From Bryobacteraceae bacterium (lineage in GTDB: Bacteria > Acidobacteriota > Terriglobia > Bryobacterales > Bryobacteraceae), in NCBI GenBank assembly GCA_025927575.1, contig JAICLJ010000005.1, forward strand, positions 1 through 64,000: a stretch of DNA of 64,000 nucleotides, in the 5' to 3' direction. The notes under the pieces are model-generated. The model made no database searches. It had not been told where the DNA came from and worked only from the letters and a program-made list of their open reading frames with translations. Of the stretch, positions 1 to 64,000 are shown piece by piece; within the stretch, counting starts at the first letter, position 1; the number at the start of each line of letters is the position of its first letter. The translations under genes were made by a program, and so were the position numbers.

Positions 1-501
1 CGCTCCGCCCATTTCGTCATAACCGAAGACAGCCGTGTTCCCGCCAGGGATCAGTTCCACGCGATCTATGAAATCCGGATTCACTCGCGTCCAGTAAACC
101 CAGCCGCCGAACGGATCGTTGAGTGGAACGCCGTCCCAAAGCACGAGCGTACGGCTCGCGCCCGTGGAGCCAATGGCGCGCAACGAAACGCCTTGCGTCG
201 TCGGATTGGCCACAAGGCTCGACGAGCGGCGAAACAGGCTAAATCCGGGCACCTGCCGCAGGCGATCGTCTAAATTGACGCCCGGTGTCTGCTGGAGCTG
301 CTGCTGATTCACAACCATCATCGATGCGGGCGTCGCTGTCGAGACATTGCCGGTCACCGTCACGGTCGTTTGGAGCGGGGGAAGTTTAGCAGAATTCGGG
401 GGGTTTTCATCAGTGGAGGTGGGGCTCGAAGTCTGCCCTAAGCAGAATACGCAACAACTGAGAACGCTCAAAAGAACAGTAATGCGATGCACTACTACCA
501 T
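1..501 (-). CDS. TonB-dependent outer-membrane receptor, N-terminal part (runs off the window)
   Basis: The frame is open from an ATG at 501 to the window edge, giving about 167 residues. Residues 1-22 form a signal peptide (MVVVHRITVLLSVLSCCVFC, then LGQ). A Pro/Thr-rich stretch follows, then a TonB plug domain with QQLQQTPGVNLDDRLRQVPG, the segment GVSLRAIGSTGASRTLVLWD and a GVPLNDPFGG turn, which is typical of plug domains that occlude the barrel. The beta-barrel lies outside the window, so the substrate cannot be named. It is divergent from the ABC exporter at 707. No clear Shine-Dalgarno precedes the ATG, but the signal peptide supports this start. Confidence 0.85.
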   Translation of the reverse strand, partial: MVVVHRITVLLSVLSCCVFCLGQTSSPTSTDENPPNSAKLPPLQTTVTVTGNVSTATPASMMVVNQQQLQQTPGVNLDDRLRQVPGFSLFRRSSSLVANPTTQGVSLRAIGSTGASRTLVLWDGVPLNDPFGGWVYWTRVNPDFIDRVELIPGGNTAVFGYDEMGGA

Positions 502-706
502 TTTGTGCCGAACGTACCTGGTTTGCCATCGTGAGCCGGCGTTTTCGTCCCCTACTACGGCCTTTTGGCCACCTTGCGGCTCAAACAATCGTGGATTGCC
601 GCTGTTGCGTCATCGTTTTGCGCTTATAGGCCGCCATCCTCCGCATTAACTTTATTACACAAAGTTGCTGGAACCTTGCAACACAGGGCTGCGTATCCTG
701 TAGGGC
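502..706. promoter_or_regulatory. Divergent intergenic region between the TonB receptor and ABC exporter genes
   Basis: These 205 bases must carry the 5' signals of both divergent genes. Two overlapping small inverted repeats lie near the right end: AACTTT at 648-653 with AAAGTT at 661-666, and GTTGC at 664-668 with GCAAC at 678-682. They could form alternative hairpins just upstream of the exporter start at 707. No convincing -35/-10 pair was recognised. A regulatory role is inferred from position only. Confidence 0.35.
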
Positions 707-1672
707 ATGGATGCGCGCTACGCCATCGAGGCGGAAGGGCTCGAAAAGATATATCGCTCCCGGTTTCGCGGACGCCAGATCCGCGCCGTTTCAGACCTTA
801 CTCTACGCGTGCCGGAAGGCGTGAAGTTCGGCTTGCTGGGAGCGAACGGTGCGGGAAAGACCACATTTGTAAAGATGCTGCTCTCCGCCGTGCATCCGAC
901 CGCCGGAAGAGCAGCTCTGTTCGGTTGCGACGCTGCCAAACCCGAAGCCCGGCGACCGGTCGGTTATCTCCCGGAAAACCACCGCTTCCCAACGTATTTC
1001 ACCGGCGCGGGCATGCTGAATTTTTATGGAGCGCTATCGGGGATGCCTGCGGTTGATCGCGACAAACGGATCCCCGAATTGCTGGCCGTTGTCGGACTCT
1101 CCGATTGGGGCGACGTCCGCATCAAGAAATATTCGAAAGGCATGCTGCAGCGCCTGGGGCTTGCGCAAGCGCTAATGCACAGGCCGCGCTTGCTTGTTCT
1201 CGATGAACCGACCGATGGAGTCGATCCTCTCGGCCGGCGGCAAATCCGGGATACGCTAAACAGCCTGCTCGATACCGGCGTTACGATTTTCATCAACTCT
1301 CATTTACTGAGTGAAGTGGAAGTTTTCTGCGATCGTGTAGCCATCATCCACAAAGGGCATCTGGCTCTGGAAGGCCGTATTTGCGATCTGGTTGCCGGCA
1401 GAGGTTACAAACTGGCGGCTGTGCAAGCGACAGAGGAAATACGTCTCGCCGTTTCCGCTGTGACACCGGCAGCTACACTCGATAACGATCGCCTGGAAGT
1501 GCAAATATCCAGCCGCGGCGAACTGAATCGCGCGATAGACCTTCTGCGGCAATCGGGCGCGTTAATCGAGAGCGTGACCGCCACGGTCAGCACGCTCGAA
1601 GATGTCTTCATCCAGACCACGCAAGGCGAAACCCAAGTTACGCCTCCGCTGCCTACGGAGGTGTTGGCGTGA
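707..1672 (+). CDS. ABC transporter ATP-binding protein
   Basis: This 321-residue cytoplasmic ATPase should power the membrane protein encoded next. Walker A is GANGAGKT near residues 46-53, the signature is YSKGMLQRLG (the usual variant in the CcmA/NatA-like exporter group), Walker B is LLVLDEPTDGVDP, and the switch His lies in NSHLLSE. A C-terminal extension of about 90 residues follows the ATPase core, as is common in this subfamily. The gene overlaps the permease gene by 4 bases (GTGA), which indicates translational coupling. The substrate is unknown; exporters of this type move drugs, lipids or peptides, or serve gliding and envelope functions. Confidence 0.92.
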   Translation: MDARYAIEAEGLEKIYRSRFRGRQIRAVSDLTLRVPEGVKFGLLGANGAGKTTFVKMLLSAVHPTAGRAALFGCDAAKPEARRPVGYLPENHRFPTYFTGAGMLNFYGALSGMPAVDRDKRIPELLAVVGLSDWGDVRIKKYSKGMLQRLGLAQALMHRPRLLVLDEPTDGVDPLGRRQIRDTLNSLLDTGVTIFINSHLLSEVEVFCDRVAIIHKGHLALEGRICDLVAGRGYKLAAVQATEEIRLAVSAVTPAATLDNDRLEVQISSRGELNRAIDLLRQSGALIESVTATVSTLEDVFIQTTQGETQVTPPLPTEVLA

Positions 1673-2517
1673 TCGACACCGTTAAGCTGCCTCGTTTCGG
1701 AGTGACCGCAGCGCTGGTCGCCGACACCTTCCAGGAAGCCATGGCGCGCTGGTTGTTCTGGGGCCTATTCGGGCTCTCCACGCTGCTGATCCTGTTCTTC
1801 CTGTTCATTCTCAAAATTGATGTCGTCGAGGGCGCCGTTTCGCTCCTTGGCCTGCAGAAAACGTCTCATTCCTTCGCCGATTTGCGGCGAATCGTTCACC
1901 TCGCTTATTCTCAAGTGGCCCTGTTCCTCTACGTTTGGGGCACATTTCTCGCTGTTTTCGCGTCCGCGGGCCTCCTTCCGAGCGTTCTTGAACCGGGCCG
2001 TATCGGATTGCTGCTTTCAAAGCCAATCACGCGACCGGCGCTACTGATGGGCCGGTTCCTTGGCAATCTGCTGATCATCGCAGCTAATATCGGCTATCTG
2101 ATTCTCAGTATCTGGGTCATCATCGGCCTAAAAACCGGATTCTGGGATCCCGCGTTTCTCCTGACCATTCCCATTACCGTCTTCGTGTTCGCGGTTCTAC
2201 TCTGCGTCGTGGTATTCATCGGCGTCGTTTTCGAAAGCGCCCCGGTCGCCGTGATGGTCGCCGCTGCTCTGATGCTCACCAGCGGCATCCTTGCACAGAA
2301 GGACAAGGTCGTACGGCTGCTCAGTTCGGAATGGTCACGCGATCTTTGGATATGGCTGTATTGGGCTTCGCCGAAAGTCTGGGATCTCGGACGCGCGATG
2401 ATGAATCTGATTAGCGATCGTTCCGCGGAGTGGTGGGCGCCGGCTTGGACTTCGGCGGTTTTCGGCATCGTCGTTCTTGCGGGGGCTATTCAGATTTTTC
2501 AGAAACGGGATTATTAG
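1669..2517 (+). CDS. ABC-2 type transporter permease
   Basis: This 282-residue integral membrane protein has about six hydrophobic segments, including one near residues 29-50, one near 85-105, and a C-terminal one ending in FQKRDY. It starts with GTG inside the last codons of the ATPase gene. Its organisation matches ABC-2 permeases (NosY/YhhJ-like), which pair with a separate ATPase to form an exporter. The large loop between the first two membrane segments, around the SHSFADLRRIVHL stretch, probably faces the periplasm. The next gene, a lipoprotein, follows with no gap, so all three are likely one transcript. Confidence 0.88.
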   Translation: MIDTVKLPRFGVTAALVADTFQEAMARWLFWGLFGLSTLLILFFLFILKIDVVEGAVSLLGLQKTSHSFADLRRIVHLAYSQVALFLYVWGTFLAVFASAGLLPSVLEPGRIGLLLSKPITRPALLMGRFLGNLLIIAANIGYLILSIWVIIGLKTGFWDPAFLLTIPITVFVFAVLLCVVVFIGVVFESAPVAVMVAAALMLTSGILAQKDKVVRLLSSEWSRDLWIWLYWASPKVWDLGRAMMNLISDRSAEWWAPAWTSAVFGIVVLAGAIQIFQKRDY

Positions 2518-3474
2518 GTGCGAGTAAATATCCTTCGAGCCGCCACGCTGCTATGCGGCGCCGCTCTCCTCGGCATCCTTGGCGGTTGTGCGCGCAAGCC
2601 GGCCATGGGCATTTTTGTCGATCCTGCATTTGGGCCGCTGATTGCGCCGGACACGAAACTACTGGCTGGCGTACGCCTCGATAAGGTTAGGGAGACGCCG
2701 GTATACAAGAAGCTCGACAAACAGTTCGATTTGGATCGCCGCCTGGATCTTTTTTCCCGGCGCACCGGCCTCGACCCACGCAAGGATCTGTGGCAAGTGC
2801 TGGTGGCCTCTAATGGGCAAAACTTCCTGGTGATGGCTCGCGGCAAGTTCACAACGGGCGAGATGGAGCCCCAACTGGGAGCGCTCGGCCGAGAGCGCTC
2901 TTCCTACAAGGATTACACGCTGATCGGGAACCCGCAGACGTCAGTTGTTTTTATCAACGCCGGCGTGGCCGTCGCCGGCACGCAGGAAGATCTCAAATAT
3001 TTGATCGATCACCGCGCCGAGTACAAGAATGTCCCTCCCGCCCTATCGGCGAAGCTCGCCACACTACCGCACGACGATCAGATGTGGCTGGTGGATGACG
3101 GCGCCCTCGCCGGATGGCGCACCGCACGTCCTGACACTACCGGCATGCGCTCTCTACTATCCAATCTGGTCGGCTCCATTCGCACCACAACGGTAGGCGT
3201 TCATCTGGATGAGGGCGCCCAAATGAAAGCCGCCGTGGACTGCGTTTCGGATCAGGGCGCGCGGCGTGTACATGACGCGTTAAAAGGAGGCATCGGGCTT
3301 GCCCGGCTCAATACCCGCGACGATCAGATGCAGATGCTGAAGCTCTATGACGCGATTCACGTCGACCAGAGCGGCTCACAGGTCGCGATCAGCGCAGAAG
3401 TTCCACCTGACCTCGTTGAGCCGTTACTGAAGATGCTGCCGGATCTTAAGAACAAATCTAAAGTTTCGTTCTAA
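2518..3474 (+). CDS. Putative lipoprotein linked to the ABC exporter
   Basis: This 318-residue protein begins with GTG directly after the permease stop. The N-terminus is a lipoprotein signal: a basic n-region, a hydrophobic stretch, and a lipobox LGGC with the modified Cys near residue 24. The mature part opens with a segment around LLAGVRLDKVRETPVYKKL and contains repeated mixed alpha/beta stretches. I do not recognise a characterised family. Tight linkage to the exporter suggests an accessory role in the envelope, perhaps handling the exported substrate, but nothing in the sequence shows this directly. Confidence 0.75.
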   Translation: MRVNILRAATLLCGAALLGILGGCARKPAMGIFVDPAFGPLIAPDTKLLAGVRLDKVRETPVYKKLDKQFDLDRRLDLFSRRTGLDPRKDLWQVLVASNGQNFLVMARGKFTTGEMEPQLGALGRERSSYKDYTLIGNPQTSVVFINAGVAVAGTQEDLKYLIDHRAEYKNVPPALSAKLATLPHDDQMWLVDDGALAGWRTARPDTTGMRSLLSNLVGSIRTTTVGVHLDEGAQMKAAVDCVSDQGARRVHDALKGGIGLARLNTRDDQMQMLKLYDAIHVDQSGSQVAISAEVPPDLVEPLLKMLPDLKNKSKVSF

Positions 3475-3562
3475 GCTCGAGCCATAAGCAACTTTGTTTT
3501 CATTCGGCTTGACACTCCGCTCAAAGTTTTGACTTGCCGCTCTCAATGGGATCGTTCCTATT

Positions 3563-3880
3563 TCATTCCGGAATTTCGACCGTAACGTCGCCCTTGACCA
3601 CTGCTTGACAACCCAATCGCGACTGCGGCGTGAGCCCTGCCGCCATATCCAGCCGGTCGAGCTCATCATCATCCGCTTCGGAAAGATTTTCCATGCCTTC
3701 TCTTACAATGACGTGGCACGTTGTGCAGGCGCAGTTTCCGCCGCAGGCGTGTTCAAGATCTATTCCCGCGTTGAGCGCCACATCCAAAACGGATTCCCGT
3801 TTTCCGTAATGCTCATAGGGCAGCTTGCCGGATTCAAATTCGAAAGTGATATTTTCCGGCAGAAAAGTCACTTTGGGCAC
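3563..3880 (-). CDS. fdx: 2Fe-2S ferredoxin, adrenodoxin/Isc type
   Basis: This 105-residue soluble electron carrier has the 2Fe-2S ligand pattern Cys46-x5-Cys52-x2-Cys55 (within ACGGNCACTTCHV) and a distal Cys91 (RLGCQAV). That spacing matches adrenodoxin and bacterial Fdx, which serve iron-sulfur assembly or P450/Rieske enzymes. An additional Cys50 lies inside the loop. The acidic helix after the cluster (SEADDDELDRLD) is the usual partner-binding surface. No isc or suf genes are adjacent in the window, so the partner is unknown. The gene is divergent from argS. Confidence 0.9.
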   Translation of the reverse strand: MPKVTFLPENITFEFESGKLPYEHYGKRESVLDVALNAGIDLEHACGGNCACTTCHVIVREGMENLSEADDDELDRLDMAAGLTPQSRLGCQAVVKGDVTVEIPE

Positions 3881-3930
3881 CTAATTCCATTATGACGATC
3901 GGACTTTCCGCTCCAGTTCTCCTGCTCCCT

Positions 3931-3979
3931 GTCTTCTGTCTTCTGTCTCCCGTCTTCTGTCTTCTGTCTTCTGTCTTGA
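3931..3979. repeat. Heptanucleotide tandem repeat, seven units, upstream of argS
   Basis: The unit GTCTTCT repeats in phase from 3931. Units 1, 2, 4, 5 and 6 are exact, unit 3 is GTCTCCC and unit 7 is GTCTTGA. The tract is pure pyrimidine/G on the plus strand and ends 27 bases before the argS GTG start. Because 7 is not a multiple of 3, any change in copy number would shift reading frames and alter spacing in the argS leader. Confidence 0.9.
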
Positions 3980-4006
3980 AATTCCCATCGTTCATACTGA
4001 AATTCA

Positions 4007-5971
<1,965 letters not shown>

Positions 5972-6073
5972 GCCGGCGGCTCACGCCCGTAAAGAATGCG
6001 GCACCGACTCTCAGCCGGCTGCTTGTCCGCCGCGCTCGCACTCGCGCCGGATATCCAGAACCTCGTTCGGCAG

Positions 6074-6952
6074 CTAAGCGGCTTCGCGGTCGGTGATGCC
6101 GCTGTCGACCTTCGCGACATGGATCGATCTTGCGATTCCGAATAGCTTCATGATTTTGATCTCTATCCAGGATGGATCGAATTCATACCAAGTTAGGCCG
6201 TGACGGGCGGAGGTAGGGTGTGCGTGGTGGTTATTGTGCCAGCCTTCTCCGAAAGTGATGAGGGCAACCCACCAGTTATTGCGCGAGTCGTCTCGTGTCG
6301 CGAACCGCCGGGACCCCCACATGTGAGTCGCTGAGTTGACCAGCCATGTCGCGTGGAGACCGCATACGACGCGGAGGCAAACGCCCCAGAGCACCAACGG
6401 AAGCCCTCCGATCGCCCAGAGCGCCGCCGCGAGCACTAGGATCGGGAGCCAGTGGTAGTTATTTAACCAGACGTAAAACGGGTCCCTGGCCAGATCCGGG
6501 GCATACTTGCCCATCATGCGCGTGTTGTTGTGTTTGGTTTCCCCGATGAGAATCCAACCAACGTGTGCCCACCATGCGCCATCGCGTGGAGAATGAGGAT
6601 CGCCGAGCTTATCCGATTTATGATGATGAATCCGGTGGACGGCTACCCAGAAAATCGGGCCGCCTTCGAGCGTCAGAGTTCCGCAGATTGCAAAGAAGTA
6701 TTCGAGCCACTTTGGCACCTTGTAGGACCGGTGCGTGTGCAGCCGGTGATAGCCCAGGCTGATGCCAAAACCGGTGGCCACCCAGTACAAACCAAGCGCC
6801 ACAGCGAGACCGGTCCAACTAAACATGAACAGCGCGGCAACCGCGCCGATATGCAGGATCACGAGGACAACGATGGTAATCCAGTTCAATCTGTCCGAAT
6901 CTGAAATCGCGATGACATCCGTATTCACTCGTTCTTCGGTAATTAGGTCCAC
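6074..6952 (-). CDS. Acyl-CoA/acyl-lipid desaturase, delta-9 type
   Basis: This 292-residue di-iron membrane enzyme introduces a cis double bond into saturated acyl chains. All three histidine boxes are present: HRLHTH at residues 69-74, HRIHHH at 106-111 and WHNNHHAHP near 235-243. They are separated by the expected membrane pairs, with hydrophobic stretches near 24-62 and 85-105 and a pair around 160-205. The size and box pattern match stearoyl-CoA desaturase-like enzymes rather than DesA/FADS forms. The likely start is GTG at 6952. It is probably transcribed alone; an inverted repeat lies 35-48 bases upstream. The role is control of membrane fluidity. Confidence 0.93.
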   Translation of the reverse strand: MDLITEERVNTDVIAISDSDRLNWITIVVLVILHIGAVAALFMFSWTGLAVALGLYWVATGFGISLGYHRLHTHRSYKVPKWLEYFFAICGTLTLEGGPIFWVAVHRIHHHKSDKLGDPHSPRDGAWWAHVGWILIGETKHNNTRMMGKYAPDLARDPFYVWLNNYHWLPILVLAAALWAIGGLPLVLWGVCLRVVCGLHATWLVNSATHMWGSRRFATRDDSRNNWWVALITFGEGWHNNHHAHPTSARHGLTWYEFDPSWIEIKIMKLFGIARSIHVAKVDSGITDREAA

Positions 6953-6986
6953 ACTTAAAGCTACCTAGAATTCAGCACGCGGTTTG

Positions 6987-7000
6987 TAACACTTGTGTAA
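6987..7000. promoter_or_regulatory. Inverted repeat upstream of the desaturase gene (operator candidate)
   Basis: TAACAC-TT-GTGTAA is a near-perfect palindrome with one mismatch, 35-48 bases upstream of the GTG start at 6952. The half-site AACACTT recurs at 7006-7012, 18 bases from its first copy at 6988-6994. The position suits a repressor site, and fatty-acid desaturase genes are often controlled by TetR-type lipid sensors. No regulator gene is nearby, so this is inference from symmetry and position. Confidence 0.35.
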
Positions 7001-7046
7001 TTTCAAACACTTACGGTTTCAGCATCCGCATGCAGGGTCGAAAGCC

Positions 7047-7652
7047 TCAGAATTTCCCAACAACCAGGGTGATTTCTGAATTGAGATCTTCGCCCCAGAG
7101 ATAGGCGCCTCGCTTCAAATCGCGTTCATCCGGCTCGTTGACGGAAGACGGGTCGATGTCGTGCCCGCGAAAATTGCCAAGCCGGAAGAACCAACTGTTG
7201 GCGCGCACCAGGTATTTCTCGTCGCCATCAATGACAGCGAGGACGGGCATCAGCGACCCTTGCCAGACCAGGGTACTGCGCCACGCGGCATCCATCACGT
7301 ATTTCGGAAGCGAGTAGGTACTTCGCGCGATGGAACGGACCTGGCCTCCGACGGCGAGTTGCTTGTGGGTAGGCAGCAGTTCCACAGGCCAGCTCGACGG
7401 AACAATGAGGCAAGGGTCGGCAAGGCCCAAATCCTTCAGTTCCGCCTGGCATGGAATCACAATCGTTTGATTGTTCAGCAGAGGCTGAGGTAATTGCAGC
7501 CGCCGGGCTTCCGCGGTGAGGTCGATTTCTCCGGCGCCACCCAATTCGAGCCCGTACTTGCTTTGAAGCTGGGCCAGGGATTCCCGAACGCGACGCAGAT
7601 ACTCCTCGCGTCCCCTGTTCTTTCCGCGTTCCTGCGCTCCCGACTCTGGCAT
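7047..7652 (-). CDS. Conserved-looking protein of unknown function downstream of the menC-type gene
   Basis: This 201-residue protein begins MPESGAQERGKNRGREEYLRR. I chose the ATG at 7652; another in-frame ATG at 7691 lies 2 bases after the stop of the preceding gene and is equally possible. No signal peptide or membrane segment is seen. The N-terminal third is charged and helical (RRVRESLAQLQSKYGLEL); the rest is rich in beta-prone stretches such as QTIVIPCQAEL and YLVRANSWFFRLGNFRG. I do not recognise the family. Its position as last gene of a four-gene minus-strand group (mazG, GNAT, menC-type, this) suggests co-transcription but gives no function. Confidence 0.7.
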   Translation of the reverse strand: MPESGAQERGKNRGREEYLRRVRESLAQLQSKYGLELGGAGEIDLTAEARRLQLPQPLLNNQTIVIPCQAELKDLGLADPCLIVPSSWPVELLPTHKQLAVGGQVRSIARSTYSLPKYVMDAAWRSTLVWQGSLMPVLAVIDGDEKYLVRANSWFFRLGNFRGHDIDPSSVNEPDERDLKRGAYLWGEDLNSEITLVVGKF

Positions 7653-7693
7653 GGACGTTTTGACGCTCCTATCAATCTTACGAGAGAACATCC

Positions 7694-8824
7694 TTACCGA
7701 AAAACATGGCCAGAAAGGACTTCCCTCCGTACAGTTAACCGCTCCAGCAAATCGAAATCGAGATCGTAACCGAAACCGGGCTGGTCGCTTATGGCGATTG
7801 TTCCGTGCGAGCTCACCTCGACCGGGGGCACGACGATGTCCTGCTTCCAATAGCGCTTGCTGGCCGAAACATCGCCGGGCAGGACGAAGTCCGGCAGCGT
7901 CGAGAGGGCGATGTTATGGGCCCGGCCAACGCCGCTTTCCAGCATGCCCCCGCACCAGACCGGGATGTCGTTCGCCTGGCAGAGGTCGTGAATGCGTTTT
8001 GCCTCCGCGAAGCCCCCGACCCGGCCGAGTTTCATATTGATGATTCTTCCAGCTTTCAGGCGGATGGCCTGCTCCGCGTGGTGCGCGGACCGGATGCATT
8101 CATCCAGGCAGATGGGGGTATCGAGCAAGGCTTGTAATTCGGCATGATCGATGATGTCGTCAAAGGCAAGAGGCTGCTCGATCATCATCAGCCCAAATTC
8201 ATCAAGCTGTTTCAGGCGGCTTTTGTCCTTCAGCGTGTACGCTGAATTGGCATCCGCCATCAGGAAAATGGCGGGAAAGGCCTTGCGAACTTCGCGAATC
8301 ACCTCAACATCCCAGCCGGGTTTGATCTTCATCTTGATGCGTTGATACCCGGCATCGAGTTCCGTGCGAATCTTTTCGAGCAGTTGCCCGATGCTGTCCT
8401 GGATGCCGATCGAGACGCCGCAGGGAATCTCCCGGCGCGCCCCACCGCCGATCTCCTTCCACAGCGGATTCCCATGCAGACGAGCCTGCAGATCCCAGAC
8501 TGCCGTCTCCATTCCTCCGCGCGTCATGTAATGACCGCGAATGTGCGCGAGGCGCGGATAGACGTCCGACGCCGAATCGAGATCGATATTAATGATCCGC
8601 GGCACGACATAATCGACGAGCAGCGGCCAGATAGAACCGGTCCACTCCTCGTTGTAGTACGGATTTTCGCCTGCGGTGACTCCTCCCCAACCGGAAACGC
8701 CGTCCGCCACCGCTTCCACCAGAACGATTTCGCGCTCGTATGTCCGGCTAAAACTGGTTTCGAAGAAGTGAACGAGCGGCATTTTGAGATGCCGAAGGAT
8801 GACTCGATCTAGTTTGATTCCCAT
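7694..8824 (-). CDS. menC: o-Succinylbenzoate synthase / N-succinylamino acid racemase family enzyme
   Basis: This 376-residue member of the enolase superfamily (muconate-lactonizing subgroup) either dehydrates SHCHC to o-succinylbenzoate for menaquinone or racemises N-succinylamino acids. The catalytic set is complete: acid-base Lys in RIKMKIKPG (K164/K166), metal ligands Asp191 (MADANSAY), Glu216 (IEQPL) and Asp241 (LDECIRS), and Lys265 (NMKLGRVGG). The start overlaps the GNAT gene by 16 bases. This is the OSBS/NSAR clade, where both activities are known. The adjacent GNAT acyltransferase argues for the N-succinylamino acid role, and no other men genes are visible. The gene symbol names the family, not a settled function. 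Confidence 0.9.
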   Translation of the reverse strand: MGIKLDRVILRHLKMPLVHFFETSFSRTYEREIVLVEAVADGVSGWGGVTAGENPYYNEEWTGSIWPLLVDYVVPRIINIDLDSASDVYPRLAHIRGHYMTRGGMETAVWDLQARLHGNPLWKEIGGGARREIPCGVSIGIQDSIGQLLEKIRTELDAGYQRIKMKIKPGWDVEVIREVRKAFPAIFLMADANSAYTLKDKSRLKQLDEFGLMMIEQPLAFDDIIDHAELQALLDTPICLDECIRSAHHAEQAIRLKAGRIINMKLGRVGGFAEAKRIHDLCQANDIPVWCGGMLESGVGRAHNIALSTLPDFVLPGDVSASKRYWKQDIVVPPVEVSSHGTIAISDQPGFGYDLDFDLLERLTVRREVLSGHVFR

Positions 8825-9543
8825 TGCCCCAGGAGGTAAGTTCCGGCCGTTTCGCTTTTTTCGAATCCGATGACGGCGAGCCCGCCGGCGAAATACTTGT
8901 CGAATTTCTTTGCCACGCCTGACTGGATGTCGCGTGCTCTTGCCGGATCGGACCGCCGCAAGTCCGAAATTGCCGCTGGGACCTCGATTCTTTCGATGAT
9001 CGCGGCGCTTTCAGACCGATCCCCGGCGCAGGCGGCTTCGACACGCGGCGATTGTATCCACCATTCAGCCGTGCATCGGTCCGTCGGAAGCCCGGTATGC
9101 AGATAGCTGCTGGTCGTGCCGTACTGGTTGGGGACGAAACGGCGCACGATTGCGCCGAGCCTCTCGATATTGAAATAAGCGTTTTTCAATTCGAGCGGAT
9201 CGAAAGTCCACTCGATTAGATCGATGCCGCGCGCTGTCGCTTCATCGCGTTGCTTCAATTTCATTTGCCGCCCGAGCCCACTATTTCTGTAAGCGGGCAA
9301 CACGCCGAGCATGTGGCTGTGCAGATAATATTTCCCGCTGGGCTTCAGTCCTGGAATCGCGAGGCAAAACGCAACCATACGAGGCCCATCAAACGCCCCC
9401 AGAACCTGGCCGCCGATCTTGTCCGCGACAACGAATAACCGCAGCGGCAGTAGTTCAATATCGGCGAATCCCCAGATCTCCTGTTGCAGCTTCACTGCTT
9501 CCGCAAACTCGGCGTGCCTTCCCAGTTTCCGGATTTCAACCAT
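8809..9543 (-). CDS. GNAT-family acyltransferase, COG3375-like
   Basis: This 244-residue cytoplasmic acyltransferase starts at MVEIRKLGRHAEF (ATG 9543), overlapping the mazG stop by 8 bases. Acyl-CoA-binding features of the GNAT fold are visible: a beta strand FLPLRLFVVADKIGGQVLG-like region early on, then LGVLPAYRNSGLGRQMKLKQRDEA carrying the Gly-rich pyrophosphate loop, and WTFDPLELKNAYFNIERLGA. These match the predicted-acetyltransferase group often encoded beside OSBS/NSAR genes. In Geobacillus kaustophilus a GNAT N-succinyltransferase works with NSAR and a desuccinylase to turn D- into L-amino acids. By analogy this enzyme may succinylate D-amino acids, but the acyl donor and acceptor are inferred. 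Confidence 0.82.
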   Translation of the reverse strand: MVEIRKLGRHAEFAEAVKLQQEIWGFADIELLPLRLFVVADKIGGQVLGAFDGPRMVAFCLAIPGLKPSGKYYLHSHMLGVLPAYRNSGLGRQMKLKQRDEATARGIDLIEWTFDPLELKNAYFNIERLGAIVRRFVPNQYGTTSSYLHTGLPTDRCTAEWWIQSPRVEAACAGDRSESAAIIERIEVPAAISDLRRSDPARARDIQSGVAKKFDKYFAGGLAVIGFEKSETAGTYLLGQWESN

Positions 9544-10378
9544 TGACTTGTCCGCCGGCGGGTGCGTGAGCGGAGCGGCGCTTCGCCTCCTGCCACAGTT
9601 CTTCCAGCCGTTCGAGCGGCGTCTCTTGAACACTGCCGCCCGAGTCGGCGACGCTCTCCTCGATGTGCCGGAAGCGCTCCCTGAACCGGGAGTTGGTTTT
9701 GCGGAGAGCTTGCTCCGGATCCACTTTCAGGAAACGTGCGAGATTCGTGAGCGTGAACAATAAATCGCCGACTTCATACTCGACGGAAGCCTGATCGCCC
9801 ATTTCCCGGGCCTCCGCCAGTTCGCGGAATTCTTCCTGTAGTTTGTCGAGGACGCCGCCGATGTCGGGCCATTCGAAACCGAGACCCGCCGCCTTCTTCG
9901 ATATCTTAAGGGCTTCGACCAGCGCCGGAAGCGATCGCGGCACTCCGTCGAGGACGGATGTACCGGGATTCTCAACCCCTTTCTCGATTTTTTCCTGCCG
10001 CTTTATCTCATCCCAGCGCCGCTTCACGTCGTCGGCGGTGCTCGCAATCGCGTCGCCGAAAACATGCGGATGACGCCGGACCAATTTCTGATTGATGGCT
10101 TGCAGGGAGTCCACTATATTGAAAAGCCCTTCCTCAGACGCCATCTGCGCGAAAAAAACCGGCTGGAGCAGGATATCGCCTAGTTCATCCATCAGTTCCG
10201 GCCAGTCGCGGCCGTCAATAGCGTCCATCACCTCATACGTTTCTTCGAGAAGGTAGGACTTGATGGTGTCGAAAGTTTGCTTGCGGTCCCACGGGCAGCC
10301 TCCGGGAGCACGCAACCGGGCCATGATTTCTACGAGCCTAAGAAATTCCTGACCGGCATCTGGGGGTGTTACGGACAT
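9536..10378 (-). CDS. mazG: Nucleoside triphosphate pyrophosphohydrolase
   Basis: This 280-residue cytoplasmic all-alpha NTP pyrophosphatase cleaves NTPs to NMP and PPi, sanitising the pool and tuning stringent responses. Two tandem MazG domains are present. The first carries GCPWDRKQTFDTIKSYLLEE, with the metal-binding EETYEVMDAI and DELGDILLQ. The second has FEWPDIGGVLDKLQEEFREL and YEVGDLLFTLTNLAR. Length fits E. coli MazG (263). I chose the ATG at 10378 (MSVTPPDAGQEF); the longer open frame upstream reads as non-protein-like, Arg/Ser-rich sequence. It is the first gene of the minus-strand group running to 7047 and is divergent from a histidine kinase. Confidence 0.94.
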   Translation of the reverse strand: MSVTPPDAGQEFLRLVEIMARLRAPGGCPWDRKQTFDTIKSYLLEETYEVMDAIDGRDWPELMDELGDILLQPVFFAQMASEEGLFNIVDSLQAINQKLVRRHPHVFGDAIASTADDVKRRWDEIKRQEKIEKGVENPGTSVLDGVPRSLPALVEALKISKKAAGLGFEWPDIGGVLDKLQEEFRELAEAREMGDQASVEYEVGDLLFTLTNLARFLKVDPEQALRKTNSRFRERFRHIEESVADSGGSVQETPLERLEELWQEAKRRSAHAPAGGQVNG

Positions 10379-10529
10379 GCTAAACCCCTCACTGTAGCAT
10401 CGGAGCGCGCCCGCCGGGTTGAGAGCCTCTGCGAACTCCGCCGAACCGTTTCGGACCGGGAATGGGCGCTTCTCGAGCGTTCTCGCACTTTCGGTTGGTT
10501 TCGATTTAGACTGGTAGAACCTACGTGTA

Positions 10530-12179
10530 ATGGCTTTAGCACCGGATAGGCCAAGCCTCGATTCAGACCGGGAAGAAGACCGGCTGAAAGCGCGGATCGC
10601 AGAATTGGAAATCGCGCTATCGAGTGCACACCAGCGCCTCAATCGTTACAAACGCGTGTTCGCCGACAATCCAATGCCCGCGGTGGCATTCGCGGTCCCA
10701 TCGCTGCAGATGCTCGATGCGAACGAAAGCGCTCTGGCGCTTTACGGGTATACGCCGGAGCAGATGCGCGAGTTAAATCTGCTTGATCTTTTTTCGATGG
10801 ATGAACAGCGGCGGCACCACGATCTAGCAGCGCAATTGCGGCGGTCCGTAAATACAATCGGCCCGTTTGCGCACCGTTCGGCCGCCGGGCAGCAACTAAT
10901 GGTCAGCGTGGTCTCGTTTTCGTTCGAGATCGGAGGACAGGATGGCCGAATCGCTGTGCTGCTCGACGAAACCGGCCGGCACATGGCTGAGGAAGCGCTG
11001 AAATCGAGCGAGGAACGATATCGCGAACTCTTCGAGAACGCCAACGATGTCATTTTTCTACACGATCTGAAAGGCAAGATCATCGCCGTGAACCGCGCGG
11101 CCGAGTATCTCACCGGTTATTCGCGTTCCGAGGTGCTGGGGCAGAATTTTGACCAGTTGATTTCGCCGGAAGCCCGCCCGCTGATTCATGACTTTATCCG
11201 CGCGCACCTGGGCGGCAGCGCCACGCAGCACTATGAGCTGCCGATTGTTTCGAAGTTCGGAAACCGGCGGCAGCTGGAGGTTAGCACTCGCATTCTCTAC
11301 CGCCGCGGGCAGCCGGTCGCGATTCAGGGCATTGGGCGCGATGTTACCGAGCGCAAGCAGGCGCAGCAGCGACTCGAAGAGAGCTCTGGTGAACTACAAC
11401 GCAAGAACGAAGAATTGAGCCGGGCATTACAACTGGCGCGGGAAGCGACGCAGCTCAAAGAACAATTTCTCGCCAACACTTCGCACGAATTACGCACGCC
11501 CATGAACGGCATCATGGGCATGATTAACTTGCTGCTCGAGACGAATCTGACGATAGACCAGCAGGAATATGCCGAAGCCGTGAACCAGTGCGCAAACGAT
11601 TTGCTCACGATTATCAATGACATTCTTGACGTGTCGCAGATCGAATCGGGCCACATTTCGCTTACCGAGTCGACATTCGACGTTCGGGATAGCCTGCAGG
11701 CCGTCGTCAAGATGCTGCGGTTCCGCGCCGCGGCAAAGAGCCTGGAGCTTGGCATTGAGATTGATCCCTCGATGCCCTCTGAGATCATCGGGGATAGCGT
11801 TCGAATACGACAGGTATTCACGAATCTAATCGCGAATGCGATCAAATTCACATCATCCGGGGGGGTGCGCGTTTGCTTGACGTATCTGAAGGATGTCGAC
11901 CGGCTGCGATGTGAGGTGATCGACTCGGGGATTGGGGTCTCCGATTCGGCGCGCGAGCGAATCTTCGAGGCTTTCGTGCAAGCAGACGGCTCGACACGAC
12001 GCCGTTTCGGCGGAACGGGACTGGGTCTGACGATCAGCAAACAGCTCGTGGAGCTGATGGGCGGCAGGATCGGGACCTATCGCAACCAGACAATCCGGGG
12101 TTCGACATTTTGGTTCGAGTTACCGGTGAGGCTGCCCCAACCCGAGGCCACCCTTGTCGACGCGTCGGCGAGTTCTTGA
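10530..12179 (+). CDS. Soluble PAS-domain sensor histidine kinase
   Basis: This 549-residue protein has no membrane segment, so it probably senses a cytoplasmic signal. An N-terminal coiled coil (residues 10-35) leads to two PAS domains: one near 40-150 (FADNPMPAVAFAVPSLQML) and one near 165-290 (LFENANDVIFLHDLKGKI, with a PAC segment ending GIGRDVTERK). Next come a HisKA H-box with phospho-acceptor His319 ([10 protein letters not shown]) and a HATPase domain with N-box NLIANAIKFT, G1 DSGIGVS and G2 GGTGLGL. No receiver domain or response-regulator gene is adjacent, so its partner is unknown. The kinase core closely resembles that of the kinase at 33907. Confidence 0.93.
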   Translation: MALAPDRPSLDSDREEDRLKARIAELEIALSSAHQRLNRYKRVFADNPMPAVAFAVPSLQMLDANESALALYGYTPEQMRELNLLDLFSMDEQRRHHDLAAQLRRSVNTIGPFAHRSAAGQQLMVSVVSFSFEIGGQDGRIAVLLDETGRHMAEEALKSSEERYRELFENANDVIFLHDLKGKIIAVNRAAEYLTGYSRSEVLGQNFDQLISPEARPLIHDFIRAHLGGSATQHYELPIVSKFGNRRQLEVSTRILYRRGQPVAIQGIGRDVTERKQAQQRLEESSGELQRKNEELSRALQLAREATQLKEQFLANTSHELRTPMNGIMGMINLLLETNLTIDQQEYAEAVNQCANDLLTIINDILDVSQIESGHISLTESTFDVRDSLQAVVKMLRFRAAAKSLELGIEIDPSMPSEIIGDSVRIRQVFTNLIANAIKFTSSGGVRVCLTYLKDVDRLRCEVIDSGIGVSDSARERIFEAFVQADGSTRRRFGGTGLGLTISKQLVELMGGRIGTYRNQTIRGSTFWFELPVRLPQPEATLVDASASS

Positions 12180-12274
12180 CAAATAAGCCCGTTGGGACGG
12201 CCGCGCGTTTTAAAAATTGCGGCTCGGTGCTGGAGCGCATGCGCCTCCAACAGAGCAACTGGTAGAGATTCATT

Positions 12275-12820
12275 TTGCTCGATCCTCATTTACTGCTGAT
12301 TGTCGCCAGCGCGGGACTGATGCTCGTCTACCGCGAATTCTGCGCGCCGGGAAAGGTTTGGCCGGGCGCGTGCGGCGGCGCGCTTTTCCTGGCGAGCAGT
12401 TGGCTGCTGGTCCAGCAGCGTCCAACCATACCTGGCGTCGCTCTACTGGCGATAGCCGCCGTGTTGTTCTCGGCTATCCTGCGGTTTTCCCGGGCAGTCC
12501 ACTTTGGACTGGGCGGAACCACATGCCTGATTGCCGGTCTGTTATTTCTGCTGCCCGGCAATCGGGCGATTTCGCCATGGTTGGCCGTACCCCTCGGGGC
12601 AGCCCTAGGAGCCGCCACCTCTGTTCTGGCAAGAGTGGCTGCGGCGGCACGGCGGAATAAGAAAACATTCATCCGCACAGTCGATGACTATCAAAGTTCA
12701 AGTGGCTCGGCAGCAGACCGTCCGGCCGGAACCTCCCACGCAATCCATTCATCCAGCAGCGGAAAGTATAGTCCCACCGAAACGGCGGATTCGCCGGCTT
12801 GCTGCAACAGAGACGCATAG
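12275..12820 (+). CDS. NfeD-like membrane protein, possibly lacking its OB domain
   Basis: This 181-residue reading frame starts with TTG at 12275. The first 125 residues hold three to four hydrophobic segments with the pattern LLLIVASAGLMLVYREFCAP, which resembles NfeD proteins that pair with stomatin-type partners in the membrane. After ARVAAAARRNKK the usual NfeD C-terminal OB-fold (a short Gly-rich beta domain) does not follow. The remaining 45 residues are Ser-rich and low in information. This tail lies antisense to the 3' end of the helicase gene that stops at 12691, an overlap of 130 bases. The membrane part looks real; the tail may be read-through of an eroded gene. Confidence 0.6.
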   Translation: MLDPHLLLIVASAGLMLVYREFCAPGKVWPGACGGALFLASSWLLVQQRPTIPGVALLAIAAVLFSAILRFSRAVHFGLGGTTCLIAGLLFLLPGNRAISPWLAVPLGAALGAATSVLARVAAAARRNKKTFIRTVDDYQSSSGSAADRPAGTSHAIHSSSSGKYSPTETADSPACCNRDA

Positions 12821-15800
12821 GCTTCGAGTTGCGCGCGATAGCGTCGCTGCTCCTGCCGAAGAAATGACTTGCGATCCGACCCCTCGTGCGCGCCAGTCTT
12901 GTAATCGATGATCCAGCGGCGTCCGGCCTCGTCAACGAATGTGCGGTCGATGCGGCCGGTTTCCAATCGATCGCCGATAACGCCCGTCAATGCCCATTCG
13001 GACTCGGCACGATTGTGGGGGGCGAGTATCCAGCGCCCGCGATCGCTAGTGAGAACGTGTTTTAGAGACGAAAGAGCGCGGTCCGTTGCGATCGCGAGTT
13101 CGGAACGAGCGACGCCCATGCGCAACAGTTCGTCGCTGACGAAGCGCGCGTGCGAGTCAACCCGGTCACCCGTCCAATGAGCTACGCCCTCTTCGGCAAT
13201 CCGCCGCAAGAAATCGTGGACCACTGTGCCAACATGACGGCCCGTATCGCTCACCCATTCGTAGGTAACTTCCCGTTCCGATGGGGATTCTTTTTGGAAG
13301 GGCGGCCGCCAGGGCGCCGCAGGCTGTGGCACCGGCAGCATCCAATCGCTTGGCAAGCGGCGCAGCGTTGTCTGCGGCATTGCAGACAGCGGCAGGACTT
13401 GCTGCCCCGGCCGTTCCTGAACAAAGTGGTTCCACGCTTCATCGAATACCGGCTCGACTGTGCCCCAGAGCAGGCTCAGGAAACAGTGACTTGGCTTCTT
13501 GTAGTTGTCTTGTTTGCTGTTGCTCGCCACGCAGCCAAGCAGATGAAGCTGTTCTTTAGCGCGCGTTGCCGCCACATAAAGAAGCCGGCGGTTTTCAGCA
13601 GATTCTTTGATCTGCAATTCGTGGCTGACAAACCGGTAGAAAGGATCTTTATCGCCCGCTCTCGGCAAACCAGCGATCAACAGTCCCTCGGAGCCGTCCC
13701 CGCGAAGGCGCTCCGTCCACATCAAAAGTTCCGGTTCGCTACTCCGAGCGCCCGCATGCAGCTGAGGCACGATGACGGTGTCAAACTCAAGCCCTTTGGC
13801 GGCATGGATGGTCATTACCTGAACGAACGGTCCGGCATGAACGTGCGGCTTGGCAAAAAGAAACCGCAGCCGCTCCTCGAGTACGCCGAAATCCTGGACC
13901 AGGCCGCCGCCACCGAATTCGTCGAGAAGTTCGAAGAAGTTTTGTGCGTCCTGACGCTGATTTTCAGATGTGAGCGCCGCCGGCCCGCCGAGCGCAACCC
14001 ACGCTGCTTCGACCACGTCGCGAAGCGGATAGCGGCCGAAAGCCAGTAACGCTTTCGCAATTATTTTTTGGAAGCGAATCGCCCGCGAGCGGCCATCTGC
14101 GGATAGCCGGGCTACGCGTTCCCCATCGGAGAGAAGATCGAAAATACCGCTTTTCTGCGCGTTGCCCACAAGCTGAAACAGATCGGCGAGGGTCAGCCCG
14201 CACCAGGGAGCACGCAAGCAGGCGAGCCACGACAGCCGGTCGCCGCGGTGATGGATCGCGCGCGTCAGAGACAGCAAGTCGAGCGTGTGCTGCTCATCGG
14301 TGAGCGCATCGATATCGATGGCCTCGTAGGGGACTTGTGCTTCTCTCAGCGCCGGCAGAATTGCGCGCAAATGCGGGCGCGTACGAACAAGAATCGCGGC
14401 GCTTCCGCGATTCAGGGCTTCGCGAGCAAGCTCGACAACCCGCGCCGCTTCCCGCGTTCCGTCATCGTCGACGAATGCGTGCAGCGCAGGAGCAACGCCA
14501 CACCCGGCCCTTGCCGCGAACGCTTCACGCAGCGCCACGTCGCCGTATGCGGCATTATCATCCGCGGGCATGATCTTCCGGAATGATTCGTTAATCCACC
14601 GGACGATCTCCGGCTGGGAGCGGAAATTCGAAGTCAGACGCAGCGGTTCTACCGGAACGCTCCCAATCATGCGGCGCTCTGCCGCGCGCATGAATAGGCT
14701 CACCTCGGCATCGCGAAAGCGATAAATCGACTGCATCGGATCGCCCACGGCAAATAACGTGCGGCCATCGCCAAGTGACCACTGCGCCGTGAGCCGGTCG
14801 AGTAGTTCATACTGCCCGAGCGATGTGTCCTGAAACTCGTCCACCAGCAGGTGCTCAATTCGATAATCAAGCCAGTAAGCGAGGTCTGTTGGACGATCCG
14901 GCGGCCCGAGCGCGGCGACCGCCGCCTGCGTGATACGCGTGAAATCCACCTGCGCTCGTTCGCGAAAGACGTCCTCAAGTTCATAGAGCGCGACGCGAAG
15001 AATAGCGGAGAAGTCCGCAATCAGCCTGCATTGCTCTTGCGAAAGCTGTGCAGGTGGCTGCAGGCGGGCTTCGTGGAGCGCCTCGCAAAACTCTGGAAGC
15101 CCTTCCAGAATCGCGGTGTGTGGCTTTTTCTTCCGAGCTAATGCTTTATCTTTGAGCAAAAACTCTTCCGCGAATGCGCACCACTGCTCCATCGCATCCA
15201 GCGAGGCTAGCGGCTTACCGGGAATCCGCTTTGGCCACAAGTCCCACGCTCGTTGCACCCGATCTTCGATACATTCGCGCAAAGTCGCCTCAATTTCCGC
15301 CTGAAGACTTTCCGAATCTCTTGCTTCAAGGGCACGAGTCCATTGATCGCGCTTGGCGAGCATGTTTGCGATCTGCTCTTCAAGCCTTGTCAGATTTCCA
15401 TCGAAGTGCACGGTGACATCGCGGAAGATCTGCTGAAGATCGCCGGTTTCGGCCAGCTTCACGATCGTTTGGCGCGCGGCGCGGCTATACAGGTGCTCGG
15501 CGTGCTCAATCACTTGCGGAGGGCTGCCGAAGCCGGCAAGCAGAGGCATTTGGCGCGTCAGCATCGCACAAAGCGAGTCGATAGTTTGAATCTGCAAACG
15601 GCTCGCGTCTTCGGGCAGCCGCCAGTCGTTGCGGCGGTCTTGATCAAGTACGGCGTTCGCCAGATCGCGAGTCAGTTGAGCATAGTCGGATTCAACGGGC
15701 TTCCCCGCAGTCGCGGAAAGCAACGCCTGAAGCACCCGTTCTTTCATCTCGGCGGCAGCTTTGCGCGTGAACGTCATGGCAACCACGGACTCGGGCCGCT

Positions 15801-15930
15801 GCACTACTGCCAGCAGCCGCAAGTAGCGCTGGATCAATAGCTCCGTCTTTCCGGAGCCGGCCGGCGCCTCAACAAGAAACGATTGGCTCGGAGTCAGCGC
15901 CCGGCGGCGAACGTCCTGGTCGCCGATCAT
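12691..15930 (-). CDS. addA: AddA-like UvrD/Rep helicase-nuclease (double-strand break repair)
   Basis: This 1079-residue SF1A helicase fused to a RecB-family nuclease should unwind and trim DNA ends for recombination, with the next-listed partner. Walker A is APAGSGKT (22-29), motif Ia TFTRKAAAEMKER, motif II DEFQD (364-368), motif III GDPMQSIYRFRDAE (396-409), motif IV NFRS, motif V MTIHAAKGLEFD and motif VI LLYVAATRAKEQL. The C-terminal PD-(D/E)XK site is intact, with IDYKTG near 1008-1013 and QRRYRAQLEAY after it. The start directly follows the stop of the upstream partner gene, with no gap. This is the AddA side of an AddAB-like complex. Confidence 0.9.
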   Translation of the reverse strand: MIGDQDVRRRALTPSQSFLVEAPAGSGKTELLIQRYLRLLAVVQRPESVVAMTFTRKAAAEMKERVLQALLSATAGKPVESDYAQLTRDLANAVLDQDRRNDWRLPEDASRLQIQTIDSLCAMLTRQMPLLAGFGSPPQVIEHAEHLYSRAARQTIVKLAETGDLQQIFRDVTVHFDGNLTRLEEQIANMLAKRDQWTRALEARDSESLQAEIEATLRECIEDRVQRAWDLWPKRIPGKPLASLDAMEQWCAFAEEFLLKDKALARKKKPHTAILEGLPEFCEALHEARLQPPAQLSQEQCRLIADFSAILRVALYELEDVFRERAQVDFTRITQAAVAALGPPDRPTDLAYWLDYRIEHLLVDEFQDTSLGQYELLDRLTAQWSLGDGRTLFAVGDPMQSIYRFRDAEVSLFMRAAERRMIGSVPVEPLRLTSNFRSQPEIVRWINESFRKIMPADDNAAYGDVALREAFAARAGCGVAPALHAFVDDDGTREAARVVELAREALNRGSAAILVRTRPHLRAILPALREAQVPYEAIDIDALTDEQHTLDLLSLTRAIHHRGDRLSWLACLRAPWCGLTLADLFQLVGNAQKSGIFDLLSDGERVARLSADGRSRAIRFQKIIAKALLAFGRYPLRDVVEAAWVALGGPAALTSENQRQDAQNFFELLDEFGGGGLVQDFGVLEERLRFLFAKPHVHAGPFVQVMTIHAAKGLEFDTVIVPQLHAGARSSEPELLMWTERLRGDGSEGLLIAGLPRAGDKDPFYRFVSHELQIKESAENRRLLYVAATRAKEQLHLLGCVASNSKQDNYKKPSHCFLSLLWGTVEPVFDEAWNHFVQERPGQQVLPLSAMPQTTLRRLPSDWMLPVPQPAAPWRPPFQKESPSEREVTYEWVSDTGRHVGTVVHDFLRRIAEEGVAHWTGDRVDSHARFVSDELLRMGVARSELAIATDRALSSLKHVLTSDRGRWILAPHNRAESEWALTGVIGDRLETGRIDRTFVDEAGRRWIIDYKTGAHEGSDRKSFLRQEQRRYRAQLEAYASLLQQAGESAVSVGLYFPLLDEWIAWEVPAGRSAAEPLEL

Positions 15931-18567
15931 CTATTCACCTTCCTCCGTCATTCCAAATTGCCGCGCCTCGCGAATCCGACACAGCGGCTTGATGGTGCAC
16001 CACTCGCAAGCCTTGGGCTGCGGATCGACCGCAGCGTAGCCTTCGATGAATTCGCGCCCCAGTCTCTCCACTACGTTTTTCCAATCCTGAAGGCAGGCCG
16101 CCCAATCTCCCTCAGGCACTTCTTTTTTGCCACCGAAGTGAGCTTGCCTGCCGTAACCGACGGCTCCCTCTTTGCGCGGCTTTAATTTAGCGAAATAGAG
16201 AGCATCCACCACGGACCCCAGGGCAGCTGCATAGACAAGCAATTGCGGCTCGCTCGGACGGTCTCCGTCGAGGCTTTTCGCCTTGGGCTCACCACTCTTG
16301 TAATCGATCAGCACCAAGCGGCCATTCTTCAACCGGTCGATCCGATCGAGACGAAGACGGAGGCGCAGCGGGCCTAGTTCGTAATAGGATTCGTGCTCTG
16401 TGGTTTCAACGTTGAAATCCACCGTGCGGTTTGTCTCAATCGCCAGCCACGCTTCCAGAATCAGCTTGAGCCGTTGGCGCTCCGCCTGACGAAGCTGCTC
16501 GCGAAATACGGTCGCGACACGGTCCGAATCAACGGCATGATCGACAGCTCGATTGATGGCGCCGCGAAGCTCGGGCGGACTCATGGACCGAAGCGCATCC
16601 AGTGTCTTAATCTCCTGCCATACGCTCGCAAGCGCGTTGTGAAGAAAGATACCGCGGTCCAGCGGATCAAACGAAAACGTCGCTTCCTCAAGCGGTTCCG
16701 CTTGCAAGCGCCATTTGGCGAACGCCTGAAACGGGCAGGCCGATTGTGATTTTATGAGGTGCGTTCCGCCGCTCACCACCGTGCCCGGTGCGAGCGGGGG
16801 CGCTTGCGAATCTTCAACTCTCTCGAGTTCCTGAGAATTAACGCTGTCGATAAGAGCTTGGCCCTGCCACAGATCGATTTGAGTCAAAGAGAGATGCTGG
16901 ACATCCGTGAAGAGCGGCGACAAGGTAGCTAATTCGCGCGTATCTGAGCTGTAACTGCCAAACACGATGTCCCCGGCTTCGTGAATCGATTTTGCGGCTC
17001 GCTGTATCTGTTCACGGCGGCCCTGGGGAGTGGCTCCAGGCATTTCACAAAACCGCTGCAAGGCGAGAGGGATGAAGGCCGTCGGAGCGGATGCGGGCGG
17101 CCAGCCGGCATCGGATAAACCAGCGGCCCACGCGCGGTCGAAGTGAAGAGATTGCGCGTCACCAAAATCCATCATCTGGACCGGCGAGGTTAGGTCTCCG
17201 GCAACGGGTCCATCGGACGAGGCCAGATGGCGCAAGTGCGATTGAGCCTCAGACCACGCCATCGCATGGTCTAGCAGATTGAAAGAACTGAACGTCGACA
17301 GGATCTGCTTCCATTGTTGAATTGCCGCTTCTTCAAGTACGGATAGCGGCTGATCTCCTGGCCAGCCGAGTGCCTCCAGCAAGCGAGCGGCACATGCAGA
17401 CCACTCCGAGGCGCCGGCCCGAACGGTTGACGTTTGCAGCGCCTTCTGAACTTGCGGCCAGCGCCGCGACAACTCAGGACACTGAGTTGTGTGCTTGCGA
17501 ATCTCTGACAACGGTAAATCGAGTTCATGAAGCCGGCGGATCCGTGCATCGGCATCGGCGCGAGCACGGCATTCGGACGGCGCTCCCGCAATGAAGGGCG
17601 AGAGAAGCAGCCCACTGATGACGGCCAGCGGAATACGCGGTTCTGCAAAGCCAAAAAACAGAAAGGCCGTGGCGATGATGGGGTGTTCATACAGCGGTAC
17701 GCCGCAGTGGAGGTGAACGATGGATGCGTCGCCGGGCGCGCTGGATGAGAGCGGCTGCAGGACCGATGCGGGTTGAAACACATTTCGAAGCGCGCGTTCG
17801 ACCTCGGGCCGCCGCTGGCGCAAGCCCGGTATGAGGATGCCAATGGAGGCACCCGGACCCGCCTCGAAAGCGGCACGCGCCCAGCGAGCAGCGGAATCGA
17901 TCTCCTCTGCCCAGTCGCCGCAGCAAACCGCGCCTAACTCAGATACAGCGGCCTGGCTGTTCTCAAACGACACAACAGCCCCGCAGCTTTGCAGCCTGGT
18001 GGCTAGTTCTTTCAGCGCCGGAGGGCGTTCAGCAAACCCAGCGAACACGATAGTTCCAGGTACGGGCAGAGATGCGATCCAATCGAATGCCTGGAGCCAC
18101 AACTCGTCGGCCGTCATCCATCCCTGCTCACGGCATCGTCGCCGAACGCCTTCATGCCAATTGAGGAAAACTTGCGCGTCTTCCGTTTCGGCCCAGGCGG
18201 GATGCGCAAGCGGCGTCCCCCATGCGGCCGCTTTAGACGCAGCATGACGAGCGGCAACCGCCGTCGAGTGAGGATTCAGCAAGAGCACGCCGGAACCTTC
18301 GATGCACTCCTGCCAGAGCAAAGTCTCCTGCGCGGGAGACAGTAAGGCGCCCACTTTCTCGTCAAGAGTGTATCGCGCCTGCTGCCAGAGCTGACGGAGC
18401 CACGCCGATGCCGCCAGCACCGCTGGACGCGGCCACGTTCGCAGGCCATTCTGCAGTTGCCGGCGAGTGTGCTGGCTTTCGATGACTGCTGCGAGCAGGG
18501 GTGTCGGAGTCAAGACCGTCGCGCCGGCATCCAGCCGATCGAGAAGGTCCTTATGAGCGAAACGCAT
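15931..18567 (-). CDS. AddB-like PD-(D/E)XK nuclease subunit with probable Fe-S cluster
   Basis: This 878-residue protein lacks a Walker A motif at its N-terminus (ATVLTPTPLLAAVIES), so the helicase-like part is probably inactive. The C-terminal nuclease has LIDYKSG (Asp755) and the RecB-type PQLLVYAAAL. Four cysteines frame it: one in SACPFQAFAKWRL, then Cys854, Cys857 and Cys863 in CEWCTIKPLC. This is the AddB/AdnA-like Fe-S staple around the nuclease. The whole fits the 'probable DNA repair protein' family encoded with AddA-like helicases. It is first in the two-gene operon and divergent from the M16 peptidases. Canonical AddB is longer (about 1150 residues) and has a helicase-like fold. 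Confidence 0.85.
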   Translation of the reverse strand: MRFAHKDLLDRLDAGATVLTPTPLLAAVIESQHTRRQLQNGLRTWPRPAVLAASAWLRQLWQQARYTLDEKVGALLSPAQETLLWQECIEGSGVLLLNPHSTAVAARHAASKAAAWGTPLAHPAWAETEDAQVFLNWHEGVRRRCREQGWMTADELWLQAFDWIASLPVPGTIVFAGFAERPPALKELATRLQSCGAVVSFENSQAAVSELGAVCCGDWAEEIDSAARWARAAFEAGPGASIGILIPGLRQRRPEVERALRNVFQPASVLQPLSSSAPGDASIVHLHCGVPLYEHPIIATAFLFFGFAEPRIPLAVISGLLLSPFIAGAPSECRARADADARIRRLHELDLPLSEIRKHTTQCPELSRRWPQVQKALQTSTVRAGASEWSACAARLLEALGWPGDQPLSVLEEAAIQQWKQILSTFSSFNLLDHAMAWSEAQSHLRHLASSDGPVAGDLTSPVQMMDFGDAQSLHFDRAWAAGLSDAGWPPASAPTAFIPLALQRFCEMPGATPQGRREQIQRAAKSIHEAGDIVFGSYSSDTRELATLSPLFTDVQHLSLTQIDLWQGQALIDSVNSQELERVEDSQAPPLAPGTVVSGGTHLIKSQSACPFQAFAKWRLQAEPLEEATFSFDPLDRGIFLHNALASVWQEIKTLDALRSMSPPELRGAINRAVDHAVDSDRVATVFREQLRQAERQRLKLILEAWLAIETNRTVDFNVETTEHESYYELGPLRLRLRLDRIDRLKNGRLVLIDYKSGEPKAKSLDGDRPSEPQLLVYAAALGSVVDALYFAKLKPRKEGAVGYGRQAHFGGKKEVPEGDWAACLQDWKNVVERLGREFIEGYAAVDPQPKACEWCTIKPLCRIREARQFGMTEEGE

Positions 18568-18634
18568 TCAGAGGTTCTAGTTTTCATTATGCCCACCGCC
18601 CTTGCTTCGGTAGAATCGAAAGGCACGACCCGGA

Positions 18635-20167
18635 ATGAGCACTATGAAGCGAATCGCGTTCGCCGCGCTTGCGGCCGTTCTTTTCTCCTTCTCGCTGTGG
18701 CCACAATCGCTGCTGGATTTCGAGAAGAAAGTCACTGAATTTACTCTGAAGAATGGCATGCACTTCATCGTCGTGGAACGGCATGAAGCGCCCGTGCTGG
18801 CGTTCAACACCTATGTGAATGTCGGATCTGTGGACGACCCCAGCGGATCCACCGGTCTCGCGCACATGTTCGAGCACATGGCGTTCAAAGGCACCGAGCA
18901 GATCGGAACTACGAACTGGCCGGCCGAGAAGCGGGCGATGCAGCAGACCGAAGAGGACTACGACGCCTTGCAGCAGGAGCAGAACAAGGGGCTGCATGCC
19001 GACCCGGAGAAGGTGAAACAGTTGCAAGCCCGCGTGAAGGCCGATATCGAGGCGGCGGGCAAGTATGTGATCCCCAATCTCTACCCGCAAATTATCGAGA
19101 CCAACGGCGGCGTGGGGTTGAACGCCGAAACGGGAGTGGACGCCACGCAGTACTTCTATCAGTTTCCGTCGAACCGGACGGAACTCTGGTTTCTGTTGGA
19201 ATCGGAGCGTTTCTATGCGCCCGTGTTCCGTAACTTCTACAAGGAACGCAGTGTCGTGCGCGAGGAACGCCGGATGCGGGTTGAATCCGAGCCGCAGGGC
19301 GAACTGCAGGAATCGTTCCTGGCGGCCGCGTTCGAGGCGCATCCCTACCATCACTCTCCGGGCGGCTGGGCTAGCGATATCGAAAGCCTCCGCCTTGATG
19401 ACGCAATCCGTTTCTACAAGAAATTTTATGTGCCGCAGAACATCAATGTCGCGATTGTGGGCGACATCGATCCGAAGCGCGCCCGGACTTTGGCCGAAAA
19501 ATATTTCGGCGTGATCCCACCCGGCCCTAATCCGCCGCTGGTCCATACCGTTGAGCCGCCGCAGAACGGAGAGCGACTTGTCGAAATCGACACCCAAGCG
19601 CAGCCAATTGAACTGATCGGCTACAAACGTCCCGATCAACTGTCGCCAGACGATCCGGTGTTCGACGTGATTAGTGCGATTTTGTCGGGAGGCCGGACAG
19701 GAACGCTTTACAAAGAACTCGTGCGGGACAAAAAACTGGCGCTGGCCGCGGGCGCCGCGTCGACTTATCCATCGGGGAAATACCCGAATATGTTCATCGC
19801 GTATGTCGCTCCGAACATGGGGAAATCGCTCGATGAATGCGAGAAGGCTTTGAACGAGGTAGTAGACCGGCTGAAAACGCAGAAAGTCGACGACGAGACG
19901 TTAAACCGCGTTAAGACGAAATTACGAGCGGCTCTGATCCGCAAATTGGACAGCAACGCAGGCCTGGCAGCGGAATTGAATTTCTATTACGTCTCTTTCG
20001 GCGATTGGAAGAAGCTGTTCACCTCGATTGACGATTACGACAAAATTACGGCGGACGATGTCATGCGGGTGGCCAAGCAGTACTTCGTGCCGCAAACGCG
20101 TACGATCGGGCGGCTGGTTTCCCCGCCTGCTTCCTCCACAACAGCAGAAGGAGCAACGAGCAAATGA
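18635..20167 (+). CDS. Secreted M16-family zinc metallopeptidase (catalytic subunit)
   Basis: This 510-residue periplasmic protease begins with a signal peptide (MKRIAFAALAAVLFSFSLWP). The M16 inverted zinc motif is HMFEH (residues 77-81); the third ligand Glu lies in the helix around LLESERF. The second M16 half, near 270-500, includes SAILSGGRTGTLYKELV. An alternative ATG at 18644 has a GGA at better spacing. The gene overlaps the next M16 gene by 4 bases. Catalytic and non-catalytic M16 proteins encoded together usually form a heterodimer that cleaves small peptides, as in mitochondrial processing peptidase and bacterial homologues. Substrate unknown. Confidence 0.92.
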   Translation: MSTMKRIAFAALAAVLFSFSLWPQSLLDFEKKVTEFTLKNGMHFIVVERHEAPVLAFNTYVNVGSVDDPSGSTGLAHMFEHMAFKGTEQIGTTNWPAEKRAMQQTEEDYDALQQEQNKGLHADPEKVKQLQARVKADIEAAGKYVIPNLYPQIIETNGGVGLNAETGVDATQYFYQFPSNRTELWFLLESERFYAPVFRNFYKERSVVREERRMRVESEPQGELQESFLAAAFEAHPYHHSPGGWASDIESLRLDDAIRFYKKFYVPQNINVAIVGDIDPKRARTLAEKYFGVIPPGPNPPLVHTVEPPQNGERLVEIDTQAQPIELIGYKRPDQLSPDDPVFDVISAILSGGRTGTLYKELVRDKKLALAAGAASTYPSGKYPNMFIAYVAPNMGKSLDECEKALNEVVDRLKTQKVDDETLNRVKTKLRAALIRKLDSNAGLAAELNFYYVSFGDWKKLFTSIDDYDKITADDVMRVAKQYFVPQTRTIGRLVSPPASSTTAEGATSK

Positions 20168-22329
20168 AGCCGTTGTGCAACCGTTTCCTGATGCGCGGCC
20201 TCGTGCTGCTGCTTGCCGCAAGCCTGGGATACGCACAGTCCACAGCAACCCAGACCGCGTCGCCACCGACAACGCCAGATCCGGTTGTGGTTCGAAATAC
20301 CGGGCCTCTACCATCCTGGAAAGATCTGCATTTCCCTCCGCTCGGCCAGGTTAAGATCCCCCATCCCGAAATTTACTCGCTTGGCAACGGGATGAAAGTT
20401 TATCTGTTGGAAAATCATGAATTGCCGCTCGTGAGCGGACGGATGCTGGTGCGAACTGGAAACCTCTTTGACCCCAAAGCGAAGCTGGGGCTCGCTGAGA
20501 TCACCGGCATCACCATGCGGAGCGGTGGAACTTCGAAGATGACTGGCGATCAGCTCGATGAACGTCTGGAAGACATGGCGGCATCTGTCGAAACGGGCAT
20601 CGGCGAGTCAAGCGGATCTGCCAGCTTTTCATGCCTGAAGAAGAATACCGGCGCCGTGCTCGAGCTCTTTCACGATGTGGTGACCGATCCGGCATTTCGG
20701 GAAGACAAAATCGAGCTCGCGAAAACTCAGATCAAGAGCTCCATTTCGCGCCGAAACGATGACGCGAACGGCATCGCCGACCGTGAACTCTACCGGCTCG
20801 TTTATGGCCCTCACACCCCTTACGGCGAGCAAGTCGAGTACGACACCATCAATGCAATTCATCGTGACGACATCGTCGACTTTTACAAACGCTACTTTTC
20901 CCCGTCGAATATGATTTTCGCCATGTACGGCGATTTCGACAGCGCGGCGGTCAAACAACAGCTTGAGTCACTATTCGGCGCCTGGAAAGCGAATGAGCCG
21001 AAAACGCCGGCCTTTCCTAAAGTGGATGCTCCGCCGCAGCCAGGCGTCTTCCTGGTGACGAAAACCGATGTCACTCAAACGTTTATCCAGATGGGCCACC
21101 TCGGCGGCGAACTCCGCAACAAGGATTTCCCTGCCCTCTCGGTAGCCGCGGATGTGTTCGGCGGGGGATTCTCAAGCCGGCTGTTCCGTGACGTACGCAC
21201 GCGGCTGGGTTATGCCTATGCCGTTGGCGCGGACTGGGCCGCCAACTATGACCACCCGGGCCTGTTTCGGATCAGCGTCAGCACGAAATCGGAAACGACG
21301 ACTGCGACGATCCAAGCGATTCTGAAGCAATTGACCGCGATGCGAACGTCCGAAATTACGGATGAAGAGCTGAAGGTCGCCAAGGATAGCGTGCTGAACA
21401 GCCTGGTATTCGCATTTGCTCGCCCGTCCAGCACCCTGAACCGGCTGGTGACCTACGATTACTTTGGTTACCCGGCCGATTTCCTCACACAGTATGAAAA
21501 CGCCATCAAAGGAGTGACCAAGGCGGATGTGCTTCGAGTCTCGAAGGAGTATTTTCAACCTTCGAAACTAACAATCGTTGCTGTCGGAAATCCCGCGAAA
21601 TTCGGCGAACCACTCACCGCCTTGAATTTACCCGTGAAGCCGCTCGATGTCAGCATTCCGCCTCCTCACGAGGAAACGGCTCAAGCCGATGCGCAGTCGG
21701 TCGCCCAGGGGAAAGAGCTTCTGGACGAAGCGTTTGCATTCATGGGCGGCGAGCAGAAACTGGCGGCGCTGCAAGATATCACCGAAACCGCAAACGCAAA
21801 AATGGAAACGCCCCAAGGCGAACTCTCGCTTCAGATTACGTCGAACGGCATTCTACCCGGGACCTTCCGCGAAGAGCAACAGCGCGGGCCGGCAAAGGTC
21901 ACCATTTATGTGAGCCCGAGCGAAGCCTGGATCAACACGCCGCAAGGCGTGAAGGACCTGCCCGGGCCCGCGGCCCAGCAAATCCGGGAGCAGGTCGCGA
22001 GGCAGTTGCCGGTGCTGATGTCACATCTCGCGAAGTCGACTGCCCAGACGGTCGCGTCGGGTGCTGGAGCGATTCAGGTGAAAAGCGAAACCGGGCAACT
22101 CGTCACCTTGAAGATCGATCAGGCCAGCGGCGCAATTTTAAGCCTGAGCGCCACCGATGCGGACGGCAAGGTAACCGAGAACTTTTCGGATTGGCGCGAT
22201 GCCGGCGGGATTAAGGCACCCTTTAAGACAGAAGTTCTGCACGATGGTAAAACCTCCGAGACGTCGAGCGCGTCAGATATTAAGATCAACAACAATTTGA
22301 AAGCGGAGGATTTAAGCAAACGGCCTTGA
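20164..22329 (+). CDS. M16-family non-catalytic partner with C-terminal LolA-like domain
   Basis: This 721-residue secreted protein has a signal peptide ending near SLGYAQS. Residues 60-510 are M16-like, but where HxxEH should stand the sequence reads GLAEITGITM, so it is proteolytically dead. It keeps the glycine-rich second-half motif GGGFSSRLFRDVRTRLGYAY. Residues 540-721 form an extra domain (QGKELLDEAFAFMGGEQKL ... WRDAGGIKAPF). That domain resembles the protein encoded by the next gene and outer-membrane lipoprotein-sorting folds. The gene overlaps both neighbours by 4 bases. It probably pairs with the active M16 protease and may present substrate. Confidence 0.88.
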   Translation: MKPLCNRFLMRGLVLLLAASLGYAQSTATQTASPPTTPDPVVVRNTGPLPSWKDLHFPPLGQVKIPHPEIYSLGNGMKVYLLENHELPLVSGRMLVRTGNLFDPKAKLGLAEITGITMRSGGTSKMTGDQLDERLEDMAASVETGIGESSGSASFSCLKKNTGAVLELFHDVVTDPAFREDKIELAKTQIKSSISRRNDDANGIADRELYRLVYGPHTPYGEQVEYDTINAIHRDDIVDFYKRYFSPSNMIFAMYGDFDSAAVKQQLESLFGAWKANEPKTPAFPKVDAPPQPGVFLVTKTDVTQTFIQMGHLGGELRNKDFPALSVAADVFGGGFSSRLFRDVRTRLGYAYAVGADWAANYDHPGLFRISVSTKSETTTATIQAILKQLTAMRTSEITDEELKVAKDSVLNSLVFAFARPSSTLNRLVTYDYFGYPADFLTQYENAIKGVTKADVLRVSKEYFQPSKLTIVAVGNPAKFGEPLTALNLPVKPLDVSIPPPHEETAQADAQSVAQGKELLDEAFAFMGGEQKLAALQDITETANAKMETPQGELSLQITSNGILPGTFREEQQRGPAKVTIYVSPSEAWINTPQGVKDLPGPAAQQIREQVARQLPVLMSHLAKSTAQTVASGAGAIQVKSETGQLVTLKIDQASGAILSLSATDADGKVTENFSDWRDAGGIKAPFKTEVLHDGKTSETSSASDIKINNNLKAEDLSKRP

Positions 22330-23108
22330 AAGCAATTGCCGGGATTTTCGTTTTGAGCGTGGCGCTGTGCGCGCAGACCAGCCCGAAAGGGAAGCAAATC
22401 GTTGACAAAGCTGTCGAAGCATTAGGCGGCCAAAATTTCCTAACGATGCGCAATCGCGTGGATTCCGGCAGGGCCTATTCGTTCTACCGTGAGCAGCTGA
22501 GCGGATTGGACATTGCCACGATCTACACCGAGTACGTCGACAGTAAGGCGCCAAAAAATGGCGTAGCCTTGCGAGAACGCCAGGCGTACGGGAAAAAACA
22601 GGAATTTTCGTTTTTGTTTCTTCCCGACCAGGGATTTCAGCTCACGTTTCGAGGAGCACGGCCGGTTTCCGATGAAACCTGGAATCGGTATCTCCGCAGC
22701 ACGCTGACAAACGTTTTTTACCTGTTGCGCGAGCGACGGAATGACCCTCGTATGTTCTACGATTTTGTTCGTGAGGATGTTCTGATCAGCACGCATGTCT
22801 ATATTGTGGATATCACGGACCCGGAACAGCGCACGGTGCGGGTGTATTTTGACTACAACACGAATCTGCCAATCCGCCAGGAATACTCAGAGTGGGACCC
22901 GGTCGGAAAGCAGCGATCGACTGAAAGGACGGAGTATTCGAAATATCGCGATGTCGGCGGAGTGCAATTGCCATTTGTCAGCGAGCGATTTCGAAATGGG
23001 GAAAAAGTCTTCCAGCTATTTTCCAACAACGTTCAGGTGAACCAGTCGATCCCGCCGGGCACGTTTGAGTTGCCGCCGGGAGTGAAGATGCTGAAAAAGG
23101 TAGATTAG
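22326..23108 (+). CDS. Secreted LolA-like protein, paralogous to the tail of the preceding M16 protein
   Basis: This 260-residue protein is translated from TTG within the last codons of the M16 gene (TTGA overlap). The signal peptide is MKAIAGIFVLSVALCAQ. The mature start KGKQIVDKAVEALGGQNFL and the late motif YRDVGGVQLPF align with QGKELLDEAFAFMGGEQKL and WRDAGGIKAPF in the upstream M16 protein, so the two share a domain. The fold is likely a LolA/LppX-like half-barrel that holds lipophilic or unfolded material in the periplasm. Co-translation with the protease pair suggests one secreted proteolytic system. No lipobox is present. Confidence 0.78.
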   Translation: MKAIAGIFVLSVALCAQTSPKGKQIVDKAVEALGGQNFLTMRNRVDSGRAYSFYREQLSGLDIATIYTEYVDSKAPKNGVALRERQAYGKKQEFSFLFLPDQGFQLTFRGARPVSDETWNRYLRSTLTNVFYLLRERRNDPRMFYDFVREDVLISTHVYIVDITDPEQRTVRVYFDYNTNLPIRQEYSEWDPVGKQRSTERTEYSKYRDVGGVQLPFVSERFRNGEKVFQLFSNNVQVNQSIPPGTFELPPGVKMLKKVD

Positions 23109-23165
23109 CCGAGGATTGCCGGCCGCACGTCGCCTCTGCTCCATTGAAGACGCCGTAAAAACGTA

Positions 23166-23190
23166 CGCTCCCTGACGGTCGCGGTCCGGC
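23166..23190. repeat. Possible dispersed intergenic repeat element
   Basis: This segment sits between the LolA-like gene and a GNAT gene. Its core CGCTCCCTGACGGTCGCGG resembles a motif I recall from many intergenic regions of acidobacterial and planctomycete genomes. Only one copy is seen in this window, so the repeat nature is from memory and not shown here. The flank can form a 5-bp CGCGG/CCGCG hairpin. Confidence 0.35.
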
Positions 23191-23243
23191 GCTCAGCCGC
23201 GCGCCACCTCCTCACCGCCACTTTCTGTGGTTTAGTAGAAACG

Positions 23244-23702
23244 ATGAACGATGTGCGTATTCGCCCCGCAGCCTCGTCCGAACGGGAGGAGCTCGAGGCT
23301 TTGCAGTGGAGGGCCTCTCTGAGCAATGCTGGTGATCGCAACGCTCTGCTCGCCCATCCCGATGCCATCGAACTCACAGTTGAGCAGATTGAAGCAGGAG
23401 GAGTATTCGTCGCAGAGTGGAACGGCCTGCTTGCTGGCTTCTCGGCTGTGTTGCCCCGAGCAGACGGAGAGACGGACCTGGACGCCCTGTTTGTTGAGCC
23501 CGCCACTCGAAGGCGCGGCATCGGACGCTTGTTGGTCGAACACTGCGCGAGCGTGGCCCGCGAACACGGGTCGACCGCCCTTCACGTGGTCGGCAATCCT
23601 CACGCTGAGGCGTTCTATCTGGCTTGTGGTTTCGAGATGACCGGAACGACGGAGACCCGTTTCGGCCCCGGTCTGTTGTTGCGAAAAATACTAGCGTCAT
23701 AA
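23244..23702 (+). CDS. GNAT-family N-acetyltransferase
   Basis: This 152-residue single-domain acetyltransferase has the diagnostic strand-loop-helix LDALFVEPATRRRGIGRLLVE, whose RRGIG binds the acetyl-CoA pyrophosphate. The final strand and turn are LHVVGNPHAEAFYLACGFEMTG, where the NPHAEAFY pattern marks one large GNAT subgroup. Length fits the family. The acceptor substrate cannot be told from sequence. It appears to be transcribed alone, with about 135 bases of intergenic DNA before it. No strong Shine-Dalgarno precedes the ATG. Confidence 0.9.
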   Translation: MNDVRIRPAASSEREELEALQWRASLSNAGDRNALLAHPDAIELTVEQIEAGGVFVAEWNGLLAGFSAVLPRADGETDLDALFVEPATRRRGIGRLLVEHCASVAREHGSTALHVVGNPHAEAFYLACGFEMTGTTETRFGPGLLLRKILAS

Positions 23703-24236
23703 TTGAACCGGACTGGGCTTCGATGTCCGACATGTGACTTCTCGGCAAAGCGGATTACGAAACGCTGTGCCGTTAAAGCGGATTTATCCCGGACCAAGGT
23801 GTCCAATGACCGTCATTCGGGCTAGTGGGCAATGGCCCGACCGCTCGGTGCGTGCGCCGAGGATTTGGCTCGGCGCAGGCGCGATCAGCCCGGAGCGATC
23901 AGTTCGGGCTCAATGGAAGTCAAATTTGTCGTGGCTGCGTTCGAGTGTCCAGGCCGAATGTCGGCTCCTGCGGTCTCCCAGGCCAGTGCCAAACGCCGTA
24001 GCACAGCCACTTATCCCCTTTGTTCCAGTTCGATCCAAATAGTGAACGATCGCCTCGCTCAATCCAGACTCCGTACAAGGACGTTTTGCCAAGATGGTGG
24101 GGGCCGGACATGTCCAATCGCTGATTGCCAGAGCTCTATCGAGCACCATCGGTGTCCAAGGCAGGTCGGTTGCCTCGTTCTCGCAGAAGCGCAGAGGCCT
24201 GAAGGGTTGCCGTTTCAATGCCTCAATCCGCAGCAA
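23703..24236. other. About 530 bases with no recognisable gene
   Basis: Several frames are open here, but none gives a recognisable protein on either strand. The minus-strand frame continues in phase from the protease remnant for another 110 codons without a stop, yet reads as irregular sequence (ISDWTCPAPTILAK and similar). An 8-base direct repeat GCGATCAG lies at 23881-23888 and 23895-23902. This is probably eroded DNA left by a rearrangement; no transposase motif or terminal inverted repeat was found. Confidence 0.5.
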
Positions 24237-24686
24237 CTCTCGCCGTACGCATTCCGCCTGACCCGAAGTGAACGGAATTATCGTAACGGCCGTGCGTTGC
24301 CAGTCGCTTTTAGCCCAGACTCGTCTCATAAGCCCAGTAGTGTCATGTACACCCGACCGTAGAAGGACGTGACCGACCTCGTGCGCAATAGCGTGACCAA
24401 GGACCCGGTAGAAGGCCGCCAGGTTGGTGCGGCTCACGATTTCGACGCGATCCGCAAATATGGTGACCTGCATCCCCCGCGCGGCACAGGGCAATGCGTA
24501 CCCAAGCGCCTGCTGGGAGAAACCCCTCGGTGCACGGGGGAGGATCGCGGCCCTCACTGTCGCTGAGTCGAGGGGCTGCGCACAACCTTCCCGTGTCGCC
24601 GCAGTCTGGGAAAGAGATCTCAATCCCAGATGCCGAGCCCCAACAACTCCATCCGCAGATTTCGCGAGATGGAACTCTAGTCTCAT
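23910..24686 (-). pseudogene. Remnant of a secreted HExxH metalloprotease, 5'-truncated
   Basis: Within a 258-codon open frame, only roughly 24237-24600 looks like protein. The segment ILPRAPRGFSQQALGYAL, then FADRVEIVSR and GHAIAHEVGHVLL with zinc motif HEVGH (codons at 24369-24383), then GVHDTTGLMRRVW, match a small acidobacterial predicted-protease type that normally begins with a signal peptide. Here the N-terminus is lost. Upstream of the match the frame runs into DNA that belongs, on the other strand, to a beta-propeller remnant. Downstream residues (LRIEALKRQ onward) are not recognisable. The zinc site is intact, but without a secretion signal the protein is probably non-functional. 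Family assignment is from memory of similar proteins. Confidence 0.55.
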
Positions 24687-25309
24687 TCACCAGAGGCGAC
24701 CGAATTCAGATTTTCAGGATTGACCGGCAGCGACCTCGCATGCTCGTGGAAACGGGAAAAGAGGGAGGCAAGATATGGGATTGGTCGGCGGACAACAAGC
24801 GCCTTCTTCTCGGAAGGTATCCCCAGCCGAATATCTATGCATACGACGTGTCCTCCCGGCGAGGCTCGTTGTTCTTGCCCGGCGACGGGCTGTATCAGGC
24901 TAGGTTCTCGCCGGACAATCGGGCAGTGGTTTTAGTCGACTGTCATTCTGAATCGGCGGGCTGCCGACTTTTCGTCGTGCCCTTGAAGAGTGACGGAACT
25001 CCCGAGAAGGCGAATTGGATTGCGATTGATCACCCCAGTCGTTGGGACGACAAGCCGCGATGGTCGCCCGATGGCAATGTGGCCTATTTTGTCTCCGACC
25101 GCGACGGTCAGTTTTGCCTTTGGGCCCAACGCCTGGAGAACCGCACCAAGCAGCCAGTCGGCATGCCATTTGCGCTCTACCACTTTCACAATTCCCGGCT
25201 CGCAATGGACAATGTCGGCACCAGCTTTCTCGAAATCGATGTTGCACGGGACAAAATTGTGATGGGCCTTGGAGAGTTGACAGGGAACATTTGGAGCCTG
25301 AGGCAGTAG
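24494..25309 (+). CDS. TolB/PD40-type beta-propeller fragment, 5'-truncated
   Basis: The frame gives 271 residues, but propeller-like sequence starts only near 24602 (SGKEISIPDAEPQQLHPQIS). Repeats with the PD40 pattern follow: LHPQISRDGTLVSFT, IWDWSADNKRLLLG, YQARFSPDNRAVVLV and KPRWSPDGNVAYFVSDRDG. It ends GELTGNIWSLRQ, typical of the last blade of acidobacterial TolB-like C-terminal regions found in Ser/Thr kinases and transcriptional regulators. The first part (MRTQAPAGRNPSVHG onward) is antisense to the protease remnant and unrelated. No effector domain is attached. Most likely a gene remnant; a functional short protein is not excluded. Confidence 0.55.
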   Translation: MRTQAPAGRNPSVHGGGSRPSLSLSRGAAHNLPVSPQSGKEISIPDAEPQQLHPQISRDGTLVSFTRGDRIQIFRIDRQRPRMLVETGKEGGKIWDWSADNKRLLLGRYPQPNIYAYDVSSRRGSLFLPGDGLYQARFSPDNRAVVLVDCHSESAGCRLFVVPLKSDGTPEKANWIAIDHPSRWDDKPRWSPDGNVAYFVSDRDGQFCLWAQRLENRTKQPVGMPFALYHFHNSRLAMDNVGTSFLEIDVARDKIVMGLGELTGNIWSLRQ

Positions 25310-25347
25310 GTTGGGCTGACGCCGTAACAGAACAGCCTACTTTACGC

Positions 25348-27438
25348 TTAACCCTTTATTGTGAACCGGAATTTCATATCTTCTCCGAACCACTGGATGT
25401 AATTCGTTCCCCAGCCGTTATTGAACAGGCTGAAGTGAATGCCCTTGGAGAGATCCGGCTGCGAATTCGAAAAGTAGATAGGCGATTTCTCGCCAAGTGA
25501 CACCAGCGGGGCGTCGAGCGTCTCAATCGTCAATTTCCCGTGCGCATCCCAATAGCTGAGTCCGCTCGATAGCGCATGCATGTGCCGATTGCCTCCTCGA
25601 ACCACATCTGCCGGTGAAACCGGCTGCTCAACTTTAGATAGCGTCCAATTTTGCGCCGCTGGTGCCTCAGGATTGAAGGTCAGCCACATCGCTTCGGGCA
25701 GGCGGTTCGCGCGCTTGCGGAACCACGAGAAGTTGACATGGACCACTGGTTCCAATTTCGGAAGCGCAAGATCTAAATAAAGCTCCTCCGGCCAAGCCGT
25801 GACAGCGGGCACCGGAGCGCCGCCGTTTTCGATTTGCAAACGAGCCACCATCCGATGCGCATTTTTGTCTTCACCCGACCAGCAGTTGAGCAGTTTTGTA
25901 GTCCATGTCCGGCTCGACGCGCCAAACTTTTCGATATTGGGTTTGCCGAAATCTTTCGGGGCCCAAACGGTGTGGACAGTAATATAGCTGGCGAGAAATC
26001 GATCGTAATCGCCTTTCGAGAGTGTCTGGTAGCTGAACGCCGCTAGCGGATGTTCGGTGGAGGCCCAATCCCGGTTGCCGGCTTTGCTATGTAATTGCAC
26101 GATCGATCCCGTCGCCGGATCGAGGCCGATCGTGAAATGGGGCGCATCCACTGGCGTCGATGCGTCATGTGCTTTCAGCCCGGCTGTCTCGGGCACGATC
26201 GGCTTCAACTTTGCCAGTCTCTCCTTGGCCTCGGTGCGAAGCGCTGCCGGCAAGGCCGCAACACCCTGATCGATATCGTTGCGCTTTTCGACCCAACTAC
26301 CGGTCACCACCCTGTATTTAGGCTGGTCGAGCATTTGCGCCAAGGCATCCGGGGCGTAGTGATCGAAATCCAGCCATGTCTTCGTATCGGTTCCCCACGT
26401 GTGTTCGGCGGCAAGGGCAAAGCGGCCCAACAATGCCAGATCGACATCGTCTCCCGCCTTGAATCTGTTTTGCTCGATCCATTCACGGCGCATCCGAAGC
26501 ACCTCGCGATACCGCGCAAGTTTCACCGGATCGCTCGATACGCCATAAATCCAGGTATCGCCAATCTCCCGATTCAGGACGGGAAGGCCGCGTTTGTAAG
26601 GCTCTACGGCGTTAGCAATTTCGGTCAAATTCGAAGCTCGAATCGAGGCATTTGGAAACTGTTGCTTCAGATCCGCATAGATTTTGTGGATCTCCTCCAC
26701 CGTGTGAGGGCCGCTATTGTCGTCGCGAACTTCTACTGCTATCGCTAAGTCCGATGCAGGAAAACGCACGACGCCGCCGTAGTTTCGCCGGTGGTACATC
26801 ATGATGACGGAGGCGCCGCTGGCATCCTGCCAGACAAAGGCGTCCGGAACATCGGGCGGAGTGCTGGCGGCGTTCACGCCAACATCCAGGAACGTGACGC
26901 CATTCTCGGCAAGCGGGCCGATCAGACCTCGTGAATGACCGGGGACGTCCGTCATCTTGGCGCCTGTCGTTGTCCGTCCGAACCGCTTATCGAGCGACTT
27001 AGAAAAGCCAATGGCTCCGGCGATGGCGGAACGATCCAGCAACTCCGTTTGCCAGGTGAAGGGGAGCGCATGCCAGGCGATGTCGCCCTGTTCCAGGGCT
27101 TGCTCCATGCGCTTGCGATTTTCCGGGCTCGCTTGCTCGAGATATTCAAAAACGAGCCACGATCCGGTGGTCCAGACGTAACGCTCCTTGCCTGCTTGTC
27201 GTAATTCCTGGGCAGTCTGGATGGCTTGCGGGAAATATTGATCGAAGTATTTGCGTATGATCGCGGCTTGTGTGTCGACAAAGCCCACGTCCAAATGGCA
27301 CTTGAACATTGCCAGGACGCGCTTGACGGTGGGATCGGGTTTCGGGACTTTAAATTGTGCCGTGCTGGAGCACGAGAGTCCACACGCAAGGCCTCCGGCA
27401 GTTCCCGCCAGATTCGTTACAAAACGACGCCGATTCAT
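25348..27438 (-). CDS. Tat-exported GH38-like glycosidase family protein (DUF5054)
   Basis: This 696-residue protein starts with a twin-arginine signal (MNRRRFVTNLAGTAGGLACG). It resembles the DUF5054 group, related to GH38 alpha-mannosidases. The early motif KCHLDVGFVDT and the later TDVPGHSRGLIG correspond to the zinc- and nucleophile-bearing loops of GH38 (HxDxGW and D-x-x-GHS types). The C-terminal half (from about residue 420) is beta-rich, as in GH38 substrate-binding domains, with FTIGLDPATGSIVQL. Probably a periplasmic or surface enzyme acting on glycans; substrate not shown. It is divergent from a methyltransferase gene with about 145 bases between, and apparently monocistronic. Confidence 0.82.
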   Translation of the reverse strand: MNRRRFVTNLAGTAGGLACGLSCSSTAQFKVPKPDPTVKRVLAMFKCHLDVGFVDTQAAIIRKYFDQYFPQAIQTAQELRQAGKERYVWTTGSWLVFEYLEQASPENRKRMEQALEQGDIAWHALPFTWQTELLDRSAIAGAIGFSKSLDKRFGRTTTGAKMTDVPGHSRGLIGPLAENGVTFLDVGVNAASTPPDVPDAFVWQDASGASVIMMYHRRNYGGVVRFPASDLAIAVEVRDDNSGPHTVEEIHKIYADLKQQFPNASIRASNLTEIANAVEPYKRGLPVLNREIGDTWIYGVSSDPVKLARYREVLRMRREWIEQNRFKAGDDVDLALLGRFALAAEHTWGTDTKTWLDFDHYAPDALAQMLDQPKYRVVTGSWVEKRNDIDQGVAALPAALRTEAKERLAKLKPIVPETAGLKAHDASTPVDAPHFTIGLDPATGSIVQLHSKAGNRDWASTEHPLAAFSYQTLSKGDYDRFLASYITVHTVWAPKDFGKPNIEKFGASSRTWTTKLLNCWSGEDKNAHRMVARLQIENGGAPVPAVTAWPEELYLDLALPKLEPVVHVNFSWFRKRANRLPEAMWLTFNPEAPAAQNWTLSKVEQPVSPADVVRGGNRHMHALSSGLSYWDAHGKLTIETLDAPLVSLGEKSPIYFSNSQPDLSKGIHFSLFNNGWGTNYIQWFGEDMKFRFTIKG

Positions 27439-27584
27439 CGTTTCACTCTAACGTGTGGATTCAAAACGAGCGGGATTTCGGTCAACCGAACTCTTGCACG
27501 ACGCAGCTTAACCCCGGTCGATAGCCACCCGGGCGCGATTGCAATTCCTCACACCCGCCCACCATCCAGCACTAAGATAAAGCC

Positions 27585-28214
27585 ATGTGCAAGCGGATAC
27601 CCGGCCTTACCGTTTTTGCAGTGCTGTTGTTGGCCTCGCTGCCAATACCGCTCGTCGCCAAAGACAAATACCAGGACGAAGCGGCACGGCTTGCTTCGTT
27701 GATGCACTGGGCTAACGGAGATGTGATCGCCGAAATTGGAGCGGGCGAAGGCCAGATGAGTTTTGACGCGGCAAAACGAGTGGGTCAAACGGGCCACGTG
27801 TATGCCACCGAGTTAGATGAGGGCAAGCTCGCAAATCTAAAGAAAGACGTCGCGCGCAATCACGCCCGGAATGTAACGATCTTGATGGCCGGGACAGAGG
27901 ACACCAACTTGCCGGCAAACTGCTGCAACAGCATTTTCATGCGGCGCGTCTACCATCACTTTACGCATCCGAAAGCGATTGACGCTGCCCTCTTCCGCAA
28001 TCTGAAGGCCGGCGGAATGCTGGCCCTGATCGACTTTCCGCCGAGCAAGTGGCTGCCGGCCGTGCCCGGCGTACCCGCGAATCGAGGAGGTCATGGCATA
28101 CCGGAAAAAGTCATGACCGGCGAGTTGAAGGCGGCGGGATTCGAGATTGTGTCCGTTCAACAGGGCTGGCCGGAGAATGATTATTTTGTCCTGGCCCGCA
28201 AGCCCACCCACTAA
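27585..28214 (+). CDS. Secreted class I SAM-dependent methyltransferase
   Basis: This 209-residue protein has a signal peptide (MCKRIPGLTVFAVLLLASLP, then IPLVAKD), unusual for a methyltransferase. The Rossmann SAM site is VIAEIGAGEGQMSFDAAKRV (motif I), with the acidic residue after strand 2 in VYATELDEGKL and the later motif LKAGGMLALIDFPPS. Similar exported PCMT/UbiE-like methyltransferases are common in acidobacterial and planctomycete genomes. How a periplasmic enzyme would obtain SAM is unclear, so the hydrophobic leader might instead anchor it on the cytoplasmic side. The substrate is unknown. Confidence 0.85.
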   Translation: MCKRIPGLTVFAVLLLASLPIPLVAKDKYQDEAARLASLMHWANGDVIAEIGAGEGQMSFDAAKRVGQTGHVYATELDEGKLANLKKDVARNHARNVTILMAGTEDTNLPANCCNSIFMRRVYHHFTHPKAIDAALFRNLKAGGMLALIDFPPSKWLPAVPGVPANRGGHGIPEKVMTGELKAAGFEIVSVQQGWPENDYFVLARKPTH

Positions 28215-28253
28215 CGCGCACAACAATACGGCCTTCGCCTGAATTGAGAGATA

Positions 28254-29666
28254 GTGCATTCCACCCGCCAACTTCCCGGCCTGCTCCGGCGCATCGGCCT
28301 GCTCAGCGCGATTGCGCTTGTAGTCTCCAATATGGTGGGGACCGGAATTTTCACCACCACGGGCTTTTTGGCGGCCGATCTCGGGTCGCCGGCTCTGGTG
28401 CTCCTCAGTTGGATCGTGGGCGCCGGATGCGCTCTCCTGGCTGCGCTCTGCTATGCGGAACTTGGCCTGAATTTCCCGGTTTCCGGCGGTGAATACATCT
28501 ATCTGAGCCGGGCCTACGGGCCAATCTGGGGCTTTTTGTCAGGTTGGGCTTCATTTTTTGCAGGCTTTTCAGCCCCGATTGCGGCTACCGGCCTCGCCTG
28601 TGCCGACTATTTGGGTTCGTTTGTTCCCGCGCTGCGTCAGGCGAGCGCTCCCGAACTGATACACTTCGGCGGCTGGACGCTGCGCTTCGGGGGCGCGCAA
28701 ATATTTGCCTGTGGCGTCATCGGCGTTCTCACCATAGTGAACATCTTTGGTGTCCAAAGAGTTGCGCGGCTGCAGACCTCGCTGACAGCTCTTAAGCTGA
28801 TTGTGCTCGGCAGTTTCCTGGTTGCAGGTTTCGTATGGGGGCATGGGAATTGGGCCCATCTCGGTCAAACGGCGGCGCGATCCACGACTGCGCCGCTATT
28901 CGGTCAGTTCGCGGTGAGCTTGTTCTGGATCTACGTCAGCTATAGCGGCTGGAATGCCGCCGTGTACGTCGCGGAAGAATTGAAGTCGCCTGAGCGGACA
29001 CTGCCGAGGGCGCTGATTGGCGGCACGGCGATTGTCGCCGCGTTGTACCTGGCATTGAATTTTCTATTTCTCTATGCGCTTCCGTTCGATTCCATGAAAG
29101 GCGTCCTGGCGATCGGCGCGGATGCGGCCACCGCGCTATTCGGTGCTCGTGCGTCGGGAATGTTCCGCGCGCTTATGGCGGCCTCGCTGCTGGCAACGAT
29201 CAACGCGATGGTCCTGACGGGTCCGCGCGTTTACCTCGCGATGGCGCGCGATGGCCTATTCTTCTCGAAAGCGGCGTACGTCCATACCCGCTGGAGAACT
29301 CCGGTCATCGCGATTCTGGCCCAGGGAGTCTTTGCGATGGCTCTGACGCTAACTCCCTTCCCGCAGCTCATCATCTACATCGGTTTTACGCTGAACTTTT
29401 TTGCTGCGATGGCGGTGGGCTCGTTGTTCCTATTTCGCCGCCGGCCCGGATGGCGCCGACTGCCGGCGGTGAGCTTCGGCTTTCCAGCGATACCTGTAAT
29501 TTCGCTGACCATCGGAATCTGGATGACCTGGGAGGGTTTCCGCATGCGCCCGACTATCTCGCTAACGGCAGTGGGAGTGCTTGCATTGGGGGCGCTGGTT
29601 TATTTCTTCCAGAGTCGAAAACGCAAATATGAGACGGTTTCAGAGCCGCCCTTGTCCTACGATTAA
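28254..29666 (+). CDS. APC-family amino acid permease
   Basis: This 470-residue, roughly 12-span transporter starts at GTG 28254. The first helix has the substrate-binding GTGIFTTTGF motif typical of the L-type amino acid transporter branch of the APC superfamily. Later signatures include NIFGVQRVARLQTSLTALKL and YSGWNAAVYVAEELKSPERT (helix 6 region), and GPRVYLAMARDGLF. A short basic C-terminal tail ends the protein. It follows the methyltransferase by 39 bases and may share its transcript. The substrate is probably a neutral amino acid but cannot be specified. Confidence 0.93.
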   Translation: MHSTRQLPGLLRRIGLLSAIALVVSNMVGTGIFTTTGFLAADLGSPALVLLSWIVGAGCALLAALCYAELGLNFPVSGGEYIYLSRAYGPIWGFLSGWASFFAGFSAPIAATGLACADYLGSFVPALRQASAPELIHFGGWTLRFGGAQIFACGVIGVLTIVNIFGVQRVARLQTSLTALKLIVLGSFLVAGFVWGHGNWAHLGQTAARSTTAPLFGQFAVSLFWIYVSYSGWNAAVYVAEELKSPERTLPRALIGGTAIVAALYLALNFLFLYALPFDSMKGVLAIGADAATALFGARASGMFRALMAASLLATINAMVLTGPRVYLAMARDGLFFSKAAYVHTRWRTPVIAILAQGVFAMALTLTPFPQLIIYIGFTLNFFAAMAVGSLFLFRRRPGWRRLPAVSFGFPAIPVISLTIGIWMTWEGFRMRPTISLTAVGVLALGALVYFFQSRKRKYETVSEPPLSYD

Positions 29667-29716
29667 TCTTTGGCGTTCAGAGCGCGAGCGCATCAATAGA
29701 GAGGAGAATTGAACCG

Positions 29717-30199
29717 ATGAAAGCAGAAGACCGCTTACGCAAGCAGCTGGTGAGCACGCTCGGAGGGCATGGCGCCCATATCGATTTCGATTCAGTTGTA
29801 AAGGATTTCTCATCTGACCTACAAGGCAAGAAGGCAGGAGCGCTGCCGCATAGCGCCTGGCAGTTGCTCGAACACATGCGGATTGCTCAAGCGGACATTC
29901 TCGAATTCTGCACAAATCTTGGATATCAAGAGCGTAAATGGCCCGACGACTACTGGCCGCACAATCCGGCGCCACCCGACAAAATGGCATGGGACAAAGC
30001 GGTAAAAGCCTTCCGGCGCGATTTAAAACAGATGCAAGACCTGATTGCCGACCCCGAGCGAGATCTGTATGCCCCGATTCCGCACGGCGATGGACAAACG
30101 CTGCTTCGTGAGGCGCTGCTGGTAATCGATCACAACTCGTATCATCTGGGCGAACTTGTCGGAGTACGGCAGCAGTTGGGAATCTGGCCTCCGAAATAG
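29717..30199 (+). CDS. DinB-family protein
   Basis: This 160-residue four-helix-bundle protein has a metal triad consistent with DinB/YfiT enzymes: His53 in LLEHMRIAQADIL, and His139 and His143 in DHNSYHLGELVGVRQQLG. Such proteins act as metal-dependent thiol transferases or hydrolases (bacillithiol, mycothiol or other thiols). A good ribosome-binding site (GAGGAG at 29701-29706) precedes the ATG. Its stop is separated by a single base from the stop of rlmH on the opposite strand, so no room exists for a dedicated terminator. The biochemical substrate is unknown. Confidence 0.9.
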   Translation: MKAEDRLRKQLVSTLGGHGAHIDFDSVVKDFSSDLQGKKAGALPHSAWQLLEHMRIAQADILEFCTNLGYQERKWPDDYWPHNPAPPDKMAWDKAVKAFRRDLKQMQDLIADPERDLYAPIPHGDGQTLLREALLVIDHNSYHLGELVGVRQQLGIWPPK

Positions 30200-30200
30200 A

Positions 30201-30620
30201 TCACCGCGGATAAGGATGTCCTCGGAGCGTCGTGAATGCCCGGTAAATTTGTTCGGCGAGCATGGCGCGCGCTAGTTCGTGCGGGAACGTCATTGGGGAA
30301 AGCGATAGCAGAAGATCGGCGCGCGGCCTCCACTCGTCCGGCAATCCGTCGTGCCCACCCACCAGAAAAATAAGATCACGGCCTTCGTCTTCCGCGCTTT
30401 GCACAAGAACGGTGAATGCCCGCGAGTCGAGAGGCTTGCCGGCAGGATCGAGAAAGACCTTCTGCCCGGAGGGATGCTTGCTGAACAAATCGAAGCGCCC
30501 GAACACGATCTCACGCATTTCACAATGGGCATAGCGAAATGAGCGCTTGAGAAACTCGGCGGCGATGGCGTTGGCGTGCTCATCTCGGGGTTTCCCAACG
30601 TAATATAAGAAGATTTTCAA
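30201..30620 (-). CDS. rlmH: 23S rRNA (pseudouridine-1915 N3) methyltransferase RlmH
   Basis: This small SPOUT methyltransferase modifies pseudouridine 1915 in helix 69 of 23S rRNA in assembled ribosomes. Motifs: LKIFLYYVGKPRDEHA at the start, FLDPAGKPLDSRAF, the SAM knot loop FLVGGHDGLPDEW and LSLSPMTFPHELARAMLAEQIYRAF, ending in RGHPYPR, close to the conserved YH.Y tail. I place the start at TTG 30620 because GGAG lies 9 bases before it and the protein then begins LKIFLYYVG (as Met) like known RlmH. An in-frame ATG at 30650 lacks a ribosome-binding site and would add 10 residues. Length 139 or 149. Confidence 0.95.
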   Translation of the reverse strand: MKIFLYYVGKPRDEHANAIAAEFLKRSFRYAHCEMREIVFGRFDLFSKHPSGQKVFLDPAGKPLDSRAFTVLVQSAEDEGRDLIFLVGGHDGLPDEWRPRADLLLSLSPMTFPHELARAMLAEQIYRAFTTLRGHPYPR

Positions 30621-30689
30621 TTTGTTTTTCTCCGCGTGCGCCGACTGCATTTTACTAGCTGCCGGCGGAAAATTGAGAGACTAGTCCAG

Positions 30690-31571
30690 ATGCGCATCAT
30701 CAGCGTTGGCGAAATACTGTGGGACGTCATTGGCGGCAGCGAGTATCTCGGAGGGGCGCCGTTCAATCTGTGCGCTCATTTGGCCCGCCTCGGGCACCAG
30801 GCATCCTTTGTCAGCGGCGTGGGTTGTGACGACCGCGGCCGCCGCGCGTTGGAAAGGGCAGAGGAACTCGGCATCGACGTCCGGTACGTGGACCGCACGG
30901 AACACGCGCCCACGGGGATTTCAGAAGTCACGCTGAACGATGAAGGACATGGCGAGCATAAATTGTTGCGCCCGGCCGCTTATGATTTCGTTCAATTGAC
31001 GGAAAATCAGCGCTTAGCATTAGCCGACGAGCAGCCTGCGTGGTTGTGTTACGGTACGCTGGCGCAGATAGAATCCAATCCGCGCCTGCTGACGCAGCAG
31101 TTGATGCAAGAGAATAGCAGCGCGAAGCGTTTTTACGATGCTAACTTGCGCCCCAATTCCTGGACTTCCGATCTAGTGAATCAACTGTGCCGCGAGGCGA
31201 ATGCAATTAAACTGAACGAGGAAGAAGCGTCCGTGCTCAGCGGCGTTTTTGGTTTGCCACCCCATCCTCTGAATCGATTCTGCGAAATGGCGTCAGGGCG
31301 ATTTGAGTTCGATGTTGTCTGTGTCACGCGCGGTCCGGATGGATGCGCGTTATGGAGAAATGGCGAGTATTTGGAATCGCCCGGGTTCGTTGTAAATATC
31401 GGCGATACAGTAGGATCGGGCGACGCCTTCTCGGCGGCTCTTCTCCACGGCTTGCAGGCGGGCTGGCCGGTACGCGAGATTGCACAATTCGCGAATCGTG
31501 TAGGAGCACTGGTCGCGAGCCGCTCCGGAGCGACACCAACGTGGACTCTTGAAGAAGCGATGGCTTTATAG
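30690..31571 (+). CDS. PfkB-family carbohydrate kinase, probable fructokinase
   Basis: This 293-residue ribokinase-fold enzyme probably phosphorylates fructose to fructose-6-phosphate. The N-terminal sugar lid motif YLGGAPFNLCAHLARLG is the fructokinase-like form, and the C-terminal PfkB signature is GDTVGSGDAFSAAL with catalytic Asp245. The start MRIISVGEILWDV (ATG 30690) has GAGAG upstream; a longer open frame from 30636 overlaps rlmH and is unlikely. The next gene, GH32, follows within 15 bases. Together they form a fructan or sucrose utilisation pair in which GH32 frees fructose outside the cytoplasm and this kinase traps it inside. Confidence 0.88.
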   Translation: MRIISVGEILWDVIGGSEYLGGAPFNLCAHLARLGHQASFVSGVGCDDRGRRALERAEELGIDVRYVDRTEHAPTGISEVTLNDEGHGEHKLLRPAAYDFVQLTENQRLALADEQPAWLCYGTLAQIESNPRLLTQQLMQENSSAKRFYDANLRPNSWTSDLVNQLCREANAIKLNEEEASVLSGVFGLPPHPLNRFCEMASGRFEFDVVCVTRGPDGCALWRNGEYLESPGFVVNIGDTVGSGDAFSAALLHGLQAGWPVREIAQFANRVGALVASRSGATPTWTLEEAMAL

Positions 31572-31582
31572 GAACCCGGTTG

Positions 31583-33121
31583 ATGAGAAAAACACTGCTC
31601 CTGCTGATAGGCGCGCTGTGCATCATCGCAGCCGACATACCGACGCGAACGTTCGATGGACCGTTCCGGTTGGAATATCATTTCACTCCACCTCGGAACT
31701 GGACCAACGATCCGAACGGGCTGGTTTATTACAAGGGCGAGTACCACCTTTTTTACCAATACAATCCGTTCGGAACCAAATGGGGGCACATGAGTTGGGG
31801 TCACGCCGTAAGCCCGGATCTGGTGCACTGGCGGGATCTACCTGTGGCATTGCTGGAAGAAAACGGCATTATGATTTTCTCCGGCAGCGCTGTGGTCGAC
31901 GAGCACAACTCGAGCGGCCTGTGCCATAACAGTGATGCAACGGATCGGTCCTGTCTAGTCGCGATCTATACCGGAAACACGTCCAAACTGCAGACTCAGA
32001 ACATAGCTTATAGCAACGACCGCGGGCGCACGTGGACTAAATACAAGGGCAATCCCGTGATCGACCTGGGGTTGAAGAATTTTCGTGACCCGAAGGTGAT
32101 GTGGTATGCGCCCCAGAAGAAATGGGTGATGACCACGGCGCTTTCCGACCGGCAGAAGCTGCGGTTTTTCGAATCGCACGACCTGATTCACTGGAAGGCA
32201 TTAAGCGATTTTGGTCCTGCCGGCGCTACCGGCGGCGCGTGGGAGTGTCCTGATCTCTTTGAGCTTCCGGTATCCGGGGCAAGCGAAAAGCGATGGGTGC
32301 TAGTGGTCAATATCAACCCTGGCGGCGTGGCGGGAGGTTCGGGAACACAATATTTCATCGGGCGTTTCGATGGCACGCGGTTCACGAACGAGAACGCCGC
32401 CTCGGAACAGCTTTGGATGGACTACGGCAAAGATTATTATGCGGCCGTTTCCTATTTCGGCCCTCCGAATTCTCGCCGAATCATGATCGGCTGGCTCTCA
32501 AACTGGCAATACGCAAACGATACGCCTGAAACGGATTGGCGCGGCGCGATGAGCTTGCCCCGCAGGATCGCACTGGTAAAGACTTCATCCGGCGTCCGCG
32601 TACAGCAGCACCCTGTCCCCGAATTGCAAAGCCTGCGTGTTCCTTCTATCGTGCAAAGCGGACCGATCGACATAAGCGGGGCGAACAAATTGCTTGGAAA
32701 GGGGATTGCGGGCGCAAAAGCCATCGAGATGGAGCTTGCGTTCGACGCCGGCTCCGCTCGCAGGTTTGGAATAGCTGTTTTCAAAGGGGGGCACCAACAG
32801 ACGCTGGTGGGCGTGGACCGCGGCCGCTCGACGGTATTTGTCGACCGGCGCAATTCCGGGCCGGTGGACTTCAACAAGGATTTCCCATGCCGGAGCGATG
32901 GCCCAGTACACATTGGTAAAACCGTGACGCTGCACATTTTCCTCGACAAGTCTTCGGTCGAAGTGTTCGCAAACGACGGCGAAACCACGCTCGCCGACCG
33001 CGTGTACCCAGGCTCCGCCAGCACGGGCGCCAGTATTTTCAGCGAAGGGGGAGATGCGCGCATACGGGCGCTGAAGATATGGCGGCTGAAAACGGCCTGG
33101 AAGAAAACCGCCGCGCGCTGA
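31583..33121 (+). CDS. Secreted GH32 beta-fructosidase (levanase/invertase type)
   Basis: This 512-residue enzyme hydrolyses beta-fructosides. The signal peptide is MRKTLLLLIGALCIIAADIP. The GH32 catalytic set is complete: nucleophile Asp43 in WTNDPNG, transition-state stabiliser Asp169 in FRDPKV, and acid-base Glu221 in WECPDLF. A five-bladed propeller is followed by a C-terminal beta-sandwich (KTVTLHIFLDKSSVEVFAN), the usual GH32 architecture. An AGGA lies 9 bases before the ATG at 31583; a TTG one codon upstream is possible. It is coupled to the fructokinase upstream. Periplasmic or extracellular sucrose, levan or inulin is the likely substrate. Confidence 0.93.
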   Translation: MRKTLLLLIGALCIIAADIPTRTFDGPFRLEYHFTPPRNWTNDPNGLVYYKGEYHLFYQYNPFGTKWGHMSWGHAVSPDLVHWRDLPVALLEENGIMIFSGSAVVDEHNSSGLCHNSDATDRSCLVAIYTGNTSKLQTQNIAYSNDRGRTWTKYKGNPVIDLGLKNFRDPKVMWYAPQKKWVMTTALSDRQKLRFFESHDLIHWKALSDFGPAGATGGAWECPDLFELPVSGASEKRWVLVVNINPGGVAGGSGTQYFIGRFDGTRFTNENAASEQLWMDYGKDYYAAVSYFGPPNSRRIMIGWLSNWQYANDTPETDWRGAMSLPRRIALVKTSSGVRVQQHPVPELQSLRVPSIVQSGPIDISGANKLLGKGIAGAKAIEMELAFDAGSARRFGIAVFKGGHQQTLVGVDRGRSTVFVDRRNSGPVDFNKDFPCRSDGPVHIGKTVTLHIFLDKSSVEVFANDGETTLADRVYPGSASTGASIFSEGGDARIRALKIWRLKTAWKKTAAR

Positions 33122-33221
33122 TGCGAATGGCCGCAACCGGAAGATGCATTATTTTGATGTCGCTGTCCCCAAATAGCTGAGAAAAACCGCGAGCAATACC
33201 TACAACTGTTGTTAGGTCACC

Positions 33222-33905
33222 ATGCGCGGGCTTGCCTTGACTCTCGCCGCTCTCGTTGCGTCCAGTCCGGCCATGCAGGGTTCGGAGCTGGCCGGAAAGA
33301 TCACCCTCGACCGCAAAATGGTCAGGAAATCGCTCGCTCCCGCAGTGTACGATCTGCGTGGCATGGCCGTCGCGGACAGGCCCGCTTACAGTCCGGGACA
33401 AGGGACATTTGGAAGGGTGGCGGTCTGGTTAGAGGGTGGAGATTCGAACTTTCTCGGCCCGGTGGCTGCCACTATGAATCAGAAGGGCCGTCATTTCGAA
33501 CCTGAACTTCTAATCGTTCCCACCGGATCGACGATCTCATTCCCCAATCTAGATCCGATCTTTCACAACATTTTTTCTTTGTCCCGGGCGCGGAAATTCG
33601 ACCTCGGCTATTACTCCGAAGGGAAGAGCCGCGACGTGGTCTTTCCGAAAGCAGGAATTGTCCAGGTTTATTGCCATATCCATCCGGAAATGTACGGCGT
33701 GGTTATCGTTACTTCCAGCAAATGGACAGCCCACCCCAATCCCGATGGAAACTTCTCCTGGCCGGACATCCCGGCCGGAAAATACCGGCTAATGGTCTGG
33801 CAACGTTCGGCGGGGCTGCAAGAGAAACGAGTAACGATTCCACAATCCGGCAGCGTTCAGGTTGAGGTGAGGCTGCCCGAAGAAAGCGAAGACACGGCCC
33901 GGTAA
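33222..33905 (+). CDS. Periplasmic cupredoxin-domain protein
   Basis: This 227-residue protein begins with a short signal peptide ending near [10 protein letters not shown]. Residues 62-165 form a plastocyanin-like domain with a type 1 copper set: His115 (FHNIFSLS), Cys151 (VYCHIHPEM), His154 and Met157. Residues 170-220 look like a small carboxypeptidase-regulatory beta-sandwich ([18 protein letters not shown]). This layout resembles methylamine-utilisation-type plastocyanin proteins. Two bases separate it from the membrane histidine kinase gene, itself overlapping a beta-barrel gene, so the copper protein may be a redox sensor or electron carrier for that unit. Electron donor and acceptor are unknown. 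Confidence 0.87.
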
Positions 33906-33906
33906 G

Positions 33907-35742
33907 ATGCGACCGCCAAGCATGCGCAGGCTTCCTCTCGCAACACGCGCCTTCCTCTATTCCTTTATTCCCGTTTGCGCGGTTTTGTTGGTTTGCTTTG
34001 TCGCTATCACGGCCGCCGTCCATCAAAGAATCAGGCAAGACCTTCGCGACAATCTTCAGAATGCCGACCACCTCCTGAACATTGCCAACGCTGAATTCTC
34101 CCGTGAAAACTCCGCGCTTCTTGCCAAGATGACCGATAGCGCCGGAATTAAAGCTTCCGTAGGCCTCCTCGCAGAAGCGGGCCTCAATCCCTCGCTACGC
34201 CATCAGGTGCGTTCCACAATCGAAGCACAACTGTGGGAGTTGCAGAACGCCTCGTTCTATGACCTGCTGGCGATATCAGATCTGCGCGGACACACTGTCG
34301 CCGCGATTTGCGCCTCCAGAAAACTGTCTGGTGATGTTTCAGCTGTTCCAGCACAATCCGGACTGGCCGAAATCGACGGTATTTTGTTTCAGCTTCAATC
34401 CGTGCCGATCGACATCGGCGGCGAGACCGCAGCAACGCTGAGCTTGGGGCGCCGGTTCAACCTCACCCGTTCCGTCCTGGCCGGCGATGCGGTTCTTCTG
34501 AAGAACAGCAAGGTCGTGCTCTCGACATTTCCGGCCGCGGTCACTCGGGAGCTAACCGCCCACATTCAGAGCACATGCCCGCAATTAGAAGCCGGTTGTG
34601 AAATACCAGTAGCCGGCAAGTCGTATGTCGTGTCAGACCTTCAGCGCGCGCAGTTAGGCCGGGGCTATCGACTACTTGGCTTTCGCTCGCTCGATGACGG
34701 CTTACGGGCATTCAACCGGGCGTTCGTGCCCATAATGCTCGAGATCGGCGCGGGAGGCGTATTGCTCGCGCTGCTCTGCACCTTTCTGACGTCCCGTTCG
34801 GTTTCACAGCCGTTGTCTCAACTCGCTTCCCAGTTGTACGCCAGTGCCGAATCAGGCGTGCTCCCCGACAAACTCGATCCGGGTAAGGGCGTGCAAGAAG
34901 TCGATCTGGTTGTAAGCGCTTTTAACCACGTCGCCGAAGCTGAGCGCCGCTCCCGTTCCGAACTTATTCAAGCGAAACACGCTGCGGAATCGGCAAATCG
35001 CCTGAAAACCGAGTTTATGACCAATGTCAGTCATGAACTCCGCACTCCCATGAATGGCGTTCTCGGAATGATGGAACTGCTTCTCTCCACTCCCCTCAAC
35101 GAGGAGCAGCAAGAATATGCAGAAGCCGTGCGCGAGTCCGGCCACGATCTTCTGGCGTTAATCGACGACATACTGGACTTCTCGCAAATCGAAACCGGAA
35201 AGGCGAATCTGGCGCCTTCAGTATGCGATCTCAAAGCCGTTTTCGAGAATGCGTATGCCACCACTCGCGCGCGAGCGCAAGGTAAACCGGTAAGGGTAGA
35301 GGGGATGTTCGACACAGCAGTTCCGCGTTGGGTGCTTAGCGACGCATCACGGCTTCTCCAAGTATTTAAGCAACTCTGCGGGAACGCCGTGAAGTTCACG
35401 CAATCCGGTTCGATTCATATTTCCCTGCAGTGCCTGAGCAAAATGGACGCCGAGGCGATCGTAAAGTTTTCGGTTGAAGATACGGGAATCGGAATTGCGG
35501 CGGAATATCTCGATCTGATTTTTGACCGCTTCACTCAGGTGGACGGATCCCTGACACGGCGCCAGGGTGGAACCGGGATCGGGCTTTGCATAGCGAAGCG
35601 CAGCGTTGAATTGATGGGAGGCACAATCCACGTTGAAAGCCGTCCCGGCGCCGGCTCGACGTTCTGGTTTACTCTTCCCGTTTGCGTCGTGGAGCAAACC
35701 AGCGGCCAACTAATCCAGCAGCAAGCGATAGTGGCGCGATGA
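33907..35742 (+). CDS. Membrane sensor histidine kinase with periplasmic sensor domain
   Basis: This 611-residue kinase has one membrane helix near residues 17-38, a periplasmic sensor of about 240 residues (CHASE/Cache-like by position, with two Cys-containing stretches [12 protein letters not shown]), a second helix near 275-298 and a HAMP-like linker. HisKA follows with His376 ([10 protein letters not shown]), then HATPase with N-box GNAVKFT, DTGIGI and GGTGIGL. It carries no receiver, and no response-regulator gene touches it. The upstream cupredoxin and the downstream outer-membrane barrel (4-base overlap) suggest it senses an envelope redox or metal signal. Its kinase core closely matches the soluble PAS kinase at 10530. 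Confidence 0.9.
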
Positions 35743-36998
35743 CCCGCTACGTGGCCGTCTTTGTCGCGGCATCACTCATGACTTCGTGGCTCGCCGCTCA
35801 GGAAGCCAGTTCGGGATTATCAATTGCCGCAACAATCAGCGCCGATGGCCGCGTGGTCCGATCGCAGGAAGGTGGGGAGTTGGCGCAAAATCGGGCAACC
35901 GCAGGCTTTCGCGCCCTCCTCTCACCGTCGCTCCGGCTCAATTCTCATTGGTTTGCGTATTCAGTTGTCGATGTCCAATCGTCGAATTACCTCAGCTACA
36001 AACTAGGTTGGGACAGCGGCAGCCCAGTTAAGGCCAGCCTGATGCAGGGCTACATTGGCTACAGAGCCGATTTGAAATCAGCCTCGATCCTCGTGAAAGC
36101 CGGGCGCCTCGTCTCCGCTTTCGGGCTGTATCCACTGGACTACGATGACGCGAAAACAGCAATGATCGAACCGCCGCCGGCATACACCGCAAACTTGCCA
36201 CTGCGTCCGGATCAACTTCCTTGCAATCTCTTCAACGTCTTGTACCAGGGCTACGAGGACGGTGTCCGGTTCAACTGCAATGGGCCCGTTAAGAACCATC
36301 GAGGGATTGTCCCGGTGACCTTATACGGCATCCCTGGCTTCGAGACCCAGGTCTCCTGGAAGCGGATGGATGCTCGGCTTCAGATTACTAACAGTTCACC
36401 GGCGAATCCACAATCTCTTCTTTCCGGAAGCCAGTCTCTCCAGTGGACTGCCGGAGGCGGCTATAGCTTTCACGGCGGTTTTCATCTCGGTATCTCCGGT
36501 TTTCGCGGCCCCTATCTCGAAGACGTTCTTATGCCGCTGTTGCCATCGGGAAAACGAATTTGTGATTATCCGGCTTCGGGTATTGGCATCGACGCCACTT
36601 TCTCCCGTGGGCCCTGGTCGTTCAATGGAGAATGGCAACGTTTCGTATTTTCACTCCCGGCATGGACCGTCTCGCCTTCCGATCAAGCTGAGTATTTAGA
36701 AGTCAAACGTATATTGTCGCCGCGCATTTATATTGCCTTTCGCAGCTCCGGGCAACAACCTGGTCCTGCCACGGATTTCTTCAACAATTCCTCTTCACAG
36801 ATAGCCGCGCGCCAGGAGACGGAAGAATTGGTTTGGGGATATCGCCTCAGCCGCTTGCAACTTCTAAAAGCAGGGCTCACTTACTCAAATCGCAACGCCG
36901 GATATTGGGGTAACGATTATTGGCATGGAGAACATGGCTTCGGGGCAGAGATCCAACTCGTTACATCTTTGGATGCGATATCCAAGGCATTCCGCTAA
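35739..36998 (+). CDS. Outer-membrane beta-barrel (porin-like) protein
   Basis: The ATG at 35739 overlaps the kinase stop (ATGA); the 419-residue product has a signal peptide ([20 protein letters not shown]). The mature chain alternates short amphipathic strands rich in aromatic and polar residues ([48 protein letters not shown]) and ends in [13 protein letters not shown] without a clear C-terminal aromatic. It reads as an outer-membrane barrel of 16-18 strands, similar in style to phosphate- or alginate-selective porins, but no family was identified. It is coupled in translation to the sensor kinase, so signal uptake or ligand entry is the likely link. Confidence 0.78.
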
Positions 36999-37041
36999 TC
37001 CTAGGCTTGCCGGCCCACGTGCGTGTTTTGTGATTCGCCGG

Positions 37042-37773
37042 CTAGTCGAGCCCAGGCGCGGCGATGAAACGGTAGCCAATTCCTCGAACCGTCAGCAGGT
37101 GCCGCGGGCGCTTAGGGTCGTCCTCGATATACCGCCGCAAACGCACAATGAAGTTGTCGATGGGGCGGGTATCTGTGTCCTCGTGTAACGCCCAGACCTC
37201 TTCGAGCATCGACTTCCTCGAAACTGGCTTCCCCTCGTAACGAATGAGGTAGCGCAGCAAGTTCGCCTCCATCAGCGTGAGTGGAAACACGCGATCGCCG
37301 ACGCGCAATTCCAGAGTGTCGAAACTGACCGTCTTGCCATCGAATGTGAACGTATCCCTCTCATCCGTTGGCCCCGAACCTCGATTAGTCGAGGAGAGCA
37401 GCCAGTCCCGACGGCGCAGCAGTCCGTGAATTCGCGCAATCAAAATTGAGAGGTCGAACGGCTTGGTTAGGTAATCGTCGGCTCCGGCCGCAAAGCCGCG
37501 AAGAACGTCGTCGGGCCTCCCCCGAGCCGTGAGCATCAGCGTCGGGATGAACTGGCCACCGAGCCGCATCTCCGACATGACATGGAAGCCATCCACGCCG
37601 GGAAGCATGATATCGAGAATCACCACATCGAAACGCTGGGCTCCGGCCAGCAGCACTCCAAGCGCAGCCTCGCCGGAGTCTGCCACCTGGACTTCGTAGC
37701 CCTCCGCTTCAAGGTTAAAGCGCAGACCCTCTGCAAGGTGCTGCTCATCCTCCACCACCAGAACGCGTGTCAT
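37042..37773 (-). CDS. OmpR/PhoB-family response regulator
   Basis: This 243-residue DNA-binding regulator has a receiver domain with acidic pocket Glu8/Asp9, phospho-acceptor Asp54 (VVILDIMLPG) and Lys104 (YLTKPF). The C-terminal winged helix begins near residue 145 (VSFDTLELRVGDRVFPLTLMEANLLRYL) and includes the recognition segment TRPIDNFIVRLRRYIE. It overlaps the upstream kinase gene by 4 bases, so the two form a cognate pair. Its own promoter region upstream of the kinase carries a 16-base palindrome that might be its binding site. The regulon is unknown. Confidence 0.95.
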   Translation of the reverse strand: MTRVLVVEDEQHLAEGLRFNLEAEGYEVQVADSGEAALGVLLAGAQRFDVVILDIMLPGVDGFHVMSEMRLGGQFIPTLMLTARGRPDDVLRGFAAGADDYLTKPFDLSILIARIHGLLRRRDWLLSSTNRGSGPTDERDTFTFDGKTVSFDTLELRVGDRVFPLTLMEANLLRYLIRYEGKPVSRKSMLEEVWALHEDTDTRPIDNFIVRLRRYIEDDPKRPRHLLTVRGIGYRFIAAPGLD

Positions 37774-38663
37774 CTTGCGATCGGAAATTGCAGCACGAAT
37801 GTGCTGCCCTGCCCGGGCCCCTCACTCTCCGCCCAACTGCGTCCGCGGTGCCGCTTGGCCACGGCGCGAACGATGAAAAGGCCCAGCCCTGTCCCCTTCA
37901 CTTTGTTTGTCAGCGGCCCCGGCACACGATAAAAGCGCTTGAACACCCGTTTCAGCTCCGGTTTCGGAATGCCCACACCCTGATCCTTAACTCGCAGGCA
38001 GATATATTTCCCTTCAACATTGGAGGTTTCGAGACTGACCTTTACCATGCTGCCGGAATACTTGATCGCGTTGTCAATCAGGTTCGAGACAGCCGCGCGC
38101 ACCTCATCCATGTCCCCCAATATAATGACTGGCGATCCGGGTTGGTAGTCCAAGGCTTCGGGCGGCACGCGATGCAGGATGCGCGCGCGAGCGACACATT
38201 CATCGATTACCGCGCCAAACTCGATCGGAAACAGATTGGGTTTGCGCGCGGCAGCGCCGATCCTCCCGGTGCGCAAAACCTGCTCGATTGTGCTCATCAG
38301 GCGGTTGGTGTCCTCGAGCATGACTTGGTAAAACTCTTTCCTCTTCTCCTCGTCTACACTTCGGGCTTGCAGCGTCTCAAGATACAGCCGAATGGATGCT
38401 ACGGGGGTCTTCAGCTCATGCGTGACCGCGTTGATGAAAGCATCATGCTGTTCATTCCGGCGAATTTCGCGGACAAGAAAGATTGTGTTCAAGACGACGC
38501 CGCTGATGATCATAAGCAGCAACAACACTCCAAAAAAGAGCAGAATGCCGGTTCGCCAGTTCAGAAGAACCCAACCGATATAGAGCAGCAGGATAACCGA
38601 AATGAGGCCGGCTCCAAGAGCAATGAAGAACGCGATCGATTTCTTGCGGCCTGCTAAGACCAT
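37770..38663 (-). CDS. Sensor histidine kinase, cognate to the OmpR-type regulator
   Basis: This 297-residue kinase has two adjacent membrane helices (residues 9-33 and 39-64) with almost no periplasmic loop, so it probably senses something within the membrane or through a partner. HisKA contains His82 (NAVTHELKTPVASIRLYLE); HATPase has the N-box NLIDNAIKYS, G1 DQGVGIPK and G2 GTGLGLFIVRAVAKRHRG. It is first in the two-gene operon and divergent from a flippase-like gene, with 85 bases of intergenic DNA between them. Intramembrane-sensing kinases of this shape often report cell-envelope stress; that is inference here. Confidence 0.93.
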   Translation of the reverse strand: MVLAGRKKSIAFFIALGAGLISVILLLYIGWVLLNWRTGILLFFGVLLLLMIISGVVLNTIFLVREIRRNEQHDAFINAVTHELKTPVASIRLYLETLQARSVDEEKRKEFYQVMLEDTNRLMSTIEQVLRTGRIGAAARKPNLFPIEFGAVIDECVARARILHRVPPEALDYQPGSPVIILGDMDEVRAAVSNLIDNAIKYSGSMVKVSLETSNVEGKYICLRVKDQGVGIPKPELKRVFKRFYRVPGPLTNKVKGTGLGLFIVRAVAKRHRGRSWAESEGPGQGSTFVLQFPIAR

Positions 38664-38666
38664 GCT

Positions 38667-38682
38667 TTCAGCTTAAGCTGAA
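38667..38682. promoter_or_regulatory. Perfect 16-bp palindrome upstream of the two-component operon
   Basis: TTCAGCTTAAGCTGAA is a perfect inverted repeat 3 bases upstream of the kinase start (38663, minus strand). It is followed by GCCGG-TCAGG-CCGGC at 38683-38697. The site lies between two divergent genes and could block or activate either. An autoregulatory site for the encoded OmpR-type regulator is one option, but those usually bind direct repeats; a stem in the kinase mRNA leader is another. Confidence 0.45.
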
Positions 38683-38748
38683 GCCGGTCAGGCCGGCGCC
38701 ACCGGCTCCACGAACTGACGGGCGTTACTACAACGTTATGATGGTGGT

Positions 38749-39780
38749 TTGGGCGCGTCTTTTAGCTCCACGCTAACTTCGGAGCGGTTCCGGAAAATCA
38801 GAAATTGGACCTTGATCGTCCTTATGTATCTGGTTTCGGCCGTGTGTATGTATTACGCCCTTTCAGGCGCTCATATCAACCTGATTTGGGGCGAGATCCA
38901 GCACATGCACTGGGGCTGGGTGACGTTCGCGATCGTCGCGACAGTTCTTCTTTTTCTGCTCCAGAGCTGGCGGTGGGCGCTGATCCTTCGCCCGGTCGAG
39001 CGCGTCACGATGTGGACGTGCACCCGCGCCGTTTACATCGGATTATTCGCCAACGAAGTGCTGCCGCTTCGCGCGGGCGAGCTGATCCGCTGCTTTCTTA
39101 TCACCCGCTGGTCTCGGGTGCCATTGTCGGTCAGCTTCGCCTCGGCCTTGATCGAGCGGATTTTCGACGGCATCTGGTTGATGATCTGCTTTTTCCTGAC
39201 GCTCCGCATGGCTGCCCTGCCGTACATCTTTGAGCGTGGGGGTTATATTCTCGGCATCATCATCGTACTGGCCGCGGTCGTTATCGGCTTCGGTATGTAC
39301 GCGAAAGAACAGTCGATTGACAAGCTCTTCGGTTTCTCGTTTCCGAGCTGGTTTGAGACACTCGTGGCGGATTTGCACCTGATCGGACACTCCCGGTACC
39401 TTTACTACTCTTTTTTCATCAGCGGCGCGTTTCTGCTTGTACAAATTTTCCCGATTTACGCCGTGATCCGCGGATACCGTCTGGACACCGGGTCCCCATG
39501 GGTCATCAGTTTCGCCATGATGGTGCTGCTCCGCCTGAGTTCAGTAGTGCCGCAGGCGCCGGGCAACCTGGGTTTATTTCAAGGGATTGCCTTCAGAACG
39601 CTGGTGCTGTTCGGTGTATCCGCGGCCATTTCCAAGCGTTTTTCCTTTGTGTTGTGGGGCGTCGCCACCATCCCGCTGATCGTGGTGGGATTCCTGATCC
39701 TGATTCTCAGCGGCATCAAGATGAGCCACCTTCGCCGCGAGGCAATCAGCGCGGCCGAAATGAGCAAGGCCGCCAGGTGA
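38749..39780 (+). CDS. Lysylphosphatidylglycerol-synthase-TM / UPF0104-type flippase-like membrane protein
   Basis: This 343-residue protein with about eight membrane helices starts at TTG 38749. It carries the two hallmark motifs of the family: NEVLPLRAGELIRCFLI near residues 100-115 and VVPQAPGNLGLFQGIAFR near 262-280. The fold is that of the MprF flippase half without the synthase domain. Family members are thought to move lipids or glycolipids across the inner membrane. It is divergent from the two-component system. The C-terminus is a short basic cytoplasmic tail. Substrate unknown. Confidence 0.9.
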   Translation: MGASFSSTLTSERFRKIRNWTLIVLMYLVSAVCMYYALSGAHINLIWGEIQHMHWGWVTFAIVATVLLFLLQSWRWALILRPVERVTMWTCTRAVYIGLFANEVLPLRAGELIRCFLITRWSRVPLSVSFASALIERIFDGIWLMICFFLTLRMAALPYIFERGGYILGIIIVLAAVVIGFGMYAKEQSIDKLFGFSFPSWFETLVADLHLIGHSRYLYYSFFISGAFLLVQIFPIYAVIRGYRLDTGSPWVISFAMMVLLRLSSVVPQAPGNLGLFQGIAFRTLVLFGVSAAISKRFSFVLWGVATIPLIVVGFLILILSGIKMSHLRREAISAAEMSKAAR

Positions 39781-39839
39781 CTTGGGCGAAGACAAGCTGA
39801 ACCATCATCGCTAAAATGGTCCCAAGGGACACGTAGGCC

Positions 39840-41057
39840 TTGATCGCAGTTGTCGCAGTTGCGCTGCTGAGCGTACTTAATTCAGCAGACTTGCAAACTA
39901 AGGGTTTGAAAGCGCTGGACCAGCAAGATTACGGGAAAGCAGAGCAGATTTTCACTCAGCTCGCCGGAAATGATCCGAAGGACTACAGCGCGACCTTTAA
40001 TCTTGCCCTCGCCGAGACAGGCCTCAAAAACGACGACAAGGCCATTCAGTATTTTAAGCACACGCTCGATCTTAAGCCCGGCCTCCTTCCGGCAGAACTG
40101 AATCTGGCGATGCTCTATCTTCGCAATAGGCGGGGAGCCGAAGCCATCCCGCTGCTCAAATCGGTCATTAAGGCGGATCCCGAGAAGCCGAAGCCGCGCC
40201 AATATCTCGCCGAGGCGCTGGCTGCGGCCGGCCGATGGGAGGACGCTGAGCAGGAGCTTCACTGGGTAGTTCAGCGCGACCCGAAGAACGCAGCGGCACA
40301 ACTAGAGCTTGGCCAGAGCCTGATGCATCAGGGCAAGCTATCCGAAGCGGAACCACTTTACCGGCAGGCCGCGGCGTTGAATCCGGCGTTCAAATCGTAC
40401 CTGCTCGAATTGGCTGTCGCGATGACCGGCGCGAATAATCAGGAGGCCGCCATTCCGCTACTGTCCGAATTCCCGAACGATCCTGGAGCGCGGGAGAAAC
40501 TGGGGCAAATCTATCTTGCCGGAAACCAAGCGGCGAAGGCGGTTCCGGAGTTTGAAGCTGCCGTTCAGATCTCACCAACACCTGCCAACCGTCTGGCTCT
40601 CGCGACGGCATACCTGAGGAATAGGCAGCAGGACAAGGCGGCGCCTATCTTGAAAGATGCGCTTGCGAGTTCGCCTGACGATTACGATTTACAGATGGCG
40701 GTCGGCCGCATCTATCGCGATCAGAGAAATTCAACGGAAGCGGCGGATCACTTCTTCGCCGCCGCAAAACTAAAGCCCGATTCAGCCGAAGCGTGGAGCG
40801 AACTTGCCGGATCTTGCGTTCTGGCTCAAATGTACCCGCAGGCGTTGGGCGCGCTCGAAAAACTGCATGAATTGAACGCTGAGAAACCTGGACATTTCTT
40901 TTTGCGAGCTATTGTCCTCGACAAGTTGCGCCAGCCCAAACCCGCGCTGGCGAATTACCAACGATTCCTCGAACTGAGCACGGGCCAAAACCCGGATCAG
41001 GAGTTTCAAGCTCGCCAGCGTGCAAAGATTCTTCAACATGAGGTGAATGGGCGATGA
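39840..41057 (+). CDS. Exported TPR-repeat protein
   Basis: This 405-residue protein appears to start at TTG 39840, with a short hydrophobic leader (MIAVVAVALLSVLNSADLQ). The rest is at least ten TPR-like helix pairs, for example GLKALDQQDYGKAEQIFTQL, PAELNLAMLYLRNRRGAEAIP and AAQLELGQSLMHQGKLSEAE. These bind partners rather than catalyse. The gene overlaps the next small secreted-protein gene by 4 bases. The three genes to 42117 are translationally coupled and probably act together in the periplasm. No enzymatic domain is present. Confidence 0.85.
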   Translation: MIAVVAVALLSVLNSADLQTKGLKALDQQDYGKAEQIFTQLAGNDPKDYSATFNLALAETGLKNDDKAIQYFKHTLDLKPGLLPAELNLAMLYLRNRRGAEAIPLLKSVIKADPEKPKPRQYLAEALAAAGRWEDAEQELHWVVQRDPKNAAAQLELGQSLMHQGKLSEAEPLYRQAAALNPAFKSYLLELAVAMTGANNQEAAIPLLSEFPNDPGAREKLGQIYLAGNQAAKAVPEFEAAVQISPTPANRLALATAYLRNRQQDKAAPILKDALASSPDDYDLQMAVGRIYRDQRNSTEAADHFFAAAKLKPDSAEAWSELAGSCVLAQMYPQALGALEKLHELNAEKPGHFFLRAIVLDKLRQPKPALANYQRFLELSTGQNPDQEFQARQRAKILQHEVNGR

Positions 41058-41476
41058 TGCAACCGTTATTGTTCGTCCTGTTCCTTTCCCTTTTCGTTCC
41101 CGTCCTGAAAGCAGAATCCTTTCTCGATGAAGCGCAAGCGGAGCGCAAGCCGGGTAAGCGATCGGAGATCGCCCTGCAGCTTGCGGATAAATCTCTCGAT
41201 CAAGCCCGCGAGTATTACGTCTCTGGAAACTCGCTGAAAGGCGATTCGGAACTGGATATGATCGACAGTCTGGCCACAGAGTGCCTGACCTCCGTGGAGG
41301 AGGCGCACAAGTCGAAATACTGGAAGAAAGCCGAATTGAAGGTGGCAGCTCTCATGCGCCGAGTTAACTCGTTGATCGCCGATCTCGATTACAATGAGCG
41401 CGGCAAGGCTCAGGAACTCGAGACGCATCTCAGCCGCGTTCACGACCAGTTGCTGGCGGGGGTCATGGCGAAATGA
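41054..41476 (+). CDS. Small secreted helical protein, paralogue A
   Basis: This 140-residue protein has a signal peptide (MMQPLLFVLFLSLFVPVLKA). The mature part is almost entirely helical and charged: RSEIALQLADKSLDQAREYY, then GDSELDMIDSLATECLTSVEEA and AELKVAALMRRVNSLIADLD. I recognise no family. Its helix order and the D-rich second helix match the next gene's product, suggesting a local duplication. It overlaps both neighbours by 4 bases. A structural or scaffold role with the upstream TPR protein is plausible but not shown. Confidence 0.72.
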   Translation: MMQPLLFVLFLSLFVPVLKAESFLDEAQAERKPGKRSEIALQLADKSLDQAREYYVSGNSLKGDSELDMIDSLATECLTSVEEAHKSKYWKKAELKVAALMRRVNSLIADLDYNERGKAQELETHLSRVHDQLLAGVMAK

Positions 41477-42117
41477 AATGGGTGCGCGTCTTGTTGGCCG
41501 CGGTGATGATTCCGGCGGTATTTGCCCCAGCGCTATTCGCGCAGCGGGACTTTTTGACATCGGATGAAGTCGACCAGGTACGCCTCACGCAGGAGCCCAA
41601 CGAACGGCTGAAATTGTACCTGGAATTTGCGCAGAATCGTCTTAATCTGGTCGAGCAATTACTCCAAAACAACAAGCCTGGCCGCAGCTTGCTGATTCAT
41701 GATGCGCTGGACGACTATTCCAAAATCATCGACGCGATCGACACAGTCGGCGACGACGCGCTTCGGCGCAAGCTGCCGATCGACAAAAGTGAGGTGGATG
41801 TCGTCAAATCCGAAAAGGATTTCCTCGCTAAGCTGAACCAGGTGGAGCCGGCGAACCCGTCCGACATCAGCCGTTATAATTTCGTTCTTCAGCAAGCCAT
41901 CGATGCAACCAACGACAGTCTCGACCTGTCTCAAGAAAATATCGGGAGCCGCGCCTCCGAAATCGCCTCGCACGACGCGAAAGAGGAGAAGAAGCGGGAA
42001 TCGATGATGCGGCCGTCGGAAGTGGCGGAAAAGAAGAAAGTGGAAGCTGCCGAGCAGGAAAAGAAGAAGAAGCAGCCCACGCTGTACCGGCCCGGCGAGA
42101 AGAAGCCCGATCAGTAA
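41473..42117 (+). CDS. Small secreted helical protein, paralogue B, with Lys/Glu-rich tail
   Basis: This 214-residue protein has a signal peptide (MKWVRVLLAAVMIPAVFAPA, then LFAQRD). Residues 25-150 are helical: EPNERLKLYLEFAQNRLNLV, then SLLIHDALDDYSKIIDAIDT, which parallels the preceding protein, and ISRYNFVLQQAIDATNDSLD. Residues 165-214 form a highly charged disordered tail (KEEKKRESMMRPSEVAEKKK). No family is recognised. It is the last gene of the TPR unit; the next gene begins 128 bases downstream. The tail might contact the cell wall, nucleic acid or an acidic partner. Confidence 0.72.
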   Translation: MKWVRVLLAAVMIPAVFAPALFAQRDFLTSDEVDQVRLTQEPNERLKLYLEFAQNRLNLVEQLLQNNKPGRSLLIHDALDDYSKIIDAIDTVGDDALRRKLPIDKSEVDVVKSEKDFLAKLNQVEPANPSDISRYNFVLQQAIDATNDSLDLSQENIGSRASEIASHDAKEEKKRESMMRPSEVAEKKKVEAAEQEKKKKQPTLYRPGEKKPDQ

Positions 42118-42245
42118 CCTTGATGGGGGCACGGCACGCGTGCGCGGTTTACGGCGGCCAGAACCCGTTCGCTCACGCGATGCGGCTCTGTGTCGAGGCA
42201 ATCTGAATCGGTTTCTCCGCCATCGGCAAGGCACAATAGAAAAGA

Positions 42246-45095
42246 ATGAAAAGACTTCGCCGCTTTCACCGGCAGGGCGTAGCGCTCGGGCTGGTCGTAG
42301 GACTCTGTGGGTTTGTTTTTGTAATTCGATTACTGCCGGCCGAGAATTCAGGTTGTCCTGTATCGAAGCCCAGGCTTGATGCCGCCCCGATTGCCGTGGA
42401 CCGGGGCGCGGCTGAACTGTCGCGGCTGCTTCGCGAGCTACAAACACGCGCCAGCATTCTGATGGTGACCGCCCATCCGGACGACGAAGACGGCGGCATG
42501 CTCGCCTATGAGACGCGCGGCCAGGGCGCTCGCGGCATTCTGCTCAGTCTGAATCGCGGCGAAGGCGGCCAGAACGCGATGTCCATCGATATGTACGACG
42601 CTCTGGGCCTGTTGCGTACGCAGGAACTGCTCGAGGCCGATCGTTATTACGGTGTCGATCAATATTTCGCCAACACCATCGACTACGGCTTTTCGAAAAC
42701 ACGCGAGGAAGCGCTCCAGAAATGGGGGCACGACCGAGTGCTAGCCGATGTCGTGCGTGTGATCCGGATGACCCGCCCGCTGGTGATTACATCCGTGTTT
42801 GTAGGAGCGCCCACCGATGGCCATGGCAATCACCAGGTAGCCGGGCAGATGGCGCAGGAAGCATTCGCTGCCGCCGGCGATCCGAAACGTTTCCCCGAAC
42901 AGATCAAAGAAGGCTTACGTCCGTGGACACCCCTGAAGGTCTATGAGCGTACGCCATTTTTTTCGGTGACGCCCAAGGGCATGTTCGACTACGCAACGGA
43001 CAAATACGTTCCGGTGCGGTTCTACGATTACATCCACCATAAATGGATCGATCATAAGCCGGCCACGAATATCCAGATTTCGGAGGGCAGCTATGCTCCC
43101 GCCGCCGGATTGACGTTTTTGCAAATCGCGCGCGATGGCTGGGGTCATCAGAAGTCCCAGAATGGCGGAGGCACCGTACCGCCGCCGGGTCCGGTGAAAA
43201 CCTCCTACCATCGCTATGATTCGCGCGTGCCGGCGGCCGAGCACGAAGAATCCTTCTTCGATGGCATTGACGTTTCCGTGCGAGGAATCGCAAGTCTGGC
43301 AACGGAGGACCCACAGTTTCTGAGCGATGGGTTGGCAAAAATTGCAACCATCGCGGATGAAGCACGCAAACAGTATGAAGCAGATCGTCCCGCAGCGATC
43401 GCGCCGGTTCTCGCCGAAGGCCTAACAGCGACTCGCGCGCTAGTTGCCGAACTGCGAGCAAGCCAACTGGCCGAGCCCGGAAAGTCCGATATCGCCTTTG
43501 AGCTTTGCGCGAAGAAACAAGAATTCGAGCAGGCGCTGGCGGCATCGCTCGCCGTATCCTTCAACGCCACCGTGGAGCCGCCACATCCCGCCTCCGGACC
43601 GTTCGCGCATTACGGCGGGCCGCCGCCCACTTTCACCATTGGCATTCCAGGTCAATCCTTCGGCGTAGGTATCCGGTTGATGAATTCGGGCCCGGAGAAG
43701 ATCGCAGTTGACAAGGTTGAAGTGACGCCCAGCGATGGAAACAATTGGACTATCCATGTGCAAGGGAAGGCGCTACACGAGGTGGCGGCGGGCAATCTTG
43801 GAGAGATGAAATTTGAGTTGAAGGCGCCAGAAGATGCAGGTTTGACCAAGCCATACTTCGAACGGCCAAATGAAGAGCAGCCGTACTACGACTTGAACGA
43901 TCCGCGCTACCGGAATCTGCCGCTGGCGCCCTATCCACTGTCGGCCAGCGCGACGCTTGAATATCGCGGCGCGGCATTTACGGTGCGCGAAGTGGTGCAG
44001 ACAGTGCAGCGCACACCCGGCATCGGCCTGGAATCGCAACCACTTATCATCGGACCGCCGGTCTCGGTCTGGGTATCGCCGAGAGCGGGCGCAGTGCCGA
44101 TGGACGCGAAATCGTTTTCGTTCTCCTGCACTGTTCACAGCAACGTGAAAGGCCCGGCCAATGGCAAGCTCCGGCTGAAACTGCCGGCGGGCTGGAGTTC
44201 CAAGCCGGCGATAGCGGATTTCTCGATGGGTCGCGATGGCGAAGACCAAACGATCGTATTTGCGGTATCTCCGAATGGAATCAAGCCCGGCGACTACACC
44301 ATCACCGCGGATGCCGAGTACCAGGGCAAAACCTACGAGGAGGGGTACCGTATGGTCGGTTATACGGGCTTGCGGCGCTATCCTTATTACCGCTCGGCGA
44401 CCTATCGCGCAGTGGGCATGGATGTGAAGACCGCGCCCAACCTGCACGTCGGCTTCTTTCCGGGCACGGGCGACGACGTTCCGCAAGCGCTTGCCAACCT
44501 GGATACCAGCGTGCGCATTCTTTCGGCGAACGATCTCCAGTCCGGAAATCTCTCCGATTACGATTCCATTATTCTTGGCGTGCGTGCGTACGCGGTGCGG
44601 CCGGAGTTAAGGACGGCCAATCAGCGCTTACTTGACTACGTTAAAAACGGTGGCGTTCTCATTGTGCAATACAATCTTCAAAATTTCGGCGATGGCGATG
44701 GCCCATATCCCTTTGACCTCGGAAGCGCTCAGAAGGTAGTGGATGAAAAATCTGCTGTCGAGCTATTAGCGCCAAATAACCCGGCACTGACGTGGCCCAA
44801 TCGGATTACGGCTTCCGATTTCCGCGGCTGGGTGGAAGAGCGCGGCCATGGTTTCATGAAGAGCTGGGACGCTCGCTACGAGGCTCCTGTCGAGACTCAC
44901 GATCCCGAACAAGCGCCGCAGAAGGGCGGTCTGTTGATTGCCCGGTACGGCAAGGGCATCTATGTCTACGATGCGTTCGCACTGTATCGCCAATTACCTT
45001 CAGGCGTCCCGGGCGCCTACCGTATTCTGGCGAATCTGGTGAGTCTGGGAAAGAATCCGGCGTTAGAACGGAAAACGGAAGCGTCGGGTCAGTGA
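42246..45095 (+). CDS. Large secreted PIG-L/LmbE-family deacetylase with C-terminal GATase-like domain
   Basis: This 949-residue protein has an N-terminal membrane or signal helix (residues 11-30). The PIG-L zinc deacetylase domain spans about 68-300, with AHPDDED (His77, Asp80) and the later zinc His in DGHGNHQVAG. Members remove N-acetyl groups from N-acetylglucosaminyl substrates. Residues 450-690 hold beta-sandwich-like repeats (NEW3-type: LRLKLPAGWSSKP, and NGIKPGDYTITADAEYQGKT). The last 240 residues look like a class I amidotransferase or ThuA-like fold (LSDYDSIILGVRAYAVRPEL, NGGVLIVQYN). It follows the TPR unit by 128 bases. Probably surface glycan processing. Confidence 0.88.
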   Translation: MKRLRRFHRQGVALGLVVGLCGFVFVIRLLPAENSGCPVSKPRLDAAPIAVDRGAAELSRLLRELQTRASILMVTAHPDDEDGGMLAYETRGQGARGILLSLNRGEGGQNAMSIDMYDALGLLRTQELLEADRYYGVDQYFANTIDYGFSKTREEALQKWGHDRVLADVVRVIRMTRPLVITSVFVGAPTDGHGNHQVAGQMAQEAFAAAGDPKRFPEQIKEGLRPWTPLKVYERTPFFSVTPKGMFDYATDKYVPVRFYDYIHHKWIDHKPATNIQISEGSYAPAAGLTFLQIARDGWGHQKSQNGGGTVPPPGPVKTSYHRYDSRVPAAEHEESFFDGIDVSVRGIASLATEDPQFLSDGLAKIATIADEARKQYEADRPAAIAPVLAEGLTATRALVAELRASQLAEPGKSDIAFELCAKKQEFEQALAASLAVSFNATVEPPHPASGPFAHYGGPPPTFTIGIPGQSFGVGIRLMNSGPEKIAVDKVEVTPSDGNNWTIHVQGKALHEVAAGNLGEMKFELKAPEDAGLTKPYFERPNEEQPYYDLNDPRYRNLPLAPYPLSASATLEYRGAAFTVREVVQTVQRTPGIGLESQPLIIGPPVSVWVSPRAGAVPMDAKSFSFSCTVHSNVKGPANGKLRLKLPAGWSSKPAIADFSMGRDGEDQTIVFAVSPNGIKPGDYTITADAEYQGKTYEEGYRMVGYTGLRRYPYYRSATYRAVGMDVKTAPNLHVGFFPGTGDDVPQALANLDTSVRILSANDLQSGNLSDYDSIILGVRAYAVRPELRTANQRLLDYVKNGGVLIVQYNLQNFGDGDGPYPFDLGSAQKVVDEKSAVELLAPNNPALTWPNRITASDFRGWVEERGHGFMKSWDARYEAPVETHDPEQAPQKGGLLIARYGKGIYVYDAFALYRQLPSGVPGAYRILANLVSLGKNPALERKTEASGQ

Positions 45096-45106
45096 AGTGC
45101 AGGACG

Positions 45107-45121
45107 GGAGCGTTGTGCTCC
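45107..45121. terminator. Small hairpin between convergent genes
   Basis: GGAGC-GTTGT-GCTCC forms a perfect 5-bp stem with a 5-base loop in the 33-base gap between the stops of the PIG-L gene (45095) and secA (45129). Position suggests a shared bidirectional terminator. There is no T-run on either side, so intrinsic termination would be weak. Confidence 0.3.
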
Positions 45122-45128
45122 GCGGCAC

Positions 45129-47399
45129 TTACCTCTTCCGCGAGCGCCGCCGCCGAAGCCCCTTTGCGATGCGCTCGCTAAATGTTCCGAACGGCTGGTC
45201 TGTCGTCAAGTACGTCCAGGTTGCTCCGCGCTCGAAACGCTCCTCGTTCGGGAACCGGAACTTGCCGTCCCGTAGTTCGGCGCCTGCAAATGCGTCCGCG
45301 AGTTCCTCTTTCAGCCGCCAATGCAAGTCCGCATAAATTTCTTGCACGCCGGTGAGGTATTCATACAGAGGGTCGCGGCCGCCCCACGAAACCCAGTGAA
45401 TGCCGCCTCTCAGCTCGGCAACATTCGCCAGGTAGTCGGCCCAGATGTCATCAATAACTGCCAGCGTCAAACGCCGTCCCGCCGCTTCGAGCATATCCGT
45501 ACCGGCAGCGTCCACAAGTTCAGCGTATTGTTCTTCGGGCAGCATCGACGCGATGCTCCAGTCGGAAGAAAGCAAGATCTCGCGGCGTAGCGCGTGTACT
45601 TCTTTGCGGTGATGCTCAATGACGGATTCATACTTCCATAACGTCTGGCGAATCTCCATATTCTGGCTTTCCGCGGTGCGCTGCACGCTGTCGACATCCG
45701 GGTTCTCCGCGATACCGAAGCGTACAAGCAACTCGTCTTCGAGGCTGAGAAAGAAACGGGACGCCCCAGGGTCGCCCTGGCGGCCGGCACGCCCGCGTAG
45801 TTGATTATCGATGCGCCGCGCCTCGTGACGAGTCGTCCCGATGACATACAGGCCGCCAAGTTCAACCACCTGTTGACGATCTTTCGGCGGATTGCCGCCC
45901 AGCAGAATATCGGTCCCCCGCCCTGCCATATTTGTCGAGATGGTCACTGCGGCAAGCGCGCCCGCCTGGGCGACAATCTCCGCTTCCAGTTCGTCGTTTC
46001 TCGCATTCAACACCGAGTGAGGCACGCCGGCAACTTGCAAATGACGGCTCAACGATTCCGAACCCTCCACGCTGGCGGTCCCCACCAGAATGGGACGGCC
46101 GGTTTGGTGAACCTTTCGAATCTCCTCCACTACCGCCCGATTCCGCGCGCGCTTGTCCGCATACAGGATGTCCGGCAAATCCTGACGGATCACCGGACGA
46201 TTTGTCGGGATCACAGTGACGGACAAGTTATAGACTTTTCGGAACTCCTCCTTTTGCGTGGCGGCCGTGCCCGTCATGCCGCAGATCCGTTCGTACAGTC
46301 CGGCCAGGCTCTGCACTGTAATGGAACCGAGAATGCGCCCCTGCGGTTTCAGCGCGACGCGTTCCTTTGCTTCAAGTGCGGATTGGAGGCCCGCGGGCCA
46401 GCGGCGATCCTGCGCGATGCGGCCTTTGAACTCATCGACCAGTTCGACGGAACCGTTCTTGACCACGTAGTCGACATTGCGCCTCAACAGGGCATGCGCA
46501 TGCAGCCCATCCTGCACGGCAGTCAAGATGCGAAGATTGCCTTCATCGAACAGGCTCCCGCAGCCAAGCGTTCGTTCCACGCGGTTGATTCCGGAATCGG
46601 TCAACTGTACATTTCTGGCGAACTCGTCCGGAAAGTAGTCGGCGTAGCGCCGGAGGCCGAGAATCACTGAATCGATGCGGTACGCAAGCGCCGGATCGTC
46701 CGACACACCGCCCGCGATCACGAGCGGAATACGGGCTTCATCGATCAGAATCGAATCGGCCTCGTCGATGACCGCGAATGCAAACGGCCGCTGGACCAGT
46801 TCACCTGGAGTCCGGGCCAGGCCGTCACGAAGATAATCGAAGCCTACTTCATTCGCGGTCGCGTACATCACATCGCAGAGGTAGGCGGCGCGGCGCTTAT
46901 CGGCGGGCAGATTCTGCGAGAGATGACCAACCGAGAGCCCAAACCAGCGATAGATCTCGCTCATCCACATCGCATCGCGCCGGGCAAGATAGTCATTCGC
47001 GGTCAGCACATGCACTCCGCGGCGATGAAGGGCGTACCAGACCACGGCGGGAACGGCAGCGAGCGTCTTGCCCTCGCCTGTCTGCATTTCAGCGATGTGT
47101 CCGTGCTGCAATGCAAGCGCGCCTAGAAGCTGCACGTCGAACAGGCGCAACCCGAGCACGCGCTTTGCAATCACCGCAGCCAGAGCAAACACTTCAATGA
47201 CATCGGGATCGCCGTCAATCGCTGCCGCGGCGGCTCTAATTTGATCGTTGCTAAACGGGGACAACTCTTCGCGCCGGCGCGTGATGGCCAGCAACTCAGA
47301 CGCGGGCTCACGTTCGATGAAGCCGAGAACGCGCTTCAGCCATACCAACCACGGTGGTTCGCCCGTCCTGTTAGCTACACCCGACAAGTTCGCTCTCAT
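45129..47399 (-). CDS. secA: SecA-type preprotein translocase ATPase, short form
   Basis: This 756-residue motor has the SecA domains: NBD1 with QTGEGKT (Walker A, 108-112) and IDEADS (212-215), a preprotein cross-linking region (FDEGNLRILTAVQDGLHAH), and NBD2 with GTASVEGSE and TISTNMAGRGTDILLGG plus QLRGRAGRQGDPG. The helical scaffold and wing follow. It ends in RIAKGLRRRRSRKR and lacks the C-terminal linker and CxCxxxxxxxCH zinc tail used for SecB and lipid contact in housekeeping SecA (about 900 residues). It could be an accessory SecA2-like copy or a lineage with a short SecA; the window cannot decide. It is divergent from the envelope operon. Confidence 0.9.
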   Translation of the reverse strand: MRANLSGVANRTGEPPWLVWLKRVLGFIEREPASELLAITRRREELSPFSNDQIRAAAAAIDGDPDVIEVFALAAVIAKRVLGLRLFDVQLLGALALQHGHIAEMQTGEGKTLAAVPAVVWYALHRRGVHVLTANDYLARRDAMWMSEIYRWFGLSVGHLSQNLPADKRRAAYLCDVMYATANEVGFDYLRDGLARTPGELVQRPFAFAVIDEADSILIDEARIPLVIAGGVSDDPALAYRIDSVILGLRRYADYFPDEFARNVQLTDSGINRVERTLGCGSLFDEGNLRILTAVQDGLHAHALLRRNVDYVVKNGSVELVDEFKGRIAQDRRWPAGLQSALEAKERVALKPQGRILGSITVQSLAGLYERICGMTGTAATQKEEFRKVYNLSVTVIPTNRPVIRQDLPDILYADKRARNRAVVEEIRKVHQTGRPILVGTASVEGSESLSRHLQVAGVPHSVLNARNDELEAEIVAQAGALAAVTISTNMAGRGTDILLGGNPPKDRQQVVELGGLYVIGTTRHEARRIDNQLRGRAGRQGDPGASRFFLSLEDELLVRFGIAENPDVDSVQRTAESQNMEIRQTLWKYESVIEHHRKEVHALRREILLSSDWSIASMLPEEQYAELVDAAGTDMLEAAGRRLTLAVIDDIWADYLANVAELRGGIHWVSWGGRDPLYEYLTGVQEIYADLHWRLKEELADAFAGAELRDGKFRFPNEERFERGATWTYLTTDQPFGTFSERIAKGLRRRRSRKR

Positions 47400-47560
47400 G
47401 CTGAGTCTATATGTGGCTGAATCTTCATGGGCTCGGGGACGTGACTGATGTCGTTCAGCCCACGTTCCCGCCGTTCACCTTGTCATCCAGCCAACAAAGT
47501 AGGTGCCTGGAGGCTCTTCGGCCCCTGCATGCTATGCTGAATCCCAAGCGCGATCCCGCC

Positions 47561-48376
47561 ATGCGTTTCCGCAATGTAGTTCTCGCGGCCCTCCCGGCAA
47601 TTCTGCTGTTCTTCTTCGTGCTGCATGCCTCTGTAAAATCCCAGCGGCAGGAGGAAGCGCCGCGCCCTTTTCGCGAATATCCTGGCGTCGAGTACGAAAG
47701 TTTTCCGATCCCTCCGGATGCTGGCCGGCAGGCGGAATGGGTGTTCGCACGTTTCATGTATCGGGGCATCCGGTACTCGAACTGGACGATCGACTACCCG
47801 CGTTCGGATCGCCACTTTGCGGAAGCCGTGCGCAGGCTGACCCGTGTTGACGCCCGTTCGGTAGAGCAACCGGTGGCAGCCGAAGATGGCGATGACATCT
47901 ACAACTGGCCGTGGCTGTATGCGGTGGAAGTGGGCCACTGGGATTTAACGGACCTTGAAGCGGCCAAACTGCGCGATTACCTGCTTCGGGGCGGTTTCTT
48001 TATGTGCGACGATTTCCACGGTACGTGGGAGTGGGAAGTATTCACGGCCAGCATGAAGCGCGTATTTCCCGATCGCCCCATTGTCGATATCCCCGATAAC
48101 GATCCTATCTTCCACACCGTCTATGACCTAGACGGCCGATACCAGGTCCCTGGAGCGCAGTACCTTTATACCGGCAGAACGTATGAGAGAGATGGGTACG
48201 AAGCGCGGTGGCGAGGAATTTACGACGACAAGGGGCGGCTCATGGTGGCAATTTGTCACAACATGGACTTGGGCGACTCGTGGGAGCACGCGGATGAGCC
48301 GGAGTATCCGGAAAAATACTCAGCGCTTGGATTTCGAATTGGAGTGAACTATCTCGTCTACGCAATGACTCACTGA
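47561..48376 (+). CDS. DUF4159 domain protein (membrane-anchored, GATase-like)
   Basis: This 271-residue protein has an N-terminal membrane helix (FRNVVLAALPAILLFFFVLH) and then a DUF4159 domain: FARFMYRGIRYSNWTIDYPRSDRHFAEAVRR near the start and LRDYLLRGGFFMCDDFHGTWEWE in the core. DUF4159 proteins have a flavodoxin/GATase-like fold and are found with MoxR and vWA genes. I chose the ATG at 47561 for its signal-like N-terminus; an in-frame ATG at 47534 is possible. First gene of the eight-gene operon, it lies 18 bases before the vWA protein gene. The catalytic role is unknown; cytosolic or periplasmic orientation is unclear. Confidence 0.85.
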   Translation: MRFRNVVLAALPAILLFFFVLHASVKSQRQEEAPRPFREYPGVEYESFPIPPDAGRQAEWVFARFMYRGIRYSNWTIDYPRSDRHFAEAVRRLTRVDARSVEQPVAAEDGDDIYNWPWLYAVEVGHWDLTDLEAAKLRDYLLRGGFFMCDDFHGTWEWEVFTASMKRVFPDRPIVDIPDNDPIFHTVYDLDGRYQVPGAQYLYTGRTYERDGYEARWRGIYDDKGRLMVAICHNMDLGDSWEHADEPEYPEKYSALGFRIGVNYLVYAMTH

Positions 48377-48394
48377 CCTCTGGTATGGCCCGCG

Positions 48395-50650
48395 ATGTTC
48401 CAGTTTCTTTTCAAGTACCCACCTGACGTTTTCACCCGAGGCACATTCATGCTCGGATCGTGGCCAGTGTGGGTGCTGGCCGCGCTCATCGTGGCGGCAG
48501 CGATGGGACTGGGCTGGCTACTCTGGAGACGTCGCTCACGACAGCCCGGTTCGCTACGGCTCGGACGCGCAGCCGTACTGTGGCTGCTCGAAACAGCGCT
48601 GGTCGCCTTGCTGCTGTTGCTCCTATGGCAACCGGCGATCAGCGTCTCTACACTGAAACCCCAGCAGAATGTAGTAGCGGTGGTCGTCGATGATAGCACC
48701 AGCATGGCTGTCGCGGATGCGAACGGCACACGGAAAGACGCCGCCGTTGCGCTATTGCGCGGGGGATTACTCGATTCGCTGCAAAAGCGCTTTGTCGTTC
48801 GGTTTTATCGCGCCGGTGCGGAAGCCACGCGCATCGACAAACTCGACCAATTGACGGCCCGGCAGCCGGCAACCCATCTCGGGGAGAGTTTGAAAACCGT
48901 AGCGGCCGACTCCGCGACTCTGCCGATTGGCGCGGTAATCCTTTTGAGCGATGGTGCGGACAATACAGGCGGCATTGACCGGGGCACGCTAGCGCAGTTG
49001 CGCGAGCACCGCCTACCAGTGAATACCATCGGTTTCGGCCGGGAGCAGATGGACAAAGATATCGAACTGGCGAACGCGGATGTGCCTATACGGACACTGG
49101 CCAATTCGCGAATGGAAGCGCTTGTGACGATACGCCAGCATGGCTTCAGCGGCAACCATGCGCGAATTACGGTGCGCGATGCGGGCAAAACGCTCGCCGC
49201 CCGCGATGTCACGCTTCGCGATGCGCCATCCCAGACCGAAACGATTCTACTGGACGCCGGGCACGAGGGCGTGCGCGATCTGCGGATTAGCATCGATCCG
49301 TTGAAAGGCGAAGAGAGTTCCGCGAATAACCAGGTGACTCGCGTCCTCTATGTGGATTCCGGTCCACGCCGGGTTCTCTACGTGGAAGGCGAGCCACGAT
49401 GGGAATACAAATTCATCCGGAGAGCCGTCGAAGATGACAAACAACTGCAGCTTGTGTCCATGCTGCGGACGACTCAAAACAAGATTTACCGGCAAGGCGT
49501 GTCGAGTCCGGAAGAGCTGCAGGATGGCTTCCCCACAAAGCCCGAGGACCTCTTCGCTTACGAAGGGCTGGTTCTCGGCAGTGTGGAGGCAGCTTATTTT
49601 TCACCGGCCCAACAGGAAATGATCCGGCAATTCGTCGATCGGCGCGGAGGAGGCTTGCTCTTCCTCGGTGGCCGGGCTTCACTCGCCGACGGCGGCTACA
49701 AACAGCAGCCATTTGACGATCTGCTTCCGGTCATTCTGCCGTCCGGCAAGAATACGTTCGTCCGCGATATGGTGGAGGCGAATCTTACCGCATCCGGGAA
49801 GGACAGCTTGATCTGCCGGGTCGAGGAAGACCCGGACGCGAACGCGGACCGGTGGAGCCGGTTCCCGCTGCTAGCCAATTACCAGGACGCGGGCAAGGTG
49901 AAACCGGGCGCCGTTGAGCTCGCCCAAATGGAAGTCCCGGGCCACGGCAAGCTGCCGCTGCTGGTTACGCAAAATTATGGCCGAGGCCGGACCGCGGTAT
50001 TTGCGACGGGAGGAAGTTGGCGCTGGAAGATGCAGCAACCGGTAGGCGACACAAGCCAGCAAACGGTCTGGCGTCAGATGGTCCGCTGGTTATCGGCGGA
50101 TACACCGGCGCAAGTTGTGGCATCTGTATCGCAGCGGCTGTTAGAAGATGACGGCCACCTCCAGTTACGCGCGGACGTCCGCGATGCGAATTACGTGCCG
50201 GCCTGCAATGTCGATGTTGAGGCGCGCATTGTCGCGCCGGACGGCTCCACGGAAACTATGCCGCTGAAAGCCGACAACCAGCATTCCGGCATGTACTTGG
50301 CGGATTGGGATGCCCCGAAAGACGGCTCCTATATCGCCGAAATCACGGCAGCACGGCCTAACCAGAATCTCGGGAGAGACGTGATCACATTCCGGCGCGA
50401 AGATGGAGTCGCGGAGAATTTCGGGCGCGCGCAGAATCGCGAATTACTGGAGAAACTCGCGCAAGCAACCGGAGGAAATTACTACAAGCCAAGCGATGCA
50501 CGGCGGCTGGGAGAGGACATTTCGTATTCCGAAGCGGGTATCAGCATGCGCGAAACGAAAGATCTCTGGAACATGCCGGCCGTGTTTCTGGCCATATTGC
50601 TTCTACGTGCCGCTGAATGGCTGTTACGGCGGAAGTGGGGTTTCGTATGA
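48395..50650 (+). CDS. Membrane vWA domain protein with GATase-like domain
   Basis: This 751-residue protein has two N-terminal membrane helices (residues 24-44 and 60-80), then a vWA domain with a MIDAS-like DxSxS (Asp99-Ser101-Ser103 in VVVDDSTSM) and LLSDGADNTGG. Residues 190-300 are beta-rich, Ig-like. A glutamine-amidotransferase-like segment is near 370-460 (YEGLVLGSVEAAYFSPAQQE and GGGLLFLGGRASLADGGY). A C-terminal helix (LLRAAEWLLRRKWGF) returns to the membrane. It is likely the partner of the BatA-like protein encoded at 55712. It overlaps the caspase-like gene by 4 bases. Confidence 0.88.
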   Translation: MFQFLFKYPPDVFTRGTFMLGSWPVWVLAALIVAAAMGLGWLLWRRRSRQPGSLRLGRAAVLWLLETALVALLLLLLWQPAISVSTLKPQQNVVAVVVDDSTSMAVADANGTRKDAAVALLRGGLLDSLQKRFVVRFYRAGAEATRIDKLDQLTARQPATHLGESLKTVAADSATLPIGAVILLSDGADNTGGIDRGTLAQLREHRLPVNTIGFGREQMDKDIELANADVPIRTLANSRMEALVTIRQHGFSGNHARITVRDAGKTLAARDVTLRDAPSQTETILLDAGHEGVRDLRISIDPLKGEESSANNQVTRVLYVDSGPRRVLYVEGEPRWEYKFIRRAVEDDKQLQLVSMLRTTQNKIYRQGVSSPEELQDGFPTKPEDLFAYEGLVLGSVEAAYFSPAQQEMIRQFVDRRGGGLLFLGGRASLADGGYKQQPFDDLLPVILPSGKNTFVRDMVEANLTASGKDSLICRVEEDPDANADRWSRFPLLANYQDAGKVKPGAVELAQMEVPGHGKLPLLVTQNYGRGRTAVFATGGSWRWKMQQPVGDTSQQTVWRQMVRWLSADTPAQVVASVSQRLLEDDGHLQLRADVRDANYVPACNVDVEARIVAPDGSTETMPLKADNQHSGMYLADWDAPKDGSYIAEITAARPNQNLGRDVITFRREDGVAENFGRAQNRELLEKLAQATGGNYYKPSDARRLGEDISYSEAGISMRETKDLWNMPAVFLAILLLRAAEWLLRRKWGFV

Positions 50651-51582
50651 GACCTATCGCGCTATCGATCATTTGCTTGTTTGTCGCAATGGGGCTGCAT
50701 GCGGCGACATTCTATGTCACCTCGGCCGGGCTGGGCGGCGAGCCGGATTACGACAAACGGTTTCAAATGTGGGCAGCCGACATCGATAAAACGTTACGAA
50801 GCACAGAGCCCGGCGCGAACGTGACAACACTATCCGGCGCTGATGCGACTAGGGTGAAATTGGAAGCGGCTCTCGCGGACGTGGCGCGGCAGGCGACGCC
50901 GGAGGATGCGTTCGTACTGATGTTGATCGGGCACGGCACTTTCGATGGTGAAGAATACAAATTCAACCTGCCGGGTCCGGATATCAGCGCAGCACAACTT
51001 GCAAACTGTCTACGGGCGATTCGCGCGGAGCGGCAGCTTGTGGTAAATATGAGCAGCGCCAGCGGAGCCGCCCTGCCGCCGCTTGCCAAGAAGAATCGGA
51101 TTGTGATTACAGCAACGCAGTCGGGCAATGAACGAAACGCCACGCTGTTTGCGCGTTTCTGGATTCAGGCACTGCACGATCCCGGCGCGGATACTGACAA
51201 GAGCGGCGGTGTTAGCGCTCTCGAGGCGTTCCGGTACGCGTCTCAAAAGACTTCCGAGTTCTACGAAACGGAGAAGAGGATAGCAACCGAGCATGCGGTG
51301 CTCGATGACACGGCGCAAGGGAAAGGCGTCCGAAATCCATCCCCGCAAAATGGCGAGGGCATGCTCGCGGCCGGTTTCCCTCTGCTGCCGCTCGGGTCAG
51401 GAACAACTACGCAAGCAAACACGCCTGCAAAACGTAAACTGCTGGCACACAAAGAGCAACTGGAGACGGCTATCGATCGGTTGAAATACCAGAAGGCGGC
51501 AATCCCGGAAGACGAGTACAAAAAACAGATTGCGACCCTGCTGCTTGAACTGGCGCGCACTCAGGCGGAGTTGGATCAATGA
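50647..51582 (+). CDS. Secreted caspase/C13-like protein, probably catalytically dead
   Basis: This 311-residue protein begins at ATG 50647 (overlap ATGA), with signal peptide MRPIALSIICLFVAMGLHAA. Residues 21-200 show a clan CD peptidase pattern: VLMLIGHGTFDGEEYKFNLP gives the His-Gly pair (His96-Gly97). In the next strand LVVNMSSASGAALPPL, the nucleophile Cys of C13/caspase enzymes (as in ACESGS) aligns with Ser137. A calcium-type loop DTDKSGGVSALEAF (182-195) is typical of bacterial members. A helical coiled-coil tail (270-311) follows. The Cys loss suggests a scaffold or pseudoenzyme; a Ser nucleophile cannot be excluded. It overlaps the metalloprotease gene by 4 bases. Confidence 0.8.
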   Translation: MRPIALSIICLFVAMGLHAATFYVTSAGLGGEPDYDKRFQMWAADIDKTLRSTEPGANVTTLSGADATRVKLEAALADVARQATPEDAFVLMLIGHGTFDGEEYKFNLPGPDISAAQLANCLRAIRAERQLVVNMSSASGAALPPLAKKNRIVITATQSGNERNATLFARFWIQALHDPGADTDKSGGVSALEAFRYASQKTSEFYETEKRIATEHAVLDDTAQGKGVRNPSPQNGEGMLAAGFPLLPLGSGTTTQANTPAKRKLLAHKEQLETAIDRLKYQKAAIPEDEYKKQIATLLLELARTQAELDQ

Positions 51583-53759
51583 GCCGCGTGTTCATCCTAA
51601 TCGCAGTCGGCGTGGTCGTGTCGTTGTCGTTCGCCCAGACGCCGGACGAATGTCAGGCGTTCCAGCGTCACGGCAAGCGAGATCAGGCGCGCCGGTGTTT
51701 CACAGCGCTGTCGCGGAGCGCCAATCCAGCCATTGCAGCGGAAGGTTACTGGGGCCTCGACGATTATCAACAAGCGAACGCTTCGTTTCGCGCAGCAGCC
51801 GCCCGCGACAAGCGATCGGCCAACGTCCGCGTGCGGTGGGGCATGCTCTTCCTGGAGCGTTTCAACCCGCAGGAAGCGGCGAATTTGTTTCAGGAAGCGC
51901 TGCTGATCGATTCGAACAACGCGGACGCTTATCTCGGCCTGGCCAAAACGGCCTCGCAAGGCTTCGAGAACAAGGCGGAGGAATTCGCAAAGAAGGCAAT
52001 TCAGTTAAATCCAAAACTCGTTTCAGCTCAGGAGTTTCTTGCTTATCTGGCTCTCGAAGATAACAATCTGCGGCGCGCCTCCGACCAGGCCGAGAAAACA
52101 CTGCAGATCTCGCCCGATGCGCTCGAAGCCCTATCCGTGCTTGCCACCATCGACTGGATGGCGGATAAGACGAGTTCACCGTGGGCGGATCGCATCTGGA
52201 AAATCAATCCGTCGTACGGCGAGGCCTACTCGACAGCAGGACATTTTTTTGTCATCAATCGCCGCTATCGCGAGGGAATCCAGTTTTACCGCAAAGCGCT
52301 TCAGTTGGAACCCGAGCTATGGGAAGCGCGGTCGCAATTGGGAGTGAATCTCATGCGCCTCGGCAATTACACTGAGGCCGCGCAGGAGTTGCAGAAAGCT
52401 TATGCCGCCGGCTATCGCAACGCTCAAACGGTCAATTCATTGCGCCTGCTCGACAGTTACAAAAACTATGAGACCTTCCGAAGCCATGATACGGTTTTGC
52501 GCCTCCATAAGAAAGAAGCGGCACTTTTGAAACTGTACTTCCAACCGGAATTGGAGCGGGATATCGAGTATTACGAACACAAGTATCAGATGACGCTGAA
52601 GGAGCCTGTGCAACTGGAAGTGTACCCGGATCACGAAGATTTTGCCGTGCGCACGATGGGCCTGCCGGGCCTGGGCGCCCTCGGCGTAACCTTTGACACG
52701 ATCGTCGCGATGGATAGCCCGTCCGCCCGTCCGCCGGGCGAGTTTCACTGGGCCACGACGCTGCGTCATGAGATGAGCCATGTGTATGTACTTACTGCGA
52801 CGAACGATCGCGTGCCGCGCTGGTTTGCAGAAGGGCTCGCGGTGCATGAAGAAACAGTAGCCTCACCGGATTGGGGGGATCGGATGACCCCGGACGTGAT
52901 CGCGGCCTTGCAGCATAAAAAGCTGCTGCCAGTGCTCGATCTCGACAAAGGGTTCGTTCGTCCGAGCTACCCCGATCAGGTCGTGGTGTCTTATTTCGAA
53001 GCCGGCAAGATCTGCGATTACATTTCTCAGAAATGGGGCCATACCGCACTGCTCGGCATGATTCATTCTTTTGCAAACCGAAAAAACACGACGGAAGCGA
53101 TTCAGGACAACCTTCATTTGCAGCCAGCGGCGTTCGATCAGCAGTTTTTGGCATGGCTCGACAACCAGACCAAAAACACAGTTCAGCATTTCGACGAATG
53201 GAAAAAACGGGCGAAAGGGCTTCCGGCGCTGGCAAAGCAGCAGCGGTATGACGACGTGATTCGCGAAGGGACGGCGATTTGCGACTGGTATCCAGACTAC
53301 GTCGAGGAAAGCAGTGTCTACGAGATGCTGGCTGATGCGTACTTTGCGAAAGGCGACAAGAAGGCGGCCATTTCGCAACTGGAGCGCTACCGCGATATCG
53401 GCGGCCGCAATCCGGACACTCTCAAGAAACTGGCACAGGCCGAACAGCAAGCCGGCAATGCCGCTGCCGCCATCGATACCCTCAGCCGGCTGAACTATAT
53501 TTACCCCGAGGATGGGGATTTACATAAACGATTGGGCGATTTATTGATGGCCTCGGGCAGGACGGACGGCGCCATTCGTGAATACAAAGCCGTGCTTGCC
53601 TGGCAGCCCGTGGACCCCGCGAATTCTCACTACGAGCTCGCGCGGGCCTTAAATACCGCGCACCGGGCAGGTGAAGCACGCGACGAGGTGCTGCAAGCCC
53701 TCGAAGTAGCGCCGAATTACAAACCTGCACAGCAGCTTCTTTTGCAACTTACAAAATAG
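51579..53759 (+). CDS. Secreted TPR protein with gluzincin metalloprotease domain
   Basis: This 726-residue protein has a signal peptide (MSRVFILIAVGVVVSLSFA). TPR repeats fill residues 35-290 (EAANLFQEALLIDSNNADAY, and GIQFYRKALQLEPELWEARS). A peptidase-MA-like domain spans about 320-520, with zinc motif HEMSH (397-401) and glutamate ligand Glu418 in RWFAEGLAVHEE, diagnostic of gluzincins. More TPRs cover 560-720 (EMLADAYFAKGDKKAAISQL). All catalytic residues are intact. It overlaps the pseudo-caspase by 4 bases and precedes MoxR by 11 bases. It probably cuts envelope proteins or senses misfolded ones; substrate unknown. Confidence 0.9.
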   Translation: MSRVFILIAVGVVVSLSFAQTPDECQAFQRHGKRDQARRCFTALSRSANPAIAAEGYWGLDDYQQANASFRAAAARDKRSANVRVRWGMLFLERFNPQEAANLFQEALLIDSNNADAYLGLAKTASQGFENKAEEFAKKAIQLNPKLVSAQEFLAYLALEDNNLRRASDQAEKTLQISPDALEALSVLATIDWMADKTSSPWADRIWKINPSYGEAYSTAGHFFVINRRYREGIQFYRKALQLEPELWEARSQLGVNLMRLGNYTEAAQELQKAYAAGYRNAQTVNSLRLLDSYKNYETFRSHDTVLRLHKKEAALLKLYFQPELERDIEYYEHKYQMTLKEPVQLEVYPDHEDFAVRTMGLPGLGALGVTFDTIVAMDSPSARPPGEFHWATTLRHEMSHVYVLTATNDRVPRWFAEGLAVHEETVASPDWGDRMTPDVIAALQHKKLLPVLDLDKGFVRPSYPDQVVVSYFEAGKICDYISQKWGHTALLGMIHSFANRKNTTEAIQDNLHLQPAAFDQQFLAWLDNQTKNTVQHFDEWKKRAKGLPALAKQQRYDDVIREGTAICDWYPDYVEESSVYEMLADAYFAKGDKKAAISQLERYRDIGGRNPDTLKKLAQAEQQAGNAAAAIDTLSRLNYIYPEDGDLHKRLGDLLMASGRTDGAIREYKAVLAWQPVDPANSHYELARALNTAHRAGEARDEVLQALEVAPNYKPAQQLLLQLTK

Positions 53760-53770
53760 GCGAATATTTC

Positions 53771-54796
53771 ATGTCTACTGCTACTTCTTTTTCCACCGGG
53801 ATGGACGATTTAAAGACTCAAGTTACGCGCTTTCAAGAGACGCAAGCGGCGATTCTGCGCGAAATTCACAAAGTAATCGTCGGGCAGGACGAAGTGATTG
53901 AGCAGGTGATGACCGCTCTCTTCGTCGGTGGACATTGTCTTCTAACCGGACTTCCGGGCACGGCGAAGACGCTGCTGGTGCGCACGCTTTCGCAGACGCT
54001 GGGCCTCGATTTTAAGCGTATCCAGTTCACTCCCGACCTTATGCCGTCCGACATCACCGGTACCGATATCATCGAAGAAGATCCCGTCAGCGGCCGGCGC
54101 ACCTGGACCTTCGTGCCCGGACCCATCTTCGCGAACGTGCTACTGGCCGACGAGATTAACCGCACGCCGCCAAAGACGCAGTCGGCGCTGCTCGAGGCAA
54201 TGCAGGAACTTTCCTGCACGGTACGCGGACGGCAATACACGATCGCGCCGCCGTTCTTTGTCCTTGCCACGCAGAACCCGATCGAACTCGAAGGAACCTA
54301 TCCGCTGCCGGAGGCTCAACTCGACCGCTTCCTGTTCAACACCATCCTCGATTACCTCCCGGCGGCCGAGGAATTGCAAGTTATCGATCTGACGACGACG
54401 AATCAATCAGCGCAGGTCGTGGAAGTAACGAACGGTTCGGAGATTTTGAGCTTTCAGCGCTTGGTGCGTATGGTGCCCGCTTCGGAATCCGTCGCCGTCC
54501 ATGCCATCGAGATTGTCCGCGCGACAAGGCCGACCGACGAGTCGTCTCCAGACTTCATCCGTAAGTACGTGAACTTTGGGGCGAGCGTGCGCGCAGCGCA
54601 GAACCTCGTGCTGTCGGCCAAGGTTCGCGCCTTGATGAAGGGCCGCTATCACGTGACCTATGAGGACATTCGCGCGATGGCCGCACCCATCCTGCGGCAT
54701 CGCATTCTGCTAAATTTTCACGCGGAATCGGAGCGCCTCACCACGGATGAAATCCTGCGGCGTCTGCTCGATTGGAAGCCGATCCCGCGAGTTTGA
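53771..54796 (+). CDS. MoxR-family AAA+ ATPase
   Basis: This 341-residue cytoplasmic AAA+ chaperone has Walker A GLPGTAKT near residues 62-69, Walker B LLADEIN, sensor 1 ATQNPIE, arginine-finger area LPEAQLDRFLF, and the sensor 2 region KYVNFGASVRAAQNLVL with the C-terminal lid. MoxR proteins remodel vWA partners, as in methanol dehydrogenase maturation and in the Bat and RavA-ViaA systems. The next gene is DUF58 and the following is BatA-like, the standard neighbours. Here the chaperone is embedded in an operon also encoding a protease and a caspase-like protein. No nearby sigma-factor signal was recognised. Confidence 0.95.
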   Translation: MSTATSFSTGMDDLKTQVTRFQETQAAILREIHKVIVGQDEVIEQVMTALFVGGHCLLTGLPGTAKTLLVRTLSQTLGLDFKRIQFTPDLMPSDITGTDIIEEDPVSGRRTWTFVPGPIFANVLLADEINRTPPKTQSALLEAMQELSCTVRGRQYTIAPPFFVLATQNPIELEGTYPLPEAQLDRFLFNTILDYLPAAEELQVIDLTTTNQSAQVVEVTNGSEILSFQRLVRMVPASESVAVHAIEIVRATRPTDESSPDFIRKYVNFGASVRAAQNLVLSAKVRALMKGRYHVTYEDIRAMAAPILRHRILLNFHAESERLTTDEILRRLLDWKPIPRV

Positions 54797-54808
54797 CGAG
54801 AGCCGCCC

Positions 54809-55711
54809 ATGCCTGCCGCTTCGCCCACCAGGTTCCTCGATCCGCAGATCCTCTCCGCTTTATCCGGATTGGATCTGGTGGCGAAAACTGTGGTCGATGG
54901 CTTCATTGCCGGCCTGCATCGCTCGCCCGATTTCGGCTTCAGCCAGGAATTCGCGGAATATCGAGCTTACTCGCCCGGCGACGACCTGCGGCATGTTGAT
55001 TGGAACGTGTTCGCGCGAACCGAGCGAGCCTACCTGAAGCGCTACCGGGGCGAAACAAATTCCTTGCTGACTGTCTTACTCGATGCCAGCGCCAGCATGG
55101 GATTCAGCTCGGGCGCGTCCGTCACCAAGTTCGATTACGCGCGCTATCTCGCGGCTTCCCTGCTCTACATGGCGCATCTGCAACGGGACGCGGCGGGACT
55201 GGTGGTATTTCATGATGAGGTCGCAAATTACATCCGGCCTTCCTCGCGGCAAGGGCAACTCGCGCGGCTTTTGCACGCGGTTGATCAGGCTTCACTCGGC
55301 AAGCGAACGGATTTCGCGAAGCCGTTTTTCCATTGCCAGGCGTTCCTCCGGCGGCGTGGCATTGTCGCGGCGATCTCAGATTTTTTTGAGCAACCGGAGG
55401 CAATTGTAAAGACCGTGGAACCACTGCGCTTCGGCGGCAACGAAGTCATCCTATTCCACGTGCTCGATCCGGCTGAAGTTTCGCCGCACCTGCCCGATTC
55501 TACTGTTCTGGTGGATATGGAGACCGGCGACGCGCTCGAGACATCCCCGGAATACGCGAAAAGCGAATACAGTGTCCGGATCCAGTCGCACATTCATAAC
55601 CTGCGGGAAAAGGCTACCTCCGCGGGTATGGATTACGTCTTGCTTAGGACGGATGAACCTTTGGAGCTGGGTCTGCGCCAGTATTTCACCGTGCGGGAAG
55701 GAAGGATGTAA
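54809..55711 (+). CDS. DUF58 vWA-type protein
   Basis: This 300-residue protein carries the DUF58 signature FAEYRAYSPGDDLRHVDWNV, followed by FARTERAYLKRYRGE, and a degenerate vWA fold with a MIDAS-like DASASM (TVLLDASASMGF) near residues 89-97. No membrane segment was found. DUF58 proteins are constant partners of MoxR and are thought to be its client or adaptor. It lies 12 bases after moxR and abuts the next gene with no spacer. The last residues (RQYFTVREGRM) end just before the ATG of the BatA-like gene. Confidence 0.93.
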   Translation: MPAASPTRFLDPQILSALSGLDLVAKTVVDGFIAGLHRSPDFGFSQEFAEYRAYSPGDDLRHVDWNVFARTERAYLKRYRGETNSLLTVLLDASASMGFSSGASVTKFDYARYLAASLLYMAHLQRDAAGLVVFHDEVANYIRPSSRQGQLARLLHAVDQASLGKRTDFAKPFFHCQAFLRRRGIVAAISDFFEQPEAIVKTVEPLRFGGNEVILFHVLDPAEVSPHLPDSTVLVDMETGDALETSPEYAKSEYSVRIQSHIHNLREKATSAGMDYVLLRTDEPLELGLRQYFTVREGRM

Positions 55712-57718
55712 ATGGGTTTTCTCGCGCCATGGTTTCTCGCAGGCATCGCGGCGGTCGGCTTACCTGTGTGGCTGCATCTGTTGCGGCGGCATCGCACCAC
55801 GCCGCTGCCTTTTAGCTCGCTGATGTTTTTTGAGAAGCGGACCCAGAGTTCGGTTCGTCAGAGAAAGCTGCGCTATCTACTACTTTTCTCGTTACGCGTG
55901 GCTTTACTGGCCCTACTCGCCCTGGCATTTGCGAATCCGTTCTTTTCGACCTCCGTGCCCGTGGAAAATTCGCGCAAACTAGTAGTGGTGGCAGTGGATC
56001 GCTCATTTAGCATGCGAACAACCGGCGCGCTCTCCGGGACACGCCTGGATGAAGCCAAAGCAAAGGCGCGTGATTTCGTGTCGGGCCTGCCCGGTGGCTC
56101 TCAGTTGCAGGTACTCGCTCTCGATTCGCAAGTTGAATACCTCACGCGGGCGACGCACGATAAATCTCAAGCGATCGAGGCGGTAAATAGCATCACACCC
56201 GGCGACGGCCGGAGTTCGTTCGGCGAGTTGGCGCGCGCGGCGCGGGTGCTGCAGCAGAACGCCAAAGCTCAATTGGAAGTTCACTTCTTCAGTGACCTCC
56301 AGCAGTCTTCAGCTCCTCCATCGTTTGCGGATCTCGACCCCGGCCCGCACGCTTCCGTTCGCTTGCATCCCATTCAATCGGCATCGACGGCCAACTGGGC
56401 CCTGGAAGCTGCGAATGCACCGGCCCTTGTGTGGGATTCAAAAGCAGTTCTAGTCACGGCAACGATCGCAGGCTGGCATTCGTCCGACGCCGTGCAGCGG
56501 ACCGCCTCACTGCTTATGGATGGCAAGCCGCTCGGGAGCAAACAAGTCACCGTTCCGGCAAATGGCCAGGCACAGGTGCAGTTTCAATTTACTCCCGGCC
56601 ACGGCCACCATCGCGGCGAGATACGGCTGGATGAGCACGACCGGCTGCCGCAGGACGATCACTTTCTATTCGCGGTAGAACGAGCCGAGCCGGAAAGAAT
56701 CCTTTTCTTGGACAGTAAGCGCAATGGGCGAGGAAGCCTTTACTATCGTGCGGCCATCGACTCGGTCCACGCGTCGCCCTTTACGGTCGATACCGCCACA
56801 ATGGGGGATTCCGATCGTCTGCAGTTCAGCAAATACGCCCTGGTTGTGCTCTCCGATCCGGGAAAGCTCGCCGGAGACATCGAGAAAGCGCTTCACAGCT
56901 ACGTACAGAACGGCGGAGGCCTGCTCCTGTTGGCCGGCTCGCAATCCGCCATGAGCGGCAGATTGCCCGTCACGCAAACGAGTGTCGCTGAACTCAGCGT
57001 CCGGAGCAGGGACCAGGCGGTGACAGCAGCGGATACACAGCACCCGGCGTTACAGAATACGAATCAGTTCAGCGGCGTGACGTTCTCTCCGGTTGTGCGG
57101 CTGCAACCGCCGAATGCGCGTGTGCTGCTGAGGACAGGAGACGGCGCTCCGGTACTGGTGGAACAGTCTGTGGGAGGTGGCCGGGTGCTCACAATGGCGG
57201 CAACACTCGATGGCGCAACCACGAATCTGCCGCTGCAAGCCGCGTTTGTTCCCTTTGTGCAGGAGTCCGCGCTTTACCTTGCCGGCGAAGAAGCCGCACA
57301 ATCTAATATGGCGGTCGGCTCCCTACTCGAATTGCGCAGGTCGCCGCAACAAACGGGATCGGTTTCGGTAACCGGACCCGACGGTAAGGCCGATATCCCA
57401 TTGAATGAGGCGACATCGGCGCAGAATTTCCAGTTGGATCACGAAGGTTTTTACGATGTCCGCCGGGCGGACGGCCGTCGCCGGCTGGTTGCGGCGAATG
57501 CGGACCGGCGTGAATCGGATTTAGCTCCGATGCCGTCCGATGTCGTTACGTTGTGGCAGAAGTCGGGCAGTGCAACGAATGCGCCTGTACAAACTACGGG
57601 TGCGACTACCGATCGGCCGTATAGCTTGTGGCGTTATGTTTTGCTCTTCGCGCTGCTGGCGGCAATTGTCGAATCCGTTGTTGCCTCGCGTTATCTGTCC
57701 GCTAAGGAGGTTGCGTGA
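55712..57718 (+). CDS. BatA-like vWA membrane protein
   Basis: This 668-residue protein starts immediately after the DUF58 stop. Its N-terminus is the BatA type: GFLAPWFLAGIAAVGLPVWLHLLRR, a second helix LLLFSLRVALLALLALAFANPFF, and then a vWA domain with MIDAS DRSFSM (Asp96, Ser98, Ser100). The centre is beta-rich (Ig-like, 240-330), and a GATase-like segment follows near 350-450 (LVVLSDPGKLAGDIEKAL, and GGGLLLLAGSQSAMSG). A C-terminal helix (YVLLFALLAAIVESVVASRY) anchors it again. Its architecture parallels that of the vWA protein at 48395, so the two may form a heteromeric complex served by MoxR. It overlaps the DUF4175 gene by 4 bases. Confidence 0.9.
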   Translation: MGFLAPWFLAGIAAVGLPVWLHLLRRHRTTPLPFSSLMFFEKRTQSSVRQRKLRYLLLFSLRVALLALLALAFANPFFSTSVPVENSRKLVVVAVDRSFSMRTTGALSGTRLDEAKAKARDFVSGLPGGSQLQVLALDSQVEYLTRATHDKSQAIEAVNSITPGDGRSSFGELARAARVLQQNAKAQLEVHFFSDLQQSSAPPSFADLDPGPHASVRLHPIQSASTANWALEAANAPALVWDSKAVLVTATIAGWHSSDAVQRTASLLMDGKPLGSKQVTVPANGQAQVQFQFTPGHGHHRGEIRLDEHDRLPQDDHFLFAVERAEPERILFLDSKRNGRGSLYYRAAIDSVHASPFTVDTATMGDSDRLQFSKYALVVLSDPGKLAGDIEKALHSYVQNGGGLLLLAGSQSAMSGRLPVTQTSVAELSVRSRDQAVTAADTQHPALQNTNQFSGVTFSPVVRLQPPNARVLLRTGDGAPVLVEQSVGGGRVLTMAATLDGATTNLPLQAAFVPFVQESALYLAGEEAAQSNMAVGSLLELRRSPQQTGSVSVTGPDGKADIPLNEATSAQNFQLDHEGFYDVRRADGRRRLVAANADRRESDLAPMPSDVVTLWQKSGSATNAPVQTTGATTDRPYSLWRYVLLFALLAAIVESVVASRYLSAKEVA

Positions 57719-60700
57719 ATCCCGTTAAACAAGTCCGAACCTATCTTCAGAGTGTGGAGAGGCGGCTCCGCCTGTGGGCTCTCTCACGCGGCGCAGCGAT
57801 TACCGCGGCCATCGCACTTGTTGTCACTATCATCCTGGCTGCTGCCGGGAATTGGTTTCGGTTCGCGGAATCGGCGCTCCCTCCGCTGCGATTCCTTCTA
57901 TTTTTCGCGGTCGCGGCCGCGTTAGCTTTCAGCATTCTGATTCCTATTTTCCTTCTGAATCGAAAACGCGCCGCCCGTGAAATCGAAAGGCGCTTTCCGC
58001 ACCTCCAACAGCGTCTTCTCACGCTGACCGAACAGCCGGCGGAACAGAATCCGTTCGCCGATCTCGTTGCGGAGCAGACGCTTGAAGGGCTGCCGCGAGA
58101 TGGCGCTGAGTCTTTCGGCCGGATAGGCGTCATAGCCGCGCTAGCTGCTTCAGCGATCCTCAGCGCAGGTGTTCTCCTTTGGCTGATTCTGGCCGCTCCC
58201 GGTTATCTCGGGTACGGAGCGTCGGCATTGTGGGCAGGCACGCCCCGCGAAATGGACGCGCTTTACGCCATTCACGTCCAACCTGGCAATGAGAGCATTC
58301 GCCGGAAATCGGAAGAGTGGATTCGCGCCCGCCTGAAGGGCTTCAGCTCCAATCAAGTCTCTTTGTTCGTTCGTTACCAGGGCGCCTCGAAATGGGAACA
58401 AACACGAATGCAGCCACAAACAAACGGCCCCGGCTATGAGTTCCTGATCGCGAGCGTGGGCGACACGCTCGACTATTACGTTGCTGCCGGCAAGGTTCGC
58501 TCGCGCGAATACAAGCTGCGCGTGATCGATTTGCCCGGGGTAAAGCGCATTCGCGTTCAATACCGTTATCCGTCCTGGCTGGGCTTGCACGAGACCGTTG
58601 AAGACCCAGGAGGCGATTTGCGCGCTGTGAAAGGCACACAGGCGCAAGTCTCAATTGAAACCGATCGTAAGCTAGCGGCCGGCGCTCTGGTTTTGAACGA
58701 CAACTCGAAGTTGACGTTGGAGCCTGCTCAGGGTAACTGGCTCACTGCTACCGTTTCGCTACAAAAAGACGGCTCCTATCATGTCGCCGCCATCCTGAAG
58801 GGCCAGCCTGTCCGCATCAGCGAAGATTATTTCATTGAAGCGAGAAAGGACGAGCCGCCTTCCGTGAAGGTGGTTCACCCTGGCCGCGACCCCCGCGTCA
58901 GTTCGATTGAAGAACTCGCCATTCGTGTTCGAGGCTCGGATGATTTCGGCTTGAAGAACATGGATCTGCATTATTCCGTCAACGGGGGTCCTGAGAAATC
59001 TGTGCCGTTGCTGAACTCGCCGGGCCCAAAGGAATCGGAGGGCAAGAGTGTTCTCACGCTTGAAAAAGACAATCTCTCGCCGGGCGATCTGATCAGCTTT
59101 TATGCAAGCGCCAGCGATGCGCGACAGACCTCGAAATCGGACATTTTCTTTGCCGAAGTGCAACCGTTCGAGAGGAATTACACGCAATCGCAGCAGATGG
59201 GCGGCAGCGGCGGCGCGAATGGCGATACGCAAGAGCAGATCTCGCAGCGCCAAAAAGAAATCGTCGCGGCCACGTGGAACGAAATACGGGACACCACCAA
59301 GAGTCCGGCGGATGTAGCGGAAGAGGCGCGATTCCTGGCTGAAACGCAGCGCAAACTGGGCGAGCAGGCAAAAACTCTCGCTCAACGAATGCAATCGCGC
59401 GATTTGACCGGAAATTCCTCCTTCGCCGAATACATGAAGAACATGAACGAGGCTTCGTCCGAGATGTCGAACGCCGTCGGCCAACTGAAAGGTCAACGGT
59501 GGCGCGACGCGCTCGCTCCGGAGCAGAAAGCTCTGCAGGGACTGCTTCGAGCCGATGCGCAATTCCGAGATATTCAGGTTGCTTTCGGAAACCAAAACGG
59601 GGGGATGGGCGGAGGCGCCGGCCGCGACCTCGCAAGCATGCTCGACCTTGAGCTGGACACGAGCAAGAACCAGTACGAGACGGGCCGACAGGCCGCCTCC
59701 CCAAATAAGCAGGCGCAACAGCTCCAGCAGACGATGGACCGGTTGAAAGCACTGGCGGAACGGCAGCAGGAGCTTGCGGCGCAGCGACAGAATGAAGAAG
59801 CATTCCGGCAGCGCTGGGAGCAGGAAATGCTACGCCGCGAAGCGGAACAACTGCAGCGGCAAATCCAGCAGATGATGCAGAACCAATCATCGTCCAGCCA
59901 GAATTCGCAGCAGGCTTCCTCATCCTCGTCCGGCGGCGCTTCGAGTTCGGGTGGGCAGACTGCGAGCAGCCGCCGCCTCGACCAGATGACGCGGCAGAGA
60001 GAAATGGCTTCCAACCGTGAGACCGCGCGGGCAATGGCTCAAGCGCTCGATCAACTGAGGAAAGCGGAAGACGCCATGCGGCAGGCGCAGCGCGACCCGA
60101 ACGGGGGCGACCAGCAGCGCGCGGCCGACCAATTGAACCAGGCCAGCGCACAGCTCGGCAATTCCGCGAAACAGCAGGCTGGAGATCAGGTCGCGCAGAT
60201 GACGCGGCAAGCAGGTGAGCTGGCGCAGCAACAGCGTGAATTTGCTAACCGGTTACGAAAGCAGATCGGCTCCCGCAATCTCGACGCGATGGGGTCTCAA
60301 GAGCTGCCGTATCGACGCCGGCCCTGGTGGTTTGGGGGAGCGCAGGGGGAGGAACCAGCGCCGAAGCCGACAGCCGAAGAGCAGCGCCTCGCCCGCGAAA
60401 AGCTAGGAATGGCTCAGAGCTTAAAGAACCTGGAAAACCAGATGCAACAGAGCGCGCAGGCCCTCAACGATTCAAAACCCGGTGCAGCGAAGCAACTCCG
60501 TCAGGCTCTTTCCGATGCGCAGGGCGATGAACTCGAAATGAGAATGCGCAAACATGCGGAATGGATCGAGAAGGGTCGCGCCGCATCGGTCTGGATGAGC
60601 GAGAATCTGGTGACCAATGGGATCGACCGCCTTCATGAACAATTGCAATCGGCGCAGCAGGCGATGAACCAGCCAGGTCAGGAGGCTAAGCAAGGGAACG

Positions 60701-61143
60701 GACCAGGAGGCGAACAAAGCACGGACCAGCTCCGTCGCGAATTGGGCCAACTACAGCGGCTGCGAGCAGCGCTTCAAGCACAGAGCGGCGGTGGCTCGGC
60801 GGGCGGCAGACGCGCTGACCCGTGGACGGAAGGCGGGAACACAGCCATGACCGCGCAAGAACTGGCGCGGCTGGGACAGACCCTTGGCCGCGATGGCGAT
60901 TTCCGGCAGTCGGCGGATGACCTGCTGCAAAGCATCGCTCCCATGAATCTGCGCCAGGATCCGAACGAGTTGAGTGGGCGCATTGATCGCGAGATATTGC
61001 CGAATATCGCACGCCTCGAATTGCAGATGAAGCAGAAGCTGGGTATCAGCGATACGGCGCATGGCAGCGAATCGCAAACGGTGCCCGAAGCATATCGAGA
61101 TTCCGTGGCGGAATACTTCCGCCGATTGAGCAAAGCCAAGTAG
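57715..61143 (+). CDS. DUF4175-like giant membrane protein with Gln-rich coiled coils
   Basis: This 1142-residue protein starts at GTG within the end of the BatA-like gene. Three hydrophobic segments lie in the first 165 residues (ITAAIALVVTIILAAAGNWF, RFLLFFAVAAALAFSILIPI, LAASAILSAGVLLWLILAA). Beta-rich domains follow to about 485. Residues 500-1140 are long Gln/Glu/Arg-rich coiled coils broken by a Ser-rich spacer (SSSSQNSQQASSSSSGG, about 723-740) and a Gly-rich segment. This fits the DUF4175 type seen at the end of MoxR/vWA operons in several phyla. It probably spans the periplasm as a rod or tether. No catalytic motif is seen. Confidence 0.85.
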   Translation: MNPVKQVRTYLQSVERRLRLWALSRGAAITAAIALVVTIILAAAGNWFRFAESALPPLRFLLFFAVAAALAFSILIPIFLLNRKRAAREIERRFPHLQQRLLTLTEQPAEQNPFADLVAEQTLEGLPRDGAESFGRIGVIAALAASAILSAGVLLWLILAAPGYLGYGASALWAGTPREMDALYAIHVQPGNESIRRKSEEWIRARLKGFSSNQVSLFVRYQGASKWEQTRMQPQTNGPGYEFLIASVGDTLDYYVAAGKVRSREYKLRVIDLPGVKRIRVQYRYPSWLGLHETVEDPGGDLRAVKGTQAQVSIETDRKLAAGALVLNDNSKLTLEPAQGNWLTATVSLQKDGSYHVAAILKGQPVRISEDYFIEARKDEPPSVKVVHPGRDPRVSSIEELAIRVRGSDDFGLKNMDLHYSVNGGPEKSVPLLNSPGPKESEGKSVLTLEKDNLSPGDLISFYASASDARQTSKSDIFFAEVQPFERNYTQSQQMGGSGGANGDTQEQISQRQKEIVAATWNEIRDTTKSPADVAEEARFLAETQRKLGEQAKTLAQRMQSRDLTGNSSFAEYMKNMNEASSEMSNAVGQLKGQRWRDALAPEQKALQGLLRADAQFRDIQVAFGNQNGGMGGGAGRDLASMLDLELDTSKNQYETGRQAASPNKQAQQLQQTMDRLKALAERQQELAAQRQNEEAFRQRWEQEMLRREAEQLQRQIQQMMQNQSSSSQNSQQASSSSSGGASSSGGQTASSRRLDQMTRQREMASNRETARAMAQALDQLRKAEDAMRQAQRDPNGGDQQRAADQLNQASAQLGNSAKQQAGDQVAQMTRQAGELAQQQREFANRLRKQIGSRNLDAMGSQELPYRRRPWWFGGAQGEEPAPKPTAEEQRLAREKLGMAQSLKNLENQMQQSAQALNDSKPGAAKQLRQALSDAQGDELEMRMRKHAEWIEKGRAASVWMSENLVTNGIDRLHEQLQSAQQAMNQPGQEAKQGNGPGGEQSTDQLRRELGQLQRLRAALQAQSGGGSAGGRRADPWTEGGNTAMTAQELARLGQTLGRDGDFRQSADDLLQSIAPMNLRQDPNELSGRIDREILPNIARLELQMKQKLGISDTAHGSESQTVPEAYRDSVAEYFRRLSKAK

Positions 61144-61232
61144 CTCGCGTTCCAATCCCGGTGCGAATCCGATAGTTGGACTCGGGCATTCCGGCCCTAC
61201 GCTAAATTCACAGCGTTCCGTGATGTTTCGAA

Positions 61233-62822
61233 TTACTTGATCAGCTTGAATGCGTAAAGCGTATCGCCGGCGCCGACGACCAGATATTGCTTGCCGTCCA
61301 ACATGTATGTGATCGGCCCATTACTCACGGGGGAGGAAAGGCCGAAATGCCAGAGGATCTTGCCGGTTTCCGGATCCCAGGCGATGAGGTTCGATGACGG
61401 ATCGCCGCTAAATAGCAATTTCCCGGCGGTCGTTAAAATGCCGGCGCGGCCGCTGCCTTTGCTCGGAAAGAAGTGGCTCCAGCGAATTTTCCCGGTTTTG
61501 TAATCGAGAGCCTCCAGCGCGGCCTGAGACCAGATGGTCCGGGCACTGCCGCCATAGCCCTCGGGTTTGGCATCGGTGTCGGTGAGATACGTGATGCTGT
61601 ATCCATAATTGGCGTTTACATAAAAGAGCCCAGTGTCTGGATTGAAGCTAGGGGGGTTCCAGTTGGTTCCACCACCGCCATCGATGTTCATCAAAGCGCC
61701 ATCCGTCTTTGGTTCTTTGGCGACATTGGGAATCGGCTGGCCACCGTCATCGACGCCCTTCGACCAATTGACGCCGACGAAGGGGGCCGAAACGATGTTC
61801 TTGCCATTGGTGCGATCCAGTACGAAAAAATAGCCATTGCGGGCAGCCTGGGCCAGCAGTTTTCGCTTTTGTCCCTTGATGACGGCGTCGAAGAGAACAG
61901 GCGTTTCCACCTCATCCCAATCATGTGTGTCGTGCGGCGATCCCTGGAAATACCAGACCAGTTTTCCGGTATCCGGATTCAGCGCCACGATGGAGCAAGT
62001 CCAGAGGTTCGCGCCCTTTCGGCCTTGCCCGGCATACACCGGATTGGGGTTGCCGGTGCCCCAATAGAGCAGATTAAGTTCGGGATCGTAGGTTCCGGGG
62101 AGCCACGTCATTCCGCCGCCATGTCCCATGGCGCCGGCGTTCGGCCAGGTTTCCGCGCCGGGTTCTCCTACTTGGGGTTCCGTGTTCCAGCGCCACTGCA
62201 GTGCTCCGGTTTTGGGATCGCGCGATTCCAGATAGCCGGGCACATCCATTGCATCGCCACCCACGCCGACAATAACGTGGTCGCGAATGACCAGCGGTGC
62301 CATAGTCGTAAAGTATTGCAGTTTGGCGTCGGCTACCTGTATCTTCCAGCGGACCTTTCCATCTTTGGCGTCGAACGAAATGAACCAGCCGTCCGGCGTA
62401 AGAAAATACAGCCAGCTGCCGTACATGCCGACGCCGCGCTGTCCTGTGAGATGGCCCCCGTGATCGACCCAGTCGAAATGCCAAATCTCTTCCCCGGTGC
62501 GAGCGTTTACGGCCCAGAGATGATCGGGGATCGTGAAGTAGAGGACACCATCCACCAGCAGCGGCGTCGATTTTATTTCCGACGCCGCTCCTCTCTGCTC
62601 TCCGACCCCGATACGGTGCATCCAGGCGAGCGACAACGAGCCGATATTCGATGAGTTGATCTGCGTGAGTGTGCTATAGCGCCGCCCGGAATAGTCGCCG
62701 TTGTATGTCGGCCAGGCATCGGTGGGAGGCTGCAGCAGCTTCTCCGGATTAAGGGTCTGCGCCGGCAGAAGCGACGGAATCAGCGGAAGCAGGAGCGAGA
62801 TCGAAAGTAGTCGGATGTTCAT
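61233..62822 (-). CDS. PQQ-dependent quinoprotein dehydrogenase
   Basis: This 529-residue periplasmic protein has a signal peptide (MNIRLLSISLLLPLIPSLLP). The beta-propeller carries repeated PQQ-enzyme W-motifs, such as DHLWAVNARTGEEIWHFDW and NLWTCSIVALNPDTGKLVWYF, with a late LIAWDPETGKILWHFGL. It begins in the usual way with the segment GDYSGRRYSTLTQINSSNI. It is shorter than methanol dehydrogenase (about 600), and no vicinal Cys pair was seen. Oxidation of an alcohol or sugar with electron transfer to a c-type cytochrome is the likely reaction. It overlaps the cytochrome c gene by 4 bases. Confidence 0.9.
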   Translation of the reverse strand: MNIRLLSISLLLPLIPSLLPAQTLNPEKLLQPPTDAWPTYNGDYSGRRYSTLTQINSSNIGSLSLAWMHRIGVGEQRGAASEIKSTPLLVDGVLYFTIPDHLWAVNARTGEEIWHFDWVDHGGHLTGQRGVGMYGSWLYFLTPDGWFISFDAKDGKVRWKIQVADAKLQYFTTMAPLVIRDHVIVGVGGDAMDVPGYLESRDPKTGALQWRWNTEPQVGEPGAETWPNAGAMGHGGGMTWLPGTYDPELNLLYWGTGNPNPVYAGQGRKGANLWTCSIVALNPDTGKLVWYFQGSPHDTHDWDEVETPVLFDAVIKGQKRKLLAQAARNGYFFVLDRTNGKNIVSAPFVGVNWSKGVDDGGQPIPNVAKEPKTDGALMNIDGGGGTNWNPPSFNPDTGLFYVNANYGYSITYLTDTDAKPEGYGGSARTIWSQAALEALDYKTGKIRWSHFFPSKGSGRAGILTTAGKLLFSGDPSSNLIAWDPETGKILWHFGLSSPVSNGPITYMLDGKQYLVVGAGDTLYAFKLIK

Positions 62823-63712
62823 TTCAAAGTCACCAGGTAGGCCAGAAGATTGTGCATGTCTGCGTCGGTGTATTGGTCGAGAAGATTACGATGGCCCGCC
62901 AGCGGATCTTTGATGTCCACCTTGACGCTGTTGCGCGGCCATGAGTGATATTGGCTGGAGGAATCGACCATCGAGATGTTGAAATCGTCCTGGCGCTTGA
63001 GCACACCGGACACAGACTGGCCCGATGGCAGAGTGACGGTGACCTGTTCTTCGTGCCGCTTGGCAGTTGGACCGAAACCGGTCACGGATGCCGGATACAG
63101 AAAGGCGGCCTGCAGATCGGCGGGCTGGTACTTGGCCGCGACGTGCGCCAGATCGCCAGAAGGCGAGTGGCACATTTTGCACCGGCCTGCGCCGTTGAAA
63201 TAGGCTTCGCCGGCTTTCGGATCTCCCGTCACCACGTCCTGCACTTGGTAGGTGCCGCGATTCGCCGCCAGATAAATGCGCATGTGTAGGAATTCGGCGA
63301 GGTCGTAGAGCTGGGCTTTCGTGAACGAACTGAAGCTGGGCATTCCTTTATCGGGACGGCCATTATGGACAACGGGACCGATCAGATCGCCCTTTTCGTC
63401 GTGTAGCACCAGGGAGGAACGGACCAGATCGGGGCCTTCGCCGCCGGTGGCTTTGGCGCCATGGCAGAACGCGCAGTTGGCAGCGAACAGCGGGGCTCCA
63501 CGGTCGGATGCGGCGGCATCGGGCGCGGGACCGAGACCAAGAAAAATCGCGGTCTTGTCGGCTCGCACAGCCTTTCCCTTCGAGGGCGGTTGTTCGGAGG
63601 CAGTACCCTTGCCCTCGGTGGCTGCCGTGCCGGCGGTTTGCGCCCCTAGCGGCAATACGCTCGCCGCGATAAACAAGGCCGCCAGAATCGAAAATCTTCG
63701 TGCGTAGTTCAT
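62819..63712 (-). CDS. Periplasmic dihaem cytochrome c
   Basis: This 297-residue protein has a signal peptide (RRFSILAALFIAASVLPLG). Two CxxCH haem sites are present: CAFCH (Cys80-His84) and CKMCH (Cys178-His182). A plausible axial Met for the first haem is in DKGMPSF. The C-terminal part (LPSGQSVSGVLKRQDDFNIS) is a beta segment often attached to such cytochromes, and the protein ends with the YTDADMHNLLAYLVTLK helix. The ribosome-binding site AAAGGA lies 4 bases before the ATG. It is first in a two-gene operon with the PQQ dehydrogenase and is the obvious electron acceptor for it. Confidence 0.92.
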   Translation of the reverse strand: MNYARRFSILAALFIAASVLPLGAQTAGTAATEGKGTASEQPPSKGKAVRADKTAIFLGLGPAPDAAASDRGAPLFAANCAFCHGAKATGGEGPDLVRSSLVLHDEKGDLIGPVVHNGRPDKGMPSFSSFTKAQLYDLAEFLHMRIYLAANRGTYQVQDVVTGDPKAGEAYFNGAGRCKMCHSPSGDLAHVAAKYQPADLQAAFLYPASVTGFGPTAKRHEEQVTVTLPSGQSVSGVLKRQDDFNISMVDSSSQYHSWPRNSVKVDIKDPLAGHRNLLDQYTDADMHNLLAYLVTLK

Positions 63713-64000
63713 CGTTCCTTTCCACTATCTGCCCGGCGCCCTGCGATGCGGTCGCGCTGACGCGTTCAATTGGCTTGACGTTTAAAGTATCACCCGCACG
63801 CAACACAAGCCTGTACACGGAGCCGCCCACATGCCAATCCTAAGGTTTACGGTTATTCCGCAGCCCGTCGCGAACGCGCTACGGCTCCGTGCCAAAGTCA
63901 TTTGTAGTTCGAATTTTCGTCCGCACGCATGCCTCTCTCCGCTCGCCACAAATGTGATAGCTTGACCACGGGGAGTAGTGTCACGGCTCGATCAACCAGG
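63713..64000. other. Upstream region of the cytochrome c / PQQ dehydrogenase operon, no gene seen
   Basis: This 288-base stretch holds no convincing open frame on either strand. It must include the promoter of the minus-strand operon; AAAGGA at its left end is the ribosome-binding site. No clear -10/-35 pair, tRNA or repeat was recognised. The right part may hold the leader of a gene beyond the window. Confidence 0.4.

Follow-up and report, generated by a model that had tools for sequence, protein, structure and literature searches.

Organization of the locus

The window, i.e., the whole stretch of DNA analysed here, comprises 64,000 nucleotides of a Bryobacteraceae bacterium (Acidobacteriota; GenBank assembly GCA_025927575.1, contig JAICLJ010000005.1, positions 1 to 64,000). 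At 33222-36998, three genes on the + strand encode a cupredoxin, a sensor kinase and an outer-membrane barrel. A gap of 1 base separates the cupredoxin gene from the kinase gene, and the kinase and barrel genes overlap by 4 bases (ATGA). The coordinates, strands and spacings given in an earlier note on this DNA proved exact on re-reading. The locus comprises the following features:

33222..33905, + strand: exported cupredoxin, 227 aa, with a signal peptide, an amicyanin-like type 1 copper domain and a C-terminal CarboxypepD_reg-like beta-sandwich
33474..33710, + strand: cupredoxin domain (ligands read in the sequence; aligned with solved cupredoxins)
33705..33875, + strand: CarboxypepD_reg / EMC7-like beta-sandwich of the cupredoxin (Pfam, below gathering score; profile hits in the PDB: NOMO2 and EMC7)
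33907..35742, + strand: receiver-less sensor histidine kinase, 611 aa (HisKA and HATPase_c)
34021..34731, + strand: predicted periplasmic double-Cache sensor domain, residues about 39-275 (TM prediction, AlphaFold, Foldseek, dCache_3 in homologous sensors)
34576..34599, + strand: Cys224-x6-Cys231 pair of the sensor domain (sensor alignment)
34789..34947, + strand: HAMP-like linker of the kinase (Pfam E = 4e-4, below gathering score)
35005..35682, + strand: HisKA and HATPase_c kinase core (domain scan)
35739..36998, + strand: predicted outer-membrane porin-like beta-barrel, 419 aa, without a Pfam name (AlphaFold model; Foldseek to porins)

The trio is flanked upstream by a GH32-enzyme-like gene that ends at 33121 and downstream by an OmpR-type regulator with its own kinase (37042-38663), which are convergent with the trio. 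Given these flanking genes, the trio looks like an isolated three-gene operon. The GH32 gene, levanase/fructosidase-like as read from the sequence, follows a sugar-kinase-like gene (both within 30636-33121), and the two may form a fructan-use pair unrelated to the trio. No cognate response regulator gene adjoins the window kinase. The downstream OmpR-type pair is an improbable source of the cognate regulator, since its regulator is already paired with a kinase and homologues of it do not recur beside the modules of the window's clade. A survey of the flanks of these clade modules returned neither recurrent neighbours nor a linked regulator, and a motif scan returned no sigma-54 element near the window trio.

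Predicted properties of the three proteins

The copper ligands of the cupredoxin are His115 (33564-33566), Cys151 (33672-33674), His154 (33681-33683) and Met157 (33690-33692). This H/C/H/M set is invariant among the aligned cupredoxin homologues (51/51), and the C-x2-H-x2-M spacing corresponds to that in amicyanin. Among solved structures, a 20-row profile of the family aligns with domains of plastocyanin, amicyanin and copper nitrite reductase. Because the window protein by itself lies under the Pfam cut-offs (Copper-bind E = 0.007), the assignment rests on the family profile and ligand conservation. With this ligand motif the protein classifies as a type 1 cupredoxin of the plastocyanin/amicyanin fold with a predicted copper site. 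It was rejected as the amicyanin of methylamine utilization (13.5 bits with the amicyanin equivalog model versus a cut-off of 110.2), and no methylamine dehydrogenase genes occur in the flanks of the window trio or of the homologous loci examined. Proteins annotated as ‘methylamine utilization protein’ (amicyanin-like) belong to the family of the window cupredoxin. Methylamine dehydrogenase genes were not seen next to them either, and the name seems to have been given for their similarity to amicyanin.

In the kinase, a Pfam scan identifies HisKA and HATPase_c domains and a weak HAMP domain, the receiver domain being absent. The HisKA domain carries the phospho-acceptor histidine, which together with HATPase_c places the protein among class I histidine kinases. 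Two TM segments, predicted around residues 29 and 285, bracket about 237 periplasmic residues, for which the AlphaFold model (pLDDT 85) takes the form of a double Cache: an extended N-terminal helix and a stack of two Cache modules lie between the two predicted TM helices. Foldseek neighbours of the modelled domain are the ligand-binding domains of PctA, Tlp3 and DctB. The dCache_3 Pfam match is confined to homologous sensors, the window kinase itself giving none. Of the 14 sensors in the window's clade, 10 have a cysteine pair like Cys224/Cys231, whereas sensors of other clades lack one. In the window sensor it could act as a redox switch, while a universal disulfide switch was rejected given this limited distribution.

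The window barrel has no Pfam match and no PDB sequence match. Its AlphaFold model, computed from 14 sequences (pLDDT 76), is porin-like, and Foldseek returns BpsOmp38 (E 6e-15) followed by PorB and OprP. With a signal peptide and a modelled closed porin-type transmembrane beta-barrel, the protein is probably an outer-membrane porin of an unnamed sequence family, and it may serve as a channel, an anchor or an effector. The three gene products named in the earlier note are thus recovered: a type 1 copper protein with the four ligands above (in the sequence itself, in 51/51 homologues and in a profile that matches solved cupredoxins), a receiver-less kinase with a periplasmic domain of roughly 240 residues (HisKA and HATPase_c, about 237 residues between the TM segments) and, as third gene, a beta-barrel (porin-type model and Foldseek porin matches).

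Conservation and co-inheritance of the trio

Cupredoxin homologues in relatives led to 13 loci in which cupredoxin, sensor and barrel are adjacent. As a cupredoxin-led search is biased towards cupredoxin, a search with the barrel only was run next. Out of 151 relatives, 15 genomes carry the barrel, including the window's own, and 13 of the other 14 are trio loci. Across the phylum, the barrel is present in 40 of 396 genomes, again including the window's genome. Forty barrel loci were read from this phylum search, in which some genomes have two barrels and many survey genomes are fragmented. All three genes are found by profile in 33 of these loci, and the cupredoxin is present in 37. In L137, which is not among the 33 complete loci, a kinase-like gene missed by the sensor profile lies between cupredoxin and barrel, and L136 is cut by a contig edge. 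Two barrels (L131 and L151; 2/40) occur without cupredoxin or sensor, and three of the 40 occur without a sensor. The sensor-less barrels (L131, L135 and L151, at G510:C93, G468:C1 and G473:C225) form their own clade, starred in the barrel tree. In every trio the genes lie on one strand with tight spacing, in one of two orders: CUP-SENSOR-BARREL, the window type, or BARREL-CUP-SENSOR.

Trees built from each of the three proteins agree in their main groups. Pairwise distances among the three proteins correlate with r values of 0.86-0.90 over 46 loci and of 0.55-0.72 inside clades. Given rpoB distances, the partial r is 0.50-0.75 (p <= 0.0004; 12 genomes of the window's clade), in a test with small samples and quick trees that leaves out the fragmentary rpoB of the window genome.

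The output domain behind the sensor does vary. A HisKA/HATPase output is found in the window, L045-L047 and L049, a hybrid kinase with two receivers in L055, an HD-GYP output in L048, L050, L052-L054, L056, L115, L146, L147 and L152-L154, and a LytS-type kinase in L075. The output changes at least three times on the sensor tree and more often on the cupredoxin and barrel trees. The earlier note had counted the kinase as a part of the unit. A histidine kinase is indeed present in the window, but the kinase is not constant: cupredoxin and dCache sensor are, whereas the output is swapped for HD-GYP, LytS or GGDEF-EAL. As the trio recurs in distant bacteria with different outputs, it looks like a reusable device. 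In L150 (3938-5548), a cupredoxin is in frame with HD-GYP and a shortened sensor, while the cupredoxin start lies in another frame; this is either a real fusion or an assembly error. The cupredoxin-sensor fusion was not accepted as evidence, as the cupredoxin part is frameshifted.

Since the trio is conserved in other genomes, a chance neighbourhood is practically excluded. An arrangement due to chance or lineage, free of functional coupling, would fit a barrel carried by just 15/151 relatives and 40/396 phylum genomes, but is highly improbable: the trio is conserved in many families of the phylum, with gene orders that are rearranged and outputs that are swapped, and its proteins co-vary beyond the species tree. 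The description of the locus as one coupled unit is therefore strongly supported (33/40 phylum loci and 13/14 relatives complete, same strand, co-varying trees). A search for the three-gene order elsewhere had been proposed, with a neighbourhood limited to close relatives, or a barrel and cupredoxin consistently linked to other genes, as observations that would speak against coupling. Order and linkage extend far beyond close relatives, and the barrel family nearly always lies beside a cupredoxin (37/40). The trio is likely a signalling unit.

Other modules with a cupredoxin and a dCache sensor

The window's own genome holds a second module (L074; G000:C279:1-4808), cut by the contig end and composed of a receiver protein, OMP2, a cupredoxin and a dCache_3-HAMP kinase. 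This OMP2 is a coiled-coil, porin-like protein that differs from the window barrel. L074 is one instance of a second module type, in which receiver proteins accompany OMP2, the cupredoxin and the kinase. Further modules in named organisms and other phyla were sampled through plasmid records. On Caballeronia and Novosphingobium plasmids, a cupredoxin, annotated as ‘methylamine utilization protein’ in Caballeronia, is followed by a protein of the dCache_3-HAMP-GGDEF-EAL type, together with DUF3034 and an exported group 1 truncated haemoglobin. In Comamonas, the cupredoxin lies beside an EAL protein and a DUF4394 protein. More generally, the amicyanin-like ‘methylamine utilization protein’ of Pseudomonadota adjoins dCache-HAMP-GGDEF-EAL proteins. 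The group 1 truncated haemoglobin shares an operon with DUF3034, cupredoxin and GGDEF-EAL in L041, L042, L043, L156 and L157; with a signal peptide read in L041, it is possibly a periplasmic haem protein.

Aligned with hhalign, the window-type sensor matches both other sensor sets, from the OMP2 and the Pseudomonadota modules, with 99.3% and 99.7% probability, in a comparison made without an unrelated dCache sensor as control. A profile comparison detected no similarity of OMP2 or DUF3034 to the window barrel, and a single barrel family for all modules was accordingly rejected. OMP2 and DUF3034 are putative barrels on the basis of exported, Phe-terminated, strand-rich sequences.

A double Cache usually binds small ligands, and the cupredoxin therefore need not be the input. 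The sensor could bind a ligand admitted by the porin, with the cupredoxin as a regulated electron carrier, and hence an output, that shares the operon. The structural neighbours of the sensor, being the ligand-binding Cache domains of PctA, Tlp3 and DctB, agree with such a reading. So do more distant cupredoxins of the same fold (L076, L081, L082, L084), which lie without a sensor beside bc1-type, c-cytochrome or cytochrome c peroxidase-like genes, as expected of electron carriers. We nevertheless consider it unlikely, because changes of barrel family, output domain and host lineage all leave the cupredoxin in place, as would be expected more readily of an input subunit than of a single regulated carrier.

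A sigma-54-linked redox operon in a related branch

A branch separate from that of the window combines the order BARREL-CUP-HK with an NtrC-type regulator. In its 22 BARREL-CUP-HK loci (among L116-L145), the kinase gene is followed by a regulator gene with a GAFTGA-type motif (22/22). The regulator that was scanned, that of L119, combines a receiver with a sigma-54 AAA domain and a Fis-type HTH. At 28-221 bases past the regulator gene, 17 of the 22 loci contain GGCAY-N5-TTGC, the sigma-54 -24/-12 consensus, compared to 0.12 loci expected from shuffles and 0.16 from the remainder of the same loci. The genes behind this element form varying sets of a CuA/COX2-like cupredoxin, a mono-haem CxxCH cytochrome c lipoprotein, a DUF5777 barrel and a cupredoxin-like lipoprotein. 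A sigma-54 element ahead of redox-protein genes points to extracytoplasmic redox proteins as targets of the module.

This operon also bears on a reading in which copper itself is sensed rather than redox state. Copper loading of the cupredoxin would then be the signal, the kinase would control copper handling and the porin would be a channel for copper or a copper chelate. The invariant copper ligands are compatible with it, and there is a partial precedent: the copper-induced curA operon of Myxococcus xanthus contains a cupredoxin co-transcribed with the kinase CorS and the sigma-54 regulator CorR, with sigma-54 promoters (PMC3707914). However, the curA operon includes genes for a multicopper oxidase and a P1B ATPase as well (PMC3707914), and no such genes recur beside the modules described here. 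Nor are efflux functions encoded in the linked sigma-54 operon, which specifies a DUF5777 barrel together with redox carriers. Pure copper sensing thus appears rather unlikely.

Proposed mechanism

Returning to the cupredoxin as input subunit, we put at about even odds that the trio is an envelope-spanning signalling module of this kind. The proposal builds on what can be read from sequence, namely the gene identities, intact copper site, operon-like spacing, conservation, co-inheritance, output exchange and, in a related branch, the sigma-54-linked redox operon. The exported cupredoxin would be the input subunit, its copper or redox state being set by periplasmic electron donors or acceptors, or by copper. 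This state would alter its docking on the inner-membrane sensor, at the double Cache, a contact that we infer. The change in docking would switch the cytoplasmic output, which is a histidine kinase in the window and an HD-GYP, LytS, hybrid kinase or GGDEF-EAL protein elsewhere. The barrel, as outer-membrane partner, may admit the signal molecule or hold the cupredoxin. A route from the cell surface to the kinase, as suggested in the earlier note, may thus exist, with copper or redox state as a plausible signal.

In a more tentative generalization, which we regard as possible yet somewhat doubtful, the modules represent a general class of envelope device. A blue-copper protein would then be a detachable input that reports redox or copper state, with a barrel partner, to a dCache sensor with an exchangeable output (phosphorelay, or c-di-GMP breakdown or synthesis). 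If true, this would be a signalling class based on a cupredoxin, the first that we could find, and a protein type seen so far mainly as an electron carrier would serve as a signalling subunit. One conserved input module would feed two-component or c-di-GMP circuits, and a function would be provided for the misnamed ‘methylamine utilization protein’ and for several barrel and DUF families (window barrel, DUF3034, DUF5777). Through the sigma-54 operon that accompanies one branch, a link of extracytoplasmic electron transfer to gene control can be tested directly.

Comparison with known systems

The earlier note knew of no described system with these three parts. This statement survives a limited, open-access literature search, which returned no described system with this arrangement and brought up YfiBNR/HmsCDE and CorSR as close analogues. 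By analogy, the former appears nearest in architecture and M. xanthus CorSR nearest in biology. YfiBNR of Pseudomonas aeruginosa and HmsCDE of Yersinia pestis consist of an outer-membrane protein, a periplasmic regulator and an inner-membrane sensor with a cytoplasmic output, and HmsC is a redox-sensitive periplasmic regulator (PMC3375315, PMC4655355, PMC5550408). Like the trio, they are tripartite and reach from the outer membrane to an inner-membrane sensor, a likeness that implies no homology of the parts. YfiR/HmsC is a disulfide-based repressor, whereas the periplasmic part of the trio is a cupredoxin, and the output is a diguanylate cyclase only, while the outputs of the trio vary. Membership in YfiBNR/HmsCDE was rejected, as the trio has a cupredoxin instead of a YfiR-type repressor and a porin-like barrel instead of a YfiB-type outer-membrane lipoprotein.

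CorSR/curA shares the part list of cupredoxin, histidine kinase and sigma-54 response regulator with the BARREL-CUP-HK-NtrC branch, minus the barrel. No outer-membrane barrel, such as the trio has, is reported for it, and its MXAN_3421 is a Cupredoxin_1 protein with a His-rich region. The window trio was rejected as a CorSR/curA copper-tolerance operon, since no sigma-54 response regulator or copper genes lie beside it, the combination of cupredoxin, histidine kinase and sigma-54 response regulator being found in the related branch. In the sources consulted, neither CorSR nor YfiBNR/HmsCDE is described as combining a copper protein with both a porin and a dCache sensor.

A third system, DbfQRS of Vibrio cholerae, sets a precedent for a small periplasmic protein that can gate a kinase. 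There, such a protein is encoded beside the kinase and binds its sensory domain, and the state of the outer membrane affects the output (PMC12714742). Unlike the cupredoxin of the trio, DbfQ is not described as a metalloprotein, and DbfQRS has no dedicated barrel. We group the trio with tripartite envelope signalling, as a variant that stands outside YfiBNR/HmsCDE, CorSR and DbfQRS.
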